Shown in pieces: positions 1 to 64,000 of a DNA stretch of 64,000 nt. Numbering within the stretch: position 1 is the first letter of the stretch; each line of letters opens with the position of its first letter. Under the pieces are notes generated by a model. The model was not told the origin of the DNA. It worked only from the letters and a program-made list of their open reading frames with translations, and made no database searches. Source of the stretch: Desulfuromonas sp. CSMB_57 (GTDB lineage Bacteria > Desulfobacterota > Desulfuromonadia > Desulfuromonadales > Syntrophotaleaceae); the NCBI RefSeq assembly GCF_020194955.2, contig NZ_JAFCIY020000006.1:62001-126000 (forward strand). Direction: 5' to 3'. The translations under genes were made by a program, and so were the position numbers.

Positions 1-1048
1 GAATCTGTTCAAGAAGCTCTTCCGGCGTCGGCAGCGAACCGGTACCCCCCGGCCGACCGTAAAAACGCACGTCGGCCTGTCGATCCACGGACAGCCGCAC
101 ATCCTCGACCATCTGCCCGTTGTTCAATTCGATGCAAAGCACCTTGGGAGTCCGGGCAGTCGCCTGGAGGTACACCTCGGAGGGAAACGGGAAGACCGTA
201 ACGGGCCGAATCATTCCGACCTTCATGCCTTCTCCGCGGGCCATGTCGATGGCCGTCCGCGCGATGCGCGCCGCACAACCGAAAGCGGTGACCAGCAACT
301 CCGCACCGTCCAGATTATCCGTGGCACACCGGGTCTCGCGTTGTTTGATCAGGTCGTATTTGGCATGCAGATGCCAGTTGTGCGCTTCCAGTTCGCCATC
401 CTTGAGCATCAGGGATTTAACGACATTGGCGTGGTTGCGCCGGCCCTTGCCGCAGACCACCCAGTCTTTCTCCGGAAGATCAGCCGGACGGTGATAGGAG
501 TGGGGAATCAATGCTTCCTTCATCTGGCCGAGCATGGCATCCCCCAGGATCATGACCGGCGTCCGGTAGCGATCGGCCAGATCGAAGGCCAGCATGCCCA
601 GATCATACAATTCCTGGACCGACCAGGGTGCCAGCACGATAAGGCGGTAACCGCCGTGTCCGGCCCCCTTTACAGCCTGAAAATAGTCGGCCTGGGAGGC
701 ATCGATACCGCCGAGACCAGGCCCGGGGCGTTGCATGTTGACGATCACCGCCGGGACTTCGGAACCGGCCATGAAGGACATGCCTTCAGCTTTCAGGGAA
801 ATACCCGGACCCGAGGACGAGGTCATGACCCGCCCTCCGGCGGCGCCGGCGCCCAGCACCATGTTGATGGCCGCAACTTCGCTTTCCGCCTGAAGAAAAA
901 ATCCTCCGACCTTGGGCATCTCCCTGGACATGTATTCCGGGATATCATTCTGGGGGGTAATGGGATAGCCGAAATAATAACGGCAACCGGCCTCGATGGC
1001 CCCCATGGCAACCGCTTCATTGCCCTTGACAAACAACCGATTATTCAA
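1..1048 (-). CDS. korA: 2-oxoacid:ferredoxin oxidoreductase, alpha subunit (partial, C-terminus off window)
   Basis: Alpha subunit of a TPP-dependent 2-oxoacid:ferredoxin oxidoreductase, which oxidatively decarboxylates a 2-oxo acid to an acyl-CoA and reduces ferredoxin in the cytoplasm. About 349 codons are visible. The N-terminal pyruvate-ferredoxin-oxidoreductase domain shows AIEAGCRYYFGYPITPQND near residues 14-32 and TSSSGPGISL near 72-81. The start is a TTG preceded by GGAGGAAGCA; no in-frame ATG fits the conserved N-terminus. It follows the ferredoxin subunit by 81 nt, the korD-korA order of 2-oxoglutarate or branched-chain 2-oxoacid enzymes. Which 2-oxo acid is used cannot be decided here, so the symbol is provisional (vorB is the alternative). 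The beta and gamma subunits should lie beyond the left edge. Confidence 0.88.
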   Translation of the reverse strand, partial: MNNRLFVKGNEAVAMGAIEAGCRYYFGYPITPQNDIPEYMSREMPKVGGFFLQAESEVAAINMVLGAGAAGGRVMTSSSGPGISLKAEGMSFMAGSEVPAVIVNMQRPGPGLGGIDASQADYFQAVKGAGHGGYRLIVLAPWSVQELYDLGMLAFDLADRYRTPVMILGDAMLGQMKEALIPHSYHRPADLPEKDWVVCGKGRRNHANVVKSLMLKDGELEAHNWHLHAKYDLIKQRETRCATDNLDGAELLVTAFGCAARIARTAIDMARGEGMKVGMIRPVTVFPFPSEVYLQATARTPKVLCIELNNGQMVEDVRLSVDRQADVRFYGRPGGTGSLPTPEELLEQI

Positions 1049-1129
1049 TGCTTCCTCCGGACCGACAAATATGAACAGCAACCCGGCAAACCAAAGACAG
1101 AACGCCGAGACTGTTCTGCCGGGTTGGGT

Positions 1130-1354
1130 TTACTGAGCCTTTTTCTGACGATAAACGCGGATGGCCACATCCGGGCAGACCCTGGCGCACAGGGCACAGG
1201 AGACGCACTTGTCCTGATCCTCGTCGCTGATTTCGACCAATGGATAACCCTGTTTGTTGAGCTTTTTCCCAACGGAAAGCAGTTTCTTCGGACAGGCTTC
1301 CGCACACAGACCACAGCCCTTGCAAAACTCTTCGTCGATGACAATTTTCTTCAC
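1130..1354 (-). CDS. korD: 2-oxoacid:ferredoxin oxidoreductase, ferredoxin-like (delta) subunit
   Basis: A 74-residue protein with two CxxCxxCxxxC 4Fe-4S motifs (CKGCGLCAEAC and CVSCALCARVC), the usual pattern of the small electron-transfer subunit of 2-oxoacid:ferredoxin oxidoreductases. It should carry electrons from the TPP/FeS core to free ferredoxin. The reading frame is open to 1432, but the GTG at 1354 (protein begins VKKIVIDEEF) has AAGGA nine bases upstream and gives the normal family length, so I use it. It is the first gene of the operon and is followed by the alpha subunit. No promoter was recognised in the gap upstream. Confidence 0.88.
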   Translation of the reverse strand: MKKIVIDEEFCKGCGLCAEACPKKLLSVGKKLNKQGYPLVEISDEDQDKCVSCALCARVCPDVAIRVYRQKKAQ

Positions 1355-1699
1355 AATTACACATCCTTGCAGATTGTTCTCGAGTCGATTCAAGTCGCAT
1401 ATTTCTGGCGCATATCTTTGGCAAAATACCAAATCGAAAGGTAATATTCAACCTGAAACTCGGCTGTAGAGTCGCACCGAAGGAACCCGAAGGACTGTCT
1501 TGGCAGGGGTGAAGGACTGCGCTGGAAACCAAAAAGTAACGGTTCAGGCAAATCTGTCGGGCTGTTTGGGAAGCATAAACAAGGGTTTAGCCATATTGGC
1601 CGAATCCCTTGGGCCGCCTGAGGTATCGAGCCAGGCCTCATAAACCTTTATACGAATTTTTTTTCGTCACACAGCAAAGACAATCAAAGAAGCGGCAGA
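1355..1699. other. Intergenic gap, 345 nt, nothing recognised
   Basis: This gap separates the first gene of the kor operon from the last gene of the polysaccharide locus. Frames that are open here have no convincing start or family resemblance. It must hold the kor promoter, but I could not identify a good sigma-70 or sigma-54 pair. A weak hairpin (GCCTG...CAGGC near 1616-1636) is too short to call a terminator. Confidence 0.5.
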
Positions 1700-3964
1700 T
1701 CATCCCTCGCCAAGGCGCCGCAACCGCATCAGGACCTCCTGGTTCCCGGGATGCAGCAGCAAGGCGTCATGGTAAAGTTCCCGGGCCCGGAAAGTCAGTC
1801 CGGATCGCTCGTAAAGGCCGCCGGCCAGGAGGATCAGATCCAGGCTGCCGGGGACTCTTTCCAAGCCGGTTCGAGCCGCGGACAAGGCCTCATCAATCCG
1901 CCCCTGCTCGACCAGGAAATAGGTCAGACGCAAAAACGCGTCCGCTTCAGGATGAGGGGTCTGCCGGGCAACATCCACTGCCTGCCGAAAACCCCATTCG
2001 GCCCGCAGGGGTTGCTCTTCTTTTAGTCGCCATTCCCCATACTGCAGATAGGCGGCACTGTGCGGAGGCAAGACGGTCCGCAGTTCCCGGTCGGCAAACC
2101 CCTCCCGACTCAAGTATTCCAGCCAGAACAGGGTCTGTTCAGGGGCCAGGTGCAGAAGCCCCTTGACCCCCGCCAAAGCCTGTTCGGGCCTCTGGTTGTC
2201 CAGCAACCAGAGGACATTGTCCCGCCGCATGTCAAGATTGAGCGGTGAAAAACGCATGCCACTTTCCATGAGCGCGGCCCCATCCTCCATGCGCCCGCGC
2301 CCCGCCAGCAACCTTCCCAATCGATACAGCATGGGTCCATTGACCGGATTCAAGCGTAGCCCCGCAACGAACGCCGGCAACGCCCCGTCGTAATCTCCAT
2401 CCGCAAGCCGGGCTTCTCCCAACAGCAGATGTGGACGATAGTCCAAAGGTGTCCAATACCTGGCTCTGGACAGTCGCGGCGAAAGAAGCGGCGGGGCCAC
2501 AGGGTCTGTTCGTCTTGACAATCCCGGACTGCCGTTGCGTCCAAGCATCGTAAAACCTTGCCCGCCCAGAAACAAAATCCCCGTAACCAGCAACGAGCCG
2601 ACCAAGATGCAGCTCACCACTTTCCCCGAGGTGGTAAAAATACGTGCCGGCCGGTCCAATGTGCCCATGGAACCGAAATCAACGGCACTCAACAGCAATC
2701 CGGCCAACAAAAACCACCACAAGCCCGCATCCAGAGAGGGGGAACTTGCAAAAAGCAAGGCAATCAGGCCGGCCGCAACCGCTGCCGCCAGCAACAGGGA
2801 TAAACGATTGTGCCGCCTTCGCCATCCGGCGAAAGATTCTCGCAGCAGAGCAACGGCGAAGCCGCAACAAAAAAGAATGCCGATAACGCCGCCGGCCAAC
2901 AACCAGGACCAAATCGGATGTTGCGAAGCCGGGGCAGGCCCCCCCACGGCCAGCACGGCATGGGAGTAACGGGGCAGCAGGTACTCCTCGTTGCCCAAGC
3001 CGATACCGAACAGAATATGGCTGCGCACCATGGCCAGACGGTCAAAGATCAGCGCCGTCGAAAGACGGTGGGAAGCCTCGGGGGACATCAGGCTCACCCT
3101 GAAACACAGCCCGGCAGCCAGCACCGACAAGGCTGCAAACCCAAGGGGCCAAGCCCACCAGGAGCGCGTTTCCCGGCGCGCCAGCAAAAACGCTGCAAAA
3201 CAGCCGAATACGCCGGACATGAGCAGCAAGCCGAGGGGCGTGGCCAACCGAACCCCGGCCAATAACATGAACAATGCGGCCAAAAACCAACTGAGGTGAA
3301 GGTTGAGTTGTGGCCGTTTGAACAAGGAAAGGGTTCTTTGGAAAAAATTCCCGTAGGCCACCCCCGGCCGAAAGCGGATGAACACCGCCAGTGTCAATGG
3401 CAAAACCGCCCAAACTCGAAACAAGGGTGCAGGAACCAACGGCCAGAAATGGGAAGGATTGGCTGTCAAGACAGGATCCTTGCCGAACCCGACCAGCAAA
3501 AAAAGGGCAAAAATACCGCCACCCCAGCCGATAAGTTTGATGTTCGAAGTCAATTCCTCCCGGTCTCGACCCAAGTCGGCCATCAAGACAAACAGCGCCG
3601 TCAAGATAACCAGTCCGAAAAAGCCGTTGAGCGTTACCTCGGGAACCAGCGCCAAGGGCATCCAGGTGCCGGGATTCAAAATCCAGATGCTGTCCCGGTA
3701 AAGCTCCCAAGTGCCTGGGGCCAGAAACTTCAAGACAACGGGAGGCAAGGGAACCAGTTGTGCGAGGGTCAGGATCATCCAGCCCATTAGCGCCCAGAAC
3801 CCTGGCGGCAGAGCCAAAGGTTTTTCTTTTTCAAGCAACCGAGCCATCAGGCCGATCAAAATCAGGCATAAAAGAACGCTCATGGCCAGCGGTTGACCTG
3901 GGTGAGGCAGCCACAGGGCCAGCAGGAGAAAAGCGCCCAAAACCACATTGCAAAATTTAGACAT
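1700..3964 (-). CDS. O-antigen ligase/Wzy-like membrane protein with C-terminal TPR domain
   Basis: A 754-residue inner-membrane protein. Roughly the first 480 residues are strongly hydrophobic, with about a dozen predicted membrane segments separated by short loops, as in the Wzy polymerase/WaaL ligase family. The soluble remainder has tetratricopeptide-type repeats (for example AFVAGLRLNPVNGPMLYRLG and a final segment ending LYHDALLLHPGNQEVLMRLR). This architecture is common in exopolysaccharide loci of deltaproteobacteria, where it is taken to polymerise or transfer the lipid-linked glycan. The start overlaps the stop of the cpsB-like gene by 8 nt, so it is the distal gene of the wza-wzc-cpsB operon. 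A second, TPR-less member lies at 29834-31015, so which is polymerase and which ligase is open. Confidence 0.75.
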   Translation of the reverse strand: MSKFCNVVLGAFLLLALWLPHPGQPLAMSVLLCLILIGLMARLLEKEKPLALPPGFWALMGWMILTLAQLVPLPPVVLKFLAPGTWELYRDSIWILNPGTWMPLALVPEVTLNGFFGLVILTALFVLMADLGRDREELTSNIKLIGWGGGIFALFLLVGFGKDPVLTANPSHFWPLVPAPLFRVWAVLPLTLAVFIRFRPGVAYGNFFQRTLSLFKRPQLNLHLSWFLAALFMLLAGVRLATPLGLLLMSGVFGCFAAFLLARRETRSWWAWPLGFAALSVLAAGLCFRVSLMSPEASHRLSTALIFDRLAMVRSHILFGIGLGNEEYLLPRYSHAVLAVGGPAPASQHPIWSWLLAGGVIGILFCCGFAVALLRESFAGWRRRHNRLSLLLAAAVAAGLIALLFASSPSLDAGLWWFLLAGLLLSAVDFGSMGTLDRPARIFTTSGKVVSCILVGSLLVTGILFLGGQGFTMLGRNGSPGLSRRTDPVAPPLLSPRLSRARYWTPLDYRPHLLLGEARLADGDYDGALPAFVAGLRLNPVNGPMLYRLGRLLAGRGRMEDGAALMESGMRFSPLNLDMRRDNVLWLLDNQRPEQALAGVKGLLHLAPEQTLFWLEYLSREGFADRELRTVLPPHSAAYLQYGEWRLKEEQPLRAEWGFRQAVDVARQTPHPEADAFLRLTYFLVEQGRIDEALSAARTGLERVPGSLDLILLAGGLYERSGLTFRARELYHDALLLHPGNQEVLMRLRRLGEG

Positions 3965-4661
3965 GAAAATCCTTCCCGAAAATCACCGCTTCCGGATTTG
4001 TCGTCACCAAGGCCCGGGCCGGCCCTTCACCAATAATGCCGGCAGCCAGTTGCTGCCCATGAGATAAAAGGGGTTTACGGAATTCGCTGGAGTGGCCGTC
4101 GCTGGCTAAAAAGTGCACCAGCCCCGCTTCCAGCAGATAAATGGCGCAAGCGCGACAAGCCTGGCCAAACTCGCCGGTCAGGCTGCCGGCGGTAACCTGA
4201 ACCAGGGCTCCGACCTCGACCAGATGCCGAAGCCGATCCGGATTCCGAAGAATGGTGGGATTTCTCTCTGGATGAGTGATGATGGGGCGCAAACCGGCCG
4301 CCTGCCATTCAAAAAGAGTCTTTTCCGCCTCTGCAGGCAGATGACTATGGGGAAACTCGAGAAGAATATAAGGGGTGTTGTTGATGGTAAACCGACCAGC
4401 CAACTGGGGTGGCAAGGCGGCCACGACATCGCCGCCGGTCAAGACGGTCAGCGGTATGCCGTGCAGCAGCAATTGACCATTCAATTGGGCGACCTGTCGA
4501 GCCAGGTCCATGTCGTCAACCCCCTCGTGCTTGACATGAGGAGTGGCAACAATATGACTGACTCCATCGTCGACGGCCATTTGTGCCATGCGCAGCGAGG
4601 TCTGCAGATCCGGCGAGCCGTCATCAACGCCGGGAAGAATATGACAATGCAGATCAATCAT
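3957..4661 (-). CDS. CpsB/CapC-type tyrosine-protein phosphatase (PHP fold)
   Basis: A 234-residue PHP-family protein beginning MIDLHCHILPGVDDGS, the metal-binding HxH and DD signature of Mn-dependent CpsB/YwqE phosphatases. Further ligands are seen in IVATPHV and ITHPERNP, and in HFLASDGHS near the C-terminus. Enzymes of this family remove phosphate from the tyrosine cluster of Wzc/CpsD autokinases and so reset chain-length control. The gene overlaps the kinase gene upstream by the ATGA tetranucleotide and the ligase-like gene downstream by 8 nt. Translational coupling to its presumed substrate supports the assignment. Confidence 0.9.
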   Translation of the reverse strand: MIDLHCHILPGVDDGSPDLQTSLRMAQMAVDDGVSHIVATPHVKHEGVDDMDLARQVAQLNGQLLLHGIPLTVLTGGDVVAALPPQLAGRFTINNTPYILLEFPHSHLPAEAEKTLFEWQAAGLRPIITHPERNPTILRNPDRLRHLVEVGALVQVTAGSLTGEFGQACRACAIYLLEAGLVHFLASDGHSSEFRKPLLSHGQQLAAGIIGEGPARALVTTNPEAVIFGKDFHV

Positions 4662-6868
4662 GTTGCCTCGGGTTGACCGGTCGCCTTCTTATTTTTTTTG
4701 TCACCTTCGTAATAGTGATAGTAGCTGTGGTGATAATAGGAGGTTTTCTCAATCTCCAAAGAGTTTATAACGACTCCCAAAAGCCGGGCATTGATATCCC
4801 TAAGCATTTTAATGGAACGTTGGGCAATGTCATACGAAGTTTTCCCGGCCAAGGCGACCAATATCACTCCGTCAAACAAACTGCTCAGCAATCGGGCGTC
4901 GGAGACGGGCAGCACCGGCGGCGAATCACAGATGATCACATCGAACTCCTGTCCCACGGAGTCGAGCAACATTCCAAGCCGACTTGATATCAGCAACTCG
5001 GAAGGATTGGGCGGAATGGGCCCGGCAGGAATAACCGACAGGTTGGGAATATTGGTGTGACACAGGATGTGTCCATCCGTGGCCCCAGCCAGGTAAGTAC
5101 TGAGGCCTTTACTGTTGTTCACCTTGAAAATCTGGTGAAGCCTCGGTTTGCGCAAGTCGCCATCAACCAACAAGACCCGTTTTTCCGACTGGGCCAGAAC
5201 CATGGCCAAATTGACGGCGGTGGTCGACTTGCCCTCTCCCGCGCCGGAACTGGTAAACAGAATACGTTTCGGTGGTCGATCGGCAAAAGAGAGAAAGATG
5301 GCGGTTCGCAGGCCGCGATAGCTTTCGGCAAACGGTGACAATGGATCGCGCAGCACCGCTTCTTCAGGCCCGTGCTGATGTTTGTGGCGGCGTGACACCA
5401 CGCCCAGAATAGGCAGACCAAGGGCGGCTTCAGCCTGTTCCGGTTCCTTGATGGTGTTGTCCAGATAATCAAGCAAAAAGGCCAGGCCGACAGCCCCAAA
5501 AAGGCCCACCACCATCCCGATAAGCAAATTGGCTTTTTTCCAGGGCTTGGCAGGCACCTTTGGGGGTACCGCCTGCTCCACCAGCCAGAGGCTGACGGGC
5601 TGTTTCTCCTCAGTGATACTCTGTTCCTTGAGGCGCAGCATCAGGGCATCGTATAACTGGCGATTGGTATCCACCACCCGCTTCAACGCACCGTACTGAA
5701 TGAATTTTTCGTTGAGGTTAAAGGCTTCGGACTTCGTTGAAGAGAGCTTTCCGCGTAGGGTGCGCTCGTTGGACAGTGCCAGTTCGTATTCATTGCGAAT
5801 GGAACGTGTTATGCGGTCGATTTCCTGGCGTTTTTTTCTTTCCAGGACCGAAAGATCGCCTTGCGCTTTAACCATCAACGGATGGCGAGAACCGTATTTG
5901 TTGGACAACTCCATGATGTTTTTTTCGGTTTCAACAATCTGGGCCCGGATAGCTTGCAGAGCCGGGTCGGCGGAGACCGCTGCGACAGCCTCGACGTTCT
6001 GGTAGTTGCTGCCGGCGCGTCCGACTTTTGCAGAAAGAATTTCCAATTCCTTGCGTCGTGTTTCTGCCCGCAGCAGTTGCAGATTGATCTCCGAAAGCGT
6101 CTCCGGCGTGACAGTCAATCGGTCTTCCAAAGTAACAATGTTGTTGGCTCGCATGTAGGCTTGCAGCGCCTGTTCGGATTTTTTCAGCTTTTCGGCTTCG
6201 GATTCGGCTTTTTTCGACATCCATTCGAGATTGCGCCGAGTGGCTTCCATTTTCAGTTCGAGGGTCTCTTCGATGTAGGCCCGGGCGGTCGTATTGGCGA
6301 CCAGAGAAGCCAGTTGCGGGTTGGGAGAAAGATAGACGATGTCCACCAAACGTGTGCCTTCTACCGGTCGCACAGTCATGTGACTGCGGATTTCCTCGAT
6401 GATGAATTCGCGCCGTTTGTTGTCGTCGGCAGGGGGTGGGTCGCCGCCACTTTCGGCCAATCCAATGGTCTTCTGCCGTAAACTACCCACCCCGTTCTTG
6501 AGCAGACGCCAAGAGGCCTGAAGCCAGGATTGGCGCTTCAATGCGGCTTCGTGGTATGCGTCGTAATTTCTTTCCAGATCGAGGAGATTGATCACCCGCC
6601 CGACAACCGCCCTACTGCGTATGAGTTGGTATTGGGTCTGGTAGAATTCGGGATCGATGCCGCGACCGGAAGATGAACCACCGAGGCTTTCGCCCTCGAC
6701 TTTTTCAATCATAACCCTCGCCGCCCCTTCATAATAAGGCGTAGCAGCAAAGGTGCCTACAAGAACCAGTCCAAACACCGACAGAAAAAAGATTGCGGCA
6801 ACTCTTTGGTATTTCCGCAGGGTATTGCCTATGTCACGCAGATGAATTTCCGATCGGTTCAAGGCCAT
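4658..6868 (-). CDS. Wzc-type polysaccharide co-polymerase and tyrosine autokinase
   Basis: A 736-residue inner-membrane protein joining a Wzz-type chain-length domain to a BY-kinase domain. An N-terminal membrane segment lies near residues 25-45, followed by a long coiled-coil periplasmic region, a second membrane segment near 450 and the kinase. The kinase shows Walker A (SSGAGEGKST, about 540-549), Walker A' (VLLVDGDLRKPRLH, about 566-579) and Walker B (VIICDSPP, about 644-651). The C-terminus carries seven tyrosines in SYYHHSYYHYYEGDKK, the usual autophosphorylation cluster. It should control export and chain length of the polysaccharide with the Wza-like protein, and be dephosphorylated by the adjacent CpsB-type phosphatase. 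The Shine-Dalgarno AAGGATGATTT precedes the ATG. Confidence 0.93.
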   Translation of the reverse strand: MALNRSEIHLRDIGNTLRKYQRVAAIFFLSVFGLVLVGTFAATPYYEGAARVMIEKVEGESLGGSSSGRGIDPEFYQTQYQLIRSRAVVGRVINLLDLERNYDAYHEAALKRQSWLQASWRLLKNGVGSLRQKTIGLAESGGDPPPADDNKRREFIIEEIRSHMTVRPVEGTRLVDIVYLSPNPQLASLVANTTARAYIEETLELKMEATRRNLEWMSKKAESEAEKLKKSEQALQAYMRANNIVTLEDRLTVTPETLSEINLQLLRAETRRKELEILSAKVGRAGSNYQNVEAVAAVSADPALQAIRAQIVETEKNIMELSNKYGSRHPLMVKAQGDLSVLERKKRQEIDRITRSIRNEYELALSNERTLRGKLSSTKSEAFNLNEKFIQYGALKRVVDTNRQLYDALMLRLKEQSITEEKQPVSLWLVEQAVPPKVPAKPWKKANLLIGMVVGLFGAVGLAFLLDYLDNTIKEPEQAEAALGLPILGVVSRRHKHQHGPEEAVLRDPLSPFAESYRGLRTAIFLSFADRPPKRILFTSSGAGEGKSTTAVNLAMVLAQSEKRVLLVDGDLRKPRLHQIFKVNNSKGLSTYLAGATDGHILCHTNIPNLSVIPAGPIPPNPSELLISSRLGMLLDSVGQEFDVIICDSPPVLPVSDARLLSSLFDGVILVALAGKTSYDIAQRSIKMLRDINARLLGVVINSLEIEKTSYYHHSYYHYYEGDKKNKKATGQPEAT

Positions 6869-6983
6869 AAATCATCCTTCTCTCAAGTAGTGAATCCAAG
6901 GCTGGCAAGCGGATGACATCGGACTGGGCGCCATGGGGCACCAATAATCGATTAGGCTTGACGGCGCCTCTTACCCGTTGGTT

Positions 6984-7790
6984 TCAGAAAAAGCTTTCGG
7001 GAACCACAATAACGTCTTCGTGAATGACCGGCATATGCAGCGGTACCCGTTGCATGACATTTTCGACACCATCTACTTTTCGGATAATACGCACCCGCTT
7101 TTGAGCTGCCAGTTCCGTAAAGCCCCCAGCCATAGTGATGGCCTTGATGACGGAAGTTCCCGGTTCAAGTCGGAAGGACCCCGGCCGTCTCACCTGACCG
7201 GTGACATAATAGACGCCCGCCCGAGGTATGAAGACGCTGTCTCCGTCCTGCAGAGCAACATCCGCTGTTCCTTCTCGGCGATCCAGCAAATCCCGGAGAT
7301 TAACATTGATTTGTTGCTCGGCCTCCTGGGGAGAGCTTCTCTTGCGATTAATGGTGGCCTGAAAGTCGGCATCCGGGGTCAGGCCACCGGCTTTGGAGAT
7401 CAACTCCATGAGCGAGGTCGAACCACTCAGTTCATGCAGACCGGGTGTCCGCACCTCGCCCATGATGGTCACCCGTTGGCTGCGAAACTCTTCCACGAAA
7501 ACCGTTACCTGCGGATCCCTGATATACCCGTTGGCAAGTTCGCGCCCAATCTTTTGCGCTGCCTGGGAAACCGTCAGGCCGCCGATGGCCACCTCCCCCA
7601 CCAAGGGAAAAATGATGGTTCCCTGGCCGCTGACCCGGGCATTGGTGTTCAAATCGGGATTGTCGTATACCAGAACCCGTAACACATCCCCTTCCCCGAT
7701 ACGGTAGTCGATCTCAGCGGCATAAGTTAAAACGGGTACCCAAAAACATACCAGCAACGAAAGAGCAAGGATCCAAGGGACATTTTTCAT
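6984..7790 (-). CDS. Wza-type polysaccharide export protein (SLBB domains)
   Basis: A 268-residue periplasmic/outer-membrane export protein. After a signal peptide (hydrophobic residues 5-22, likely cut after TYA) it has the polysaccharide-export domain (IDYRIGEGDVLRVLVYDNPDL) and then SLBB repeats (VTIMGEVRTPGLHELSG and VYYVTGQVRRPGSFRL). The family forms the outer-membrane gate for exopolysaccharide. No lipobox cysteine is present at the cleavage region, unlike Wza itself, so it is probably not lipidated and may rely on the neighbouring beta-barrel. The frame is open to 7808, but AGGAGG overlaps that codon and is correctly spaced for the ATG at 7790. Confidence 0.9.
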   Translation of the reverse strand: MKNVPWILALSLLVCFWVPVLTYAAEIDYRIGEGDVLRVLVYDNPDLNTNARVSGQGTIIFPLVGEVAIGGLTVSQAAQKIGRELANGYIRDPQVTVFVEEFRSQRVTIMGEVRTPGLHELSGSTSLMELISKAGGLTPDADFQATINRKRSSPQEAEQQINVNLRDLLDRREGTADVALQDGDSVFIPRAGVYYVTGQVRRPGSFRLEPGTSVIKAITMAGGFTELAAQKRVRIIRKVDGVENVMQRVPLHMPVIHEDVIVVPESFF

Positions 7791-7826
7791 GGCAGTGGGC
7801 CTCCTCATGTCTTGCGCCAGCCCGGT

Positions 7827-9185
7827 TTACAGCGAAAATACCAAGTTCAGATAGGCGGTATTTCGATCATAATCCAAGGTCGGCAGGTTGGAATCCCGTT
7901 GTAAAAACTCATAACCACCGGCCAGCGTCAACCAATCCGTAAAAGCATAGCGTAAATCAAATCCGGCACCGAAAAAATCGTCTTTTCGGGACGTGCCTTT
8001 ATAATCGTTATCACGATAGGACAGGTTGACAGATGCAAGAAGGTTCGGAAGGATACGCTGGTAATACCGTAGTTGAAGACGATGAGACAGAATATAGTCC
8101 GCCGCGGCGATATCCGATTCGTTGTTCCGTCTGCTGAATCGCAATTGAATATGGGTTTTTGGCGTAAAGCGATGGACAAACTGGGCCTCGGCCAAAAAGT
8201 TGCTTTCTTCATCCAGTCCGGCCTGATCGAAGTCTTTCAGTCCATAACCGGCCAGCAGGCGCCAACGAGATTTGGCAGTCTGCTGCCACTGAACGCCGGC
8301 CAAAAATTGATGTTCCTGACTGTCCGACTGGATATCCTGATCATAATCTACATTTATGAAATTATATTCGACAATAAGACTGGTGCGCGGCATAAAACGA
8401 TAAAATCCGCGACCGGTGAACCGATGATCATCCCGTTCGCGAAAAGCGTTTTGATCCGAACTGTAACTGAGGGTGTAAAAAGAATACTCAGCTTCAACGG
8501 TGGTTTTGGGGGTGATTTCATAGCTGATCAGGGCATTGAACAGATTGGACTTGAATTTCTCCGTTTCGGTACTGTCACCGGTCTGGTAAGGGTCATAATC
8601 AATTTCAAACACATTGAACATCTCTACTGAAAGGCCGCCACGGAAATTATAGCTGAGCAATGCCTGAGCTTTATGGTTTTCACGATCCTCTTCATCGAAT
8701 CGTTTATGCAGCAGCAAATCGGCTTGGTAACCGGCGAAGGCCTGAAAACGGCCGACTCCCTTGTCGCGAAACCTGGTCAATTCAAGGCCACCGGGTGCGG
8801 TATTCAGGGTGTTCAGACTGATGGGCTGGAAACGGCTGGCCGGCAAGGCCACCCATACACCAGGAATGATGCGGGTAATGAAATCGCTGCGTTTTCCGGT
8901 ATCAACATTGAAGACGTTGTCCGTAAAGGTCTCTCCGATGGACAGGTAAGGATGGATATATCCCCTTTTACTGCCGATGACCTCGCCAAGACTGCCCAGC
9001 CCCCCCACGGAATCAAAGGGTCCACTGGAAAACAGGGTCGAAGGCACAATCGACGCAGGTTGTTCCACCGCAGCTGCCGGTTCGACCATGGTCGGCGACT
9101 CAGCGACAACAGCATCCTCGGCCCAACTCCGTTGTCCCATGGATAACGCCAGCAACAATCCCCCCCAAACCATTGCTCTTTTCAT
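7827..9185 (-). CDS. Outer-membrane beta-barrel protein of the polysaccharide locus
   Basis: A 452-residue protein with a signal peptide (MKRAMVWGGLLLALSMG, cut near SWA-ED). The mature part is rich in alternating aromatic and polar beta strands (for example VEAEYSFYTLSYSS, RWRLLAGYGLKDF) and ends in LNLVFSL, a C-terminal phenylalanine-type outer-membrane targeting strand. Such barrels regularly accompany Wza proteins in exopolysaccharide loci lacking a classical lipidated Wza, and are thought to provide the outer-membrane passage. The frame is open to 9287, but the ATG at 9185 follows GGGGGTGCT and starts the signal peptide. It is the first full gene of the wza-wzc-cpsB operon. Confidence 0.85.
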   Translation of the reverse strand: MKRAMVWGGLLLALSMGQRSWAEDAVVAESPTMVEPAAAVEQPASIVPSTLFSSGPFDSVGGLGSLGEVIGSKRGYIHPYLSIGETFTDNVFNVDTGKRSDFITRIIPGVWVALPASRFQPISLNTLNTAPGGLELTRFRDKGVGRFQAFAGYQADLLLHKRFDEEDRENHKAQALLSYNFRGGLSVEMFNVFEIDYDPYQTGDSTETEKFKSNLFNALISYEITPKTTVEAEYSFYTLSYSSDQNAFRERDDHRFTGRGFYRFMPRTSLIVEYNFINVDYDQDIQSDSQEHQFLAGVQWQQTAKSRWRLLAGYGLKDFDQAGLDEESNFLAEAQFVHRFTPKTHIQLRFSRRNNESDIAAADYILSHRLQLRYYQRILPNLLASVNLSYRDNDYKGTSRKDDFFGAGFDLRYAFTDWLTLAGGYEFLQRDSNLPTLDYDRNTAYLNLVFSL

Positions 9186-9277
9186 AGCACCCCCAAAAAA
9201 GAAATGTGACAGACCGCCAGCGCCATGAGGTTCACGGAACGAGCGGTAATCCCCAGGGTCGTAACCATGATTGCCAT
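9182..9277 (-). CDS. Possible 31-residue hydrophobic leader ORF
   Basis: An ATG at 9277 opens a 31-codon frame whose TGA stop overlaps the ATG of the beta-barrel gene (CTATGA). The peptide is hydrophobic (it begins MAIMVTTLGIT and ends HISFLGVL) and would lie just downstream of the candidate promoter at 9330-9357. The Shine-Dalgarno match is poor (GGGG eleven bases upstream). It may be a translationally coupled leader or chance; I cannot recognise a family. Confidence 0.25.
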   Translation of the reverse strand: MAIMVTTLGITARSVNLMALAVCHISFLGVL

Positions 9278-9329
9278 TTGAAAACAACGCCCCTACGGCC
9301 CCGGAGAAACACGGCGAAATTCACTTATA

Positions 9330-9357
9330 TTTCTACCAGAAGAGCGAGTCGTGTCAA
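9330..9357 (-). promoter_or_regulatory. Candidate sigma-70 promoter for the wza-wzc operon
   Basis: On the minus strand TTGACA (9352-9357) is followed after 16 bases by TAGAAA (9330-9335). It lies in the gap between the dehydratase gene stop and the beta-barrel gene and faces the latter, about 145 bases from its ATG. Assigned by eye only. Confidence 0.4.
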
Positions 9358-9408
9358 TGCGTTGCCAAGGATGCCAAAACGAGAGTTGCACGATGACTTC
9401 GATAGTTC

Positions 9409-11355
9409 TCAGACAGGGCGTTTGCGATTGGCAATCCCCATTCTTGCCAAGGTTGCCTCAGCCAGTTCTGTATGGTTTGTCCCTGCCTTTTCGGTTTCGC
9501 CGGTTTCCCGGTATTCCGGAACCAGTTCCTTGAGGACAGTGAGCACTTTCTCTGCATCCAGATTGCGAGTGCCGACCAACAGGGCTTCTGTTTCCCGTCG
9601 CAGAAATTCTTCAGTAACGGTAGTCGCCTGGAGCACCCGGATTTTTTCATGCCGGGTGGCTTTGACACCCTCACCAGCTATCAACAACTCTTCGTACAAT
9701 TTCTCACCGGGGCGCAAACCGGTAAAGACAATGTCAATATCTTCATAGGGACGCAGACCCGAAAGCCGAACCATTTCCTCCGCCAACCAGACGATTTTAA
9801 CCGGATCTCCCATGTCCAGGAGAAAGATTTCTCCCCCCTCGCCCATGGAGCCGGCCTGCAGGACCAGTTGTACCGCTTCGGGGATGGTCATGAAAAAACG
9901 GGTCATCTCGGGGTGAGTCACGGTTACCGGACCGCCTTTGTGGATCTGATCCCGGAAGGTCGGAATAACGCTGCCATGGCTGCCAAGTACATTGCCGAAA
10001 CGGACCGTTACCGCTTTGGTACGGCCGCTTCGAGGCAGATTTTGCACATAGATTTCTGCCGCTCGCTTGGTTGCTCCCATGATGTTCGTGGGATTGACGG
10101 CCTTATCCGTGGAGATCAATACAAAATGCTCTGCCCCGATAGCCACGGTGGCATCGACGATATTGCGGGTGCCGAAAATGTTGTTTTTAACCACCTCAAC
10201 TGGGTTGACCTGGGACATGGGAACATGCTTGTAAGCGGCGGCATGAAAAACAACCTGGGGCTTGTGCTCCCAGAATACCTGGGCTACGCGATCTTTGTCC
10301 CGAACATCGCAAAGGCTGGGGACAATGTGGCGTTCCGGATAGCTTTCCCGCAATTCGTTTTCCAGGTGAAACAAAGGAGTTTCGGCATTTTCCACCAGGA
10401 CCACCCGGGCCGGATGGAACCGACAAACCTGCCGGCAGATTTCCCGGCCGATACTGCCGGCTGCGCCCGTAACCAGAATTCTCTTGCCGGCCAGGTACTG
10501 CTGAATCTCAGGCAGGTCAAGTCGAATCGGCACTCTGCCCAACAAGTCTTCAAGTTGTACCTGGCGGCAATGTTCCAGAGCGACCCGGCCGTTGATGATG
10601 TCACCCGCCGCCGGAAAAATTTTGGAGACGATGCGGTTCTTTTGGCAGAAACCAACGATTTCACGCAATTCTTTGGGATTCACGGAGGTTTGCGCGATGA
10701 TCACCAAGTCGATCCCCCGTTGTTGGCATACCCTCTCCAAGTCTTCAAAAGTACCGAGGACGGGTATCCCGTGAATCACTTTGCCGACCCGCTTCGCATC
10801 GCTATCCAAATAACCCAGAATGGACTTGTCCATTTTAGGATTTTCACGCATTTCCCTGACAATGGATTGAGCAACCGCCCCGGAGCCAATGATTAGAGCG
10901 GTTTTGGGGCGCGAATTATACCCTTTGGACCGCAAAGCAATCTGCTCCCGGATGATTCGCGTAAGTACCCGAAGGCCGATCATCATCGAAAAGCACAGAA
11001 TAAAGTCCAGAATGATAACCGATCTGGGTAAACCCGGTTTAAAGGGAAAGAACACTTCATACATAACAAAGAGACCGGATGCAATAAGGTTTGCTTTGAG
11101 AATCTGCACCAGATCTGGCATAGAGACATAACGCCACCAACCCTCGGAGAGGCCCATGGCCCAGAAAACGGTTAATTTGATGGCAATCAAATAGGGAATC
11201 AACTGAAGAACGGCATTCCAGTAATCCGCCGGAACAGCCAAGTCGAACCGAAGTCCGAAGGCACTGATTAAAGAAAGAACAATTACCAATACGTGAACAA
11301 CAAGTATCCAGAACTTCCTGAACTTCAGGGTCAAATCATAGATATTGATATTCAT
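9409..11355 (-). CDS. CapD/WbpM/FlaA1-family nucleoside-diphosphate-sugar 4,6-dehydratase, membrane-bound
   Basis: A 648-residue protein with four N-terminal membrane segments (about residues 15-120), a CoA-binding-like Rossmann domain (ALIIGSGAVAQSIVREM) and a short-chain dehydrogenase domain with GAAGSIGREI as its nucleotide-binding loop. The catalytic region ISTDKAVNPTNIMGATKRAA has methionine where tyrosine is usual (MxxxK), as in the PglF/WbpM/FlaA1 group. These enzymes make UDP-4-keto-6-deoxy sugars from UDP-GlcNAc-type substrates. Next to a DegT aminotransferase it should supply a 4-amino-4,6-dideoxy sugar. The start at 11355 was preferred because upstream in-frame ATGs lack a Shine-Dalgarno sequence; 11388 is possible. 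Confidence 0.9.
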   Translation of the reverse strand: MNINIYDLTLKFRKFWILVVHVLVIVLSLISAFGLRFDLAVPADYWNAVLQLIPYLIAIKLTVFWAMGLSEGWWRYVSMPDLVQILKANLIASGLFVMYEVFFPFKPGLPRSVIILDFILCFSMMIGLRVLTRIIREQIALRSKGYNSRPKTALIIGSGAVAQSIVREMRENPKMDKSILGYLDSDAKRVGKVIHGIPVLGTFEDLERVCQQRGIDLVIIAQTSVNPKELREIVGFCQKNRIVSKIFPAAGDIINGRVALEHCRQVQLEDLLGRVPIRLDLPEIQQYLAGKRILVTGAAGSIGREICRQVCRFHPARVVLVENAETPLFHLENELRESYPERHIVPSLCDVRDKDRVAQVFWEHKPQVVFHAAAYKHVPMSQVNPVEVVKNNIFGTRNIVDATVAIGAEHFVLISTDKAVNPTNIMGATKRAAEIYVQNLPRSGRTKAVTVRFGNVLGSHGSVIPTFRDQIHKGGPVTVTHPEMTRFFMTIPEAVQLVLQAGSMGEGGEIFLLDMGDPVKIVWLAEEMVRLSGLRPYEDIDIVFTGLRPGEKLYEELLIAGEGVKATRHEKIRVLQATTVTEEFLRRETEALLVGTRNLDAEKVLTVLKELVPEYRETGETEKAGTNHTELAEATLARMGIANRKRPV

Positions 11356-11414
11356 CGCTTTACCATCCACCATTTTCCATGAAAACAAAAAAGTTTCTTG
11401 ACTACCCTTCTAAG

Positions 11415-11442
11415 AAAATATCATGGCCGCTTCTCTTGTCAA
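11415..11442 (-). promoter_or_regulatory. Candidate sigma-70 promoter for the dehydratase gene
   Basis: On the minus strand TTGACA (11437-11442) is followed after 16 bases by TATTTT (11415-11420). It sits in the 147-nt gap between the aminotransferase stop and the dehydratase ATG and would start transcription about 50 bases upstream of that ATG. Assigned by eye only. Confidence 0.4.
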
Positions 11443-11502
11443 ACGGCAGGTTGAATAATTTTCCTCGACAAGCTCATTAAATACTGCTTACCGTGTCACC
11501 GC

Positions 11503-12714
11503 TCATCCATCGCCCAAAACCTCACTCAAATTCTGAAAAATCAGACACATCTCTTTTTCTCCCAAGGTGGGATGGACCAGGAACATCAAACTCGTTTCCC
11601 CTAGCCTCCGCGCGACCGGCAAAGGCTTCGCGGGAGCCCAACCGGCAGCAATGAACGCCTGCTCGCGGTAAAGTTCCGGGCAACTACCTGAAAAGCACGG
11701 CACGCCGCGATTCCTCAATTGTTCCAGAATACGGTCTCGGTCCCACCCGGGAGGCAAGTGTTCCGGACGCAGGAAGGCATAATACTTATAATAGCTGTGG
11801 AAATAGTCCGCTCCAGGGTTGGGAGTTCGCAGGACGGACAGGGACGCAAGCATTTTTGTCAACAATTCAGAATTGGCGCGTCGCCTGGTCACCCATCCAT
11901 CCAGTTTTTGCAACGCCCGGCGACCGAGAACGGCCTGCATCTCAGTCATCCGCCAGTTGGTGCCGAAGGAGTCGTGTAACCAGCGGAAGGCAATCCCGCT
12001 GCGTGGCGGCCAACTTTTTGTCAGGTTGCGTCCATGGTCTTTGAAAGACCAGGCCCGCTGCCAAATCTGTTCATCATCGGTGCAGACCATGCCCCCTTCT
12101 CCGCCCGTGGTCATGATTTTATCCTGGCAGAAGGAAAAGGCGGATACGTCGCCCAAGCTGCCGACGGGTCGTCCTTTGTAGCAGGCGCCATGGGCTTGGG
12201 CGCAGTCCTCGATGACTTTGAGCTTATGCTGCCGTGCCAGCGCCAGGATCGGGTCCATGTCGCAGGGCCAGCCGGCAAGATGGACCACGATAATGGCCCG
12301 GGTGCGGCTCGAAATCAGGGGTGCTATGGTTTCTGCGGTAATATTCTGACTTTCGGGGTCCACATCGGCGAGAACCGGCACGGCGCCTCGCATCACAATC
12401 GCACTGGCCGACGCAATAAAGGTACGGCAACTAGTGATGACCTCATCGCCGGGCCTGATGTCCAGCGCTTGCAATGCCAGTTCCAGGGCCACGGTTCCGT
12501 TGGCCACAGCAATTGCATGACGCACGCCGACCTTGCCGGCAAACTCGGTTTCGAACTCACGCCCCTCCGGACCGGTCCAATAATTGACCTTTCCCGAAGC
12601 CAGAACTCTGTTCACAGCTTCCATGTCCCCCTCATCGAAAACCGGCCAAGGGGCAAACTGTTCGAGAACCGGTCTATTCTGCTGCTCCATGGGGATTGGG
12701 GAATTCACTTTCAT
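11503..12714 (-). CDS. DegT/DnrJ/EryC1/StrS-family PLP-dependent sugar aminotransferase
   Basis: A 403-residue fold-I aminotransferase. Family features include NYWTGPEGREFETEFA near the N-terminus, the cofactor-binding aspartate in VIEDCAQAHGA and the PLP lysine in SFCQDKIMTTGGEGGM. These enzymes add an amino group from glutamate to a keto sugar nucleotide. With the adjacent CapD-type dehydratase the expected product is a UDP-4-amino-4,6-dideoxyhexose, an acceptor for the N-acyltransferases in this locus. Its start overlaps the phosphoglycosyl-transferase gene by 41 nt; the ATG at 12690 (MEQQNR) is a possible alternative start with less overlap. Confidence 0.9.
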   Translation of the reverse strand: MKVNSPIPMEQQNRPVLEQFAPWPVFDEGDMEAVNRVLASGKVNYWTGPEGREFETEFAGKVGVRHAIAVANGTVALELALQALDIRPGDEVITSCRTFIASASAIVMRGAVPVLADVDPESQNITAETIAPLISSRTRAIIVVHLAGWPCDMDPILALARQHKLKVIEDCAQAHGACYKGRPVGSLGDVSAFSFCQDKIMTTGGEGGMVCTDDEQIWQRAWSFKDHGRNLTKSWPPRSGIAFRWLHDSFGTNWRMTEMQAVLGRRALQKLDGWVTRRRANSELLTKMLASLSVLRTPNPGADYFHSYYKYYAFLRPEHLPPGWDRDRILEQLRNRGVPCFSGSCPELYREQAFIAAGWAPAKPLPVARRLGETSLMFLVHPTLGEKEMCLIFQNLSEVLGDG

Positions 12715-13369
12715 TGCTTCTCCTGGGGTGGGCTTCCGCTAATTTCCATTGCCCCTCCAACTTGACTGCGGCGCGTTCCTGATCCAGGTCCGGCTCAACC
12801 AAGTAGGAGTTGGGAGCAACCCCCTGCCGCTGAAAAACCAGGCAGAGCGTACGCAGAATAATTTTCAGGTCCAGCCAAAGGCTGCGATTTTCGACATACC
12901 AGACGTCCAGAGCCAATCGTTCATTCCATGGCAGAAAGTTTCGGCCATGAATCTGCGCCCATCCCGTCAACCCGGGACGAACGGCATGCCGCATCCGTTC
13001 CCTATCGTTGTAATAAGGCAGATACCGGGCATACAGCGGACGCGGCCCTACCAAACTCATATCGCCTCTGATTACATTGAGCAATTCGGGCAACTCATCC
13101 AAACTGGTCGTTCTCAAAAGTGTACCAAATCTGGTTAAACGTTCTCCGTCGGGCAACAAATTTCCTGCCGCATCCCTGGCATCCAGCATGGTCCGGAACT
13201 TGAGAACCGTAAACGGCTGTTCATTCATTCCGACCCTTGTCTGGCGAAAAAATACCGGTGAACCAAGCAGCCACCGGCACAAAAAAACCAATAATATCAA
13301 GGCCGGCGATAGCATCACTATCCCGGCCACGGCAGCTGTGACATCGAACACCCTCTTGGCGTCAACCAT
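12674..13369 (-). CDS. Undecaprenyl-phosphate phosphoglycosyl transferase (bacterial sugar transferase family)
   Basis: A 231-residue monotopic membrane protein of the PglC/WcaJ C-terminal type. It has one hydrophobic re-entrant segment (residues about 10-32), the family motif VLKFRTM and the active-site region LPELLNVIRGDMSLVGPRPL. Such enzymes start repeat-unit assembly by moving a sugar-1-phosphate, often a diamino-dideoxy sugar, onto undecaprenyl phosphate at the inner membrane. It has the minimal PglC-like length and lacks the four-helix N-terminus of WcaJ. The ATG at 13369 follows CAGGG by nine bases and the upstream stop by five; the TTG at 13378 is less likely. Confidence 0.92.
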   Translation of the reverse strand: MVDAKRVFDVTAAVAGIVMLSPALILLVFLCRWLLGSPVFFRQTRVGMNEQPFTVLKFRTMLDARDAAGNLLPDGERLTRFGTLLRTTSLDELPELLNVIRGDMSLVGPRPLYARYLPYYNDRERMRHAVRPGLTGWAQIHGRNFLPWNERLALDVWYVENRSLWLDLKIILRTLCLVFQRQGVAPNSYLVEPDLDQERAAVKLEGQWKLAEAHPRRSNESEFPNPHGAAE

Positions 13370-13374
13370 GGAAT

Positions 13375-14325
13375 TCAACCCTGTCCTGTCAAACGATAAA
13401 ATTTATCCGGCCAGAAGAATTTCAAGGGCGCAGCTGTCCCCGGCAAAAACCAGTACCGGCTTGGGATGTGGGCCACCCGGAATCCCCACTTTTCCTTGTA
13501 CCTGTCCAGATGAGGCTTCTCCCTGGCATGCATTCCATCGACCACCTGCACCACTTCTGGATTGTTCCTTCCGAGATGCTTCATCATGGCAAACTGCAGT
13601 CCCGTACACGCTTGGGCCAGTCGGCCGGATTCATTCATGATGATACTATCAAGGTAGGCTGTAGATTCAATGATAAAAGTGATCATGTATGCGGATAGTT
13701 TTCCATCAATGAACCCTCCTAGAACACAAAAAAAATTGTTGTCGAAATATCTTTTGATATATTTATTGTATAAATTACGGCTCATCAATAGACCATAACG
13801 TGTACGATTATAATTGGCACGAAACAAATCCACCCCCTCCTTCAACAAGAATTCAGGATTATCAATATGAACTATTTCCATCAATTTTAAACATTTCCTT
13901 ATATCCCAACGACGCGTTTTGCATAATCGATGCGCACCGAAGCCTTTCATTTCATCAAACAGATGTAGAGGTAAACTTCCGTTAGCCAAATGCGCATTAT
14001 TCTCTTCAACGGTGGCGCGATAACCCCAGCAGCACCTACATGGCTTACCAACCTCATCGCCATGGAGTCTGGCCATCCAGTGGACCGGTTCGTAAAAGCC
14101 GTGGTTCTTCTTCCAAAATCGCTCGCGAAACTCCTTGATTTTCCAGCCATGGCGATCTAACCAGGCGGCGTATTCCTCTTCGCTTGCAGGAAAAACCTGA
14201 AAATTCGGGATGACATAATCGTGCTCCCAGTCATATTCAATCTGGGAAGCTGTTGACTCCCCACTTAAGGGACCCCGGACCTTGGAGGACAGCGGTGATT
14301 TGGATGAGAGGACTTCTTCGGTCAT
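13375..14325 (-). CDS. Putative GNAT/FemAB-fold acyltransferase, copy A of a paralogous pair
   Basis: A 316-residue protein I cannot place in a named family with certainty. It is clearly paralogous to the gene at 27564-28427. Shared blocks include EPVHWMAR/QPVHWLAR, CCWGYRAT/WCWGYRAT, LPLHLFDEMKGFG/LPIHIFDQLSGFG, NRTRYG/SRTRYG, KRYFD/RKYFD, VLGGFIDGKL/VLGGFVKGRL and WPDKFYRLTG/WPHKYYRIMG. The VLGGF...A/GY strand and following helix resemble the acyl-CoA-binding half of GNAT/FemAB folds, so an aminoacyl or acyl transfer to the polysaccharide is a reasonable guess. Base composition is visibly more A+T-rich than its left-hand neighbours. The ATG at 14325 has CGAGG eight bases upstream; the longer frame from 14358 has no Shine-Dalgarno. 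Confidence 0.6.
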   Translation of the reverse strand: MTEEVLSSKSPLSSKVRGPLSGESTASQIEYDWEHDYVIPNFQVFPASEEEYAAWLDRHGWKIKEFRERFWKKNHGFYEPVHWMARLHGDEVGKPCRCCWGYRATVEENNAHLANGSLPLHLFDEMKGFGAHRLCKTRRWDIRKCLKLMEIVHIDNPEFLLKEGVDLFRANYNRTRYGLLMSRNLYNKYIKRYFDNNFFCVLGGFIDGKLSAYMITFIIESTAYLDSIIMNESGRLAQACTGLQFAMMKHLGRNNPEVVQVVDGMHAREKPHLDRYKEKWGFRVAHIPSRYWFLPGTAAPLKFFWPDKFYRLTGQG

Positions 14326-14811
14326 TTTCTTGCCTCGTGGTCTTGGCCAACCACTCATTTAATAAGGAGCGGCGGCAAGGAGGTTAAAAAATCATGGCCG
14401 ATAGGCTTGGCCCCAAACATGGAGTTTGACTGCCCTCCCTGACACCCCCAGCGTGAGCTCCCAGGGTTTTCCGGGTAAACAGGCATTAAATGCGAATATT
14501 TCTTCACATGTTCTTTGAATTGTATCATTTTCTGGGGGATTGCAAGCCATTGGTGCCATTTAGTCGACAATTCAGAAAAACCGGTACCATCTAAACATGA
14601 TTCAGCACATGTGAAACATTAAAAAGGTTCGTTTAGTCTTTATAAGTCAAACAACAAACATGCTGGTTTTTCAATAAAAAAAGGGAACACATTAAACTTG
14701 CCCCCCAGCAACTCGGCAGTGATTTAATTTGAATTTTTATGGTTGGTAAATTCGAACTATCCTTGCCAAATACGCTCAAATTCAAAAAATTTCAAGACCT
14801 TTGTCCTAAAC
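14326..14811. other. A+T-rich intergenic gap, 486 nt
   Basis: The right half (about 14575-14811) is very A+T-rich and probably holds the promoter of the leftward 14325 transcription unit. I could not assign -35/-10 boxes with confidence. A 71-codon frame at 14355-14570 has no family resemblance. Confidence 0.5.
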
Positions 14812-15447
14812 TCATGATTTTTCCATTGCAGTTTCAAAAAAAAGATATCTACGTACAATGCAATGCGGCAATTCCTTATAACCAATCATGCGATGCATCC
14901 ATAAAGCAGGAATGTTTTTGGTGACATAGCAACCGTAGGCCTTGTGGAAACCTTGGTCACGTAGAATCTCTAGAACCCGTCCGTGAAAAGCGGTGGAAAG
15001 GCCACTTCCACGCTGCCCAACATCGACCTGCATGTCGAACAAATAGGCCTCATTATCGCCAAGGTTCAAGCCAAACCATTTCACGTGCGGATGCACAAAA
15101 GGAAGAAGACTTATCTTGGGTGTCACGTACCACAGATCGCCGACCACGCGCTTGCCCTCCACCATGACAAAAGTGCGGTACCCGCGTTTGAAATAATACC
15201 GTGCCCGCTCGCGCCGACTTCTCAAAGTGTATTTCAAATCCATAAAATGGTATTCCTGTTCACCTAAATCTAGAATATCCAGATTGGCCAAGGATGATTT
15301 TTTTAAAGCAGGTAAAGAATGGAGGTCTCTCTCTGCTGGCACCATTTCCTCTTGTTTATACAGGGAAATTTTCAACGCCGAAAAAAAACCAAATTGATGC
15401 CAATGTTCAAGAAATTGGTAATATTTGGTCATCATAAGTTCGCGCAT
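14812..15447 (-). CDS. GNAT-family N-acetyltransferase
   Basis: A 211-residue protein whose C-terminal half is a GNAT domain: a beta strand FDMQVDVGQRGSGLSTAFH containing the acyl-CoA pyrophosphate-binding Q/RxGxG/A-type loop, a following helix, and the late strand GCYVTKNIPALWMHRMIGY typical of GNAT motif B. It could acylate an amino sugar or aminoacyl intermediate of the polysaccharide. The gene overlaps the amidohydrolase gene by 41 nt. Of two closely spaced ATGs, that at 15447 has the better spacing (AAAGGA plus nine bases); 15453 is the alternative. It is A+T-richer than the core genes of the window, like its neighbour at 13375. Confidence 0.75.
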   Translation of the reverse strand: MRELMMTKYYQFLEHWHQFGFFSALKISLYKQEEMVPAERDLHSLPALKKSSLANLDILDLGEQEYHFMDLKYTLRSRRERARYYFKRGYRTFVMVEGKRVVGDLWYVTPKISLLPFVHPHVKWFGLNLGDNEAYLFDMQVDVGQRGSGLSTAFHGRVLEILRDQGFHKAYGCYVTKNIPALWMHRMIGYKELPHCIVRRYLFFETAMEKS

Positions 15448-16507
15448 TGCCATCGTCCTTTAGGGGATAAATGTTGTTGGCATTTTGCCCGACAATCCTT
15501 GCAAACATATCTTCATACTTGGAAAAAATTTTTTCAATGACTGAAAAGATTCTAACGGCCGATTTCCATGAATATTCATAAAACGCATCCGAACCAAATA
15601 TGATCCTCCTTGAATCAACCGTTTTCAAAATTACCTCAATCGAACTCAAAGACAGAGAGGATGTATCAATAAAAAGATGTTCATGTTTATTTAAAAGCTT
15701 TACCAGAATGGGTATTGCCGCGCTTTGGACCTCCTCAAAACTCAACCCATAAACACCTGCGTGGGCGATCACAACAGGCCAGTCGGTCCGACCAAAATCG
15801 ATCTTTGCCAAATTTTGCAATACTCCATTGTTGCGGTAAGCAGCACATTTCATTCTCGGGCTTGGGCCGCCATGGATAATGACCGGAAGGTTATTTTTTT
15901 TTGATGAATCCAGCAGCGCATTGACTCTATCCAGCCCTGCCGTTGAGGACAGATCGTGACCGGACAGGTTGGGATGCACTTTCAAGACCTCGATTCCATA
16001 AATTCCCCGATTTCGCCGCACATCTTCTTCGACCTCTTCAGCCGCCAGGGTATTGGGCAGGGAATACCCAAGGATAAATCGAGGATCGCCTCCAAAAATT
16101 CTGGCCATTTCCGCAAGCCGCGTTTCAGCCGTCCTACCGGGTTGCGCCACGGGCAAAAGAACCAAGCGCTTTATCCCGGCGATCATCGCCTGATCCATGC
16201 AGGTTCGAGGCCCGGAATGAACATACAGGCAACGCAGAGCCAGCAGCATCATTCTTTCAGCCCGCTCCTCTGAAGCATCCGACGAAAAGCCGATACCTTC
16301 GTTACATTCGAAAGATCCTATACGGGGGGGAACATATTTAACGTTGCCGGTGCTGAAGACACCTTCCGTCTGGGAATTAGGTTCATACCGACCTTGGTCG
16401 TACATCACCTCATATGGATGAACATGCCCATCGGTCAACGTGACCGATTTTGAAATGTTCAATATTGTTGAAAGATACCGCCTGACGGATGCGTCATCCA
16501 TCCACAT
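15407..16507 (-). CDS. Amidohydrolase-2-like metal-dependent hydrolase
   Basis: A 366-residue TIM-barrel hydrolase of the amidohydrolase superfamily. The metal-ligand pattern is intact: HVH (residues 28-30), EVLKVHPN, LPVIIHGGPS, VVIAHAG and IIFGSDAFYEY with the conserved aspartate. Members hydrolyse or decarboxylate amides, lactones or aromatic acids; the substrate here cannot be read off. It lies between the ligase gene (14-nt overlap) and a GNAT gene (41-nt overlap), so it belongs to the aminoacyl module. It might cleave an amide or ring of the activated group, or proofread it. The ATG at 16507 has GGAG seven bases upstream and replaces the longer frame from 16582, which would overlap the ligase by 89 nt. 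Confidence 0.8.
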   Translation of the reverse strand: MWMDDASVRRYLSTILNISKSVTLTDGHVHPYEVMYDQGRYEPNSQTEGVFSTGNVKYVPPRIGSFECNEGIGFSSDASEERAERMMLLALRCLYVHSGPRTCMDQAMIAGIKRLVLLPVAQPGRTAETRLAEMARIFGGDPRFILGYSLPNTLAAEEVEEDVRRNRGIYGIEVLKVHPNLSGHDLSSTAGLDRVNALLDSSKKNNLPVIIHGGPSPRMKCAAYRNNGVLQNLAKIDFGRTDWPVVIAHAGVYGLSFEEVQSAAIPILVKLLNKHEHLFIDTSSLSLSSIEVILKTVDSRRIIFGSDAFYEYSWKSAVRIFSVIEKIFSKYEDMFARIVGQNANNIYPLKDDGNARTYDDQILPIS

Positions 16508-18077
16508 GGCTGTTCTCCATGGCCATATTGCGCAATGCGGCGCGATCGACTTTTCCGCGGCCGCACCGAGGGATTTCCGCAATCCTCAGCAATCGTCGCG
16601 GAACCATGTAGCCAGGAATGCGTTCGCGTAATTTGGACAACGCTTGGCCGAGATCCAAGGTCTTGGTCTCTTCAATAAATCCTACCAACTCAGGCAACCC
16701 ACCACGATTAACAGCAACGACCACCGCATCCCGGACACCGTCAATACCAAGCAGGGCCTGCTCGATTTCTCCCAACTCGACGCGATACCCCATGATTTTG
16801 ACCTGATTGTCGCCTCTGCCGACGAACACGTAATGGCCGTCATCTCGCTGGAAAGCGAGATCTCCGGTTCGATACCAGGTTTGAAGCGGTGCCCCATTGA
16901 TTTCGGCCCTGAAGAATAAATCTGCTGTACGGTCCGCTTCGTTGAGGTACCCCCTGCTGAGTCCCGGTCCTGCTAGACACAACTCGCCGATTTCCCCGAA
17001 GGGGACAGGTATTTGATCCTGGTCAAGCAGAACCGCCTGCATGCCCTTGCAGGGCAAACCGATGGGTATGCGATCGCCAGGGTTATCCGGAGGTTCCTGA
17101 ACCGGGTAGCAAAAAGAGATGCCCGTCGCTTCGGTAGGACCATAGACATTGAAGAAGCTCTTGCTGGGAAAAACCTCCATCCATCGGGTCAATGTCCGAG
17201 CCGGCAGGGCATCGCCGCCAAAAAGAACCCGATCCAAGTCGGGTATGCGGTCCGCATTGAGCACCCCGGCCCGCTCAAGATAGAAGAGTAAGGATGAAAT
17301 CCCCTTCCAGATGGTAACCTTTTGATCTTCCATGTAGCCGAGAAGCTTTTCCGGAAACATGGTATGTCCCTCATTGGCCAGACAAAGGGTTCCGCCTGCC
17401 TTTATCGGGCACCAAAGGTCAAAAGTCGACATATCAAAATGAAAGGGAGCCGTGCCGAGAATTCGATCTACGCTGCGAATACCGAAATATTCCACCGCCC
17501 AATCGATATAGTTGCGGATATTCCGATGAGAGATCATCACCCCTTTGGGTTTTCCAGTTGACCCGGAAGTATATAGAATATAAGCCAGGTCATCGGGTAC
17601 ATTGCGATAAGTAGGGATAATTTCAGGATGGGAACCCATCTCATCCTGAAATTGACGAATGCCGTTAACGGTGAAAGAAATATCTCCGTCGGTATCGATT
17701 TGAATAACAGGCATGTGTAACGGCAAGGCGGACTTTAAAGAGTTTGCCGAGGGTCCATCGCTCAATACGACAGCCGGAGAACAATCGTCAACAATTTGGG
17801 ACCATCTTTCCGGGGGGGACTTCGGGTCAACGGGTACGTATACCGCATCGGCTTTAAGCACCCCGAGAATGGCAGGAATAAAATCAGCCGTGCGCCGCAT
17901 GAACAAAAGAACCCGGTCCTGGCGACCCACTCCCCATTGCCGGAGAAGCGCGGCCAACCGGTTGGAAAAATGCGTTAATTGGCCGTAGGTATGGGATTTA
18001 CGACCATCCGTACAAGCCACCTTGTCTTCAGAAGCCAAGGATTCATCCAGATATTGCTGTACCAATTGGTCGGCCAT
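16494..18077 (-). CDS. Amino-acid-adenylating AMP-dependent ligase (stand-alone A domain)
   Basis: A 527-residue stand-alone adenylation enzyme with all core motifs: A3 TSGSTGKPKG (170-179), A4 FHFDMSTFD with Asp215, A5 NVYGPTEATG (310-319), A7 YRTGD (402-406), A8 GRGDNQVKIMGYRVELGEIE (420-439) and the A10 lysine in GKVDR (508-512). The A4 aspartate is the residue that binds the alpha-amino group in NRPS A domains, so an amino acid rather than a fatty acid is the likely substrate. It lies in an operon with an acyl-CoA-dehydrogenase-like protein and a carrier protein, the trio known for prolyl-carrier-protein oxidation (PltF/PltE/PltL, RedM/RedW/RedO). The ATG at 18077 is two bases after the upstream stop; the frame open to 18230 is rejected. 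Exosortase-associated loci carry a comparable acyl ligase, but no exosortase is seen here. Confidence 0.88.
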   Translation of the reverse strand: MADQLVQQYLDESLASEDKVACTDGRKSHTYGQLTHFSNRLAALLRQWGVGRQDRVLLFMRRTADFIPAILGVLKADAVYVPVDPKSPPERWSQIVDDCSPAVVLSDGPSANSLKSALPLHMPVIQIDTDGDISFTVNGIRQFQDEMGSHPEIIPTYRNVPDDLAYILYTSGSTGKPKGVMISHRNIRNYIDWAVEYFGIRSVDRILGTAPFHFDMSTFDLWCPIKAGGTLCLANEGHTMFPEKLLGYMEDQKVTIWKGISSLLFYLERAGVLNADRIPDLDRVLFGGDALPARTLTRWMEVFPSKSFFNVYGPTEATGISFCYPVQEPPDNPGDRIPIGLPCKGMQAVLLDQDQIPVPFGEIGELCLAGPGLSRGYLNEADRTADLFFRAEINGAPLQTWYRTGDLAFQRDDGHYVFVGRGDNQVKIMGYRVELGEIEQALLGIDGVRDAVVVAVNRGGLPELVGFIEETKTLDLGQALSKLRERIPGYMVPRRLLRIAEIPRCGRGKVDRAALRNMAMENSHVDG

Positions 18078-18079
18078 GG

Positions 18080-19228
18080 TCAGAGCCCCATCAGACGCGA
18101 TATAATAGAACGCTGCAGTTCGCTGGTGCCGGAATAAATGGTTGCCGCAACGCTGTCCCTCAAATCTCTTTCTAACTCGTACTCCCTTGTGAAACCATAA
18201 CCGCCATGCACCTGTACAGCGTCCAGGCAACTTTGTTTCAAGCCTTCACTGATAAATAATTTGGCGATGGAGGCCTCCATGCCTGCCCGCCGCCCCTGGG
18301 ATTTTATGCTAGCGGCCTTGTACAGAATCAAACGCCCAAGTTCGAAAACCGTCTTCATGTCCACGATTTTATTGGCCACAGCCTGAAACTTGCCGATAGG
18401 CTGTCCAAAAGCGGAACGCTTGCGCGCATAGCCTACACAAGTCTCAAGTACCCGTTCCAAGGTGCCAAGGTGGGCTGCCGGCATCAGACTGCGTTCCCAC
18501 TCCATCGACTCGTTGAAAATGATCGCACCCTGCCCTTCGCGTCCTATCAACGCGGTTGGCGAAACCCGGCAATCTCTGAAAACCAGTTCGCCATTCTGCA
18601 ATGTGCAAAGTCCCATCTTTTCAATGGGCCGGCACTGCTCAAAACCCGGATTATCTTTTTCAATGAGAAAGGTGGAAACCCCGTCAAGCCGACGAGCAGC
18701 AGGATCCGTAAGCGCGAACACAATGACAACATCCGCAATGGGTCCATTGGAGATGAACACTTTGGTGCCATTGAGGACATAACCATCGTCAACTTTCAGT
18801 GCCAGGGTGCGCATGGCGCCCAAGGCATCGGAACCGGCCTCCGGTTCGGTAATGGCTTGGGCAAAAATCTTTTCCCCTTGACATAACATCGGAAGATATT
18901 GATTTTTCTGTTCCAGGCTGCCAAAAAGGTTGATTTGTATACCACAAAGAATCTGGGTAATCACAGCATGGACCAACCCTGCATCCTTGCACCCATAGGC
19001 AAGAGCCTGAAGTACGACGACGGTTGTTAAAAAATCGCTACCGCAACCGCCATATTCCTCTGCAAAAGGCAGAGCCATTATCTGCATTTCAGCACATTTT
19101 TTCCAGGACTCAATCGGGAAACGACCTTCTTTGTCACACAGGGACAAATCATGTTTTATTTCCTGTCGAGCAAATCGAATAACCGCATCCCTAAGGGATT
19201 TTTGCTCCTCAGTGAGAGAAAATTCCAT
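18080..19228 (-). CDS. Acyl-CoA-dehydrogenase-family flavoprotein, possibly acting on an aminoacyl carrier protein
   Basis: A 382-residue FAD enzyme with the full ACAD fold: ITEPEAGSD (126-134), the FAD-binding KRSAFGQPIGKFQ (270-282), HGGYGFTREYELERDLRD (341-358) and IYSGTSELQR (364-373). In short- and medium-chain enzymes the catalytic base is the glutamate of YEGT; here that position is Ser366. Glu245 in MEWERS occupies the place of the isovaleryl-CoA-dehydrogenase base, so the enzyme is probably active on a substituted or cyclic acyl group. Prolyl-S-carrier-protein oxidases are related to this subgroup. Electrons should pass to the EtfAB encoded divergently. The ATG at 19228 follows AGGAAAGGA; the longer frame from 19264 is rejected. 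Confidence 0.88.
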   Translation of the reverse strand: MEFSLTEEQKSLRDAVIRFARQEIKHDLSLCDKEGRFPIESWKKCAEMQIMALPFAEEYGGCGSDFLTTVVVLQALAYGCKDAGLVHAVITQILCGIQINLFGSLEQKNQYLPMLCQGEKIFAQAITEPEAGSDALGAMRTLALKVDDGYVLNGTKVFISNGPIADVVIVFALTDPAARRLDGVSTFLIEKDNPGFEQCRPIEKMGLCTLQNGELVFRDCRVSPTALIGREGQGAIIFNESMEWERSLMPAAHLGTLERVLETCVGYARKRSAFGQPIGKFQAVANKIVDMKTVFELGRLILYKAASIKSQGRRAGMEASIAKLFISEGLKQSCLDAVQVHGGYGFTREYELERDLRDSVAATIYSGTSELQRSIISRLMGL

Positions 19229-19241
19229 TCCTTTCCTCCAT

Positions 19242-19484
19242 TTATCCAATCTTTTTGCCAACAAGAGTTGAAATTGTGGCGATAGTTGAAAAATTTTCAG
19301 GTATCAATTCGTCACCATCGATAGTGATGGCAAATTTTTCTTCAATAAAGCCCAATAGAAGCATTATTCCTACTGAATCAATAATGCCATTTTCTATTAG
19401 CAGATCTGCATCATCAATTTTTTGAACCGAGCCAGAGCAGATTTCGGTTGAAATGAAGCCACGTATGGATTCAATTATTTCCAT
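19242..19484 (-). CDS. Acyl/peptidyl carrier protein
   Basis: An 80-residue acidic four-helix carrier protein. The phosphopantetheine serine lies in NGIIDSVGIMLLLGFIEE, and the C-terminal part IPENFSTIATISTLV matches stand-alone carrier proteins paired with adenylating ligases (DltC- and PltL-like) better than fatty-acid ACP. It should hold the amino acid loaded by the ligase at 16494-18077 while the flavoprotein between them oxidises it. The ATG at 19484 has GAGG eight bases upstream; an in-frame GTG at 19493 overlaps that Shine-Dalgarno and is less likely. It is the first gene of the leftward module operon. Confidence 0.88.
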   Translation of the reverse strand: MEIIESIRGFISTEICSGSVQKIDDADLLIENGIIDSVGIMLLLGFIEEKFAITIDGDELIPENFSTIATISTLVGKKIG

Positions 19485-20067
19485 TTTTCGCACCTCGCTT
19501 AAAATAAAAAATAGTACAAAAGTTTTTTACTTAAAATTATTTTTTTCAAAAGGTCCATATTCAATGTCTTACCTTGCGTTGCTTGCTTTGCCTGAATAGA
19601 ATTGCTTTGCTGGTAGAATTATAGCACCAAAATCAATATCGTCTGACGGCAAAAAAATAATTTAATAAAAAATTTTCTATAATTATTTAATTATAAATTA
19701 TAGCCGGAGCACCTTTTTTCATCAAAACACACACCATATCGATGTATTTTATTAGAATACGCTTTTCATTTTTGATGCTCGCGGGTTTCGTCTCGTTTCG
19801 ATTTTTAAGTTCTACAGATAAGGTTCTTGGCCCAACATGCCGTGACTTAACGAATCGGCTAAAAGAAAATTTGAAGGTTTGCCTACCAAATATTACCAGA
19901 TGGGGCAGGCATTGATGACCTTCCATGGGGAAAAGTGCAAAACCAGAAAGATATGTTCACCTTCCATCTTGAAATGATGCTCTGGAATTTTAAAATGATT
20001 TATAGTTTACTGGTTGGAAAAATGCTCCCCCCATTTGTCGATTAACGCTTTCACACGGATTTTCCCT
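19485..20067. other. Divergent A+T-rich intergenic region, 583 nt
   Basis: The region separates the leftward carrier-protein operon from the rightward etfBA pair, so promoters for both should lie here. The sequence between about 19500 and 19760 is extremely A+T-rich. A 79-codon leftward frame at 19687-19926 shows no recognisable family or good ribosome binding site. I could not fix promoter boxes. Confidence 0.5.
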
Positions 20068-20865
20068 ATGCATTTTATTGTTTGTATCAAGCAGGTTCCG
20101 GACACCTCTGAAATCAAGATCGATCCCGAAACCAACAGTTTGATCCGCGAAGGGGTTACTGCCATGGTAAACCCCTTCGACATGTACGCTATTGAGGAGG
20201 CTTTGAGGCTTAGGGAGGCGATGGGAGGCTTGGTCACGGTCATGACCATGGGACCGCTCCAGGCTGAAACCGCACTGCGAGAAGCCATGGCCATGGGAGC
20301 AGATCAGGGCATCCTCCTTTCCGATCCGGCCTTTGCCGGAAGCGACACCTGGGCAACAAGTTATACCCTGTCCATGGCGTTACGCAGAATCGGCGATTAT
20401 AGCCTTATCCTTTGCGGAAAACAGGCGGCAGATGGAGATACGGCTCAAGTTGGGCCAGGAATTGCGGCTCATATGGATTTACCCCAAATTACCTTTGTAA
20501 GGCAGATCGAACGGATTTCCCCAACCGGAATTGTTGCTGCTCGCATGTTGGATGATGGAAGTGAAATTCTTGAGAGTTCACTGCCGTGCGTACTCACGGT
20601 CGTCAAGGAGATCAATACGCCGCGCCTGCCCACCCTTAAAAACATTCTCGAGGCTAAGAAAAAAGAAGTCCTGCATTGGACGGCAAGGGATCTGGATTGT
20701 GATTTTAAACGATTGGGCAGGACCGGGTCATTGACCAGGGTCCTCAAAATATTCAGCCCGCCTATGCGTTGCCAGGGACAGACATGGACCGGAGAGACCA
20801 AAGAGATGATACAGGCTTTGATGGAAAAGGTATCTGAGGCGATTTTTTCAGCCAAATCCAAGTAG
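20068..20865 (+). CDS. etfB: Electron transfer flavoprotein, beta subunit
   Basis: A 265-residue EtfB beginning MHFIVCIKQVPDTSEIKIDP, with INPFD-type MVNPFDMYAIEEALRLRE and the AMP/FAD-binding segment CGKQAADGDTAQVGPGIAAH. EtfAB is a soluble heterodimer that takes electrons from acyl-CoA dehydrogenases. The D..T...I..GV..MVNP pattern is like that of the anaerobic ETFs that can bind a second FAD, but bifurcation cannot be concluded from this. It is followed after 19 nt by the ferredoxin-EtfA gene. These are the only rightward genes in the 36-kb polysaccharide locus. The ATG at 20068 gives the family N-terminus; the Shine-Dalgarno is weak. Confidence 0.93.
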   Translation: MHFIVCIKQVPDTSEIKIDPETNSLIREGVTAMVNPFDMYAIEEALRLREAMGGLVTVMTMGPLQAETALREAMAMGADQGILLSDPAFAGSDTWATSYTLSMALRRIGDYSLILCGKQAADGDTAQVGPGIAAHMDLPQITFVRQIERISPTGIVAARMLDDGSEILESSLPCVLTVVKEINTPRLPTLKNILEAKKKEVLHWTARDLDCDFKRLGRTGSLTRVLKIFSPPMRCQGQTWTGETKEMIQALMEKVSEAIFSAKSK

Positions 20866-20884
20866 GTTAACTGGAGATGTTTTA

Positions 20885-22084
20885 ATGAAATCAATTTCCA
20901 TCAAAAAAATGCTTTGCACCGCGTGCGGATCGTGTGAAACCATCTGCCCTTGGTGCGCGATTACCATGATCCATGGAATCGCAAATATAGATTTGGATAA
21001 ATGTACATTGTGCGGCGTATGTCTTGACGCCTGCCAAACCGGAGCAATCGAAATATGTAATGTTCGGCCGTCCTCCCTGGATTCATCCGCTTTTCAAGAT
21101 GTTTGGGTGTTCGCGGAACAAAAGAATGGCGTTGTCCAGTCCGTGACTTATGAATTGCTCGGCGAAGGGCGCAAACTCGCCAATGCCTTAAAAGTGTCAC
21201 TCTGCGCTGTACTTTTGGGTCATGAGATTAAATCGCAGGTTCAGGTCCTGATTGCCCGCGGCGCCGATCGCGTCTTTTTGGTAGAACACCCCGGATTGGC
21301 TTTTTTCCAAGATGAACCCTATGCAAAAGTCCTGATAGATCTGTTGCAACGTTACAAACCGACGATTTTTCTCTGCGGGGCTACCGCCATCGGCCGCAGT
21401 CTTGCTCCCCGGGTTGCGACGATTATCGACGCCGGCCTGACGGCAGACTGTACGGGATTGGAGGTTGACCCGGAAACAGGTGGCTTGCTGCAAACCCGCC
21501 CTACTTTCGGCGGGAATGTCATGGCGACCATAATCTGTCCGAATCATCGTCCCCAGATGGCCACTGTACGGCCCAAGGTCATGAAGGAAGCCGTTGCCGA
21601 TTTTGGGCGCCAAGGCGAATTGATCGTGGAACAGGTGGCCGAAGCTCTGCTGTTGTCACGCACTCAGCGGTTACGCTTTGAAACAGAGTCGGAGACAACC
21701 GTCAATCTCTCCGAAGCCAATATCATCGTTGCCGGCGGTCGCGGATTGCAGACTCCGGAAAATTTTCAATTGATTCGAGAGCTTGCCGAAGTATTGGGAG
21801 CCGGCGTCGGTGCCTCGAGGGCGGCGGTGGATGCCGGCTGGATTGCCTATTCTCACCAAGTGGGCCAGACCGGCAAAACGGTTTGCCCCAAAATCTATAT
21901 TGCCTGTGGAATTAGCGGTCAGATTCAGCACTTGGCCGGCATGTCTTCCTCGGACATGATTATTGCCATCAACAAGGATGAGGAAGCCCCCATTTTCCGG
22001 GTGGCTGATTATGGGTTGGTCGGCGATCTATTCGAGATTTTGCCGTTATTGACTCGTGAATTTCGCAAACTCCTCAAAAGCTAG
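20885..22084 (+). CDS. etfA: Electron transfer flavoprotein, alpha subunit, with N-terminal 2x[4Fe-4S] ferredoxin domain
   Basis: A 399-residue fusion. Residues 1-60 form a ferredoxin domain with cysteines 11/14/17/21 and 40/43/46/50, each in CxxCxxCxxxC spacing. The rest is EtfA, ending in the conserved FAD domain: GASRAAVDAGW, QVGQTGKTV, IACGISGQIQHLAGM and AINKDEEAPIF. The FeS domain suggests that electrons can also be exchanged with ferredoxin, as in ETFs of anaerobes such as Acetobacterium caffeyl-CoA reductase. In this setting it is the likely partner of the flavoprotein at 18080-19228. It converges with the ATP-grasp gene across a 43-nt gap without a terminator I can identify. Confidence 0.93.
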   Translation: MKSISIKKMLCTACGSCETICPWCAITMIHGIANIDLDKCTLCGVCLDACQTGAIEICNVRPSSLDSSAFQDVWVFAEQKNGVVQSVTYELLGEGRKLANALKVSLCAVLLGHEIKSQVQVLIARGADRVFLVEHPGLAFFQDEPYAKVLIDLLQRYKPTIFLCGATAIGRSLAPRVATIIDAGLTADCTGLEVDPETGGLLQTRPTFGGNVMATIICPNHRPQMATVRPKVMKEAVADFGRQGELIVEQVAEALLLSRTQRLRFETESETTVNLSEANIIVAGGRGLQTPENFQLIRELAEVLGAGVGASRAAVDAGWIAYSHQVGQTGKTVCPKIYIACGISGQIQHLAGMSSSDMIIAINKDEEAPIFRVADYGLVGDLFEILPLLTREFRKLLKS

Positions 22085-22127
22085 CCGCCCCCCATCCTTG
22101 GCGAAAACGGGTTACGAATGGACGGGT

Positions 22128-23150
22128 TCAATGCCCGGTAAAGACGGATTGAATCTTTACCAATCGATCGCATTTTGCCGAGGCAACATTATTCTTGACC
22201 TGCAGCCAAGCCGGATCGAGGTCCAGTCCTTGCGCCCAGGCAATCAACAAGGCTGGCAGATTGACCCCCGCCATATGTGTAAAAGGATAGCCACCGCCAA
22301 ACCTCGGATTCAGCTCAAGGATCTTCCATTGCTGCCCATCGAAAAAAACATCGCAATCCAGGTTGCCGATATGTCCCAGGTTGGTTCCAATTTTCTCCCC
22401 AACCGCCAATAGCTCAGGTTCGGTGACCGTAATGGCGCGATCCGTCTCCCCTGCCCTCATGGCCAATTTTCGTTTGGCAAAGGTCGCAACATGGCGTCCA
22501 TTAAAATCATTGACCACGTCCAGGCCGTATTCGCTGCCGCGCAATCGTTCTTGGATGAGCAGGGAGGACTGAGCGGACGCCTCCGCACCCCCGGTGACTG
22601 CAATACGCATTTGGGTCAACTCTAAAATAAGTTCAAGTTCCTTCCAGTTGGAGGGATATTCAATACCCACGGAGGCACTGCCCCAGCGTGGCTTGACCAC
22701 CAGGGGAAATTCAACCCGGCCTTCGTCGAGTGCGCACCGCAGTTCATCGAGATGTAGATAGGTCTTGGGAGCCTGCAATCCACATTTTTCCAGAAATTGA
22801 ACGGTCAACCATTTGTCGAAACAGATTTCGATCACTTCCGGAGTTGAGACAACGGGGAAAGTACCCTGTTTTTGAAACAGATCGCGATGGGCGGCAAGGA
22901 CCGGCAACTCCAAGTCGTTGAGGGAAAGGAGCAGGCGCACCTGATGTTCCCTGCATAAAGTCAGGACGGTTGGAATATAGAAGGGATCCGTAACGGGGGG
23001 CACAACGAAGCCGCGGTCGGCTTCCTGCATCGCGGAGGCTGCTCCTGAAGCATCTGCCGCAAACACACTGCCTTGGCCTGCCAGTGCCTCTCGGAAATAT
23101 TGGACTAAATAATTTCTACGACCGGCACTCGTCAATAAGACATTAAACAT
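22128..23150 (-). CDS. ATP-grasp ligase (carbamoyl-phosphate-synthase-large-subunit-like)
   Basis: A 340-residue ATP-grasp enzyme. The N-terminal pre-ATP-grasp Rossmann part is MFNVLLTSAGRRNYLVQYFR; the central domain has FPLVVKPRWGSASVGI as the ATP-clamping strand and ILELNPRFGGGYPFTHMAGV as the Mg-binding segment. These enzymes join a carboxylate to an amine or thiol through an acyl phosphate. PylC-, carnosine-synthase- and EPS-associated examples exist, so an aminoacyl amide bond in the polysaccharide module is plausible. The start lies three bases after the PLP-decarboxylase stop, showing tight coupling. The substrate is unknown. Confidence 0.82.
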   Translation of the reverse strand: MFNVLLTSAGRRNYLVQYFREALAGQGSVFAADASGAASAMQEADRGFVVPPVTDPFYIPTVLTLCREHQVRLLLSLNDLELPVLAAHRDLFQKQGTFPVVSTPEVIEICFDKWLTVQFLEKCGLQAPKTYLHLDELRCALDEGRVEFPLVVKPRWGSASVGIEYPSNWKELELILELTQMRIAVTGGAEASAQSSLLIQERLRGSEYGLDVVNDFNGRHVATFAKRKLAMRAGETDRAITVTEPELLAVGEKIGTNLGHIGNLDCDVFFDGQQWKILELNPRFGGGYPFTHMAGVNLPALLIAWAQGLDLDPAWLQVKNNVASAKCDRLVKIQSVFTGH

Positions 23151-23153
23151 AAT

Positions 23154-24407
23154 CTAATCCATCTCAATAAGATAGTTTTTGAAAAAATCATCGAAGGACT
23201 GCCTGGCACGTATAACTTTGAACTGATCACCGATTTTTACGACTATCGGAGGTGCAGAATTGATAAAAGGCGGAGTCATCACAATTGTATAGGCCCCGAC
23301 GTTATATATCTTTAAAAAATCGCCTTTTTCCGGGGCCTCACAGGCCACGTCTTTCAGTAAATAGTCCTTTTCCATACACGTGTAGCCAACAAAATTTGTG
23401 ACTATTTGCCTGTCGTCCTTAAATTCTTTTACTATTTTGAATGGATGGTTAATTGAATGCATGCTTGGCTTGATATTGTATATGCTTCCATCCACCAAAG
23501 AAAAATTCTTATTATTGACAGTTTTTATATCAATAATTTTGGTTATGAACGAAAGCGAATCAGCGACTATAGACACGCCTGGCTCTAGAATCAAATATGG
23601 AGAATTTTCCTTAACCCATGAATGCGATGTCATTATTTTACACACCGCCTCAGCATAATCATCAAAGCTTGGAGTGGGGCCAGATTTCATTACCTCTGGA
23701 ACCTTGCCAAAAATACCTCCTCCTATATCGATAAAATTAACCGTATTTTCAAAATAGGCAGCAGCGAGATCGCAAAGGGTTCTGGTGATTTTTTCATAAA
23801 CCCAAACTTGGCGCGTACTGGTAGAGGTATGCCCATGCAAGCAGTTGACGACGATGTTCGGAAATTGCCGAATTTTTGAAACAACTTGCGAAAAATTTGG
23901 TTCTTCGATGGCAAAGCCAAATCTTCCGGTCGCCAACCCTGATTGAATATGCGATCTGCCTTCCTCATCGGAAAAATTGAAATTTATACGCAAACCGATT
24001 TGAACAGGTTTGGTGGGGTTTTGTTTGGCTATTTCCTCGACGAAATCCAATTCATACCAAGAGTCGATATTTAATATACTGTTGTTTTCGATGGCTAATT
24101 CGACATCGGGGAAAGATTTCAATGGGCCGTTAAAAATAATCCTGCTTGGATCTTGACCGACAGCAAGAGCCAAATCATATTCAAGTCTTGAAACAACCTC
24201 GGCGTAGCCACCAAAGTTTTTAACAATATTACACAAATATGGCAAATAATTGGTCTTATAAGAATAACCCAAGATGAAATTTTTATATCTCGACTGGAAG
24301 GCTTGGCATATATTTTGATAATTTGCTATAAAGTTGTCTTCTTCGCAAAGATAGAATGGGGTACCAATCGATTTTGATAAATTATCTATTTCATAATATT
24401 CTTCCAT
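23154..24407 (-). CDS. Fold-type III PLP-dependent amino-acid decarboxylase (LysA/ornithine-decarboxylase family)
   Basis: A 417-residue alanine-racemase-fold decarboxylase. The PLP lysine is in ILGYSYKTNYLPYL, the glycine loop in FIDIGGGIFG, the phosphate-binding segment in LILEPGVSIVADS, and the inter-subunit cysteine in GYTCMEKD. It resembles the decarboxylases of exosortase-associated polysaccharide loci more than biosynthetic LysA, but that rests on memory of the family. It could make an amine or a D/L-amino acid for the aminoacyl module, and is coupled to the ATP-grasp gene by a 3-nt gap. Codon use is strikingly A+T-rich compared with flanking glycosyltransferases, suggesting separate acquisition. 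The ATG follows TAGGGTCTTT. Confidence 0.85.
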   Translation of the reverse strand: MEEYYEIDNLSKSIGTPFYLCEEDNFIANYQNICQAFQSRYKNFILGYSYKTNYLPYLCNIVKNFGGYAEVVSRLEYDLALAVGQDPSRIIFNGPLKSFPDVELAIENNSILNIDSWYELDFVEEIAKQNPTKPVQIGLRINFNFSDEEGRSHIQSGLATGRFGFAIEEPNFSQVVSKIRQFPNIVVNCLHGHTSTSTRQVWVYEKITRTLCDLAAAYFENTVNFIDIGGGIFGKVPEVMKSGPTPSFDDYAEAVCKIMTSHSWVKENSPYLILEPGVSIVADSLSFITKIIDIKTVNNKNFSLVDGSIYNIKPSMHSINHPFKIVKEFKDDRQIVTNFVGYTCMEKDYLLKDVACEAPEKGDFLKIYNVGAYTIVMTPPFINSAPPIVVKIGDQFKVIRARQSFDDFFKNYLIEMD

Positions 24408-24418
24408 AAAGACCCTAT

Positions 24419-25579
24419 TTATGATGATGAAGAGATTTTTCGGACGCTGGGATTCGCAGCGGATTGCCGCAAGCCAAGTCGATGCAAAATGATATTGTTG
24501 ACTCGTCGCACATCAAACCTCTGTTCCGCCAATAAACGAGAAGCTGTTCCCATCTTCTCGATAAGTTCAGGCTGTTCAACAAATTTTATCATGGCATTTG
24601 CCAGTGCCTCTGCATCTCTTTCCGGAACCAGAAAACCATTTTCATCAGGCCGAACCGTTTCTCTACAGCCCGGGGCATCGGTGGTTATGATAGGCCTTCC
24701 CATGGCCATCGCCTCCAGAATGGAACGTGGGATACCCTCCCGGTACCAGGAAGGCAACACATATACCGAAGTATTCGTCAAGGCAGGCCGAACATCGTCC
24801 AACCCTCCCAAAAATTCGACTCCCGCGTCCCGCTGCCAATCCTCGATTTGTTGTGCAGTGATACTGCCCGAACCGGTCGTGATAAACCCAGCCATGCGAA
24901 TCCGGACGAAAGGGTACTTCCGCCGCAAAATTTTTGCCGCGGCGACATACTCTGGAATGCCCTTGGCGGCAATCATTCGGGCCAGAAGCAGAAAGGATGG
25001 TTGCTTCGGGAAGGGGCGCGGAGTAAAAAAATCCAAGTCTACCCCTGAGCCGGGAATCATGGTTGGGCGATTATCCCTCTTAACCAATCCTGCCCGCCAA
25101 AACAGTTGCAGATCATCGGGATTCTGAAAAAATACCGGATTTGCTCGGCGCAGGGAAACCCGATATAGCAGTCGCACGATTTTCTCTACGGCCCGGTCCT
25201 GCCTGGATATTCCTGAAAAGGTTTTTCCCAAGCCAGTAATCATGGCTGCGGATGGTATTCCACACCACCTTGCCACCAAGGACCCATAAATGACTGGTTT
25301 GATGGTATAGGAAAAAACCAGATCCGGCTTTTGAGCCTCGAACAATTGCTTCATGCGCCGAGCCAATTGCAAGTCTCCCCGGGGATCGATGCTGTTTCTC
25401 GCCATGGGTAAAGGACAAAAATCCACTCCGAGATTTCTCAGATCCTTGATGACCTGTTCCTCCGTCGGTGGGGCACAGGTCAAGACCTGGTGGCCTTCGG
25501 CCACCATGTCCTCCAGCAAGCATCCTCGAAATGCCAGCAGCGACTGGGCAACGCTGGCAATCAGTACTATTCGGGCCAT
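24419..25579 (-). CDS. GT4-family glycosyltransferase
   Basis: A 386-residue GT-B glycosyltransferase. The N-terminal domain starts ARIVLIASVAQSLLAFRG with the FRG/GxL acceptor loop seen in WcaL/PglA-like enzymes. The C-terminal domain shows VYVLPSWYREGIPRSILEAM, the E-x7-E nucleotide-sugar signature of GT4. It should add one sugar of the repeat unit on the cytoplasmic face of the membrane. It ends 11 nt before the PLP-decarboxylase gene and probably shares its transcript. The ATG at 25579 matches the family start; the frame open to 25624 is less likely, though the Shine-Dalgarno of both is weak. Confidence 0.88.
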   Translation of the reverse strand: MARIVLIASVAQSLLAFRGCLLEDMVAEGHQVLTCAPPTEEQVIKDLRNLGVDFCPLPMARNSIDPRGDLQLARRMKQLFEAQKPDLVFSYTIKPVIYGSLVARWCGIPSAAMITGLGKTFSGISRQDRAVEKIVRLLYRVSLRRANPVFFQNPDDLQLFWRAGLVKRDNRPTMIPGSGVDLDFFTPRPFPKQPSFLLLARMIAAKGIPEYVAAAKILRRKYPFVRIRMAGFITTGSGSITAQQIEDWQRDAGVEFLGGLDDVRPALTNTSVYVLPSWYREGIPRSILEAMAMGRPIITTDAPGCRETVRPDENGFLVPERDAEALANAMIKFVEQPELIEKMGTASRLLAEQRFDVRRVNNIILHRLGLRQSAANPSVRKISSSS

Positions 25580-25710
25580 GGTAGTTATCACCAGAAATTC
25601 ATTGAGCTCAAACGAAAAAAACAATGCCTCTCATTATAGCAATTTTTTCAGTAATATCCACGGCATCACCGAATAATTTCGCATATCCGGCAATACATAG
25701 AAATCATGAT

Positions 25711-27483
25711 TTATTTTAAAAGTTGCCACCGCTTTCGCCAATGCATGGCCCTTTCAAGCCAACCGCATCGCCTCAAGGCGCCTTTTAGGAACGGCTTCAA
25801 GGAGAACAGCCACCAATGATAGGCTTTTCCCTTCCAGGTTGCTTGATTGACAAACAACGAGTGGGTACGAATGGAATGCGTGGCCCAGCCACCTTTGTTG
25901 GCTAAAAAACCGGCAAGAAAATCGAAAACCGAGCAACTGCCCTCTGCAAAGGCCTCTTCCAGTTCGAAGGCGGTGAGGACATAGCCGGGGGAGAACCGAG
26001 CATATCGTTCATCATGAGCAATGTGCAAAGAATAAAAGCGGTCGTGCCATGTTAATCCGAAAGTGGCGGCAATAGGCACTTCATCCAAATATAGGAAAGC
26101 GAATTTAACTCCGCCCCAGGCGGCAAAGCGCTCGATCACATCACGGTAGAAGCTGATGTGTCCCGAGGTTTTGCCGGCGCCAAGCCCTGCTGCCGGCTTC
26201 CAACTGCGTCTCTCTACTTCCAGATAGCGCTGCAGCAATCCGGTCTCGGTTTCGGGCCTGACCACTTCGAAACGAAGTTCCCCGGCTTTGTTCAAAGCGT
26301 CAACCTTGCGCCGGATGCTCTTACGAATGCTGCGGTTCCGGCCATCTAGATATTCTTTCCAAGTGCCTTGGATATCGACCCAGGACGATTCAGGGCCTGG
26401 CGTCATGCTCACCAAGAATCCGGCTTCATTCAACTGCGAGGACCAATTCTTTACCACACTACTGTCCGGAAACTGTTCAAAGAGAACCATGAAATCCCAA
26501 TCCCCTTTGCGTCGAACCAGATAATCCACAATCAGGGTGCTGGCATGGACGTTGGTCTCGGCGGCGAGCACCGTCGGCCGATCCATTTCCAGATTCAGTC
26601 CCAAAAAGGTCAACCGCCGCAGACTACCAAATAGCCATGGAACCTTGGTGATTTCCATGGGTGCGATAGCCACCGGTTGTCCATTGTTCAGCACAACGAT
26701 GATATATAATTCGCCGGCCCAGCCCAGATGCTGCCACCAGGTCCTCAGATATGGGAAACTTTGGAAACCGTTCGCGCCCTGGGTTTGCGTCAGCAGTTTG
26801 TCCCAGAAAGGTTCAAGGGCATCCCACGCCCGGAAATTGCTCAGGACCCCTATCGTCCACTCTCCGCAGGCATGGGGATAGTATTCGATTCCGCGCAAGG
26901 ATTGCGAAAGAGACGGAATCCCGCGATCGTCAGGAGGCAGGCGAAGCGCAAAAATCCAATGACGCAAATGCTCTTGGGCCGCAGGGAGGGACCTCGCGGC
27001 GCCCGGCGCCAATCCCAGAAAATCAAATAAACGGCGAAGCCGCTTGAAACGGTTCAACCAGGCATCCGAACAAAAACCGTACAGAGGCCGATCCGCAAGG
27101 TTGCTACGCAAACGCAGACGATGACAGAACCCGCGTAACAATCGTGCCGCAGCATGGGGATGTCGCGACTGGACGGCCATGTCCACGACATGGATTCCAG
27201 GAACATCGCAAGCGGCGGTCTCCCCTACCCCGCATGTCAAAGTGGAGGGCGGATAGCAAGGTGAATCATCCAGGAAGGCAAGCACATAACCGACCATTCG
27301 CTGACCATCAAACACGCCGATGCTGAGGTTGGCCGCCCTGATTTCTGCATTTTCCAAAAGCCACTTGATCCGATCCCGGCCACTGCAAGCTTCAACCCTA
27401 TGGATGCGAGCCTCCAGTTTAGCCACGGCCGCGGCATCCTCTGGAAAAATTTCACGCAAAACATAGGTAGAAACCTGAGCCAT
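25711..27483 (-). CDS. Two-domain GNAT + FemAB/BioF2-like acyltransferase
   Basis: A 590-residue protein joining two acyltransferase folds. Residues about 1-190 look like a GNAT domain (IGVFDGQRMVGYVLAFLDD, then VVDMAVQSRHPHAAARLLRG as motif A). From about 210 a FemAB/BioF2-like domain follows, with FQSFPYLRTWWQHLGWAGEL, the basic NRSIRKSIRRKVDALNKAG, and APIAATFGLTWHDRFYSLHIA-type strands. FemAB-like proteins with this WxxH motif are recurrent in exopolysaccharide loci. The fusion suggests successive or dual acylation, but the acyl donor (CoA, carrier protein or aminoacyl-tRNA) cannot be inferred. The ATG has GGGAG ten bases upstream. Confidence 0.75.
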   Translation of the reverse strand: MAQVSTYVLREIFPEDAAAVAKLEARIHRVEACSGRDRIKWLLENAEIRAANLSIGVFDGQRMVGYVLAFLDDSPCYPPSTLTCGVGETAACDVPGIHVVDMAVQSRHPHAAARLLRGFCHRLRLRSNLADRPLYGFCSDAWLNRFKRLRRLFDFLGLAPGAARSLPAAQEHLRHWIFALRLPPDDRGIPSLSQSLRGIEYYPHACGEWTIGVLSNFRAWDALEPFWDKLLTQTQGANGFQSFPYLRTWWQHLGWAGELYIIVVLNNGQPVAIAPMEITKVPWLFGSLRRLTFLGLNLEMDRPTVLAAETNVHASTLIVDYLVRRKGDWDFMVLFEQFPDSSVVKNWSSQLNEAGFLVSMTPGPESSWVDIQGTWKEYLDGRNRSIRKSIRRKVDALNKAGELRFEVVRPETETGLLQRYLEVERRSWKPAAGLGAGKTSGHISFYRDVIERFAAWGGVKFAFLYLDEVPIAATFGLTWHDRFYSLHIAHDERYARFSPGYVLTAFELEEAFAEGSCSVFDFLAGFLANKGGWATHSIRTHSLFVNQATWKGKAYHWWLFSLKPFLKGALRRCGWLERAMHWRKRWQLLK

Positions 27484-27563
27484 TACAGCGATTCTCCCTG
27501 AAGAGGATCAAGAAACCTTAGAGCGTCCCGCAGCGTCGAGAGGTACGCTCATTTTCCCGTATA

Positions 27564-28427
27564 TCAGTAATGCCCCATAATTCGGTAATACTTGTGCGGC
27601 CAGCGATGTTTGATGAAGGTTTTGCAGCCCGGCAACATCCAAACTGCGCACGGGATCGGAATTACCCTGAAGCCCAGCAATTCCTTGTAACGGCACAGAC
27701 CGGGATTTTCCAAAGCATGGAGGCCATCGGCAACTTCGGTGATATGCGGTTTGTGCTCGGAGAGATACTTCAGAAAAGCGTATTTCAAACCGGTGCTGAT
27801 CTGCAGGGGCAATTGTTCGGTGCCGACAATCAACATATTGATATAGGCCGTTTTTTCGACACACATGCCAATGAGATAGCCGCCGAGTCGGCCTTTTACG
27901 AACCCGCCAAGGACCGTCGTGAAGCCGGCATCGAAATATTTGCGAATTTGCTTTTCGAAGATCGTCCGCGGCCGAAGATGGCCATAGCGGGTGCGCGAAA
28001 AGAATGAATGGTAAAGCGGATAGCCCTGTTCGGCGAGAGTGTTAAGATCAAAGACCGTTCTGATTTCCACATTCTTTTCGCAGACCCGGAGGTTACGCCG
28101 CTTGTTGCCGGGTAACATGGATAGGCCGAAACCCGACAATTGATCGAAGATATGGATGGGCAGTGCGGCGTTTGCCAATTCTTTTGAACCTTCATCCAAG
28201 GTGGCACGATACCCCCAGCACCAGGCAGAGGGTTTTATCAATTCATGGGCCTTGAAACGCGCCAACCAATGCACCGGTTGATAAAAATGGGCATGACTCA
28301 CCAACCAATATCGCCCTTGATGAAATACGACTTTGCTGCCATGTCTTTGCAGCCATTGAGCCAATTCTGCTTCGGTAGCCGTCCCAAGATTCAAGTCGGG
28401 TAGTTCAAAAGATTTTTCAGAAACCAT
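27564..28427 (-). CDS. Putative GNAT/FemAB-fold acyltransferase, copy B of a paralogous pair
   Basis: A 287-residue paralogue of the protein at 13375-14325. The two align without large gaps from FELPDLNLG/YVIPNFQVF to the C-terminal WPHKYYRIMG/WPDKFYRLTG. This copy is less A+T-rich than copy A, so the two have probably diverged or been acquired separately rather than arisen by very recent duplication. Function is inferred only from the fold-like VLGGFVKGRLGGYLIG region and the locus context. The frame is open to 28628, but similarity to copy A starts just after the ATG at 28427 (MVSEKSFEL), which has AAAGG upstream, so I use that start. The residues before it show no similarity. Confidence 0.6.
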   Translation of the reverse strand: MVSEKSFELPDLNLGTATEAELAQWLQRHGSKVVFHQGRYWLVSHAHFYQPVHWLARFKAHELIKPSAWCWGYRATLDEGSKELANAALPIHIFDQLSGFGLSMLPGNKRRNLRVCEKNVEIRTVFDLNTLAEQGYPLYHSFFSRTRYGHLRPRTIFEKQIRKYFDAGFTTVLGGFVKGRLGGYLIGMCVEKTAYINMLIVGTEQLPLQISTGLKYAFLKYLSEHKPHITEVADGLHALENPGLCRYKELLGFRVIPIPCAVWMLPGCKTFIKHRWPHKYYRIMGHY

Positions 28428-28652
28428 TAAATTTTCATACCTTTCAAGACCTGCCCATGCTTGGCCGATAAAAAATACGAGACATTTTTGCAGAAATTTC
28501 TTTAACGGTTCCCTGAAGGGTGGCGGGTAGCCCAAGTCTAGGGTTGCTGGCGCCCGGATAGCAGTCGTCAAGCCCCAGGGGAGGGTTTTGGCGGCCATGG
28601 GTGTGAAGGGCGCGAGGCTCTCCTCCACGGTTGCTGAATAGTTGCCAACTTT

Positions 28653-29828
28653 TTAACCAAGGACCTTCTTCGTGTATGGCGGAACTGCCAAATCCCGATA
28701 CAACTGCTGGTAGCGCTCGATGATTACCGGCAAAGAAAAATGGGTCTCCATGCGCTGCCTGGCCAGTTCGCCCAGTTTTTTTCTCCCTTCGGCACCCAGA
28801 ATCGCCAAGCGTCTCCAGGCCTCTGTCAGGGCCTGAGCATCTCCGGGCGGCACTACAAGACCCGTATCGCCGACAATCGACGCGGAGTCACCGACATCGG
28901 TGACCACACAGGGCAGGCCGCAGGCCATGGCTTCGCCGATGGTATTGGAAAAACCCTCGCCGCACAAAGAAGAGGACGTTGCCACGTCCAGCCCCTGGGA
29001 TAGACGGGGCATGTCCTCGCGACGACCTAGGAGACGAAACCGCTCGCCAAGCCCGGCCTGGGAAATAGTTTCAGCCAGGGGCGGGTTCTGCCAGTCCACA
29101 CCGTCCCCACAGAGTACGAAGTGCGTATCAGGTTGGTTACGAATCAGCAGCCTGGCCGCTTCGATAAACACGGCATGGCCTTTTTGGGGGTGGAAACGTC
29201 CGACCAGGCCGATAACCAAGGCGTTCGGATCGATGTTCAACTCTTGCCGCACTTCCCCGGCCAGATCGGGCATGGGTCGAAATCTTGCCAGGTCGAAGCC
29301 ATTGGGTATCACCTCCATACGTTCGCGATCGTATCCCAGCGTCGCATGCACATCGAGAGCCCGTTGCGCGCAACAGACGATTTTTACCGGCAAGCGCCGG
29401 CTCAACATGGCGCAGGCCCGGACTACCAAGCGGGTTCGAAGGCGATCGACTCCTACCGAAAGATCGCTATGACGGATATTCCATGCCACGGGCAAAGACC
29501 CGGCCCATCGCGCCGCCAGGCCGCCGATAAGATCAGCATGATACATCCAGGTGTGCACCAGGTCCGGAGACCGTTGCCGCAGGTGTTTGACCAATTGCAG
29601 AAAAGCGCCGCAGGCTTTATGAGCAGTGCTGAAATCCAGTACCGTCACAGGAATATCCAACTCGGCAAACCGTCCCGCCAAAGAGATATTCAATGGCCTG
29701 TTGCCCCCCAGGGAAACGACCTCCGGCAGGAACGATTGTCGATCCATCCCGCTTAATAGTTTCCACAGCATCATCTGGGCGCCACCGGTCGCCAGGGTGG
29801 GTATGATAAAGGTCAGGCGAATCTCCAT
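28653..29828 (-). CDS. GT4-family glycosyltransferase
   Basis: A 391-residue GT-B enzyme. It begins MEIRLTFIIPTLATGGAQMM, the donor/acceptor loop with GGA(Q/E) typical of GT4. The C-terminal domain shows GLVGRFHPQKGHAVFIEAA and the signature ATSSSLCGEGFSNTIGEAMA with the E-x7-E pair. It probably builds the repeat unit on undecaprenyl diphosphate. The ATG is five bases after the stop of the O-antigen-ligase-like gene, with GGAGG overlapping that gene's end. The longer frame from 29924 is rejected. Confidence 0.88.
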   Translation of the reverse strand: MEIRLTFIIPTLATGGAQMMLWKLLSGMDRQSFLPEVVSLGGNRPLNISLAGRFAELDIPVTVLDFSTAHKACGAFLQLVKHLRQRSPDLVHTWMYHADLIGGLAARWAGSLPVAWNIRHSDLSVGVDRLRTRLVVRACAMLSRRLPVKIVCCAQRALDVHATLGYDRERMEVIPNGFDLARFRPMPDLAGEVRQELNIDPNALVIGLVGRFHPQKGHAVFIEAARLLIRNQPDTHFVLCGDGVDWQNPPLAETISQAGLGERFRLLGRREDMPRLSQGLDVATSSSLCGEGFSNTIGEAMACGLPCVVTDVGDSASIVGDTGLVVPPGDAQALTEAWRRLAILGAEGRKKLGELARQRMETHFSLPVIIERYQQLYRDLAVPPYTKKVLG

Positions 29829-29833
29829 GGCCG

Positions 29834-31015
29834 TTATTTTTCCTCCAGGGCCGGATGCGGCTCCGGGATCTCTGTCTCCAGAGCGGCGGCCCCCTGAACG
29901 GCGAGCAGAGCCAGCAATAACCATGTCGTCTTACGATATTCCCAGCCCAGGGTCATGACGCCCGTAAACCAGCTCACAAGTAAAGCTATCCAAAGATGGC
30001 GTTGCGATCGGGGCATCCTGGGAAGACTGCGAATGGCCCAGTAAAGAGCCGTCAGGAACAGACCCAGACCGACGATACCCAGGCCAACCATGATGGACAA
30101 AAACAGGTTGTGTGGCGCCGCCTGGTATCCGAACCTGGCAGCCAAACCGCCTCGGAAGGCTCCGGCTCCCACGCCGAAAAGGGGGTGTTCCAGAAACACC
30201 TGAAAGCCGTCCCGCCAAATCCTGCCGCGCCCGCCCACGGAACCGCGAGACAGCTCCATGCCGATAGTGGACAACCGCTGCCAGGAGGTCGCCGGCACGT
30301 ATTTAAGGGACGCCAGAACGGCTAGGGCAATTACTCCCGTGCCTATCAACACCTGTCCCCATGACAGGCGGCGGGAACTCCAGAGAATGTATGCCACGGG
30401 CACCATGGCGGCGAGAAACGATGCTCGTGACCCGGTCAGCAAAATGGCAACCGCCCCCAAGGGCAGATACAGCCACGCCGTCCAGCGCAGCCACCTGCTG
30501 TTGTCGCGATCCCAGCTCAGATGCCAGGCCATGGGCAAGGCCAGGACCAGCATCAAGCCCAGATCGTTGGGGTCGAATCCACGGGTTGAATAACGCTCGT
30601 AGAATTCGTATTGACCATGCAAATAGGCATACACCGTCGCCAGGGAGGAACCGCAGGCACCTACCACATAAGCATGCATCAGGCCTGCCTGCCGCGACCT
30701 GTCACGGGCGAATTCCCAAATCAGCCAGAAAAACACCAGCAACTGCAACGTGGTGATGATGGCCTTCTTGCTGACCTCCAGGTCGACGGTCCAGAAAAAA
30801 CTGGTCATGGTCCATAACGCAAAAAAACACAGAGCCAGAAAAACTCCTCCCGGCCATCTTCCACGCCGTTCGACAACCAGGGCAAGAAGGCCCACCACCA
30901 GACACAGTGCGCCGAGGAAGCGACTTATGGTGCCGACCCCTTCCAAAACGACCATATTCTCCAGGGGAATGGCCACTACCAACACCCAGAGGCAGGCATA
31001 GACGAGTTTATTCAC
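29834..31015 (-). CDS. O-antigen ligase/Wzy-like membrane protein
   Basis: A 393-residue integral membrane protein with about ten to twelve hydrophobic segments and a large loop around residues 240-300 that holds the family element FQVFLEHPLFGVGAGAFRGG. The arginine-containing LLTGSRASFLAAM near residue 200 is typical of the Wzy_C/O-antigen-ligase family. It either polymerises flipped repeat units or attaches the polymer to an acceptor. The GTG start overlaps the upstream glycosyltransferase stop (GTGA). It is the second such protein in the locus, the other having a TPR tail. Confidence 0.85.
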   Translation of the reverse strand: MNKLVYACLWVLVVAIPLENMVVLEGVGTISRFLGALCLVVGLLALVVERRGRWPGGVFLALCFFALWTMTSFFWTVDLEVSKKAIITTLQLLVFFWLIWEFARDRSRQAGLMHAYVVGACGSSLATVYAYLHGQYEFYERYSTRGFDPNDLGLMLVLALPMAWHLSWDRDNSRWLRWTAWLYLPLGAVAILLTGSRASFLAAMVPVAYILWSSRRLSWGQVLIGTGVIALAVLASLKYVPATSWQRLSTIGMELSRGSVGGRGRIWRDGFQVFLEHPLFGVGAGAFRGGLAARFGYQAAPHNLFLSIMVGLGIVGLGLFLTALYWAIRSLPRMPRSQRHLWIALLVSWFTGVMTLGWEYRKTTWLLLALLAVQGAAALETEIPEPHPALEEK

Positions 31016-32124
31016 CCTTGCGCTCCTTGTAATAATCGCCTATAGGCTTGCAGGGCACTTGCCGTTGTGAAGCGTTGCAGGTCCGGATCCTCACCGGTCG
31101 TTTCAGCCTCGGCGAGAGCTTTGCCGATGGCAGCCGACAGGGCCTCCACATCGCCGACCGGTACCAACCTCCCCAACCGACCGCCTTTGAGTATTTCCAC
31201 CGGACCACTCGGACAGTCGGTGGATACGATGGGGATCCCCAAAGCAAGGGCTTCTATGAGAACCGTTGGCAGCCCTTCCCAGCGTGAAGACAATACGAAA
31301 AGCTTCGCCAGGCGCATATATTGGTAAGGGTTGGACACAAATCCAGGCAACAGGACCGCTTCCGAAAGGCCAAGCTTATCCACCAAATCCTGTAATTCCT
31401 CACGTTGTTCCCCCTCTCCCAGAATTAGAAGCCTGACCTCCATGCTGTTGCGGACCCGGGAAATGGCATGAACAAGGACACCGTAATCTTTCTGCTCTGT
31501 CAATCGGCCTACGGATACCACCACCGGCGGCGACCCGGGCCGAAACCATTCATGAATCAGCGGTTCGGCAGCTCGCTGAAACAATTGCTCATTGACGACA
31601 GGGTTGTAGATGACCTGGATCTTCTTTCTCGGCAGCTTCATCAGCTCGGCGGCATCATCCGCAACGCCTCCGGACACGGCCACCACGGCATCCGCCATGG
31701 CATGAAAACGGCCGGCGAGCCACAGCATGAAACGGCTCTTCAGAGTCGGGGAACCGGATATCTGCGGAGCCATGGTGTTGTGCAACGTTGCCACCACCCG
31801 GGTAGGCACCCCTGCCAGCAGGCGCGCCAGGACGGCAGCCATGTTGGCATGCCCCATGGCGGAAAGCAAGCCGGTCGGGCGGCTGTTGCGCAGGTAACGG
31901 GCCAAGCCGGGAACGCTTTGCCGAACCCGCGGCGCGCCTAGATCTACCACCCGTATTTCGGCAGGAAGATCCTGCAGATAGGGACCCTCGGCCTGAGCCA
32001 CCACCAAATCGATTTTCATGCCCTGATCCAGGAAACCTCGAGCAAGGTTCAGCATGACCTTCTCGGCCCCGCCGCCACGCAGAGAGGGCATGAATATGGC
32101 AATACGCTCCTCCTTGGCATTCAT
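31012..32124 (-). CDS. GT4-family glycosyltransferase
   Basis: A 370-residue GT-B enzyme. The N-terminus RIAIFMPSLRGGGAEKVMLNLA and the C-terminal signature LFVLSSRWEGLPTVLIEAL are those of GT4 enzymes that act in O-antigen and capsule assembly. VGRLTEQKDYGVLVHAI is the phosphate-binding loop region. It is coupled by a GTGA overlap to the O-antigen-ligase-like gene and lies 45 nt downstream of the flippase gene. The ATG at 32124 has a strong AGGAGG eight bases upstream, whereas the longer frame from 32154 has none. Confidence 0.9.
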   Translation of the reverse strand: MNAKEERIAIFMPSLRGGGAEKVMLNLARGFLDQGMKIDLVVAQAEGPYLQDLPAEIRVVDLGAPRVRQSVPGLARYLRNSRPTGLLSAMGHANMAAVLARLLAGVPTRVVATLHNTMAPQISGSPTLKSRFMLWLAGRFHAMADAVVAVSGGVADDAAELMKLPRKKIQVIYNPVVNEQLFQRAAEPLIHEWFRPGSPPVVVSVGRLTEQKDYGVLVHAISRVRNSMEVRLLILGEGEQREELQDLVDKLGLSEAVLLPGFVSNPYQYMRLAKLFVLSSRWEGLPTVLIEALALGIPIVSTDCPSGPVEILKGGRLGRLVPVGDVEALSAAIGKALAEAETTGEDPDLQRFTTASALQAYRRLLQGAQG

Positions 32125-32169
32125 GGTCAGACCTCCTTTTCCGCCATGGTGCATGGATGTGGAAACATG

Positions 32170-33627
32170 TCACGAACCCAACAATGCTTTCCGCAGCCAC
32201 ATCCAGCTGATCATTCCGGATTTCATCATGACCAAAGCGGTCAACCCGGCATACAAAGACGAATAGACGATAAGGTTAATCAATACATGAGGACTACTAA
32301 TATAAAACTTGCCGACAAAAACCAATGAGGTAAGACCACAAACCCCCAAAACGGTTCCCATATCACGCCAGGGAAACATGTTGCCAAAACCTTCGCCATA
32401 TTCGCGTCTAACAAAGAAGGCATTGAATGGAAGTTGCCATAAATAAAAAGTCATCAGACTGGCAATCGCCGCCCCAAGATAACCAATATGGGAGACCAAT
32501 AGAACACTGAAAGCCAAGGTAAAAAGCAGATCCCCCAGGGAACGCCAGAGGATTAGTGGACTTTTCCCTGAGGCCATGAACAGTGATTGGAAGTTCATCA
32601 CCTTAAAGGGCAAAAACAGTAAAAATAACCTGAATGGCAGTGCACTTTCCACATAGGTCTCAGAAAACAGCAAAGTCATGAGCTCCGGTGCCATCCAGAA
32701 CATACCGAAAAACAGCGGGTACAGCACCAATGCGCATCGGCTGCCGCCGCGTTTGACCAGGTCGAGAGCTGCGCCTTTTTCACCCCGCTGGCACAATGCA
32801 CTCATTTCCGGCACCAGCACCGATGTCATGGACGCAACGACGACCCGCACCAGCGGACCCTCCATGGCTCCGTTGGCATAGATGGCAAAGGCCTCGGTGG
32901 TACAAAGGGAAGCCACCACGACCTTGTCCAACCCGTAGGCGGTTTTGCCTACAAAACCCCCCAATCCGAGGGGCACACTGTAGTAGAGTTGCCGCTTGAT
33001 GCTGGAAAGGCTGATCCCGGCCCGAGTCTGGTCCGTGCTTTTGAACATCAAGCGCAACGCCGGCAGGAATACCAGCACCCCGCCGATGACGGTTGCCCAA
33101 ACGGCGGCTTTGATGGACGGCCAGAGCAGCACTACGGCAATGACTATGACCACTACCAGCAACTGACTGAAAATATTATACCACGCAATTTCCCGAACCC
33201 GATCGCGGGCCATCAGACAGGCGGTCAGGGAGGCTGCGGGCAGAACCACCAGGGGATAGACGGCCAATATCGGCAACGTCTCTTTCAGCGCCGGATTGTG
33301 AAAACGCCACGCCAGCAGGTCGCTGCCGCCAACCAGCAGAAATAAGCTGAATAATGCTCCCAGCATGGCGAGCAGGAGAAGGTTCTCCAGCATTAATCCA
33401 CGAGCGCGATCCTTCTCAAGGGGAATAAAATAGTAGAGGGCCTGCGGAAGGCCAAGCATGAGCAAGGGAGCAGCAAAATTAAAGGCCAGCAGAGTCTGGC
33501 GATAGGTGGCATATTCCGGCACGGCCAACAGCCTGGCAAGGACCGCCAAACTGGCCAGAGAGGCAACGGAACTGAGCAAATTGCCGGAGGACAGCAACAT
33601 CACCTTGAATGAACGGGATTTGGCCAT
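32170..33627 (-). CDS. Wzx-type oligosaccharide flippase
   Basis: A 485-residue polytopic protein with about twelve to fourteen predicted membrane helices and the N-terminal pattern of the MOP/polysaccharide-synthesis family (LLSSVASLASLAVLARLLAV, ALYYFIPLEKDRARGLM). Wzx proteins move undecaprenyl-diphosphate-linked repeat units across the inner membrane. It heads the downstream glycosyltransferase/ligase run. The ATG has AAGGAAG seven bases upstream. With Wzx, Wzy, Wzc and Wza-type proteins present, the locus has a complete Wzy-dependent pathway. Confidence 0.9.
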   Translation of the reverse strand: MAKSRSFKVMLLSSGNLLSSVASLASLAVLARLLAVPEYATYRQTLLAFNFAAPLLMLGLPQALYYFIPLEKDRARGLMLENLLLLAMLGALFSLFLLVGGSDLLAWRFHNPALKETLPILAVYPLVVLPAASLTACLMARDRVREIAWYNIFSQLLVVVIVIAVVLLWPSIKAAVWATVIGGVLVFLPALRLMFKSTDQTRAGISLSSIKRQLYYSVPLGLGGFVGKTAYGLDKVVVASLCTTEAFAIYANGAMEGPLVRVVVASMTSVLVPEMSALCQRGEKGAALDLVKRGGSRCALVLYPLFFGMFWMAPELMTLLFSETYVESALPFRLFLLFLPFKVMNFQSLFMASGKSPLILWRSLGDLLFTLAFSVLLVSHIGYLGAAIASLMTFYLWQLPFNAFFVRREYGEGFGNMFPWRDMGTVLGVCGLTSLVFVGKFYISSPHVLINLIVYSSLYAGLTALVMMKSGMISWMWLRKALLGS

Positions 33628-33863
33628 ATGACTTCCTTGATCCTATTGCATTGAAGATGGTTTTCATCGGGAAAGAGCCAGTTTCCCGCTCCCGACGCCA
33701 AATTAAAGGGAATTTTTTCGGTGCAAGCATCTGCGTCTCTGCACAAACGCTGAACTTCCCGGGTCATGGCCAAAGTGTTCGGTTCTCAAGTAAAAACCAC
33801 CAGCTAATCATCCGATATCACTACATGAACACAAATCTAAAAGTCGACTTAAGGATGTGGAAC
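33628..33863. other. Intergenic gap, 236 nt, nothing recognised
   Basis: The gap lies between the stop of the pectate-lyase-like gene A and the flippase ATG. I see no terminator with a T-run, no riboswitch resemblance and no confident promoter. It may contain the flippase promoter. Confidence 0.4.
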
Positions 33864-35105
33864 TCACTGCAAATCGCGTGACATTCGATGGAGCCATGTC
33901 TCGATATGGGTATAGCCGTCCCCGCTGTCATCATGGGGATGCGGCGGTATCTGCAGCACGCGTCTTGTAGCCAAGGGCTCCGGAAGGCTGCCGATTTGCC
34001 CCGGGCGATCGATGATACGTCCCCGGAAACCGCCCAAAGGCATCAACAAAGCGCGATCCGCTGCATCTCTTTCCTTCGGTCGCGCTCCGGCGTGCCGGGT
34101 CACCAATGCCGGAACTTGATATGCCGGACGGATGGTCAGGGGTTGGACCCAGACCGGAACCTCTGCAACCCAAGGTCCCGCTCCGGGCCGGAAAAGGCGC
34201 CCGTTGTACCAATTGTCATGCGAGTGAACCTTGGTGCCCGAAGCGGCATTGCTTTCGATATGAATTGGGTTAATGCCGCCCAGCGTATCCGGACCGCGCA
34301 GGAATACATTGCCGATGGCCGATACCATCGCCGGACCGGATGGAGACCCCACGGACATCAAACGATGACCGTTGTAAATCAGGTTATTGACAACCAACAC
34401 GGAACTGTCCCCTTTGATCCGAGGATTACGTTCTACATTGTGCGCGAGAAGATTCCCGATAAGAGAAATGTTATGAGAGCCGTCTCCGACAAGGATGCCC
34501 ATGGAATGCGGCCCTTCAGGGTGCATCGAGTTTCTCAGAGCAAAACTGACGATGGAATTGCTGACGGTGACATGGTGCGGTCCGCCCCAGAAACTGATGT
34601 TTTCATCGATGGCAAAGCTGGTCGAGACCTGATCGATGACAATATTGGAGGCTGATGGACCAAGAACCTGAATGGCATCGCGGTTGCCGGGGGGCGGACC
34701 GGTGGGGAGATCGCCGACACGAAAGCGCAGATGCTGAATCAGAACGTCATGGGTGGTGATGCGCAATCCCGCTCCGCTAAGGGTGATCCCCGGAGATGGG
34801 GCGGTTTGCCCGGCGATGGTGACAAAAGGGTGCCGCAGATGCAAATCCTTCCGAAGTTTTATGGTACCACCCACTTCGAACAGGATGATACGTGGCCCAA
34901 AGGCTTCCAGAGCTTCTCGCAAGGTGCCAGGCCCGGAATCAGCAAGGGAGGTGACTATCAGGACGCTTCCCCCACGGCCTGCTCGCGTTGCTGACCCAAA
35001 GCCTTCTGCTCCCGAAAAGACGGCCAAGCCCGAGGCAAATCCCGTGGAGCCCAAGGAAAAGCAGACAATCAACCACAATACGCAACCGAAACGGGGCAAT
35101 TTCAC
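33864..35105 (-). CDS. Secreted pectate-lyase-like right-handed beta-helix protein A
   Basis: A 413-residue protein with a signal peptide (residues 1-24, ending FAS). The body is a parallel beta-helix of the PL1/pectate-lyase-C type: FSGAEGFGSATRAGRGG at the N-terminus, TIAGQTAPSPGITLSGAGLR, HVTVSNSIVSFALRNSMHPE and GDSSVLVVNNLIYNG. It resembles protein B (35281-37092) throughout and ends DDSGDGYTHIETWLHRM, a dockerin-like Ca-binding loop shared by both. It may cleave or remodel the locus polysaccharide; catalytic activity is not proven. The start is GTG with AGGAG five bases upstream. A strong terminator separates it from gene B, so it needs its own promoter in 35106-35200. Confidence 0.82.
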   Translation of the reverse strand: MKLPRFGCVLWLIVCFSLGSTGFASGLAVFSGAEGFGSATRAGRGGSVLIVTSLADSGPGTLREALEAFGPRIILFEVGGTIKLRKDLHLRHPFVTIAGQTAPSPGITLSGAGLRITTHDVLIQHLRFRVGDLPTGPPPGNRDAIQVLGPSASNIVIDQVSTSFAIDENISFWGGPHHVTVSNSIVSFALRNSMHPEGPHSMGILVGDGSHNISLIGNLLAHNVERNPRIKGDSSVLVVNNLIYNGHRLMSVGSPSGPAMVSAIGNVFLRGPDTLGGINPIHIESNAASGTKVHSHDNWYNGRLFRPGAGPWVAEVPVWVQPLTIRPAYQVPALVTRHAGARPKERDAADRALLMPLGGFRGRIIDRPGQIGSLPEPLATRRVLQIPPHPHDDSGDGYTHIETWLHRMSRDLQ

Positions 35106-35133
35106 GTTGGCTCCTGAACCCGAATGGAATTAG

Positions 35134-35148
35134 TTGTTATTGTAACAA
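35134..35148. promoter_or_regulatory. Inverted repeat upstream of pectate-lyase-like gene A
   Basis: TTGTTA-TTG-TAACAA is a perfect 6-bp inverted repeat with a 3-nt centre, 28-43 bases upstream of the GTG start of gene A. It could be an operator or part of the promoter. It is short and may be chance. Confidence 0.25.
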
Positions 35149-35200
35149 TTATTTTCCGGTTGGCTCCCCATGACCCATACTTTATTTATCTGATTCCTCG

Positions 35201-35245
35201 CAAAAAAAACCGTCGGAATAAGGATGATCCTTGTTCCGACGGTTT
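35201..35245 (-). terminator. Strong rho-independent terminator after pectate-lyase-like gene B
   Basis: AAACCGTCGGAA (35207-35218) pairs perfectly with TTCCGACGGTTT (35234-35245), extended by AAGGA/TCCTT around a TGA loop with one mismatch between. On the minus strand the hairpin is followed by eight T residues (complement of 35202-35209). It ends the riboswitch-controlled gene B transcript. Confidence 0.93.
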
Positions 35246-35280
35246 AAGATTAATCCATAACCCAAGCTTTTGCAGGGCTG

Positions 35281-37092
35281 CTACCGGCCTTCCACCTCCG
35301 CCGCCATCTTATGCAGGACTTCCTCGATGTTGGTATAGCCGTTTCCGCTGCTATCCACATTGGGATTAGCCGGGATGGTGAAGGTCCGCTTGGTTGCCGT
35401 CAGGTTCGGCCAACCGCCGACTTCACTCGTGCTGTTGATGATCTTGCCGTTGCGGTTGCGGACATGCCCGACAATCCGGGTATCGACGGGGTCCCGATCC
35501 ACCGGGCGGGCTCCGGCCGAAGCCAATACCCGGCTTTCCACTTCACTGCTGGTACGCAGCACCAGGGATTTATGCCAAATGGGGCGACTGGTGACGAGGT
35601 AGGAAGTACTGGTGTGTCCGCTGCCCGGTGCCTTGTTGTCATTAAAATATACCTTGGTGCCGGAAACGGCGCTGCTTTCCACCTTGATGCCGGCGGCACC
35701 GGTTTTGGTGTTGGGACCGGCGATGAACATATTGCCCTCGGCACTGACGATGTTCGGGCCGTTGTTGGAACCGATGGACATGAAGTTACCGTACGCCGCG
35801 CCGGCATTATAAAACAGGTTGTTGACCACCACAGCGGTAACGTCCCCTTTCAGACGTGGGTTACGGTCGTTGTTGTGGGCAAAAAGATTGCCTACCAGGG
35901 TGATATCCCGGGCGCCTTCACCCAGCAGCAGACCCATGGAATGGGAGCCTTCGGGATGAATGGATGAATGCAGCGCCTCGCTGAGCAGGTTGTTGCTGAA
36001 GGTTATGTTTTTGAGGGCATACCAGGTGCTCATGTTTTCGTCCACCGCCCAGGAGGCGCTGACATGATCGACCACAACGTTATAGGCATTGGGTCCGAGC
36101 ACCTGCAGAGCATCGCGATTGGAGGGGCTAGGTCCGGAAGAGGAATCGCCGGGACGGATGCGGATATGTTGCACCAAAACATCGTTGGTCGTGATGCGCA
36201 TGCCGGCGCCGCGCAGGTTGATGCCGGGCGAGGGAGCCGTCTGGCCGGCGATGGTCACATAGGGCTTGCTGACGTTCAGGTCCGAAGCCAAATTGATGGT
36301 ACCGCCGACTTCGAAAACAATGATCCGGGCACCGCTGGTATCGATAGCGGCCCGCAGGGAACCGGCACCGCTGTCGTTGAGGTTGGTCACCTTGATGACC
36401 TGTCCGCCCCGTCCCGCCTTGGTTTCCGTGCCGTGGCCCATGGCGCCGGGAAACACGGGCAGATACCCCAGGCTGCTGGTGCTGGTCGAAGTCGAGCTGG
36501 TGCTGGTGGAAGTCGGGGTAGTGCTGGTACTCGTGCTTGTAGAGGTAGAGGTAGAGGTAGAGGTAGAGGTAGAGGTAGAGGTGCTGGTGGTGGTTGCCTT
36601 GTCGTTGTCGACAATGGTCACCGTCGCGCTGGTGATGCTGCCCAGAGTGGCGCCGCCGGTTGGATTCCCAAGGGAGACATTAAAGGTTTCATTGCCTTCG
36701 ACCAGTTTATCGTCCACGATGCTGATGCTCTTTACCTTCTGGGTTTCCCCATTGGCAAACTTCAGTGTGGTCCAACTGAAACCGCTGTAATCGGCGGGCG
36801 TACTGGCGGTACCCGCCAGGGTGCGGATATCGACAGTGACCGCCCCTGAAGACCCGTTAACTCGCTTAACAATGATGTCGACCTTCCCGGCCCCTTCGTT
36901 GACGGAATAGGTGCTGGCGGAAAATTCAAACTTTCCCGGGTTGACGGTGGTTGTGGATGTCGTCGTTGTTTTCACAATCCTGGTCCAAGCATGGACCGAG
37001 CCGATATTGAACAGCGGAATCAAAACCAAAAGTCCCAAAGAAAATTTCAACCATTGCCAGTTTTTAAAATATTGGTTTGGATTTTTTTTCAT
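35281..37092 (-). CDS. Secreted Calx-beta / Thr-Ser linker / pectate-lyase-like protein B
   Basis: A 603-residue exported protein in three parts: a signal peptide (hydrophobic about 15-35), a Calx-beta domain (about 52-165, with FSASTYSVNEGAGKVDIIVK and DDKLVEGNETFNVSL), a low-complexity Thr-Ser linker (about 166-208), and a pectate-lyase-like beta-helix (about 210-603) closely similar to protein A (GAMGHGTETKAGRGGQ, TIAGQTAPSPGINLRGAG). It should be a cell-surface or matrix protein binding or cleaving polysaccharide. No PEP-CTERM or LPXTG tail is present. It has its own regulatory leader: a sigma-54 promoter, a c-di-GMP-I riboswitch and a terminator upstream, plus a strong terminator downstream, so it is a single-gene unit under c-di-GMP control. 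The Shine-Dalgarno is AGAGGAAACG. Confidence 0.88.
   Translation of the reverse strand: MKKNPNQYFKNWQWLKFSLGLLVLIPLFNIGSVHAWTRIVKTTTTSTTTVNPGKFEFSASTYSVNEGAGKVDIIVKRVNGSSGAVTVDIRTLAGTASTPADYSGFSWTTLKFANGETQKVKSISIVDDKLVEGNETFNVSLGNPTGGATLGSITSATVTIVDNDKATTTSTSTSTSTSTSTSTSTSTSTSTTPTSTSTSSTSTSTSSLGYLPVFPGAMGHGTETKAGRGGQVIKVTNLNDSGAGSLRAAIDTSGARIIVFEVGGTINLASDLNVSKPYVTIAGQTAPSPGINLRGAGMRITTNDVLVQHIRIRPGDSSSGPSPSNRDALQVLGPNAYNVVVDHVSASWAVDENMSTWYALKNITFSNNLLSEALHSSIHPEGSHSMGLLLGEGARDITLVGNLFAHNNDRNPRLKGDVTAVVVNNLFYNAGAAYGNFMSIGSNNGPNIVSAEGNMFIAGPNTKTGAAGIKVESSAVSGTKVYFNDNKAPGSGHTSTSYLVTSRPIWHKSLVLRTSSEVESRVLASAGARPVDRDPVDTRIVGHVRNRNGKIINSTSEVGGWPNLTATKRTFTIPANPNVDSSGNGYTNIEEVLHKMAAEVEGR
36539..36580. 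repeat. Perfect hexanucleotide tandem repeat (GTAGAG)x7
   Basis: Seven uninterrupted GTAGAG units on the plus strand encode (Ser-Thr)7 on the minus strand, within a longer degenerate Ser-Thr tract from about 36465 to 36600. A 6-nt unit keeps the frame, so slippage would change linker length without breaking the gene. Confidence 0.95.
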
Positions 37093-37130
37093 CGTTTCCT
37101 CTTTTAGGTGTTTTTTAAAAGCCCAAAAAC

Positions 37131-37160
37131 AAAGCCTTTCCCGGATCCAAGAAAGGCTTT
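37131..37160 (-). terminator. Intrinsic terminator (expression platform) in the leader of gene B
   Basis: AAAGCCTTTC and GAAAGGCTTT form a 10-bp stem around a 10-nt loop. On the minus strand it is followed by GTTTTTGGGCTTTT. It lies between the c-di-GMP aptamer and the ATG of gene B. Its minus-strand 3' arm contains GGCTTTG, perfectly complementary to CAAAGCC in the aptamer core, which offers an alternative pairing. Confidence 0.8.
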
Positions 37161-37203
37161 TTCAGATCAATCCTGTCATATTTCATCCCCATGAAAATAA
37201 TAA

Positions 37204-37280
37204 CAGTTTCGGCAACCCGGCTGTCCAAGGACATGGACCCGCGGCTTTGCGTCATCAGATTGCTCTGACTTTGCCCTTTT
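37204..37280 (-). promoter_or_regulatory. Cyclic-di-GMP-I (GEMM-I) riboswitch aptamer
   Basis: On the minus strand the leader shows, in order, the GEMM-I elements: AAGGGCAAA, a TCAGA-GCAA-TCTGA hairpin with a GNRA loop, the nearly invariant GACGCAAAGCC, a second hairpin containing GTCC...GGAC, and AGCCGGGTTGCCGA. This matches the RF01051 layout known from Vibrio Vc2 and many Geobacter leaders. It should bind c-di-GMP and control read-through of the terminator at 37131-37160 into the Calx-beta/pectate-lyase-like gene. Whether ligand turns the gene on or off cannot be settled by reading. Confidence 0.9.
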
Positions 37281-37430
37281 CGAAATAATTATTAACTTTT
37301 TAAATCATGGCTGAGTCCCTTTCAACGGTGGAGGAAAAGTGATAATTAGAATTTCTATTTGGCCCATCCTCCTGCTGAGATAACGCAATCAATAAAACAT
37401 TCAGCAAATTTCTTTTACTGCCCTTCTAAT

Positions 37431-37447
37431 AGCAATGCCTGTGCCAA
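37431..37447 (-). promoter_or_regulatory. Sigma-54 (RpoN) promoter for gene B
   Basis: On the minus strand TTGGCACAGGCATTGCT matches the -24/-12 consensus (TTGGCAC-N5-TTGCT) with the required 12-base offset between GG and GC. Transcription would start near 37420, about 140 bases before the riboswitch and 330 bases before the ATG. An enhancer-binding protein would be required; none is encoded nearby. Confidence 0.75.
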
Positions 37448-37592
37448 GGAAGCTAACCCCCTATAAAAGTGAAATATTTTCATATTATTGGAGAAATTTT
37501 ACTATATTTTTAAATTATATTTCTTTATTTTTTAAGAATTTTTAAAATGGTAGAAATGTCAGAAGATATGACATACATATAATTTCAAAAAG

Positions 37593-37838
37593 TTAGTATT
37601 GACTTGGTGAAATTGTAACGCTTTGGAGACGTGCCCAATTTTCGGTTTTGCCGTCCATGGCATGGTGAAACTTGACATGAAAATACAAGCCATCTTTTAA
37701 TCTTTTGAGTTTTCGAGCTATTCCTAGCGCAGCAATGGGTCGGTCCGGCAGTGAAAAGACCAACCCCCAGGGACAAGAACTGCCCTCTCTGTCGTGATTT
37801 GCCGACGGATGACTCCCTTCAGGAGAACCGGGTGGGGC
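37593..37838 (-). pseudogene. Start-less coding remnant, unidentified
   Basis: A frame of 81 sense codons is open between TAA at 37839 and TAA at 37593 with no ATG or GTG start. Its C-terminal 55 residues look protein-like (for example SLPDRPIAALGIARKLKRL and LYFHVKFHHAMDGKTENWAR). The basic turn followed by alternating strands recalls the end of a PilZ domain, but I do not claim this. It lies in an A+T-rich gap of about 900 nt and may be the decayed 3' end of a gene. Confidence 0.35.
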
Positions 37839-37978
37839 TTAAAAGCATCTGAAATCAAATGTATTTTTTTAGGATAAAAAAGAAGTCGAGGAATTGTCGT
37901 GGATTAAGATGTGCAATAGACGGTAACTGTCGGGAAAGAGCGACATTCCAAGCCCGAAAATGCCCCGGGCCCAGGCAC

Positions 37979-38012
37979 AAAAAAACCCTTCTGCCGGTGA
38001 TGACAGAAGGGG
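37979..38012 (-). terminator. Rho-independent terminator after apgM
   Basis: CCCTTCTG (37987-37994) pairs with CAGAAGGG (38005-38012) around a 10-nt loop. On the minus strand it is followed by a run of eight T residues. It begins about 24 bases beyond the stop codon of the phosphoglycerate mutase gene. Confidence 0.9.
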
Positions 38013-38035
38013 CAAAAAATAAACAACGGGGTACA

Positions 38036-39247
38036 TCAGGCGGGACCGTGCACCAACCGCTCCATAAGCCGATGACCTTCCGGCAGATAGCGCCCTGAAG
38101 CGACGGCGGCCCGTTCGTGATAGCCGTCGGCCGGGATCGGATTGCTGAATTCGCCGTCGGAACCATAAAGGATATAGGGCACGGCGTCGCTGGTGTGGGT
38201 ACGCTTGGAAAGAGGCGTTGGATGATCCGGCAGCACCAGCACTCTGAACGGGCCCAGTTTCCGCAAACCCTCCACCATGGTGCCGACCACCAGCCGATCA
38301 AAATCTTCGATGGCTTGAATCTTTTCCGGCAACAGGCCGCCGTGGGAGGCTTCGTCCGGAGCCTCGACGTGCACATAGATATAATCACGGCTGCGCAGGG
38401 CCTCGAGGGCATACTCGGCTTTACCCAAGTAGTTCGTATCGAGATAGCCGGTGGCGCCCGGCACATTGATTACATCGAGCCCGGCATAAATACCGATGCC
38501 CTTGATCAGATCGACGGCCGAAATCACCGCGCCGGAGAGACCGTAGCGGGCGGTAATCGGTTCCATTTGCGGTGCCCGGCCATGTCCCCACAGCCAGATG
38601 GCGTTGGCCGGCTTCTTGCCGGCGGCCAACCGGGCCTGATTGACGGGATGCCCGGCCAGCAAGCGGCGAGCCTTGGCGGCCAGATCCATGAGGACGGGCG
38701 CCCCGTCGCCGGACGGCAGAAAGGCACCGATGGGTTGGCCGCTGATATCGTGTGGGGGCGTGAATTGCAGGTCATCCCGCCCCGCGCGCCAGACCAGCAG
38801 GTGGCGATAGGAAACGCCGGGGAAAAACTCGAACTCCCGGCTGCCCAGGTTTTCCTGTAGAAACAGCAGCAATTGCCTGGCTTCTTCGGTGGTGATGTGG
38901 CCGGCGGAAAAATCCTCCATGATCTCTCCGCAAGGGCCTTCGCCAAGGGTCACCAGATTAAGGCGGAACGCGACATCGGCAGGGCCCAGGGCCACTCCCA
39001 TGCTGGCGGCCTCCAGGGGCGAACGACCGCTGTAGCAAATGCGGGGGTCGTAACCGAAGACCGACAGGTTGGCGACATCGCTGCCCGGGGGAAATCCCGG
39101 CGGGATGGTCTGAGCCAGGCCGATTTCGCCGTCCCGGGCCAAACTGTCCATAGCCGGTGTATGGGCATGTTCGAGAGGGGTTTTCCCATTCAATGCGGCT
39201 ATCGGCTCATCCGCCATGCCGTCCCCCAATAAAACCACGTATTTCAT
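38036..39247 (-). CDS. apgM: Cofactor-independent phosphoglycerate mutase, archaeal (ApgM) type
   Basis: A 403-residue alkaline-phosphatase-superfamily mutase interconverting 3- and 2-phosphoglycerate in glycolysis and gluconeogenesis. It begins MKYVVLLGDGMADEP with the metal-binding aspartate and carries the nucleophilic serine in PPGSDVANLSVFGYDP. Later metal ligands appear in HVEAPDEASHGG and VLVLPDHPTPLSKRTH. The family is also annotated as probable homoserine kinase (ThrH-like) in some genomes, but the length and motifs fit ApgM. The ATG at 39247 follows GAGAGGCTTTA; the longer frame from 39277 is rejected. A good terminator follows. Confidence 0.92.
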   Translation of the reverse strand: MKYVVLLGDGMADEPIAALNGKTPLEHAHTPAMDSLARDGEIGLAQTIPPGFPPGSDVANLSVFGYDPRICYSGRSPLEAASMGVALGPADVAFRLNLVTLGEGPCGEIMEDFSAGHITTEEARQLLLFLQENLGSREFEFFPGVSYRHLLVWRAGRDDLQFTPPHDISGQPIGAFLPSGDGAPVLMDLAAKARRLLAGHPVNQARLAAGKKPANAIWLWGHGRAPQMEPITARYGLSGAVISAVDLIKGIGIYAGLDVINVPGATGYLDTNYLGKAEYALEALRSRDYIYVHVEAPDEASHGGLLPEKIQAIEDFDRLVVGTMVEGLRKLGPFRVLVLPDHPTPLSKRTHTSDAVPYILYGSDGEFSNPIPADGYHERAAVASGRYLPEGHRLMERLVHGPA

Positions 39248-39291
39248 TAAAGCCTCTCTTGAAAAAATTGCGGCCATTCGGCCGGCATCCT

Positions 39292-40179
39292 TTAACCGCG
39301 GGGATGAATCTGCTGGTGCAACTTTTTCAGACGTTCGCGGGTGACATGGGTGTAAATCTGGGTCGTCGAGATGTCGGCATGACCAAGCATGGCCTGCACC
39401 GCGCGCAGATCGGCACCATTGTCCAGCAAATGGGTCGCAAAAGAGTGTCGCAGGGTATGTGGGGTGATGTTTTTGCAGATCCCGGATTCCAGCGCCCGCC
39501 GTTTAATAATCTTCCAGAAGCCCTGACGTGTCAACCCATTACCGGAGCGGTTCAGGAACAGGAACGGTGTCGTTTTATCGCGGGCCAACTGAGGTCGTCC
39601 CTGCGCCAGGTAGACCCGCACTGCCGTGGCGGCGGCTTCACCCATGGGCACGATCCGTTCCTTGCTGCGCTTGCCGAAGGCCATCAGATAGCCGACGTCG
39701 AGCTGCAGGTCCGACAGTTTCAGCCCGACCAGTTCCGAAACCCGCAGGCCGGTGGCGTAGAGAATCTCGAGCATGGCCCGATCCCGTACATCGATCCAAC
39801 GTTCACCGCAGGGCGCCGTAAGCAACTTCTCCACCTCGCGCGGAGACAGGGTGCGCGGCAGCGCCTGCAAGCTTTTGGGGGCCGTAACCAGTTCCGTCGG
39901 ATTGGCCGAGGTCAATCCCTCGTTGAGCAGAAACTTGTGAAACATACGCAGGGAAACCAAGCTCCGGGCGCGGCTGCGAGGCGATAGCCCCCACTCCTTG
40001 AGGCGACCCAGAAAACGCAGCACCAGAGGCGAATTGACGGCCTCCAGGGATTCCAGTTTCTGCTCTTTGAGAAAGGTCACATAGCGGGCCAAATCCCGTC
40101 CGTAGGCATCCAGGGTGTTCCGGGACAGTCCCTTTTCAACTACCAAAAAATTAAGAAAATTATCGAGGGTTTGATCCAT
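39292..40179 (-). CDS. xerD: Site-specific tyrosine recombinase XerD
   Basis: A 295-residue tyrosine recombinase of normal XerD length. The catalytic residues are all present: Arg in YATGLRVSELVGL, Lys in FGKRSKERIVP, His-x-x-Arg in TPHTLRHSFATHLL, His in LGHADISTTQIYTHV and the nucleophile tyrosine in the last of these. With XerC it resolves chromosome dimers at dif during division. It stands between glnD and apgM in a core-genome arrangement with no integrative-element features around it, so a mobile integrase is unlikely. XerC cannot be entirely excluded by eye. The Shine-Dalgarno is weak. Confidence 0.9.
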   Translation of the reverse strand: MDQTLDNFLNFLVVEKGLSRNTLDAYGRDLARYVTFLKEQKLESLEAVNSPLVLRFLGRLKEWGLSPRSRARSLVSLRMFHKFLLNEGLTSANPTELVTAPKSLQALPRTLSPREVEKLLTAPCGERWIDVRDRAMLEILYATGLRVSELVGLKLSDLQLDVGYLMAFGKRSKERIVPMGEAAATAVRVYLAQGRPQLARDKTTPFLFLNRSGNGLTRQGFWKIIKRRALESGICKNITPHTLRHSFATHLLDNGADLRAVQAMLGHADISTTQIYTHVTRERLKKLHQQIHPRG

Positions 40180-40214
40180 ATATATCTGATTTTTTTATAT
40201 TTTTATGGGTAAAA

Positions 40215-42917
40215 TCATTCCTGGTCCAGGCATTTCAGCAAAGCTTCGCGCATTTCTTCCAGACGTTGGGGATCGGTCAATTTGTGGCCGAAAATATCTT
40301 GGATATAGAAGGTATCGGCCACCTGGTCGACCTTGGTGGATATTTTGGCGACCCCGATATACAGGCTCAGATCGCGGAAGGTGCGGGTCATGCGATAGAG
40401 CAGGCCGATTTTGTCGTGCGTATAGATATCCACCACCGTATATTCGGCTGATACCTGATTGTCCACATCGATGCGACTGGAAACCATGGGGTGATGAGGT
40501 TGTCCCCAAAAGACGGGTTTTTTGCGGCGACCGATCAACTCCTCGACCTGGATGCGGCCTTCGAGGATGCCAAGGAGGGTTTCCTCCACCTGCTGCCAGC
40601 GCTGCTCGTCGGCCAGGGGTTGCCCGCCCGTCCCCTGCACCTGAAGGATGTCCAGAGCCGTACCGTCCCGCTGGGTAAAGATCTGGGCGCCGAGGATATT
40701 GAGACCGAAGGCGGCCATGGCGCCGGTGATGCTGGCGAACAGTCCCGGCACGTCACGGGTCACCACCGTGATCTGGTTAAAGGCCCCATCGGGGTCGGTT
40801 TCCACGCGAAAGGTCAGCAACCGGTTGCGGTTTCGCAGAATCAGCCGGGTATGATCGGCGATGACGTCGGACCGGTAGGCCAGCAGATAGCGGGTGCTCA
40901 TCTGCCGCAACCGGTCGCTGATCAGCTTGGCATCGAATTCATCCGCCAGCAGACCGGCCACCTTGCGTTTGCGGTTGCGTACTTTCTCCGATTTCATTTC
41001 CTGCAGGAAATTGCCCCGCTCCAGAACCAGATGAGTTTTTTCATACAATTCCTGCAGCAGCATGCCTTTCCAGCCGGACCAGACATCGGGCCCGACGGCA
41101 CGCAGGTCGGCGAAAGTCAGCAGATAGAGCATCTTCAGGTTTTCGCTCATGCCCATGAGCCGGGCAAATTCGACAATCAGGCGGTCATCGTGCAGATCCC
41201 GGCGCTGGGAGATATGGGCCATCTGCAGGTGATGGCGGACCAGAAACTCAAGGCGACGGCTGTCCTCACGGTTCAGGCCCAGACGCCGGGCGACGGTGGG
41301 CATCAGGTCAGCCCCTTTGTTGCAATGGTCGCGCCCCTCCCCCTTGCCTACATCGTGCAGCAGAATCGCCAACAACAGCAACTCACGCTTTTCGATATCA
41401 TTGGCCACCTGGGTCAATTGGGGCAAATCCTCGGCGTATATCCCCTCCCAAAGCTTACTCAGTTCGGCGATGGCGAACAGAGAATGAATATCCACGGTGT
41501 AGATATGATAGGCGTCATGCTGCACCTTGCAGTAGATGCGCCCGAATTCGGGGATGAAATGATTGAGGAAACGCAGGTGATGCATATCCCGCAGGGATTT
41601 GAGAGGTCCTCGCTGGTCGCGCAGGATATCCATGAAATTGTCGACCATGACGCGGGAACGCCGGATGCGGTCGTTGAGCCGATGCAGATTGTCCCGAATC
41701 AGGGTTTTGATCTGCAGGCTGAGGGAAACCTCATGGATTTGGGCCAGGCGAAAGGCCCGCATCATCATGGCCGGATCGCGTACGAACAGATCTTCTTCGC
41801 GCAGACGCAGTTCGCGCCCCAGGACATAGAACCCTTCGCCGATCTGGCGCACCATGCAAGCGGCTGCCGTGTCCACGGGCGACTCGTCATGCTGCAGCAC
41901 TTTGGCAATCAGGCGCGAGGAGATCTCCTCCACATGGGTGGCGTGGGCATAGTAGTCCTGCATGAACTGTTCGACGGCCAAAGCCCTGCCATCGTCGCAA
42001 TAGCCGAGAAACCGCGCAATCTTTTCCTGCTGATCGAAGCGCAATTGTTCGTTTTTGCCGTTGGACAGATAGTGCAGTTCGTTGCGGATGCGCCACAGGT
42101 AGTCGAAGGCCCGTTCGAATTCGTTCTGCTCCCGCTCGGTTATGATGCCCTTGGCGACCAGGTCGGCCATGGAGCGGCCCTTGAACTTGACCTGGGCAAT
42201 CCAGATGGCTGTATGCAGATCCCGCAGACCGCCCTCGCCTTCCTTGATATTGGGTTCCAGCAGGTAGACCGACGAGCCATAACGGCTCAGTCGTCGGGCA
42301 TTTTCCTCCAGTTTCTGGCGGATATAGACCTTGCTCTGCCAGGCCAGCACTTTGTCCAGCACCATCTTCTCGTATTCCTGGTAGGAGATGGGGTTGCCGA
42401 CCAGAAACCGTGAATCCAGCAGGGCCGTGCGGGCGGTGATGTCCTGCTCGGCGATATCCAGGCAATGCCGGACGTTGCGGATGCTGTAACCGACATCAAG
42501 GCCCAAATCCCACAGCAGGTAGAGCATCCGCTCGCTGAGTTGCTCGGAGAACTCCTTGCCCTTGCCGCTGTAATAAAACATGATGTCGATGTCGGAGCGG
42601 GGATTGAGCTGACTGCGACCGTAGCCGCCCAGAGCGATGAGAGCGCACCAGTTGTGCCCTTTATCGGGCAAATCGCTGGATGCCGCCCGGAACAACACTT
42701 CGATCAAGGTATCCGCCAGCAGGGTCAGATCCGCCACGACCTGCTTTCCGGAAGCCCCCTGGCGGTGGTCGGCCCGGATCAACTCCTGGTAGTGGCGCAA
42801 AAAAGCCCCGGCTCCCTCCAGCAACGCCAGGCGCTGGTCCTGGAAAGAACCGGCACGGGTACCAAACAAGGCGGGAGGGAAATACCCTTCAAGATTCAAA
42901 GCCAGCATGGAGTTCAT
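40215..42917 (-). CDS. glnD: [Protein-PII] uridylyltransferase/uridylyl-removing enzyme GlnD
   Basis: A 900-residue bifunctional nitrogen sensor that uridylylates PII proteins when glutamine is low and deuridylylates them when it is high. Domains in order: nucleotidyltransferase (ALIALGGYGRSQLNPRSDIDIMF, about 91-113), GlnD linker, HD domain (LLLAILLHDVGKGEGRDHC, about 500-518), and two C-terminal ACT domains (VVTRDVPGLFASITGAMAAFG and DIYTHDKIGLLYRMTRTFRD). The length is normal. The start overlaps the amidase stop by ATGA. A very long antisense frame at 40491-42413 is a codon-bias shadow. Confidence 0.96.
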   Translation of the reverse strand: MNSMLALNLEGYFPPALFGTRAGSFQDQRLALLEGAGAFLRHYQELIRADHRQGASGKQVVADLTLLADTLIEVLFRAASSDLPDKGHNWCALIALGGYGRSQLNPRSDIDIMFYYSGKGKEFSEQLSERMLYLLWDLGLDVGYSIRNVRHCLDIAEQDITARTALLDSRFLVGNPISYQEYEKMVLDKVLAWQSKVYIRQKLEENARRLSRYGSSVYLLEPNIKEGEGGLRDLHTAIWIAQVKFKGRSMADLVAKGIITEREQNEFERAFDYLWRIRNELHYLSNGKNEQLRFDQQEKIARFLGYCDDGRALAVEQFMQDYYAHATHVEEISSRLIAKVLQHDESPVDTAAACMVRQIGEGFYVLGRELRLREEDLFVRDPAMMMRAFRLAQIHEVSLSLQIKTLIRDNLHRLNDRIRRSRVMVDNFMDILRDQRGPLKSLRDMHHLRFLNHFIPEFGRIYCKVQHDAYHIYTVDIHSLFAIAELSKLWEGIYAEDLPQLTQVANDIEKRELLLLAILLHDVGKGEGRDHCNKGADLMPTVARRLGLNREDSRRLEFLVRHHLQMAHISQRRDLHDDRLIVEFARLMGMSENLKMLYLLTFADLRAVGPDVWSGWKGMLLQELYEKTHLVLERGNFLQEMKSEKVRNRKRKVAGLLADEFDAKLISDRLRQMSTRYLLAYRSDVIADHTRLILRNRNRLLTFRVETDPDGAFNQITVVTRDVPGLFASITGAMAAFGLNILGAQIFTQRDGTALDILQVQGTGGQPLADEQRWQQVEETLLGILEGRIQVEELIGRRKKPVFWGQPHHPMVSSRIDVDNQVSAEYTVVDIYTHDKIGLLYRMTRTFRDLSLYIGVAKISTKVDQVADTFYIQDIFGHKLTDPQRLEEMREALLKCLDQE

Positions 42918-44647
42918 CGTTGGGCAACACCCTTGGGCGGTTGAATGAAGTTGCGCACCCCTTCGACGATGGCCTTGGCCGTGCGTTCATGGAATTGGGG
43001 CTGGGTCAGAAGAAGCTCTTCCTGGGCATTGCTGATGTAGCCGGCTTCCACCAGCACCGACGGCATGTTGGCTCCGACCAGAACATAGAAGGGCCCCTGA
43101 CGCACCCCGTGATCGCGGATGCCGTCGAAATTGGCGCTCAGCTGGCGAACCATGGCAGAATGAATTTCCTTTGCCAAGCGACTGGATTCATTGATCTTGG
43201 CGTTGGCCATCAGGTCGAAAAGGATGAGTTCCAATTCCCCGACCTGCTTCAGAGAGGTGCCGTTCTCCCGGGCCGCCACGGCTGCCGCCCGGTCGCTGCG
43301 GGAGAAGTTGAGGTAGTAGGTTTCCACCCCGCGTACCAGGGCGTTGGGGCTGGCATTGGCGTGGATGGAGATGAACAGGTCGGCACCGACCCGGTTGGCC
43401 ATGGCGGTGCGTTCCTCCAGGGGCAAAAAAACATCGGTCTTGCGGGTCAGGATAACTTCGCACCCCAGCTCCTGTTCGAGCTTTTTGGCCACCACCAGGG
43501 CCATGGCCAGGTTGACGTCCTTTTCCTTGATGCCGGAAGGACCGACGGCACCGGGATCCTTGCCGCCGTGACCGGCATCGACGACAATGCGGCGCAGGCC
43601 GGCGGGCGGAGCCTTGGCCGCGGCAGGCATCGTGGCCGGCGGCTCCGGTTCGGCTCTGCTTACCACCCGGGCAATGGGGTCCCGATCCGGAACCGGCAAG
43701 GAACTCAGTTCGCTGGTGCGGCTTTGCAACACCGCACCTTCGGCGGCCGCCACATCGATCACCAGCCGGTTGGGGTCATAAAGGGGAAAAATCTTGTAAT
43801 CCCGAACACTGACCAGGTCGAGAACGACCCGGGCGGTCCGGTCGTCGGGATAGCCGGTGCGGATGCTCTGCAGCAGGCCGTCACGCACCGTTTCCCGGGT
43901 TGGAATGCGACGATGCAGCTTGGACTGATTAAAGTCGATGACCAATCGCGGGCCGACGTTGTGGGCCGGGTCGGCCCTGAGCATGTTCACCTTGTACTCG
44001 GCGCGGCCGTCCATCTCCAGCACAATGCGGGTATAACCGGGATTGGACCAGTGCCGGATCTGACTGATTTCCACCGGCCCGGCAGGCCCGTCAGGAACCG
44101 GGACCGGCTGCAAGGCAGCAACCGCCGGCACCTCCTTCGGTGCGTGAGCCTGCAGTCGATCGCGTCCCAAGCGGGCCAGGGGGGTAAGGTCGCCTTCCGG
44201 AAAACGCTCTACCGCCGACTGATAGCGCAAAAAGGCCGAAGCCATGTCGCCCAACCGCTCCAACACGCTGCCGCCCAGGTAGAGGGCATCGTCGGCCAGG
44301 GAACTGGCGGAATAATCCGCGGCCAAGCGGTCGTAACACTGCACCGCGGAACGCGCATCCTCCGTCCGCCTTGAAAACCGGTAGAGGCCCTCCCAGCTCT
44401 TGCCCGCCCGGAACAGGGCATCCGCCGCTTCGGCATGCCCGGGATGAGCGGCCACCGCGGCATCAAGCTCCGCGACGACCCGCAACCAGTTATCCCGGGA
44501 TTGCTGTTTCTGCGGGGAGCCCTGAAGTTCCTGGTAAGCCCGTCGGGCCCGCAGAAACACCGCATCACCGGGGCCGGCGGCCAGGGCGGAACCGGCCAGC
44601 GCCAGCCCGCACAGCAACAATCCGATTATCCGTCGTGCAACAGTCAT
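42914..44647 (-). CDS. N-acetylmuramoyl-L-alanine amidase, AmiC type with AMIN domain
   Basis: A 577-residue periplasmic zinc amidase that cleaves septal peptidoglycan cross-bridges. It has a signal peptide (residues 1-23, ending ALA), a TPR-like helical region (about 25-170), an AMIN domain (about 180-290, ISQIRHWSNPGYTRIVLEMD) and the Amidase_3 catalytic domain (about 345-570). The last shows IVVDAGHGGKDPGAVG with the zinc-binding histidine, LFISIHANASPN and VEAGYISNAQEE with the catalytic glutamate. The TPR extension is a feature of Geobacter-type proteins. It overlaps mutS and glnD by 4 nt on each side, forming a tight mutS-ami-glnD operon. Confidence 0.93.
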   Translation of the reverse strand: MTVARRIIGLLLCGLALAGSALAAGPGDAVFLRARRAYQELQGSPQKQQSRDNWLRVVAELDAAVAAHPGHAEAADALFRAGKSWEGLYRFSRRTEDARSAVQCYDRLAADYSASSLADDALYLGGSVLERLGDMASAFLRYQSAVERFPEGDLTPLARLGRDRLQAHAPKEVPAVAALQPVPVPDGPAGPVEISQIRHWSNPGYTRIVLEMDGRAEYKVNMLRADPAHNVGPRLVIDFNQSKLHRRIPTRETVRDGLLQSIRTGYPDDRTARVVLDLVSVRDYKIFPLYDPNRLVIDVAAAEGAVLQSRTSELSSLPVPDRDPIARVVSRAEPEPPATMPAAAKAPPAGLRRIVVDAGHGGKDPGAVGPSGIKEKDVNLAMALVVAKKLEQELGCEVILTRKTDVFLPLEERTAMANRVGADLFISIHANASPNALVRGVETYYLNFSRSDRAAAVAARENGTSLKQVGELELILFDLMANAKINESSRLAKEIHSAMVRQLSANFDGIRDHGVRQGPFYVLVGANMPSVLVEAGYISNAQEELLLTQPQFHERTAKAIVEGVRNFIQPPKGVAQR

Positions 44648-47262
44648 GGCTCCATCATCTTTTTGAGTTCATGCAGCAGGTTGAGCCCCTCCAGGGGAGT
44701 CATGGTGGCGATATCCACCTCCCGCAACCGGTCCCGCAGGGCATCGGTCTGAGGAGCGAACAGGGACAACTGCGGACTGGCCGGTTGCGACCGGGTCCGG
44801 ATCCGGCGATGAGCCAGGCGCGGCTGGCCGTTGACTTCGTACTCGCCCTTTTCCAGGTTTTGCAAGATCTCCCGCGCGCGGCCCAGGACCGCATCCGGCA
44901 GCCCGGCAAGACGGGCGACCTGGATGCCGTAGGAATGACTGGCCGGCCCCGGGACGATCCTGCGCAGAAAAATGACCTGATCCTGCCATTCGCGGACCGC
45001 GATGTTGAGATTGCGCACCCGCTCGCAGGTATGCACCAGGTCGGTCAGTTCATGATAATGGGTGGCAAACAGGGTCTTGGCCGCCACCCGGGCCTGGTCG
45101 TGCAGATACTCGGCCACCGCCCAAGCGATGCTGATACCGTCGAAGGTCGAGGTGCCGCGCCCGATCTCATCCAGCACGATGAGACTGCGCGAGGTGGCAT
45201 GGTTGAGAATATGGGCGGCTTCGGTCATTTCCACCATAAAGGTGGACTGCCCCTGGGCCAGGTTGTCGCTGGCCCCGACCCGAGTAAAGATGCGATCGAT
45301 GAGGCCGATGCGGGCCGACCGGGCCGGCACCAGGCTGCCCATGTGCGCCATCAGGGCGATGAGGGCCACCTGGCGCATGAAGGTCGACTTGCCGGCCATG
45401 TTGGGACCGGTGATGACCATGATCTGCCGTTCCCGGCAATCCATGGCCAAATCGTTGGAGACGAAGTTTTCCCCGAGCTCCATGGCCTCGATGACCGGGT
45501 GCCGGCCCTCCCGAATCTCCAGCACGTCGCTGTCATCCATCCGGGGCACCACGTAGTCGCGGCGATGGCCGACCTCCGCCAGACTCAGCAGCACGTCCAG
45601 GGTTGCCAGCGCCTCGGCGGTGTGCTGAATACGTTGGCCCTGCTCGGCCACGACGGTACGCAGTTGCTGAAACAGCTGGTATTCCAGTTCCACCAGCTTT
45701 TCCTCGGCTCCCAGTACCTTTTCTTCGTATTCCTTGAGTTCCGGGGTAAAAAAGCGTTCGGCATTGGCCAGGGTCTGCTTGCGCAGGTAATCCTCTGGAA
45801 CCTTGGCCAGATGGCTGCGGGTCACTTCGATATAGTAGCCGAAGACCTTGTTGAACCGGACCTTCAGGGAGGCGATGCCGGTGCGTTGCCGTTCCCGGGC
45901 CTCAAGTTGCAGGATCCAGCTCTTGCCGTTGCGGCGGATGTCGCGCAGTTCGTCCAATTCCAAGCAATGACCGTCGCGAATCAGGCCCCCGTCCCGCAAA
46001 CCGACGGGCGGGTCGTCCACCAGGGCGGCAGCGATGCCCGCGCACAGGTCGGCCAAGGTATCGACGGACTGCTGAAGCTGCACCAGCAGGGCGCTCTGGC
46101 ATGAACCCAACCGTTCCAGCAAGACCGGCAGTCGCTCCAGGGAAGACTTGAGGGCCACCAGATCGCGGGCATTGGCCTGGCCCATGGCGACCCGGCCGTT
46201 GAGGCGCTCCAGGTCGTATACCCCATCCAGGTCCGCGCGCAGATCGGCCCGCAGCAGGCTCTGTTCCAGCAACTCCGCGACGGCCTCGTGACGGGCCCGT
46301 ATCCGTTCCAGATCAACCAGGGGATGATGCAGCCAGTGACGCAGCTTGCGACCTCCCATGGCGGTCACCGTCTGATCCAGAACACCGAGCAGGGAACCCT
46401 TCTTGCGCCCGTCGCGCAGGGTCGCAGTGAGTTCCAGGTTGCGCCGCGTGCTGGTGTCCAGCACCATGTAGTCCTGGGTATGGTAGGTGGTCAGGGGGCG
46501 GATGTGGCCCGCCCGATCCATATGGGTGCGCGACAGGTAGTGCAGTACCGCTCCCGCCGCCGCCTGGGCGCCCGGCAGACCACTGCAGCCGAAAACCTCG
46601 AGGCTCTGGCAGGAAAAGAATTCCTGTAACCGGGCGGCGCCGTGGTCCGGATCAAAAACCCAGGCCGGCAGGCGGGTGACCAACCCGTCTCCGGCCAGTT
46701 GCTGCAACAGCGGCTGCCAGGGGCAGTCCTCCCTTTCCGCCAGCAGAATCTCGCGGGGGCCGAGAGCAGCCAACTCACCACGCAGGGTTTCCAATTGCCC
46801 GGCTTGCGTGGCCCGAAACTCGCCGGTACTGATATCCAGCACCGCCATTCCCCAGCAGTCGGCATCCGCCGCCAGACTGACCAGGTAATGGTTCTCCTTG
46901 GGTTGCAGACTGTCCGCGTCGGCCACCAGCCCGGGAGTAACCACGCGCACCACTTCGCGCCGCACAATGCCCTTGGCCGCCCGCGGATCCTCGACCTGTT
47001 CGCAGATGGCGACCCGGTATCCGGCGTCCACCAACCGGGCGATGTAGGGTTGACTGCTGTGAAAGGGCACCCCGCACAAGGGAATCTGTTCTTCAGCTCC
47101 CTTGTTCCGCGACGTCAGGGTGATATCCAGAACCCGCGAGGCGGTAACGGCATCGTCCAGGAACATTTCATAAAAATCCCCGAGCCGGAAGAACAGAATG
47201 GCATCGGGATATTGCGCCTTGATTTCAAGGTACTGGCGCATCATGGGGGTAACCTGACTCAT
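44644..47262 (-). CDS. mutS: DNA mismatch repair protein MutS
   Basis: An 872-residue mismatch-recognition ATPase of standard length. The N-terminal mismatch-binding motif FFRLGDFYEMF contains the Phe-x-Glu pair. The ATPase domain has Walker A ITGPNMAGKSTFMRQ, the signature STFMVEMTEAAHILNHAT and Walker B SLIVLDEIGRGTSTFDG. The C-terminal tail keeps a beta-clamp/tetramer-type region ending LHELKKMMEP. The start at 47262 (MSQVTPMMRQYL) matches the family; its AGGAG is rather far (about 14 bases), and the frame open to 47295 adds an atypical basic leader. Confidence 0.96.
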   Translation of the reverse strand: MSQVTPMMRQYLEIKAQYPDAILFFRLGDFYEMFLDDAVTASRVLDITLTSRNKGAEEQIPLCGVPFHSSQPYIARLVDAGYRVAICEQVEDPRAAKGIVRREVVRVVTPGLVADADSLQPKENHYLVSLAADADCWGMAVLDISTGEFRATQAGQLETLRGELAALGPREILLAEREDCPWQPLLQQLAGDGLVTRLPAWVFDPDHGAARLQEFFSCQSLEVFGCSGLPGAQAAAGAVLHYLSRTHMDRAGHIRPLTTYHTQDYMVLDTSTRRNLELTATLRDGRKKGSLLGVLDQTVTAMGGRKLRHWLHHPLVDLERIRARHEAVAELLEQSLLRADLRADLDGVYDLERLNGRVAMGQANARDLVALKSSLERLPVLLERLGSCQSALLVQLQQSVDTLADLCAGIAAALVDDPPVGLRDGGLIRDGHCLELDELRDIRRNGKSWILQLEARERQRTGIASLKVRFNKVFGYYIEVTRSHLAKVPEDYLRKQTLANAERFFTPELKEYEEKVLGAEEKLVELEYQLFQQLRTVVAEQGQRIQHTAEALATLDVLLSLAEVGHRRDYVVPRMDDSDVLEIREGRHPVIEAMELGENFVSNDLAMDCRERQIMVITGPNMAGKSTFMRQVALIALMAHMGSLVPARSARIGLIDRIFTRVGASDNLAQGQSTFMVEMTEAAHILNHATSRSLIVLDEIGRGTSTFDGISIAWAVAEYLHDQARVAAKTLFATHYHELTDLVHTCERVRNLNIAVREWQDQVIFLRRIVPGPASHSYGIQVARLAGLPDAVLGRAREILQNLEKGEYEVNGQPRLAHRRIRTRSQPASPQLSLFAPQTDALRDRLREVDIATMTPLEGLNLLHELKKMMEP

Positions 47263-47480
47263 GACAGCGTGGCGGCTCCTGGAATATCGCATCAAATAAC
47301 GGACAGATAGCCCGTCAAAATCGGCATTATGTTAACAAAGGGTCCTGCGGATGTAAACCATTTACCGACCAGCACGTATCAGGCCCAAGCCAACCTGGCA
47401 GGCGGGCCAACATCCTGGCAACCGGTTTGGGAGAAAACTGACGGAAAAGGATTCGTGCAATGTTTCTTATGGGAGGTGCC
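47263..47480. other. Divergent intergenic region between mutS and the cation transporter
   Basis: This 218-nt stretch should hold the mutS promoter. I see no confident -35/-10 pair and no structured RNA. A TGGCAACCGGTTTGG element is close to, but not, a sigma-54 box. Confidence 0.35.
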
Positions 47481-47573
47481 GTGGCGACCAAAGCTCGATT
47501 TTTTTACTATAATGTGCTAGAGTCCCGCGGCCTTCAGGCCATCAATGCCGCTTATCAAGAGCCGCCGTCATGA
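47481..47573 (+). CDS. Possible 30-residue upstream ORF of the cation transporter gene
   Basis: A GTG at 47481 with GGGAGGTGCC immediately upstream opens 30 codons (beginning VATKARFFYYNVLES) whose TGA overlaps the transporter ATG (TCATGA). Since the transporter itself has a weak Shine-Dalgarno, translational coupling would make sense. Against this, a perfect TATAAT at 47508-47513 lies inside the frame and may be the transporter promoter -10 box instead. Family unknown. Confidence 0.3.
   Translation: MATKARFFYYNVLESRGLQAINAAYQEPPS
47508..47513 (+). promoter_or_regulatory. Candidate -10 box for the cation transporter gene
   Basis: A perfect TATAAT lies 57 bases upstream of the ATG at 47570, after a T-run. 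The best -35-like element (TGGCGA) is 19 bases away and weak, so only the -10 is marked. It conflicts with the upstream ORF at 47481-47573 being translated. Confidence 0.3.
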
Positions 47574-48562
47574 AAGACCGCCCCATTATGGATAACGACA
47601 GAAAAAAAATCCGCGCCGCCCGCATCTCCATGGCCACAGCCACAGGGCTCACCCTGGTCAAACTGACCACCGGCCTGCTGACGGGCTCCATGGCGGTCAT
47701 GTCTTCGGCCATCGACTCCCTGTTGGACATCCTCATGTCGGGTGCCAACTACCTGGCCATCCGGCAGGCCACCCAGCCGCCGGACAGCAAACACCCCTTC
47801 GGCCACGGCAAATTCGAAACCCTGGCCACCATCATCCAGTCGGTGGTCATCGGCGCCTCCGGCCTCTGGGTCATGGTCGAATCGGTGCGCCGCCTGCTCG
47901 CCGGGGTGGAACTCGGCAACCTTCAAGGCGGGATTGCAGTACTGGCCGGCAGTGCCGTGGTGTCCTGGAAGGTCAGTCGGTTTTTGGTCAAAACCGCCCG
48001 GGAAACGGACTCATCGGCCCTACAGGCCGATTCCCTGCATTTTTCCATGGACGTTTACACCAACCTGGCCCTGCTGGTCGGCCTGGTCCTCATCACCTGG
48101 TTCGGCATCGCCTGGCTGGATCCGGTGCTGTCCATCGTCGTCGCCCTGTATATTTTTTACCAAGCCTTCGGCCTGGTACGATATGGCCTGCGCGACATTC
48201 TCGACGAGCGCCTGCCGGACACCCTGAGGGAGGAAATAACCCAGGTGCTGGAGGCCCACCGCAAGGACCTGCTGGGTTATCATCGACTGCGCACCCGCCG
48301 CGCCGGTTCCCAGAAGATCATCGACTTTCACCTCACCCTGTGCAAGTTCCTCTCCGTCGAGGAGGCCCATGCCATCGCCGATCACCTGGAGTTGCGCATC
48401 AAGCAACGCATCCCGGGAGCGGATGTCACCATCCACGTCGAACCCTGCGTCCTCGACCAATGTCCCGGCTACGAAAGCTGTCCGGGGCGACAGGATTCGC
48501 CCAAAGGGCGCGCCTCCTTTCTGGCCGCGTCAGGCCAGGACCGCCTGCAATCGGGAGACTGA
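47570..48562 (+). CDS. Cation diffusion facilitator (CDF) family metal transporter
   Basis: A 330-residue inner-membrane metal/proton antiporter with six predicted membrane segments. The CDF metal sites are visible: SSAIDSLLDILMS in TM2 and ADSLHFSMDVYTNLA in TM5, with the family sequence HPFGHGKFETLA between TM2 and TM3. A cytoplasmic C-terminal domain follows (GYHRLRTRRAGSQKIIDFHL, VTIHVEPC). The tail adds a CLDQCPGYESCPGRQD-like cysteine-bearing extension, which may bind metal. An Asp/His pattern of this type is found in FieF-like Zn/Fe exporters; the exact metal is undetermined. The ATG at 47588 is an alternative start. Confidence 0.92.
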   Translation: MKDRPIMDNDRKKIRAARISMATATGLTLVKLTTGLLTGSMAVMSSAIDSLLDILMSGANYLAIRQATQPPDSKHPFGHGKFETLATIIQSVVIGASGLWVMVESVRRLLAGVELGNLQGGIAVLAGSAVVSWKVSRFLVKTARETDSSALQADSLHFSMDVYTNLALLVGLVLITWFGIAWLDPVLSIVVALYIFYQAFGLVRYGLRDILDERLPDTLREEITQVLEAHRKDLLGYHRLRTRRAGSQKIIDFHLTLCKFLSVEEAHAIADHLELRIKQRIPGADVTIHVEPCVLDQCPGYESCPGRQDSPKGRASFLAASGQDRLQSGD

Positions 48563-48636
48563 AAGTATCGGTTCAACACAGGCCCGCGGCGGAGGGGGCA
48601 CGACACCCTCCGCCACTGCAGACCGCACACTTTCAG
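48559..48636. terminator. Nested symmetric hairpin in the convergent gap between the CDF gene and pfkA
   Basis: An inner 9-bp stem (GGCGGAGGG at 48588-48596 with CCCTCCGCC at 48606-48614) is enclosed by an outer 8-bp stem (CTGAAAGT at 48559-48566 with ACTTTCAG at 48629-48636). It spans exactly the gap between two converging stop codons and reaches into both genes. No T-run follows on either side, so it may act as a transcript-end or RNase-barrier structure rather than a classic terminator. Confidence 0.5.
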
Positions 48637-49721
48637 CGCCCCATCATGATACCCAATTGCTCGGCAGTCCAAACCAGATTGCCTTTCGGATCAACCCGGT
48701 TCTGGGTGCAGACCGCGTCTTCGATAGGCATGGCCACCACCTCCCGCCCTTTGAGCACCACCATCTCCCCGAATTGACCGCGATCGATGAGATCCACCGC
48801 CTTGACCCCGAAACGGCTCGCCAGGATGCGGTCGAAATGGGTGGGGCTCCCGCCACGCTGCACATGGCCCAGAACCACAACCCGCGTTTCCAGGCCGTGG
48901 ACCCTTTCAAAGGCGTCAGCCACATAATGCCCGATGCCGCCCAAACGTTCGAGCCCGAAGGTCTCCTCGGCGGTGGCCTGGACCACCTTATGCCCGCCGA
49001 CGGGAAAGGCACCTTCGGCTACCACGACGATGGTGGCACGGTTGCCCGCCGAACGGCGCCGGACGATATGCCGACAGACCTTTTCCAGATCAAAGGGGAT
49101 TTCGGGAATCAGAATCACATCCGCCGAACCGGCAATGCCCGATTCCAGGGCGATCCACCCGGCATCCCGGCCCATGACCTCCAGGACCATGACCCGATGA
49201 TGGCTTTCGGCGGTGGTCTGCAAACGATCCAATGCTTCGGTGACGATACTGACGGCGGTATTGTAGCCGAAGGTCACATCCGTACCGCGGAGATCGTTGT
49301 CGATGGTTTTCGGCACCCCGACCACCGGCATGCCCATATCATTCAGGCGCCGGGCAATCTTCAAGGTGCCGTCGCCGCCGACGGCAATCAGGGCCTGGGC
49401 GCCCAGTTGCCGAAAATTGTTCAGCACCCGCTCCGAGACATCCTGCAGACAGACTTTGCCATCGACCTTCACGGGATAACGGAAGGGATTGCCGCGATTG
49501 CTGGTGCCGAGAATGGTGCCGCCGCGCGGCAGGATGCCTTGGACGCAGGCCAGGTCCAGATCCCGATAACGCGGACGGTCGACCAGGCCATCGAAGCCGT
49601 CCTCGATGCCCAGGACCCGCCAATTGCGTTGCAGTACGGCGGCCCGCACCACGCCTCGGATAACACCGTTGAGTCCGGGACAATCGCCGCCGCCGTTCAA
49701 AATGGCAATGGTTTGGATCAT
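48633..49721 (-). CDS. pfkA: 6-phosphofructokinase (group III PfkA type)
   Basis: A 362-residue enzyme phosphorylating fructose 6-phosphate in glycolysis. It shows LNGGGDCPGLNGVIRG (about 8-23), AVGGDGTLKIARRL and the active-site PKTIDNDLRGTD, MEVMGRDAGWIAL and ETRVVVLGHVQRGG. GGDG, with glycine where pyrophosphate enzymes have aspartate, argues for ATP as donor, while the lysine in PKTIDND is typical of group III and PPi-type enzymes, so the donor is best called probable ATP. Strong AAGGAG precedes the ATG. It follows a glucokinase-like gene by 11 nt, putting two consecutive glycolytic kinases in one operon. Confidence 0.9.
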   Translation of the reverse strand: MIQTIAILNGGGDCPGLNGVIRGVVRAAVLQRNWRVLGIEDGFDGLVDRPRYRDLDLACVQGILPRGGTILGTSNRGNPFRYPVKVDGKVCLQDVSERVLNNFRQLGAQALIAVGGDGTLKIARRLNDMGMPVVGVPKTIDNDLRGTDVTFGYNTAVSIVTEALDRLQTTAESHHRVMVLEVMGRDAGWIALESGIAGSADVILIPEIPFDLEKVCRHIVRRRSAGNRATIVVVAEGAFPVGGHKVVQATAEETFGLERLGGIGHYVADAFERVHGLETRVVVLGHVQRGGSPTHFDRILASRFGVKAVDLIDRGQFGEMVVLKGREVVAMPIEDAVCTQNRVDPKGNLVWTAEQLGIMMGR

Positions 49722-49732
49722 GCTGGGGCTCC

Positions 49733-50695
49733 TTATGAATTCAGAGGTTCATCGTTCACGGAAAAGTGCGTCGGGGACATGGCCGCCAGGCGGGCGGCGC
49801 CGAGGAGGCCGGCCCCATCACCCAGCATCCCCGGTTGAATGGCCAGGCGCCGGCCGGCGGTGGCAAACGCCCGCAGATGCAATTCCTGATGCAAAGCCGG
49901 CAGCATCAGAGGCAAATGGCCGCTGGCACCGCCGGTGATGATCACGCCATCGATATTCAGCAGATTGGCGACGCCGGCGATGACCTGGCCGAGACGGCGG
50001 CCCGCTTCGCCCAGGCTGGCAAGGGCGATGGCATCGCCGCCTTCCGCCGCCTGAGCCACCTCCTCGCCACTGGCCGGCCCTGGCGCCACGGCGCCCGCCA
50101 CGGCCGAGGCCAACTCCCGGTAGGTACGCACCAGGCCCGGCCCGGAAGCATACTGCTCCAGACAGCCGCGACTGCCACAGGCACAAGACCGCCCCTCGGC
50201 CTCCACCATGAGATGGCCGACCTCCCCGGCAGTGCCGTCGGGCCCCTCCCAAAGTCGACGTCGCAGGATCAGGCCGCCGCCGACCCCGGTGCCGAGGGTG
50301 ATGGTGAGAAAGGAGTCGAGTTCGCGGCCGGCGCCGTAACAGGCTTCGCCCACGGCGATGGCGTTGGCATCGTTGACTACCCGCACCGGCATGCCCAGCA
50401 ACTCCTGCAGTTCCAACGCCAGCGGCAACCCGTTGAGCTGCGGCAGGTTGGGGGAAAAGGCGATGCGGCCCGCGGCCTCCACGGCCCCCGGCACGCCGAG
50501 GCCGAAGCTTTGCACCCTGACATCGCCCATGACCAGCCGGCAGAAATCGGCCAGAGCCGACACAAAATCGCGGGGCGAGGCAAGATCCGGAGTGGCCATG
50601 CGCCGCATATTCCGCAACCGGCCGTCAAGACCTGCCAATCCGGCCCGGCAATTGGTACCCCCCAGATCCATGGCCAGATAGAGGTCCTCGCTCAT
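49733..50695 (-). CDS. ROK-family sugar kinase (glucokinase-like)
   Basis: A 320-residue ROK kinase. ATP-binding phosphate-1 motif YLAMDLGGTNCRAGLAG at the N-terminus, sugar-binding VRVVNDANAIAVGE with the catalytic aspartate, TLGTGVGGGLIL, the ROK EVGHLMVE, and the zinc motif CACGSRGCLEQYASG. These features fit glucokinase, which feeds glucose 6-phosphate to the neighbouring phosphofructokinase. N-acetylmannosamine or fructose kinase activity cannot be excluded. The start overlaps the exbD stop by ATGA, which couples it to a transport-energising pair. Confidence 0.88.
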   Translation of the reverse strand: MSEDLYLAMDLGGTNCRAGLAGLDGRLRNMRRMATPDLASPRDFVSALADFCRLVMGDVRVQSFGLGVPGAVEAAGRIAFSPNLPQLNGLPLALELQELLGMPVRVVNDANAIAVGEACYGAGRELDSFLTITLGTGVGGGLILRRRLWEGPDGTAGEVGHLMVEAEGRSCACGSRGCLEQYASGPGLVRTYRELASAVAGAVAPGPASGEEVAQAAEGGDAIALASLGEAGRRLGQVIAGVANLLNIDGVIITGGASGHLPLMLPALHQELHLRAFATAGRRLAIQPGMLGDGAGLLGAARLAAMSPTHFSVNDEPLNS

Positions 50696-51102
50696 CGGCG
50701 CTCCGGCAACTCCGTGGCGATGGCCAGCTTGGCAAAGCCGTTCGCCCGCGCCAGGTCCATGAGTTCCACCACCTTGCCGTGCTGGGCTTCACGATCCGCC
50801 AGCAACAGGAAGGTCATCTCCTCGGCCTGTGCGCCGAAACTGCGCAGATGGGAGACCAGTTGGGCCTTGTCGAAACGCTTCTCGCCCACATAGATTTCCC
50901 CGGCCGTAGAGAGGTAAACCTTCACTTCCTTGACCTCCTGCTGTCGTTCCTGGGCCGTCGATTCCGGCAATTTGACGGTGATGCCCGGCGCCTCGACAAA
51001 GCTGGTCGAAAGCAGAAAGAAAATCAGCAGCAAAAAAACACAGTCGACCATGGGCGTCAGATCGACGCGTGGCGTCTCGAACTTCTTTTTCCGGAAAGCC
51101 AT
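50692..51102 (-). CDS. exbD: ExbD/TolR-family biopolymer transport protein
   Basis: A 136-residue inner-membrane protein with one N-terminal membrane segment (VDLTPMVDCVFLLLIFFLL, carrying the conserved proton-path aspartate) and a periplasmic domain (VYLSTAGEIYVGEKRFDKAQ). With ExbB/TolQ it uses the proton motive force to drive outer-membrane transport or envelope integrity. It lies 3 nt downstream of the exbB-like gene and overlaps the glucokinase gene by 4 nt. No TonB, TolA or TolB gene is in the window, so ExbD versus TolR is not settled. Confidence 0.88.
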   Translation of the reverse strand: MAFRKKKFETPRVDLTPMVDCVFLLLIFFLLSTSFVEAPGITVKLPESTAQERQQEVKEVKVYLSTAGEIYVGEKRFDKAQLVSHLRSFGAQAEEMTFLLLADREAQHGKVVELMDLARANGFAKLAIATELPERR

Positions 51103-51105
51103 GGA

Positions 51106-51705
51106 TTACCCTCCCAGCAGATCGACCAGGCGCAGGGAGTTCTCTTCCATCTCCATGACCATGTGCTCGGCCCGGCTGGTGAGATATTTATGCAGCAGGA
51201 TGGCCGGAATGGCGACAAACAGGCCGGCTGCGGTGGTGATCAGGGCCTCGGAAATACCGCCGCCAAGGGTGGCCGGGGTACCGCGCCCTTCAGCGGCGAT
51301 AATGGTAAAGGCCCGAATCATGCCCAGTACCGTGCCAAGCAGACCGAGCAGGGGTGAAATGGTGGTGATGGTCCCCAGCAGGCCGAGGTAGCGCTCCAAA
51401 GGGGCCGCTTCCCGCGAACCGACCTCTTCCACCACCGTTTTAATATGGTCGCGCGGCCGACCGTGGTTCTGCAAGGCCGCCAACAGAATGCGGGCCAGGG
51501 GGGTTCCGGAACGCTGGCAGACCAGAATCGCCTCATCAATACGCTGCTTGTGAACCAGACCTTCCACCTCGCGCACCAACTCTTTGGTACCGCGACCCAA
51601 ACGGGCATAGGTCCAAAGCCGTTCGAAAAAAATGGCCAGGGCCATGACCGAGCAGGCCAGGATGGGATACATCAGTATCCCGCCTTTTGAGAAAAGTTCA
51701 AGCAT
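51106..51705 (-). CDS. exbB: MotA/TolQ/ExbB proton channel family protein
   Basis: A 199-residue inner-membrane protein with three predicted membrane segments (about 10-30, 110-135 and 155-180). The family region between TM2 and TM3 reads LGTITTISPLLGLLGTVLGMIRAF, and TM3 contains GISEALITTAAGLFVAIPAILLH. It forms the proton channel with the following ExbD-type protein. It is the first gene of exbB-exbD-glucokinase-pfkA. A modest AAAGGG lies upstream of the ATG. TolQ is the alternative name. Confidence 0.88.
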   Translation of the reverse strand: MLELFSKGGILMYPILACSVMALAIFFERLWTYARLGRGTKELVREVEGLVHKQRIDEAILVCQRSGTPLARILLAALQNHGRPRDHIKTVVEEVGSREAAPLERYLGLLGTITTISPLLGLLGTVLGMIRAFTIIAAEGRGTPATLGGGISEALITTAAGLFVAIPAILLHKYLTSRAEHMVMEMEENSLRLVDLLGG

Positions 51706-51784
51706 GCCTATACATCCCTTTCGTTACGGTAACCGGACAGAACGCCGAGCCTGGTCGGCTTGTTCATCGAGAAAACGAAAAAAT

Positions 51785-52282
51785 TCAAGGATTCTTGCCT
51801 TGAAACAGAGGCGCCAGCAGGGCATAAGTCGCATCCAGATGCTGGGGCAGGACCCGCACTTCGGAGAATACCGGCATGAAGTTGGTATCCCCGCTCCAGC
51901 GCGGGACGATGTGCATGTGCAGATGATCCGCCAGGCCGGCACCGGCAATCCGACCCAGGTTGATGCCGATATTGAATCCCTGGGGATTCAGGGCTTCCTG
52001 CAGGACATTGCGGGCCAAGCGGAGCATTTGGTGCATTTCGGCCATCTCTTCATCGGTCAGATCAATGATGTCGGGCACGTGCCGATAGGGCGCCAGGAGC
52101 AGATGACCGTTGTTATAGGGATATTTATTCATGATGACGAAAGCATGCCGGCCCCGAAAGAGCACCAACCGCTGCGGATCTTCATCGACCCGATCGCGAA
52201 TGCAGAACACGCAACAATCGCCGGCATCCTTGTCCTTGCACTCCAGGTACGTCATGCGCCACGGGGCCCAAAGCTGTTCCAT
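51785..52282 (-). CDS. HIT-family nucleotide hydrolase/transferase
   Basis: A 165-residue histidine-triad protein. The catalytic HxHxH motif is in LADHLHMHIVPRWSGD and the N-terminal CCVFCIRDRVDEDPQRLVL has the CxxC of the zinc-bearing HIT branch. ERNPYNNGHLL-type NKYPYNNGHLLLAPYRH is the substrate-loop signature. The length and WAPWRMTYL start are typical of the Ap4A-phosphorylase-like HIT proteins of deltaproteobacteria, which act on dinucleoside polyphosphates or nucleotidyl adducts in the cytoplasm. GGGGAG precedes the ATG by nine bases. Confidence 0.9.
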   Translation of the reverse strand: MEQLWAPWRMTYLECKDKDAGDCCVFCIRDRVDEDPQRLVLFRGRHAFVIMNKYPYNNGHLLLAPYRHVPDIIDLTDEEMAEMHQMLRLARNVLQEALNPQGFNIGINLGRIAGAGLADHLHMHIVPRWSGDTNFMPVFSEVRVLPQHLDATYALLAPLFQGKNP

Positions 52283-52416
52283 GAATTGATCTCCCCGCCG
52301 GGTGCCGCCCTTGGCGGCGAAACCGGCGCTGCCTATCCTGCACTAACCAAACATGCGGCCAACCCACCCATCATTCCGGCATGGACCTTATAGTCCGAGG
52401 GAAAACAGCTTTCCCA

Positions 52417-52905
52417 TCAGGACAGAGGGATAATGCGACCGGAGAGGCCCTCGCCCACTTCCAGCAAGCCCACGGTCGGGTGAGGCCAACCGCGGGGATT
52501 CACGGCGCTGCCGGGGTTGAGCAGCAGCACACCGTCGAGTTCGCGGCAAACCGGAGCATGGCTGTGGCCGAAGACCAGGCAGTCGATGGCCTGATTGGAA
52601 AATGCGTTCAGCACCCGCCGCTCCAAACCCTCCGGCGGTCCCCAGCCATGACAGAGGCCGATGGAGAACCTGCCGGCACCCACGACCCTTTTCGCCGGCA
52701 GTCGGCTGGAGGCGGGATCCATGTTGCCGCGTACCGCATGCACCGGACAGTTCCCGAAACAGCAAACCAGATCGTCGTCCACCAGATCTCCGGCATGCAG
52801 AATCATGGCGACATCGGCGAAGGGCCCGGCCAGCAACCGCTCAAAGAAATCCGCATACTGCAAAGGCTGACGCATATGGGTGTCGGAAAGCACCCCGATT
52901 TTCAT
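52417..52905 (-). CDS. YfcE/MJ0936-type metallophosphoesterase
   Basis: A 162-residue dimetal phosphodiesterase. All motifs are present: IGVLSDTHMR, MILHAGDLVDDD, AVRGNMDPA, GLCHGWGPPEG and CLVFGHSHAPVCRE. Members hydrolyse phosphodiester model substrates; physiological targets are poorly known. The frame is open to 52995, but AAAGGA lies just before two in-frame ATGs at 52911 and 52905; the latter gives the typical MKIGVLSDTH start. It stands between the HIT gene and the divergently transcribed thrC. Confidence 0.9.
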   Translation of the reverse strand: MKIGVLSDTHMRQPLQYADFFERLLAGPFADVAMILHAGDLVDDDLVCCFGNCPVHAVRGNMDPASSRLPAKRVVGAGRFSIGLCHGWGPPEGLERRVLNAFSNQAIDCLVFGHSHAPVCRELDGVLLLNPGSAVNPRGWPHPTVGLLEVGEGLSGRIIPLS

Positions 52906-53154
52906 GAACATTCGAATCCTTTCCAGGCCGACGCCAAGGCGATGACCAACGCCATTTCTACCCGTTGCAACCGACCCTGTCAACGGTAATCCCATCGGCG
53001 GCCCTGCCGGTGTCAGTCGCCCTGCCCCCTTCCATTTTCATTCCCGGGCTGCTATGATGTGCGGCGCCGTGGCCGCCTTAAATCGTTCAGCTTCCCGGCC
53101 CGTCGGCGCCTGACCGAACCATTCTTCTGCCCAAAATCAAGGAGTCGAATTCCC

Positions 53155-54543
53155 ATGCGTTATATCAGCACCCGCGGCAAAACCGCCAACCTGTCCTTCA
53201 AAGAGGCGGTCATGATGGGACTGGCCGACGATGGCGGCCTGTTGCTGCCGGAAAGCATTCCCGTCCTGGCGCCCGGCGATTTGGCCGCCCTCGGCCATCT
53301 GGCCTATCCGGAACTGGCTTTTCGCATCATCTCCCTGTTCACGGAAGGCATCCCCTCGGCCGACCTGAAGCAGCTCATCGACAAATCCTATCAGACCTTC
53401 AGCCATGAGGAAACCACCCCGGTGGTGCACCAGGACGGAGTCTACATTCTCGAACTGTTCCACGGCCCCACCCTGGCCTTCAAGGACGTGGCCCTGCAGT
53501 TTCTGGGCAATCTGTTCGAATATCTGCTGCGGGAACAGGGCGCCAAAATGAACATCCTCGGCGCCACCTCCGGCGATACGGGCAGCGCGGCCATCTACGG
53601 CGTACGGGGCAAGGAAAACATCAACATCTTCATCCTCCACCCCCACCAGCGGGTATCCCCCATTCAGGAACTGCAGATGACCACGGTCACCGACCCGAAC
53701 GTCTTCAACCTGGCGATTCGCGGGACCTTTGACGACGGTCAACGCATCGTCAAGGAGGTGTTCGGCGACCTCGATTTCAAAACCGGCTTCGCCCTCGGCG
53801 CGGTCAACTCCATCAACTGGGCCCGGGTCCTGGCACAGGTGGTTTACTATTTCTACGCCTGGGGTCGGGTGCAACGTGCCACCGGCTGCAAGGAAGTCTA
53901 TTTTTCGGTACCTACGGGCAACTTCGGCGACATCTTCGCCGGCTATATCGCCAAACGCATGGGACTGCCCATTCGCCGGCTGATTCTGGCCACCAATGAA
54001 AATGATATTCTGACCCGTTTCGTCTCCCAGGGCGACTATTCCATCCGTTCCGTCGTGCCCACTCCGGCACCGTCCATGGATATCCAACTGGCCAGCAACT
54101 TCGAGCGCTACCTCTATTTCCTCTTCGACCGTCGCTGCGACCGGGTGCGCGAGGCCATGGCTGAATTTGCCGCCGGCGGCCGCCTGACCTTCGATGCCGA
54201 CCAGCGCCGGCAGGTGGCGCGCGAGTTTCTGGCCGGTTCGGCCAGCCGTGCCGAAACCCTGGCGACCATCCGCGACTTCCACGCCGCCACCGGCTACATT
54301 CTCGACCCCCATACCGCCATCGGCGTCAAGGTCGGCCGCGAACAGGCCGGCGGGGAAGTTCCCCTCATCTGCCTGGCCACGGCCCATCCGGCCAAATTCG
54401 GCGAGGCGGTGCAGGAAGCCATCGGCCAGGTACCGCCCCTGCCGGATTCCCTGAAGGACATCGAACAGCGTCCTCGCCGGTGCGAAATCACCGACGCCGA
54501 CACGGAGCAGATCAAGGAATACATCCGTCGGCATGCCCAATAG
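53155..54543 (+). CDS. thrC: Threonine synthase
   Basis: A 462-residue PLP enzyme converting O-phosphohomoserine to threonine. The N-terminus MRYISTRGKTANLSFKEAV is that of the long ThrC class. The PLP lysine lies in LFHGPTLAFKDVALQFLG and the cofactor phosphate loop in GATSGDTGSAAI. It is followed by CLATAHPAKFGEAV, a class-specific C-terminal segment. AAGGAG lies ten bases before the ATG at 53155, so the longer frame from 53059 is rejected. It appears monocistronic, closed by a strong bidirectional terminator. Confidence 0.96.
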   Translation: MRYISTRGKTANLSFKEAVMMGLADDGGLLLPESIPVLAPGDLAALGHLAYPELAFRIISLFTEGIPSADLKQLIDKSYQTFSHEETTPVVHQDGVYILELFHGPTLAFKDVALQFLGNLFEYLLREQGAKMNILGATSGDTGSAAIYGVRGKENINIFILHPHQRVSPIQELQMTTVTDPNVFNLAIRGTFDDGQRIVKEVFGDLDFKTGFALGAVNSINWARVLAQVVYYFYAWGRVQRATGCKEVYFSVPTGNFGDIFAGYIAKRMGLPIRRLILATNENDILTRFVSQGDYSIRSVVPTPAPSMDIQLASNFERYLYFLFDRRCDRVREAMAEFAAGGRLTFDADQRRQVAREFLAGSASRAETLATIRDFHAATGYILDPHTAIGVKVGREQAGGEVPLICLATAHPAKFGEAVQEAIGQVPPLPDSLKDIEQRPRRCEITDADTEQIKEYIRRHAQ

Positions 54544-54625
54544 GCTGGGCGTCCCGACTCCGTACCTGGATCCGAGCCGGCTCCGATCTGGGAGCAGCGC
54601 CCTTAAAACCTGAAGTAAAACATGA

Positions 54626-54662
54626 AAAACCCCCTGTCAACACATTGATGACAGGGGGTTTT
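54626..54662. terminator. Bidirectional rho-independent terminator between thrC and the Ca2+/Na+ antiporter gene
   Basis: AAAACCCCCTGTCA (54626-54639) pairs perfectly with TGACAGGGGGTTTT (54649-54662) around a 9-nt loop. T-runs follow on both strands (TTTTATAT on plus, TTTTTCATG on minus), fitting the convergent genes. Confidence 0.95.
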
Positions 54663-54682
54663 ATATCTTCCATAAAGGTCGC

Positions 54683-55660
54683 CTATCGGCCACTCAAAAC
54701 CGACGACGCCACCCATCCGCTATAGATCAGATAGCAAAGCAAGAGCATCAAGCCCTCCAGACGGTTTATGCGACCCGGCCTCCCCCGGAAGCCATATCCC
54801 AGGATAAACAGGGACAAAGTCAGCAAGCTCATGACCAGGCAATCCCGGGTCAGCACCTCCTTGGCTACCGTCAGGGGCTGAATGGCCCCGGCAATGCCGA
54901 CCACGGCCAAGGTGTTGAACAGGTTGGACCCGAGCACGTTGCCCAGGGCGATTTCATGTTCGCCCTTGCGGGCCGCCGCCAGGGAGGAGGCCAGTTCGGG
55001 CAGGGAGGTGCCGATGGCCACGACCGTCAGGCCGATGACCAAATCGCTGACTCCGAAAGTTTGGGCAATGGCCACCGCCCCCCAGACCAGCACCCGTGAA
55101 CTGACAATGAGCAGCAGCAAGCCCAGCAACAGCCAAGCCAGCGCCCCATTCCGGGACAGGGCATGGGTCCGCAATTCCTGATCCACCTCCAAGGCCAGCG
55201 GATCACTGTCCGGTTGCCTTCCCTGGCACAAGGACCAAAACATCAAAACACTGAAAACCGCCAGCAGCACCCCGGCGTCCAAACGCGACAAATGCCCATC
55301 CAGCAGCAGCAGAACCGCCAGCACCGTCACGCCCATGCACACCGGCAGCTCCTTGCGCAAAACCCTGGACCTGACCGGAATCGGGCTGATGATCGCCGTC
55401 ACCCCCAGGATCAGAGCGATATTGGCGATATTGGAACCGAAGGCATTGCCGAGGGCCAAACCCGGATTGCCCTGCGCCGCGGAAAAAGCCGAAACCACCA
55501 TTTCCGGGGCGGAGGTGCCAAAACCCACGATCAGCATACCGATGAGCAAAGGCGACATGCCGGCATAGCGCGCCGTCATGGCCGCCCCCTCCACAAAGCG
55601 GTCGGCACTCCAAAGAAGCAGCAACAGACCACCGATCACGGCAACCAAAGGCCACAGCAT
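54683..55660 (-). CDS. Calcium/sodium antiporter (CaCA family, YrbG-like)
   Basis: A 325-residue polytopic membrane protein with two homologous halves of about five membrane segments. Each half carries an alpha-repeat: GFGTSAPEMVVSAFSAAQGNPGLALGNAFGSNIAN-type sequence near residues 47-80 and IGTSLPELASSLAAARKGEHEIALGNVLGSNLFN-type sequence near 210-245, with the ion-binding acidic residues in SAPE and SLPE. It exchanges Na+ for Ca2+ across the inner membrane. AGGAGAAAATGT precedes the ATG. It shares a terminator with the convergent thrC. Confidence 0.93.
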   Translation of the reverse strand: MLWPLVAVIGGLLLLLWSADRFVEGAAMTARYAGMSPLLIGMLIVGFGTSAPEMVVSAFSAAQGNPGLALGNAFGSNIANIALILGVTAIISPIPVRSRVLRKELPVCMGVTVLAVLLLLDGHLSRLDAGVLLAVFSVLMFWSLCQGRQPDSDPLALEVDQELRTHALSRNGALAWLLLGLLLLIVSSRVLVWGAVAIAQTFGVSDLVIGLTVVAIGTSLPELASSLAAARKGEHEIALGNVLGSNLFNTLAVVGIAGAIQPLTVAKEVLTRDCLVMSLLTLSLFILGYGFRGRPGRINRLEGLMLLLCYLIYSGWVASSVLSGR

Positions 55661-55772
55661 TACATTTTCTCCTGAATCGAATCACGGGTTCATCAAGGCC
55701 GCCGCAGACACAGCATGAACCATGCCCGGGCCAACCTCTGCCATCCCAAGTCAAGATGATGCGTTATGGTTC

Positions 55773-57170
55773 TTATTTGCTTTCCCGCACCACGGACAGG
55801 GTTTTCCATTTTCCGCTACGATAGCGCAGATAAAACAGGCCGCTGAAACTCAGGAAGAAGGCGATGAGCACCAACCAGGCGGACTGGGGCGGCAACTCCA
55901 GAACCTTGAGGAACAGCACCAGCACGGGAATCAGCAACCAGTGTAAGGCCACCGAGGCGCACATGGCCCAGAGGGTATCTCCAGCCCCGCGTAAAGCACC
56001 GCTGAAAACCAGCATCACCCCATCGGCCAACACCCAAAACGCTGCCAGACGCAGCATGGTGGTGGCCAACGGAGCAGCCTGGTGGAAGACGATATCCATC
56101 TCACGCGGCTGAAAGACCGCCACCAGTTGCCCGGGAAAACTGACGAACAACATCAGGATCAGTGAAGAATAGGCCCATGCCATCTTCAGACCGGAGCGGG
56201 TGACACGCTCGGCGATGTCGGGCCGACCGGCGCCCAGATAGCGGCCGACCAGGCTGACCACACCGATCTGGATGCCCAACAGCGGCACGAAAGAAACCAG
56301 GTCCCAGTTGAAAACGATGGTCACCGCGGCTGCCGTCACCAGGCTGTGGCCATGGAAGATCAGGATCATGGACGTGAAGGCCAGGAGGTTGAGAAACATC
56401 TCCACACCGGCCGGAGAGCCATAGCGCAGTAGTTTTCCCATCACCTGGCCATCGAAACGCAACGAAGCCAACACCCCGTATTCCTGTCGATTACTGCGAC
56501 CAAGATAGGATGTCAGCAGTACCAGCAGGCCGCACAGACTGCCGAGCAAGGTGCCGTAAGCCGCTCCGCGCAAACCGAGAGCGGGCAAGCCAAGCTTGCC
56601 GAAGATGAGTACATAGTTGGCGCCGACATTGACCACCATGGCGGTCATGGCTGAAAACATCACCACCCGGGTGCGACCGATGCCGGAAAAAAAACTGCTC
56701 AGACAGGTGCGCAGCAGGACCAGGATGGCCCCGTAAAGCAGAATATCGAAATAGAGGCGTTGCTGTACCAACTGCTCGGGCGACAGGTCCATGATCCGAA
56801 ACAAACCATGGCCAAGGGGCCGAGCCGCCAGGATCAAGGGAGTGGCCAGCAGGGCCAGCAGTCCGGCCTGGGTCAGGACCAAGGCGCAGTTTTCTTTACG
56901 TCCGGCCCCCAGGTACTGGGCCGACAGCGCCGTGGCATAGCCGGTCAGGCCGATGAAAAAGGTCATCATCATGAAGGCGGTCAGACCGCCGGCCATGGCG
57001 GCGCTCATGGGCACCGGCCCGAGTCGTGACAGGAACACCCGATCGGTGAAAATCAGCACCGTTTCGCTGGCATGGGAGATGACCATGGGTAGAGCGACGG
57101 TCAGCATCTCCCGCAGGCCGCCCTCTACGGGAGGGGTCCCAGCATTATTCTGGCGTGTTTCCAAAGTCAT
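55773..57170 (-). CDS. MATE family efflux transporter
   Basis: A 465-residue protein with about twelve membrane segments in two similar halves. N-terminal EMLTVALPMVISHASETVLIFTDRVFLSRLG and the later SPAGVEMFLNLLAFTSMI and GDTLWAMCASVALHWLL follow the NorM/DinF pattern of multidrug and toxic-compound extrusion proteins. It exports organic cations or other compounds using Na+ or H+. The frame starts at a TTG (57176); the ATG at 57170 with CGGA seven bases upstream is preferred. The neighbours give no hint of substrate. Confidence 0.92.
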   Translation of the reverse strand: MTLETRQNNAGTPPVEGGLREMLTVALPMVISHASETVLIFTDRVFLSRLGPVPMSAAMAGGLTAFMMMTFFIGLTGYATALSAQYLGAGRKENCALVLTQAGLLALLATPLILAARPLGHGLFRIMDLSPEQLVQQRLYFDILLYGAILVLLRTCLSSFFSGIGRTRVVMFSAMTAMVVNVGANYVLIFGKLGLPALGLRGAAYGTLLGSLCGLLVLLTSYLGRSNRQEYGVLASLRFDGQVMGKLLRYGSPAGVEMFLNLLAFTSMILIFHGHSLVTAAAVTIVFNWDLVSFVPLLGIQIGVVSLVGRYLGAGRPDIAERVTRSGLKMAWAYSSLILMLFVSFPGQLVAVFQPREMDIVFHQAAPLATTMLRLAAFWVLADGVMLVFSGALRGAGDTLWAMCASVALHWLLIPVLVLFLKVLELPPQSAWLVLIAFFLSFSGLFYLRYRSGKWKTLSVVRESK

Positions 57171-57299
57171 TGGCAATCCGAACCTGCCCTTTGCGCCCTC
57201 TTACGGGCACCAAAAAGCGCCGGGCCCGCAGACACCAGCGCTTCCAGATTTCAACCCATTGCATTCCTGCCGGCACAAAACCAGCAGCCGCCCTGCCCC

Positions 57300-57860
57300 T
57301 CAGCGGCGTTTGCGGCCGACGTAAACCTCCTGCCCCGTGGTCACATCCAGGTATACATCGACACCCGGCTCATGGCGCAGGAATTTGAAGTTTTCATCCA
57401 GATCATCCGCTGAAACGAAGCGCACATTGGCACTCAGGGACTCTTCGTACTGCCAGCCGGCCGGAGTGGCCAGGGTCATGGGCGGCGCCGGACGTGGTGC
57501 AACAGTCCCCTTGGGTGCATGATGAAGCCAGCATGCGGTAACCTTCTGTTCGGGCGTGGCCAGAGGCACGCGCGCAAAATCCAGCCACTTTACCGGCACC
57601 AGGGGGCCACGGATCTGATCGATCACGGCAATATCGATGGCCTGCTCCTCATGCATGAAAGTCAGCCCGCCCTGCACCAGCGTCCGGATGTATGCTTCAG
57701 CTTCGTTGGAGGCCATGAAACCGATACGCGCCAGATCATCATCAAAGCAGAGGGTCTGATTGGGCACCCCGCGCATGAAGCCCAGCCATCCTCCGGAATA
57801 CTTCATGTTAATGGCATCCATGCGGACAATGATGGAAATGGCTTCAACAAGAACCGGCAT
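57300..57860 (-). CDS. Conserved-looking hypothetical protein
   Basis: A 186-residue soluble protein I do not recognise. It begins MPVLVEAISIIVRMDAINM, has a mixed alpha/beta appearance, two cysteines (TLCFDDDLA and TACWLHHAP), a proline-rich linker near 125-140 and a basic end QEVYVGRKRR. No signal peptide or membrane segment is seen. The ATG at 57860 has GCGAGG six bases upstream; the frame open to 57956 is not used because its extra N-terminus is atypical and basic. It stands alone between the MATE exporter and the divergent radical SAM gene. Confidence 0.7.
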   Translation of the reverse strand: MPVLVEAISIIVRMDAINMKYSGGWLGFMRGVPNQTLCFDDDLARIGFMASNEAEAYIRTLVQGGLTFMHEEQAIDIAVIDQIRGPLVPVKWLDFARVPLATPEQKVTACWLHHAPKGTVAPRPAPPMTLATPAGWQYEESLSANVRFVSADDLDENFKFLRHEPGVDVYLDVTTGQEVYVGRKRR

Positions 57861-58031
57861 AACACCTCGCAGCAGATTTTTTGGAATAAGATGAACGAAG
57901 TGGAATAATAGCAGTTTTCTCCGGTTTTTTAAAGACCGCAGTCTCCCTCCCGACACCCAAACTGCCGGAAAGTCGCTTCCGGCCGAAAAGAAACTGGTAG
58001 ACTGAAGGAAAATCCATCAGGGAGGCCAGCC

Positions 58032-59054
58032 ATGAAAGAAGCCCTGCTTTACGACAAACTGACGGGAAATCGGGTTCGTTGCCGGCTGTGCGCCCACCAC
58101 TGTGCCATTGCCGCCGGACAACTCGGGCTCTGCCAGGTGCGGGAAAACCGCGACGGGGTCCTCTATACCCTGGTCTACGGCCGCACCATCAGCCAGGCCG
58201 TCGATCCCATTGAAAAGAAACCCCTGTTCCACTTCCACCCCGGCTCCCTGTCCTACTCCATCGCCACACCGGGCTGCAATTTCCGCTGCGCCTGGTGCCA
58301 GAACTGGGAAATCTCCCAGATGCCCCGCGAGCAGCACCTCTTGGGCGGCCACCCGGCCTCCCCCGCCCACATCGTTGCCCAGGCGCAAAAGGCCGGCTGC
58401 CGGTCCATCGCCTACACCTACACCGAGCCGACCATCTTCTACGAATACGCTCGTGATACGGGACTTCTGGCCCACGGCGCGGGCCTGGCGAATGTGTTCG
58501 TCACCAACGGCTACATGACCGGCGACCTCCTCGATGACGCCCGTCCCTGGCTGGATGCCGCCAACGTCGACCTGAAGGGCTTCCGCGATGAAACCTATCG
58601 CCATCACATCGGCGCCAAGCTGCAGCCGGTCCTCGACAGTCTGATCAAAATGAAGACCCTCGGACTGTGGCTGGAAATAACCACCCTGATCATTCCGGGC
58701 CTTAACGACGATCCGGTCGAACTCCGCGAGTTGGTGGATTTTGTGGTCAAGGAACTGGGTACCGACACGCCTTGGCACATCAGCCGCTTTTTTCCCCAAT
58801 ACCGTATGAATCACGTGCCGCCGACCCCCGTGACAACCCTGCACCGGGCGGCGGCCATCGGCCGTGAGGCGGGATTGCGTTACATCTACCTGGGCAACGT
58901 CGCGGAAAAAGCCGACACCCTCTGCCCCGACTGCGGTGAGGTGGTGATTCGTCGCCTCGGCTTCCAGGTGGTGGAAAACCACCTCCGGCCTGACGGCGGT
59001 TGCCCGGCCTGTGGCAAAGTCATAGCGGGAATCGGCATGGGGCCAGGGAAATGA
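58032..59054 (+). CDS. AmmeMemoRadiSam-system radical SAM enzyme
   Basis: A 340-residue radical SAM protein of the PflA-like branch. The FeS-cluster motif is in TPGCNFRCAWCQNWEISQ (CxxxCxxC). An N-terminal CRLCAHHCAIAAGQLGLCQVREN cysteine set and a C-terminal CPDCGEVV...CPACGKVI zinc-ribbon-like pair flank the core, as in the AmmeMemoRadiSam radical SAM family. The system partners (AmmeMemoRadiSam A and B, AMMECR1/Memo homologues) are not in the window. The reaction is not established. The ATG is preceded by AGGGAGGCCAGCC. Confidence 0.92.
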   Translation: MKEALLYDKLTGNRVRCRLCAHHCAIAAGQLGLCQVRENRDGVLYTLVYGRTISQAVDPIEKKPLFHFHPGSLSYSIATPGCNFRCAWCQNWEISQMPREQHLLGGHPASPAHIVAQAQKAGCRSIAYTYTEPTIFYEYARDTGLLAHGAGLANVFVTNGYMTGDLLDDARPWLDAANVDLKGFRDETYRHHIGAKLQPVLDSLIKMKTLGLWLEITTLIIPGLNDDPVELRELVDFVVKELGTDTPWHISRFFPQYRMNHVPPTPVTTLHRAAAIGREAGLRYIYLGNVAEKADTLCPDCGEVVIRRLGFQVVENHLRPDGGCPACGKVIAGIGMGPGK

Positions 59055-59067
59055 AATACCGTGGCTG

Positions 59068-59256
59068 TCAATAGCCTCGTTTTCGGCTGCGAATGCGGTG
59101 CAGGCGTTCCGAAAAGCCACCCTTATTTTCAAACTCTTCGGCCAGGCGTGCCATCTGACGATCCAGCAACGCGCAAGCCACGGCGATCAAGACCAAAACC
59201 GCGTTGGCCGCGAGTTCAGGATAAACCTTGGTATGGCCAAAACACCCGCGCTTCTG
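59068..59256 (-). pseudogene. C-terminal remnant of a four-helix-bundle (23S rRNA-IVS/suffix-type) protein
   Basis: The minus strand is open for 62 sense codons from after TAA at 59257 to TGA at 59068, without a start codon. The translated segment reads KVYPELAANAVLVLIAVACA, then LLDRQMARLAEEFENKGGFS and ERLHRIRSRKRGY. The AAN-hydrophobic-LLDRQ and EGGFxERLxRxR pattern is that of the four-helix-bundle suffix domain. The N-terminal three quarters of the gene are missing, so it is a decayed or truncated copy. It lies in the gap between the radical SAM gene and the zinc-ribbon gene. Confidence 0.65.
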
Positions 59257-59328
59257 TTAAGCTGGCGAGGCAGTTCAACATCATTGGGCACTGCATGCCC
59301 GCCAATTCACACCGAGGAGATCAGCAAC

Positions 59329-59556
59329 GTGCTTGCGGAAGAAATGTTGATGCTGGGCTGCCCCTACTGCGGGGCAGCGCTGCACCAGACCCTGAGTTGG
59401 TTCAAAAAGACCTATTCCACCTGCCCCGCCTGCGCTAAGGGCCTGGCCGCCACGCAGTTCGAGGCCACCATCATCGCTTTGGAACAGGCCATGGACGAAA
59501 GTATCGATGAGATGGTGAACGGAAAGACGCCGGAAGGCTGTTGCGGAGGGCATTAA
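59329..59556 (+). CDS. Small zinc-ribbon protein
   Basis: A 75-residue protein with one zinc-ribbon: GCPYCGAALHQTL at about 10-22 and TYSTCPACAKGL at about 29-40 (CxxC...CxxC), then a helical acidic segment and a C-terminal CCGGH. I do not recognise a named family. The GTG start has GAGGAG eight bases upstream; the longer frame from 59098 runs through the four-helix remnant in antisense and is rejected. It overlaps the convergent gene at 59553 by four bases. Confidence 0.6.
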   Translation: MLAEEMLMLGCPYCGAALHQTLSWFKKTYSTCPACAKGLAATQFEATIIALEQAMDESIDEMVNGKTPEGCCGGH

Positions 59557-59765
59557 ATCGACTTCTCGAGCAGCGGTTTGATGAATCTCTCGAAAGTGAC
59601 CTGTTGTTTGGCGGTCAGCAGGTCGACGTTGCCGTCCAGATCCAGCAGATAGGTACCCACCCCGACGACGGTACGGACCAGATAGCCGCTGCCGGCAACG
59701 ATTTGTTCAATCTCATCGGTGCGTTTGGTAATCAGGTTTTTCAGCGCGTCCAGATCGATAATCAT
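59553..59765 (-). CDS. Small conserved-looking hypothetical protein
   Basis: A 70-residue protein beginning MIIDLDALKNLITKRTDEIE and ending FERFIKPLLEKSI, with a central hydrophobic beta segment (YLVRTVVGVGTYLLDLDGN). It is acidic, without signal peptide or cysteines. I do not recognise it. GAGCAGGGAAA lies just upstream of the ATG, giving a good ribosome binding site, and the amino-acid pattern is protein-like, so I take it as real. Confidence 0.6.
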   Translation of the reverse strand: MIIDLDALKNLITKRTDEIEQIVAGSGYLVRTVVGVGTYLLDLDGNVDLLTAKQQVTFERFIKPLLEKSI

Positions 59766-60009
59766 TTTCCCTGCTCCTGATAAATGGGCAAAAAAATAAC
59801 CTCCGGTGGTGCCGATCCGCGACTCAGGGCTGTTCGCTCTGCCATATTACTCATGCCCACCCGGGACCCTTCAGGCTTCCCGTTCCGAGACGGGCCTGCT
59901 CACCGGGACCTCATCGGGGCATTTTCTGGAAGTGTTGGCGAACATCGATCAGCGGTGTCGGCACCCCAGAGGTAGCCATTCTCCGTCTTCTACAAGTATT
60001 TTAGCACAT
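59766..60009. other. Intergenic gap, 244 nt, nothing recognised
   Basis: Between the 70-residue protein start and the AI-2E-family stop. Short frames are present on both strands, none with a credible ribosome binding site or family resemblance. No terminator with a T-run is seen. Confidence 0.4.
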
Positions 60010-61185
60010 TTAGCTTTCCTTTTGCGCACCATTTCCGTCCCCTTCGGCAACCACCGGCATGGAGGGATTGAACTCTCGAATGAAGATCTCCCAGAAAGCC
60101 ACGAACAGCGCCGCGATCAAAGGGCCGACGACAAACCCGTTCATTCCGAACAGTACAATGCCGCCGAGGGTGGAAAGCAGCACCATGTAATCAGGCAGCT
60201 TGGTGTCGCGGCCGACCAGGATGGGGCGCAGGATATTGTCCACCAGTCCGATCACTCCAGCTCCAAAGGCCGCCAGGATCAGTCCCGGCACCCATTTGCC
60301 GACCGCCACCAGATAGATGGCCACCGGCCCCCAGATCAGACCGGCGCCGACCACGGGGATGAGGGACAACAAGGTCATGATCACCCCCCACAGCAACGGC
60401 CCCGGCAGGCCCAGCAGCCAGAAGATGATTCCGCCCAGGGTGCCCTGGACCGTGGCCACCACCAAGTTGCCCTTGACGGTGGCCCGGGTGACCTCGGCAA
60501 ACTTGGCCAACAGCAGGCGCTCGCAATCGTCGCCAAGGGGCAAGGCGCGAATCAGCAGATCCACCAGTCTCGAGCCATCGCGCAGCATGAAAAACGCCAT
60601 GTACAGCATCAGACCCAGGTTGATAAAAAAGCGCAGGGTCCCGCGTCCGAGTTGAACGGCATTCTCGGCCACATGCCGGCTCAGGGTGATGGCTAATTCG
60701 GAAAACTGGTCCTGAAGAGCACTCAGGTCCAGACCAAAGCGGTCCATCATGGCGGTCACAGCCGGCACCCTCTGTTTGACGCCATCAAGGAAAGCGGCGG
60801 GATTGAGTTCGCCGGTCTGCAGTCGTTGATAAATCTGGGTTCCTTCCTGAAAGAAGGAGCCCAGCACGAACAGGACGGGAACAATGCCGATGAGCAGGCA
60901 AACCATCAGCGTCGTCAACGCCGCCAGATTGGGCCGCTGCCAGGTCCGGAGCAGTCTCAGGTGGAGGGGATGGAACAGAATGCCGATGACGCAAGCCCAA
61001 AAGACCGCACCGAAAAACGGTTTCAGCAGAAACAGAAACAGCAGGGATACCAGGGTCAGCATCAGCAGGAACGAGCGCTGCTGCAGCTTTGCCTGACCGT
61101 TGCGATTGTACTGGATGGCGGACGAATCGCCGCCGCCTAGCTCCGGTTTCTGCGAATTTGCAGCATCTTCTTTCATTTCAGGCAT
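60010..61185 (-). CDS. AI-2E/PerM-family transporter
   Basis: A 391-residue membrane protein with about eight predicted membrane segments (first pair about 38-75, last group about 230-350). The family element is GVIMTLLSLIPVVGAGLIWGPVAIYL, followed by GLVDNILRPILVGRDTKLPDYMVLLSTLGG, both typical of the AI-2E/PerM (YdiK, TqsA) superfamily. Roles include autoinducer-2 export and Na+/H+ antiport, and cannot be told apart here. The N-terminal 30 residues are polar and variable. GGAG lies just before the ATG at 61185. Confidence 0.9.
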   Translation of the reverse strand: MPEMKEDAANSQKPELGGGDSSAIQYNRNGQAKLQQRSFLLMLTLVSLLFLFLLKPFFGAVFWACVIGILFHPLHLRLLRTWQRPNLAALTTLMVCLLIGIVPVLFVLGSFFQEGTQIYQRLQTGELNPAAFLDGVKQRVPAVTAMMDRFGLDLSALQDQFSELAITLSRHVAENAVQLGRGTLRFFINLGLMLYMAFFMLRDGSRLVDLLIRALPLGDDCERLLLAKFAEVTRATVKGNLVVATVQGTLGGIIFWLLGLPGPLLWGVIMTLLSLIPVVGAGLIWGPVAIYLVAVGKWVPGLILAAFGAGVIGLVDNILRPILVGRDTKLPDYMVLLSTLGGIVLFGMNGFVVGPLIAALFVAFWEIFIREFNPSMPVVAEGDGNGAQKES

Positions 61186-61391
61186 TTACTCCGCCCCCTT
61201 TGGCCCCGGGTCAACATCGTGGATGAACCTGATGTCATCTTACACGACCTCTTTTTTCGTTCAATCGGAATTTTTGGCGATCGGCTTTCGCGCGACCAAT
61301 CCGCGGCCGGCGGGCCCAAAAGTATTGCCGGCATTCCATTGCAAAATTCCGACAGGTTGATATGGTATAGCAGCATCAAGGAGGTTTTTGC

Positions 61392-61586
61392 ATGAGCCGA
61401 CAACTGGCCCGTTCCAGAAACAATCGGATGATCGCCGGGGTATGCGGCGGGTTTGCGGAGTATTACGGTTGGACCCCGTGGGTCGTACGATTTATCTACG
61501 TGCTGGTCAGCATACTCAGTGCCGCCTTCCCGGGAATTCTCATCTATCTGCTGTTATGGATTCTGATGCCCAAGGCGGAAACATAG
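61392..61586 (+). CDS. PspC domain-containing membrane protein
   Basis: A 64-residue protein consisting of one PspC domain: RSRNNRMIAGVCGGFAEYYG, then two closely spaced hydrophobic segments (residues about 32-58) and PKAET at the end. PspC proteins sit in the inner membrane and sense or modulate envelope stress; stand-alone short forms are common. AAGGAGG lies nine bases upstream of the ATG, a very good site. It precedes the cytochrome gene by 89 nt in the same direction. Confidence 0.9.
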   Translation: MSRQLARSRNNRMIAGVCGGFAEYYGWTPWVVRFIYVLVSILSAAFPGILIYLLLWILMPKAET

Positions 61587-61675
61587 CACAAGGTGGTCGC
61601 CTTTCAGGCCAACAGCGAAGAAGCGGGGGATTTTCCGGCATCACGCTGAAAACGTCACCGACAAGGAGATCGACA

Positions 61676-61963
61676 ATGAAAAAGCGGCTATGGGCAGTAC
61701 TTTTTGGTGCGCTCCTGGGCGGGCTGCTCCTGCCAGGCTGTCCGGAAAGGAATCCACAGGCAGCGGAAGTGGACGGCGGGAAAATTCTTCAGACCCGCTG
61801 CACGGTCTGCCACGATACAGGCAGAATTGAACGTGCCGGCCACGATCCGGCCACCTGGCGACAGACGGTCGACCGGATGATGGGCAAAAGCAACTTCGGT
61901 CCCAAGCTGACAGAGAGCGAACTGCAGGCGCTGCTGGAGCACCTTGCCACCCTGAAGCAGTAA
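61676..61963 (+). CDS. Small monohaem c-type cytochrome, probable lipoprotein
   Basis: A 95-residue exported haem protein. The signal sequence ends LLLPGC (Cys22), an acceptable though not ideal lipobox. The haem-binding motif is CTVCH (residues 42-46), and methionines in DRMMGKSNFG could be the sixth ligand. The compact domain TRCTVCHDTGRIERAGHD...TESELQALLEHLATLK resembles cytochrome c in PQQ- or photosynthesis-type small cytochromes. It probably carries electrons at the periplasmic face of a membrane. AAGGAG lies eight bases before the ATG; the longer frame from 61388 is rejected. Confidence 0.85.
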   Translation: MKKRLWAVLFGALLGGLLLPGCPERNPQAAEVDGGKILQTRCTVCHDTGRIERAGHDPATWRQTVDRMMGKSNFGPKLTESELQALLEHLATLKQ

Positions 61964-62027
61964 CCCTGCTCAACGCTCCGAAATGGGCCTCTTTCTCCAT
62001 TCGGGACGCTCCCCGGTGGAGATGGGC

Positions 62028-64000
62028 TTACCGGGCCTGTAGCAGACCCATTAAATCTTCCAAGGATTGAGGTCGGCCGAACAGGTAGCCCTGCCCCAGG
62101 GCGCAACCCAGTTGTTGCAGCACGGCCGACTGGGCGGCGGTTTCCACCCCTTCTGCGACGATCTCCATCCCCAGGGTCGTGCCTACGGAAATGAACGCCA
62201 TAACCAGGCCGGCCTTCTGCGGGTCGGCTTCGATGCCGTTGATGAAGGAACGGTCGATCTTGAGTACATTCATGGGAAACCGGCGGAGATAATTCAGCGC
62301 CGAATAACCCGTGCCAAAATCATCGATGGCGATGGAAATGCCCAAATCCCGAAAGGCCTCGAAGGTCGCCCGGATCTCCCGGTTGTCCTCAATCATCAGG
62401 CTTTCGGTGATCTCGAATTCCAGCCATTCTCCACGACAGCCCGTCTCTTCCAGAATCCCTTTCACCTCTCCGGCCAGATCGTGCTGGATAAATTGCCGAG
62501 AAGAAAGGTTGACCGCAATTTTAAAAGATGCGGCACCTTCCCGGTTGAACCGCACGGCCGCGCGGCAGGCGTTAGCCAGGATCCAGCGACCGATCCCGAT
62601 GATGGCACCGCTCTCCTCGGCGAGAGTGATGAACCGATCGGGCATCAACATGCCGCGCTCCGGATGGTGCCAGCGTACCAGGGCTTCGGCGCCGACCACC
62701 TGGCCGCTTTCCAACAGCACCTTAGGTTGGAAGTGAAGTTGCAGTTCCTCGTTCCTGCAGGCGTGCCGCAAGGCCGAGAGGAGGGACATCCGGTCAGCGG
62801 CATGACGGGAAAGGGCCGGCGAATAACATTGAAAATTGTTGCGGCCCTGCCGTTTGGCGCTGTACAGGGCAGTGTCGGCAAAGGTGAACAATTCATTCAG
62901 ATCGTTGCTGTCCCAAGGATGACAGGCGATGCCGATGCTACCGGAAACAAATATTTCCTGGCTGTCAATATGAAAGGGCCTACGTAGGGTATCCAGGATT
63001 CGGGCAGCTCCTTCGGTGGCGTCACCGACGGCCTGGATGCCGGTCATCAATATGGCGAATTCGTCGCCCCCCAGCCGGGCGATGGTATCGCATTCGCGTA
63101 TGCAGCGCGGCAGACGCATGGTCACCTGACGCAACAGTTCGTCGCCGGTCTGGTGACCGAGAGTATCATTGATGTCCTTGAAATGATCGATGTCGAGGAT
63201 CAGCAGGGCAAAGGGTTTGTCCGCCGCCTGCACCGGATCGGCCGCATCCCTGAACCGCTTTTCGAACAGGGCCCGGTTGGGCAGGCCGGTCAGGGTGTCG
63301 GTAAAGGCCAGGTGTCGAGCCAATTCCCGTTGCTCAACCATTTCGCTGATGTCGCGCACCACCACCAGTACCGATTGGACCTCCACGCCATCCTTGCCGA
63401 ATTCCGGTTGGAAGCGGGCATGGGCCCAGCGGGCCGGGTTCTCTGAGGGGCTTGGATTGAATTCGAGTTCCCGGGGCTGTCCGCTTTCAAGAGTTGCTTC
63501 GAGAGCGGCGCGATAGGTGGACAGATCAAAGGACGGGGAGTTTTCCAAAGGCCGGCCAAGCAGTGCGGTCTTGTTCTTGCCGACCAGGCGTTCGAAGGCG
63601 GGGTTGACGTAAAGCCGGCACAACTGCCGGTCATAACGAACGATGGCGTCGGGAAAATTTTCCGTCAGGCTGCGAAATTCCTGTTCGCGGGCCATCAACA
63701 ACCGTTCGGCTTGGTTGCGGGCGGTGACGTCGCGACAGACACAGATGTTAATGAACGATGCCATCGGGGTGCCGTTGATCTCCACCTCGCGAAAATCACC
63801 GTCCTTGCGACGCATGCAGGTTTCGAGAAACCGTTCCTCATCGGGCGGATGCGAATCCGCCATGGATTCTATCTCGGAACGGCTGAAACGAGCATCCCAG
63901 TCCCAGGGATGCATACCGATCATTTCCCCGGGCTCATAGCCGAGCATGTGGGCAAAAGCCGGATTAACTTCCAGGACCGAGTGGTTGCTGGGGTCGAAGA
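62028..64000 (-). CDS. PAS-PAS-GGDEF-EAL c-di-GMP signalling protein (partial, N-terminus off window)
   Basis: At least 656 residues are visible; the frame continues through the right edge as FDPSNHSVLEVNPAFAHML, clearly the inside of a PAS domain. A second PAS domain follows (EFRSLTENFPDAIVRYDRQ), then a GGDEF domain with the intact active site IARLGGDEFAILM and an EAL domain with GAEALVRWHHPERG, EITESLMIEDN, IDDFGTGYSALNYL and KIDRSFI. Both cyclase and phosphodiesterase motifs look catalytically complete. It can make or degrade c-di-GMP, the ligand of the riboswitch at 37204-37280, though it need not act on that gene specifically. The C-terminus ends LEDLMGLLQAR. Confidence 0.93.
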   Translation of the reverse strand, partial: FDPSNHSVLEVNPAFAHMLGYEPGEMIGMHPWDWDARFSRSEIESMADSHPPDEERFLETCMRRKDGDFREVEINGTPMASFINICVCRDVTARNQAERLLMAREQEFRSLTENFPDAIVRYDRQLCRLYVNPAFERLVGKNKTALLGRPLENSPSFDLSTYRAALEATLESGQPRELEFNPSPSENPARWAHARFQPEFGKDGVEVQSVLVVVRDISEMVEQRELARHLAFTDTLTGLPNRALFEKRFRDAADPVQAADKPFALLILDIDHFKDINDTLGHQTGDELLRQVTMRLPRCIRECDTIARLGGDEFAILMTGIQAVGDATEGAARILDTLRRPFHIDSQEIFVSGSIGIACHPWDSNDLNELFTFADTALYSAKRQGRNNFQCYSPALSRHAADRMSLLSALRHACRNEELQLHFQPKVLLESGQVVGAEALVRWHHPERGMLMPDRFITLAEESGAIIGIGRWILANACRAAVRFNREGAASFKIAVNLSSRQFIQHDLAGEVKGILEETGCRGEWLEFEITESLMIEDNREIRATFEAFRDLGISIAIDDFGTGYSALNYLRRFPMNVLKIDRSFINGIEADPQKAGLVMAFISVGTTLGMEIVAEGVETAAQSAVLQQLGCALGQGYLFGRPQSLEDLMGLLQAR

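Follow-up and report, generated by a model that had tools for sequence, protein, structure and literature searches.

A predicted c-di-GMP-I OFF switch in a conserved sigma-54 leader ahead of a lyase-like gene of Desulfuromonas

The Cd1 c-di-GMP-I riboswitch of Clostridioides difficile has an OFF architecture in which the terminator coexists with the aptamer, whereas in Geobacter pilM, an ON switch, the two are mutually exclusive (PMC9262584). The base at position 20 distinguishes c-di-GMP aptamers from cGAMP aptamers (PMC9481103; PMC9262584). On the protein side, RbmB of Vibrio cholerae is a polysaccharide lyase with a predicted parallel beta-helix that belongs to the matrix cluster and is involved in dispersal (PMC11637428).

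We analysed a 64,000-nucleotide stretch of Desulfuromonas DNA (the window) and found that a riboswitch of a known family, part of a composite leader that is conserved in relatives, precedes a lyase-like gene; we predict that it acts as an OFF switch. As in Cd1, a class I aptamer is combined with a separate, coexisting intrinsic terminator and with an antiterminator that unfolds the aptamer, and the predicted sign is OFF. Unlike Cd1, the antiterminator uses the 5' half of the aptamer and not mainly its 3' strand, and the leader has a sigma-54 promoter and a secreted, lyase-like target. The locus shares with the GEMM-Ib cGAMP riboswitches of Geobacter (pilM, pgcA) a related aptamer family, a transcriptional platform and surface or extracellular targets, but it differs from pilM, with its ON sign, overlapping terminator and cGAMP pocket, in having G20 and a separate terminator. 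In sequence and structure the aptamer scores above gathering for Rfam RF03167 (c-di-GMP-I-GGC) and shows no difference from that family; the promoter, mini-ORF and target go beyond the family definition. The likeness to RbmB is one of description, that of a lyase-like protein at a polysaccharide or matrix cluster. An earlier note on this DNA lacked the sigma-54 promoter, the mini-ORF and the long antiterminator, and also the terminator that follows the target gene (Table 1).

Table 1. Features of the leader, the target gene and their flanks, in window coordinates.
Feature	Position	Strand	Basis
TGTCA-N7-TGACA inverted repeat, candidate enhancer-binding-protein site	37557..37573	(-)	read from sequence; about 110 bp upstream of -24
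sigma-54 -24/-12 promoter TGGCACAGGCATTGCT	37431..37446	(-)	consensus match, rpoN present, conserved spacing
Shine-Dalgarno-like AAAGGGA of mini-ORF	37316..37322	(-)	
mini-ORF ATG ATT TAA, start 24 nt upstream of aptamer	37300..37308	(-)	recurrence in leaders, pattern scans
c-di-GMP-I-GGC aptamer (GEMM-I)	37207..37284	(-)	RF03167 and RF01051 matches, compensatory changes
predicted 5' antiterminator strand (P1 5' strand, J1/2, P2 5' strand and loop)	37258..37284	(-)	pairs with 37172-37146
predicted 3' antiterminator strand (linker end and terminator 5' arm: GAUUG, UCUGA, GCCUUU, UUGGA)	37146..37172	(-)	interaction energy vs shuffles
intrinsic terminator of expression platform	37131..37160	(-)	13-pair stem, -17.0 kcal/mol, GTTTTT directly after
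Shine-Dalgarno AGAGGA of target gene	37097..37102	(-)	read from sequence
CDS of putatively secreted 603-aa protein	35281..37092	(-)	Pfam, NCBIfam, PDB matches
terminator after target gene	35202..35244	(-)	CCGTCGGAACAAGGATCATCCTTATTCCGACGG then T8, -23.7 kcal/mol

Aptamer family and ligand preference

A cmscan of the full 64-kb window placed RF03167 on the aptamer with 63.9 bits (E 8.8e-13; gathering cut-off 59 bits). The earlier note had called the riboswitch c-di-GMP-I and proposed an Infernal search against RF01051; that model also matched the same aptamer significantly (69.9 vs 35 bits gathering), but by clan competition the best family is the RF03167 GGC variant. The GEMM-I core, hairpin and AGCCGGGTTGCCGA strand lie on the minus strand as had been described, and the range given there, 37092-37280, clips 4 nt of the aptamer. 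Among 12 homologues, both sides had changed in 9 of the 21 predicted aptamer pairs, and the P2 and P3 helices were backed by compensatory change. Judged by its sequence, the riboswitch is a genuine member of the known c-di-GMP-I family.

The position which we take to be G20 of Vc2, from the GCAAA motif and the Vc2 numbering, is occupied by G (GGGCAAA), as it is in every readable leader of the class described below (sigma-54 promoter, GEMM-I, secreted modular protein). This base predicts c-di-GMP over cGAMP, so that the c-di-GMP preference which the earlier note had proposed to check at this position is upheld in silico, and we infer c-di-GMP as the ligand. That the window aptamer senses cGAMP instead seems highly unlikely, given this G here and in the other leaders, and given the canonical Asp in 25 of the 26 readable GGDEF domains of the genome. 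The one remaining domain (L101, G000:C18:197573-198037), which has Ser and not Asp at the Hypr position, a Hypr/GacA-like signature (PMC6456294), speaks for cGAMP sensing, as do two other GEMM-I aptamers of the same genome with A at position 20. cGAMP may be made and could serve these A20 aptamers.

Terminator, antiterminator and direction of switching

The platform terminator follows the end of the aptamer at a distance of 46 nt, with no overlap. It stands before the ATG, as had been noted; its stem has 13 pairs, G-U included, against the 10 bp then given. In the full-length fold the terminator (T5xT3 0.95) formed together with the aptamer (P2 0.87). The minimum-free-energy structure of transcripts ending after the terminator 5' arm and before its 3' arm is an antiterminator of about 21 bp, in which the aptamer 5' half pairs with the linker and the terminator 5' arm, and at these intermediate lengths the P2 probability drops from about 0.9 to 0.01 while the antiterminator forms. 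The interaction is worth 11.9 kcal/mol, compared with 3.06 +/- 1.84 in dinucleotide shuffles, of which 1/1500 was as strong. Pooled over 17 leaders, the antiterminator complementarity gave a Fisher p of 5.5e-5, a value that ignores kinship among the leaders; in several relatives it was not significant (z below 1). These folds describe equilibrium, not kinetics, and leave the ligand out of the model; when the whole leader was folded, the antiterminator reached only about half occupancy (T5 x aptamer 0.48), and P2 was already down to 0.42 at baseline.

Like a Cd1-type OFF switch, the locus has a terminator that stands apart from the aptamer and can form while the aptamer is folded, and a predicted antiterminator that would disrupt the aptamer before the 3' arm is transcribed, more weakly with the full leader; a terminator that overlaps and excludes the aptamer, as in a pilM-type ON switch, was not found there. 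Coexistence of terminator and aptamer, as in C. difficile Cd1, makes an OFF switch most likely, and the gene would probably be shut off at high c-di-GMP. The sign that the earlier note had preferred, in which ligand lets the terminator form, is retained by these in silico results.

The switching helix proposed there fared differently. In free RNA, CAAAGCC in the aptamer core would pair with GGCUUUG in the 3' arm of the terminator, and the complementarity exists, an exact 7 bp with -12.1 kcal/mol as a duplex. Enforcing it at full length, however, carries a penalty of 11.1 kcal/mol (-50.1 vs -61.2), and the 3' arm is the last to emerge, when it already faces its own 5' arm; the longer antiterminator is preferred. 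AAAGCC/GGCTTT is, moreover, a common terminator sequence, which counts against this helix, and we consider it very improbable indeed as the switch.

c-di-GMP more often switches matrix genes on, which counts against an OFF reading. General c-di-GMP biology favours an ON switch, through which c-di-GMP would increase expression of the matrix protein as is usual for biofilm genes, and Geobacter pilM, whose GEMM-Ib riboswitch senses cGAMP, is of this kind (PMC9262584). We nevertheless regard an ON switch as unlikely here, since the terminator is separate from the aptamer and coexists with it, and the folds yielded no ligand-stabilised antiterminator.

Our preferred reading, to which we give a probability of about 0.62, is a kinetically controlled OFF switch of the Cd1 type acting on one lyase-like gene. 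A sigma-54 promoter would start a leader of roughly 330 nt that carries the riboswitch and the intrinsic terminator before a single secreted Calx-beta/pectate-lyase-like gene. At low c-di-GMP, the aptamer 5' half would re-pair with the linker and the 5' arm of the terminator as these emerge, and the resulting antiterminator would allow RNA polymerase to read through. c-di-GMP bound before the linker and 5' arm emerge would hold the aptamer, leaving the 5' arm free to form the terminator. Aptamer family, terminator, promoter match, conservation and antiterminator complementarity were computed; ligand, direction, kinetics and enzyme role are what we infer. With a sigma-54 promoter and an OFF switch, the target gene would require low c-di-GMP in addition to an active enhancer-binding protein, and we predict that it is on only under that combination.

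Target protein and gene surroundings

The target begins with an N-terminal hydrophobic segment, which suggests that it is secreted, and continues with a Calx-beta domain (residues 52-164), a Ser/Thr linker and a pectate-lyase-like domain (about 207-580). Its earlier description as a Calx-beta/pectate-lyase-like protein was borne out by matches to Calx-beta PF03160 (Pfam; E 5.9e-23; 81.6 bits, above the gathering cut-off of 27), pectate lyase PelZ NF041900 (NCBIfam; E 8.9e-97) and the PDB pectate lyase 9buj (E 3e-29), and the protein has a conserved DRNPR motif. The PelZ match, at 324.6 bits, falls below the equivalog cut-off of 840, so the protein is related to PelZ and by that rule not of the same function. 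Scanning the genome contigs with the target recovered only two distant relatives, and an AlphaFold model from three sequences was unusable (pLDDT 34.5). Ser/Thr dipeptide repeats make up the linker that joins Calx-beta to the lyase-like domain (window 36475-36600 (-)).

The gene adjoins an exopolysaccharide cluster, at the cluster edge, and the cluster contains a second pectate-lyase-like gene. The strong terminator with T8 after the target, which is absent from the list of the consensus terminator scan, implies that the switch most likely governs the target gene alone, which would make it a monocistronic unit. The same terminator weakens the idea of riboswitch control over the entire exopolysaccharide operon.

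A matrix remodelling role, as suggested earlier, fits the similarity of the target and its position beside the exopolysaccharide cluster, and would connect c-di-GMP via RNA with an enzyme-like, secreted protein of the matrix, not with polysaccharide synthesis. The beta-helix proteins of exopolysaccharide clusters include epimerases; this, together with the adjoining cluster and its second pectate-lyase-like gene, makes it a fair question whether the target is structural or epimerase-like and modifies the polysaccharide during synthesis. We see this as possible, if short of probable: the protein resembles pectate lyases and conserves the DRNPR motif, and V. cholerae RbmB, a matrix-cluster lyase, has a part in dispersal (PMC11637428). 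A remodelling lyase, in the sense of a matrix-trimming or release enzyme produced when cells leave the sessile state, would fit the requirement for low c-di-GMP.

By eye, the exopolysaccharide cluster also holds two electron-transfer-flavoprotein-like genes on the opposite strand (window 20014-22084 (+)), with acyl-CoA-dehydrogenase- and AMP-ligase-like genes nearby.

Promoter, mini-ORF and recurrence in relatives

The sigma-54 site, 162 nt upstream of the aptamer, matches TGGCAC-N5-TTGCW exactly, and the genome encodes RpoN. TGGCACAGGCATTGCT is the sole exact match in the window to the narrower consensus TGGCACNNNNNTTGCW; the looser consensus TGGCAYNNNNNYTGCW has 27 exact matches genome-wide, this site included, against 10 in the reversed control. 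Transcription would start near 37422, and the spacing of the site is similar in homologous leaders. The inverted repeat farther upstream could be a chance occurrence.

A sigma-54 promoter, GEMM-I and a secreted modular protein occur together in about 11 genomes from six families of the order, the own genome included; in about ten genomes other than this one, the gene after GEMM-I encodes a secreted modular protein that is either homologous or of similar build. When the protein search was widened to 136 genomes of the order, just one more genome came up. Thirteen of 14 leaders, those from one genus not being independent of each other, have a sigma-54-like site (-200 to -20, at most one mismatch), compared with 0.6% of mononucleotide shuffles and 7/24 background GEMM-I loci; since two of the 13 sites carry one mismatch and a third is only 35 nt upstream, we count 10 as convincing. 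Most relatives have a terminator after the target gene, and two keep the sigma-54 site while lacking GEMM. A literature search of partial coverage found no c-di-GMP riboswitch ahead of a Calx-beta/pectate-lyase gene.

The least expected part of the leader is the mini-ORF. A Shine-Dalgarno sequence followed by ATG, 1-3 codons and a stop, with the ATG at -18 to -27, was found in 8/14 leaders (window included) from two families only, where dinucleotide shuffles predict 0.096, an optimistic enrichment since the criteria were tightened following initial inspection. None of 33 other GEMM-I loci had such a frame. Two patterns combining mini-ORF and aptamer core, run over the 136 genomes, returned 8 loci, all of the sigma-54/GEMM-I/secreted-protein class, and their reversed controls were empty; 7/8 were already in the leader set. 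The new one, in G007, combines GEMM-I with an exact sigma-54 site and a terminator, and its secreted modular protein has a C-terminal sequence that by eye is like that of the C71 paralogue described below. Both patterns missed G011, where the frame is longer.

The lambda bar minigenes are frames of ATG, one codon and stop; they often encode fMet-Ile and are not known to lie in riboswitch leaders. The window mini-ORF has the same form and, unlike them, stands in such a leader. Promoter, mini-ORF and switch might form a compound device in which the ribosome-binding start-codon-stop frame ends 9-18 nt before the aptamer, a ribosome parked on it would reach the aptamer edge, and the translation state would tune or insulate the c-di-GMP decision on transcription; we offer this tentatively, and it is somewhat doubtful. 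In the window leader, masking the ribosome footprint raised P2 from 0.42 to 0.95; other leaders showed no such rise, so insulation by the ribosome is only a suggestion. Conservation of the mini-ORF suggests that translation and the riboswitch are linked, a connection for which we found no description; a literature search of partial coverage returned no mini-ORF ahead of a riboswitch.

The C71 paralogue (L013), in which Calx-beta is joined to another domain, shares the promoter and GEMM-I, but its leader is without a terminator, a point against the reading preferred above. Its C-terminal domain gave no NCBIfam or convincing PDB match, and no Pfam match was found outside Calx-beta; by eye, this domain is common to both secreted GEMM-I targets, L013 and L136 (G007). 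Three other GEMM-I loci of the genome, all without a sigma-54 site, precede genes recognised by eye except for GGDEF: a CheW/MCP gene (G000:C1:63247; G20), an MCP-like gene (G000:C93:51005; A20) and a GGDEF-EAL gene (L014, G000:C57:188069-188146; A20) whose GGDEF motif is canonical and whose EAL-like part was seen by eye. At the last, c-di-GMP turnover may be under feedback from cGAMP or of a mixed kind. Elsewhere in the window, a 6S RNA match (59796-59975 (-)) was barely above gathering (46.8 vs 46.4 bits). In another genome, a tandem GEMM-I (L115:15317-15620, G023), each copy with its own terminator, stands before a secreted modular protein.
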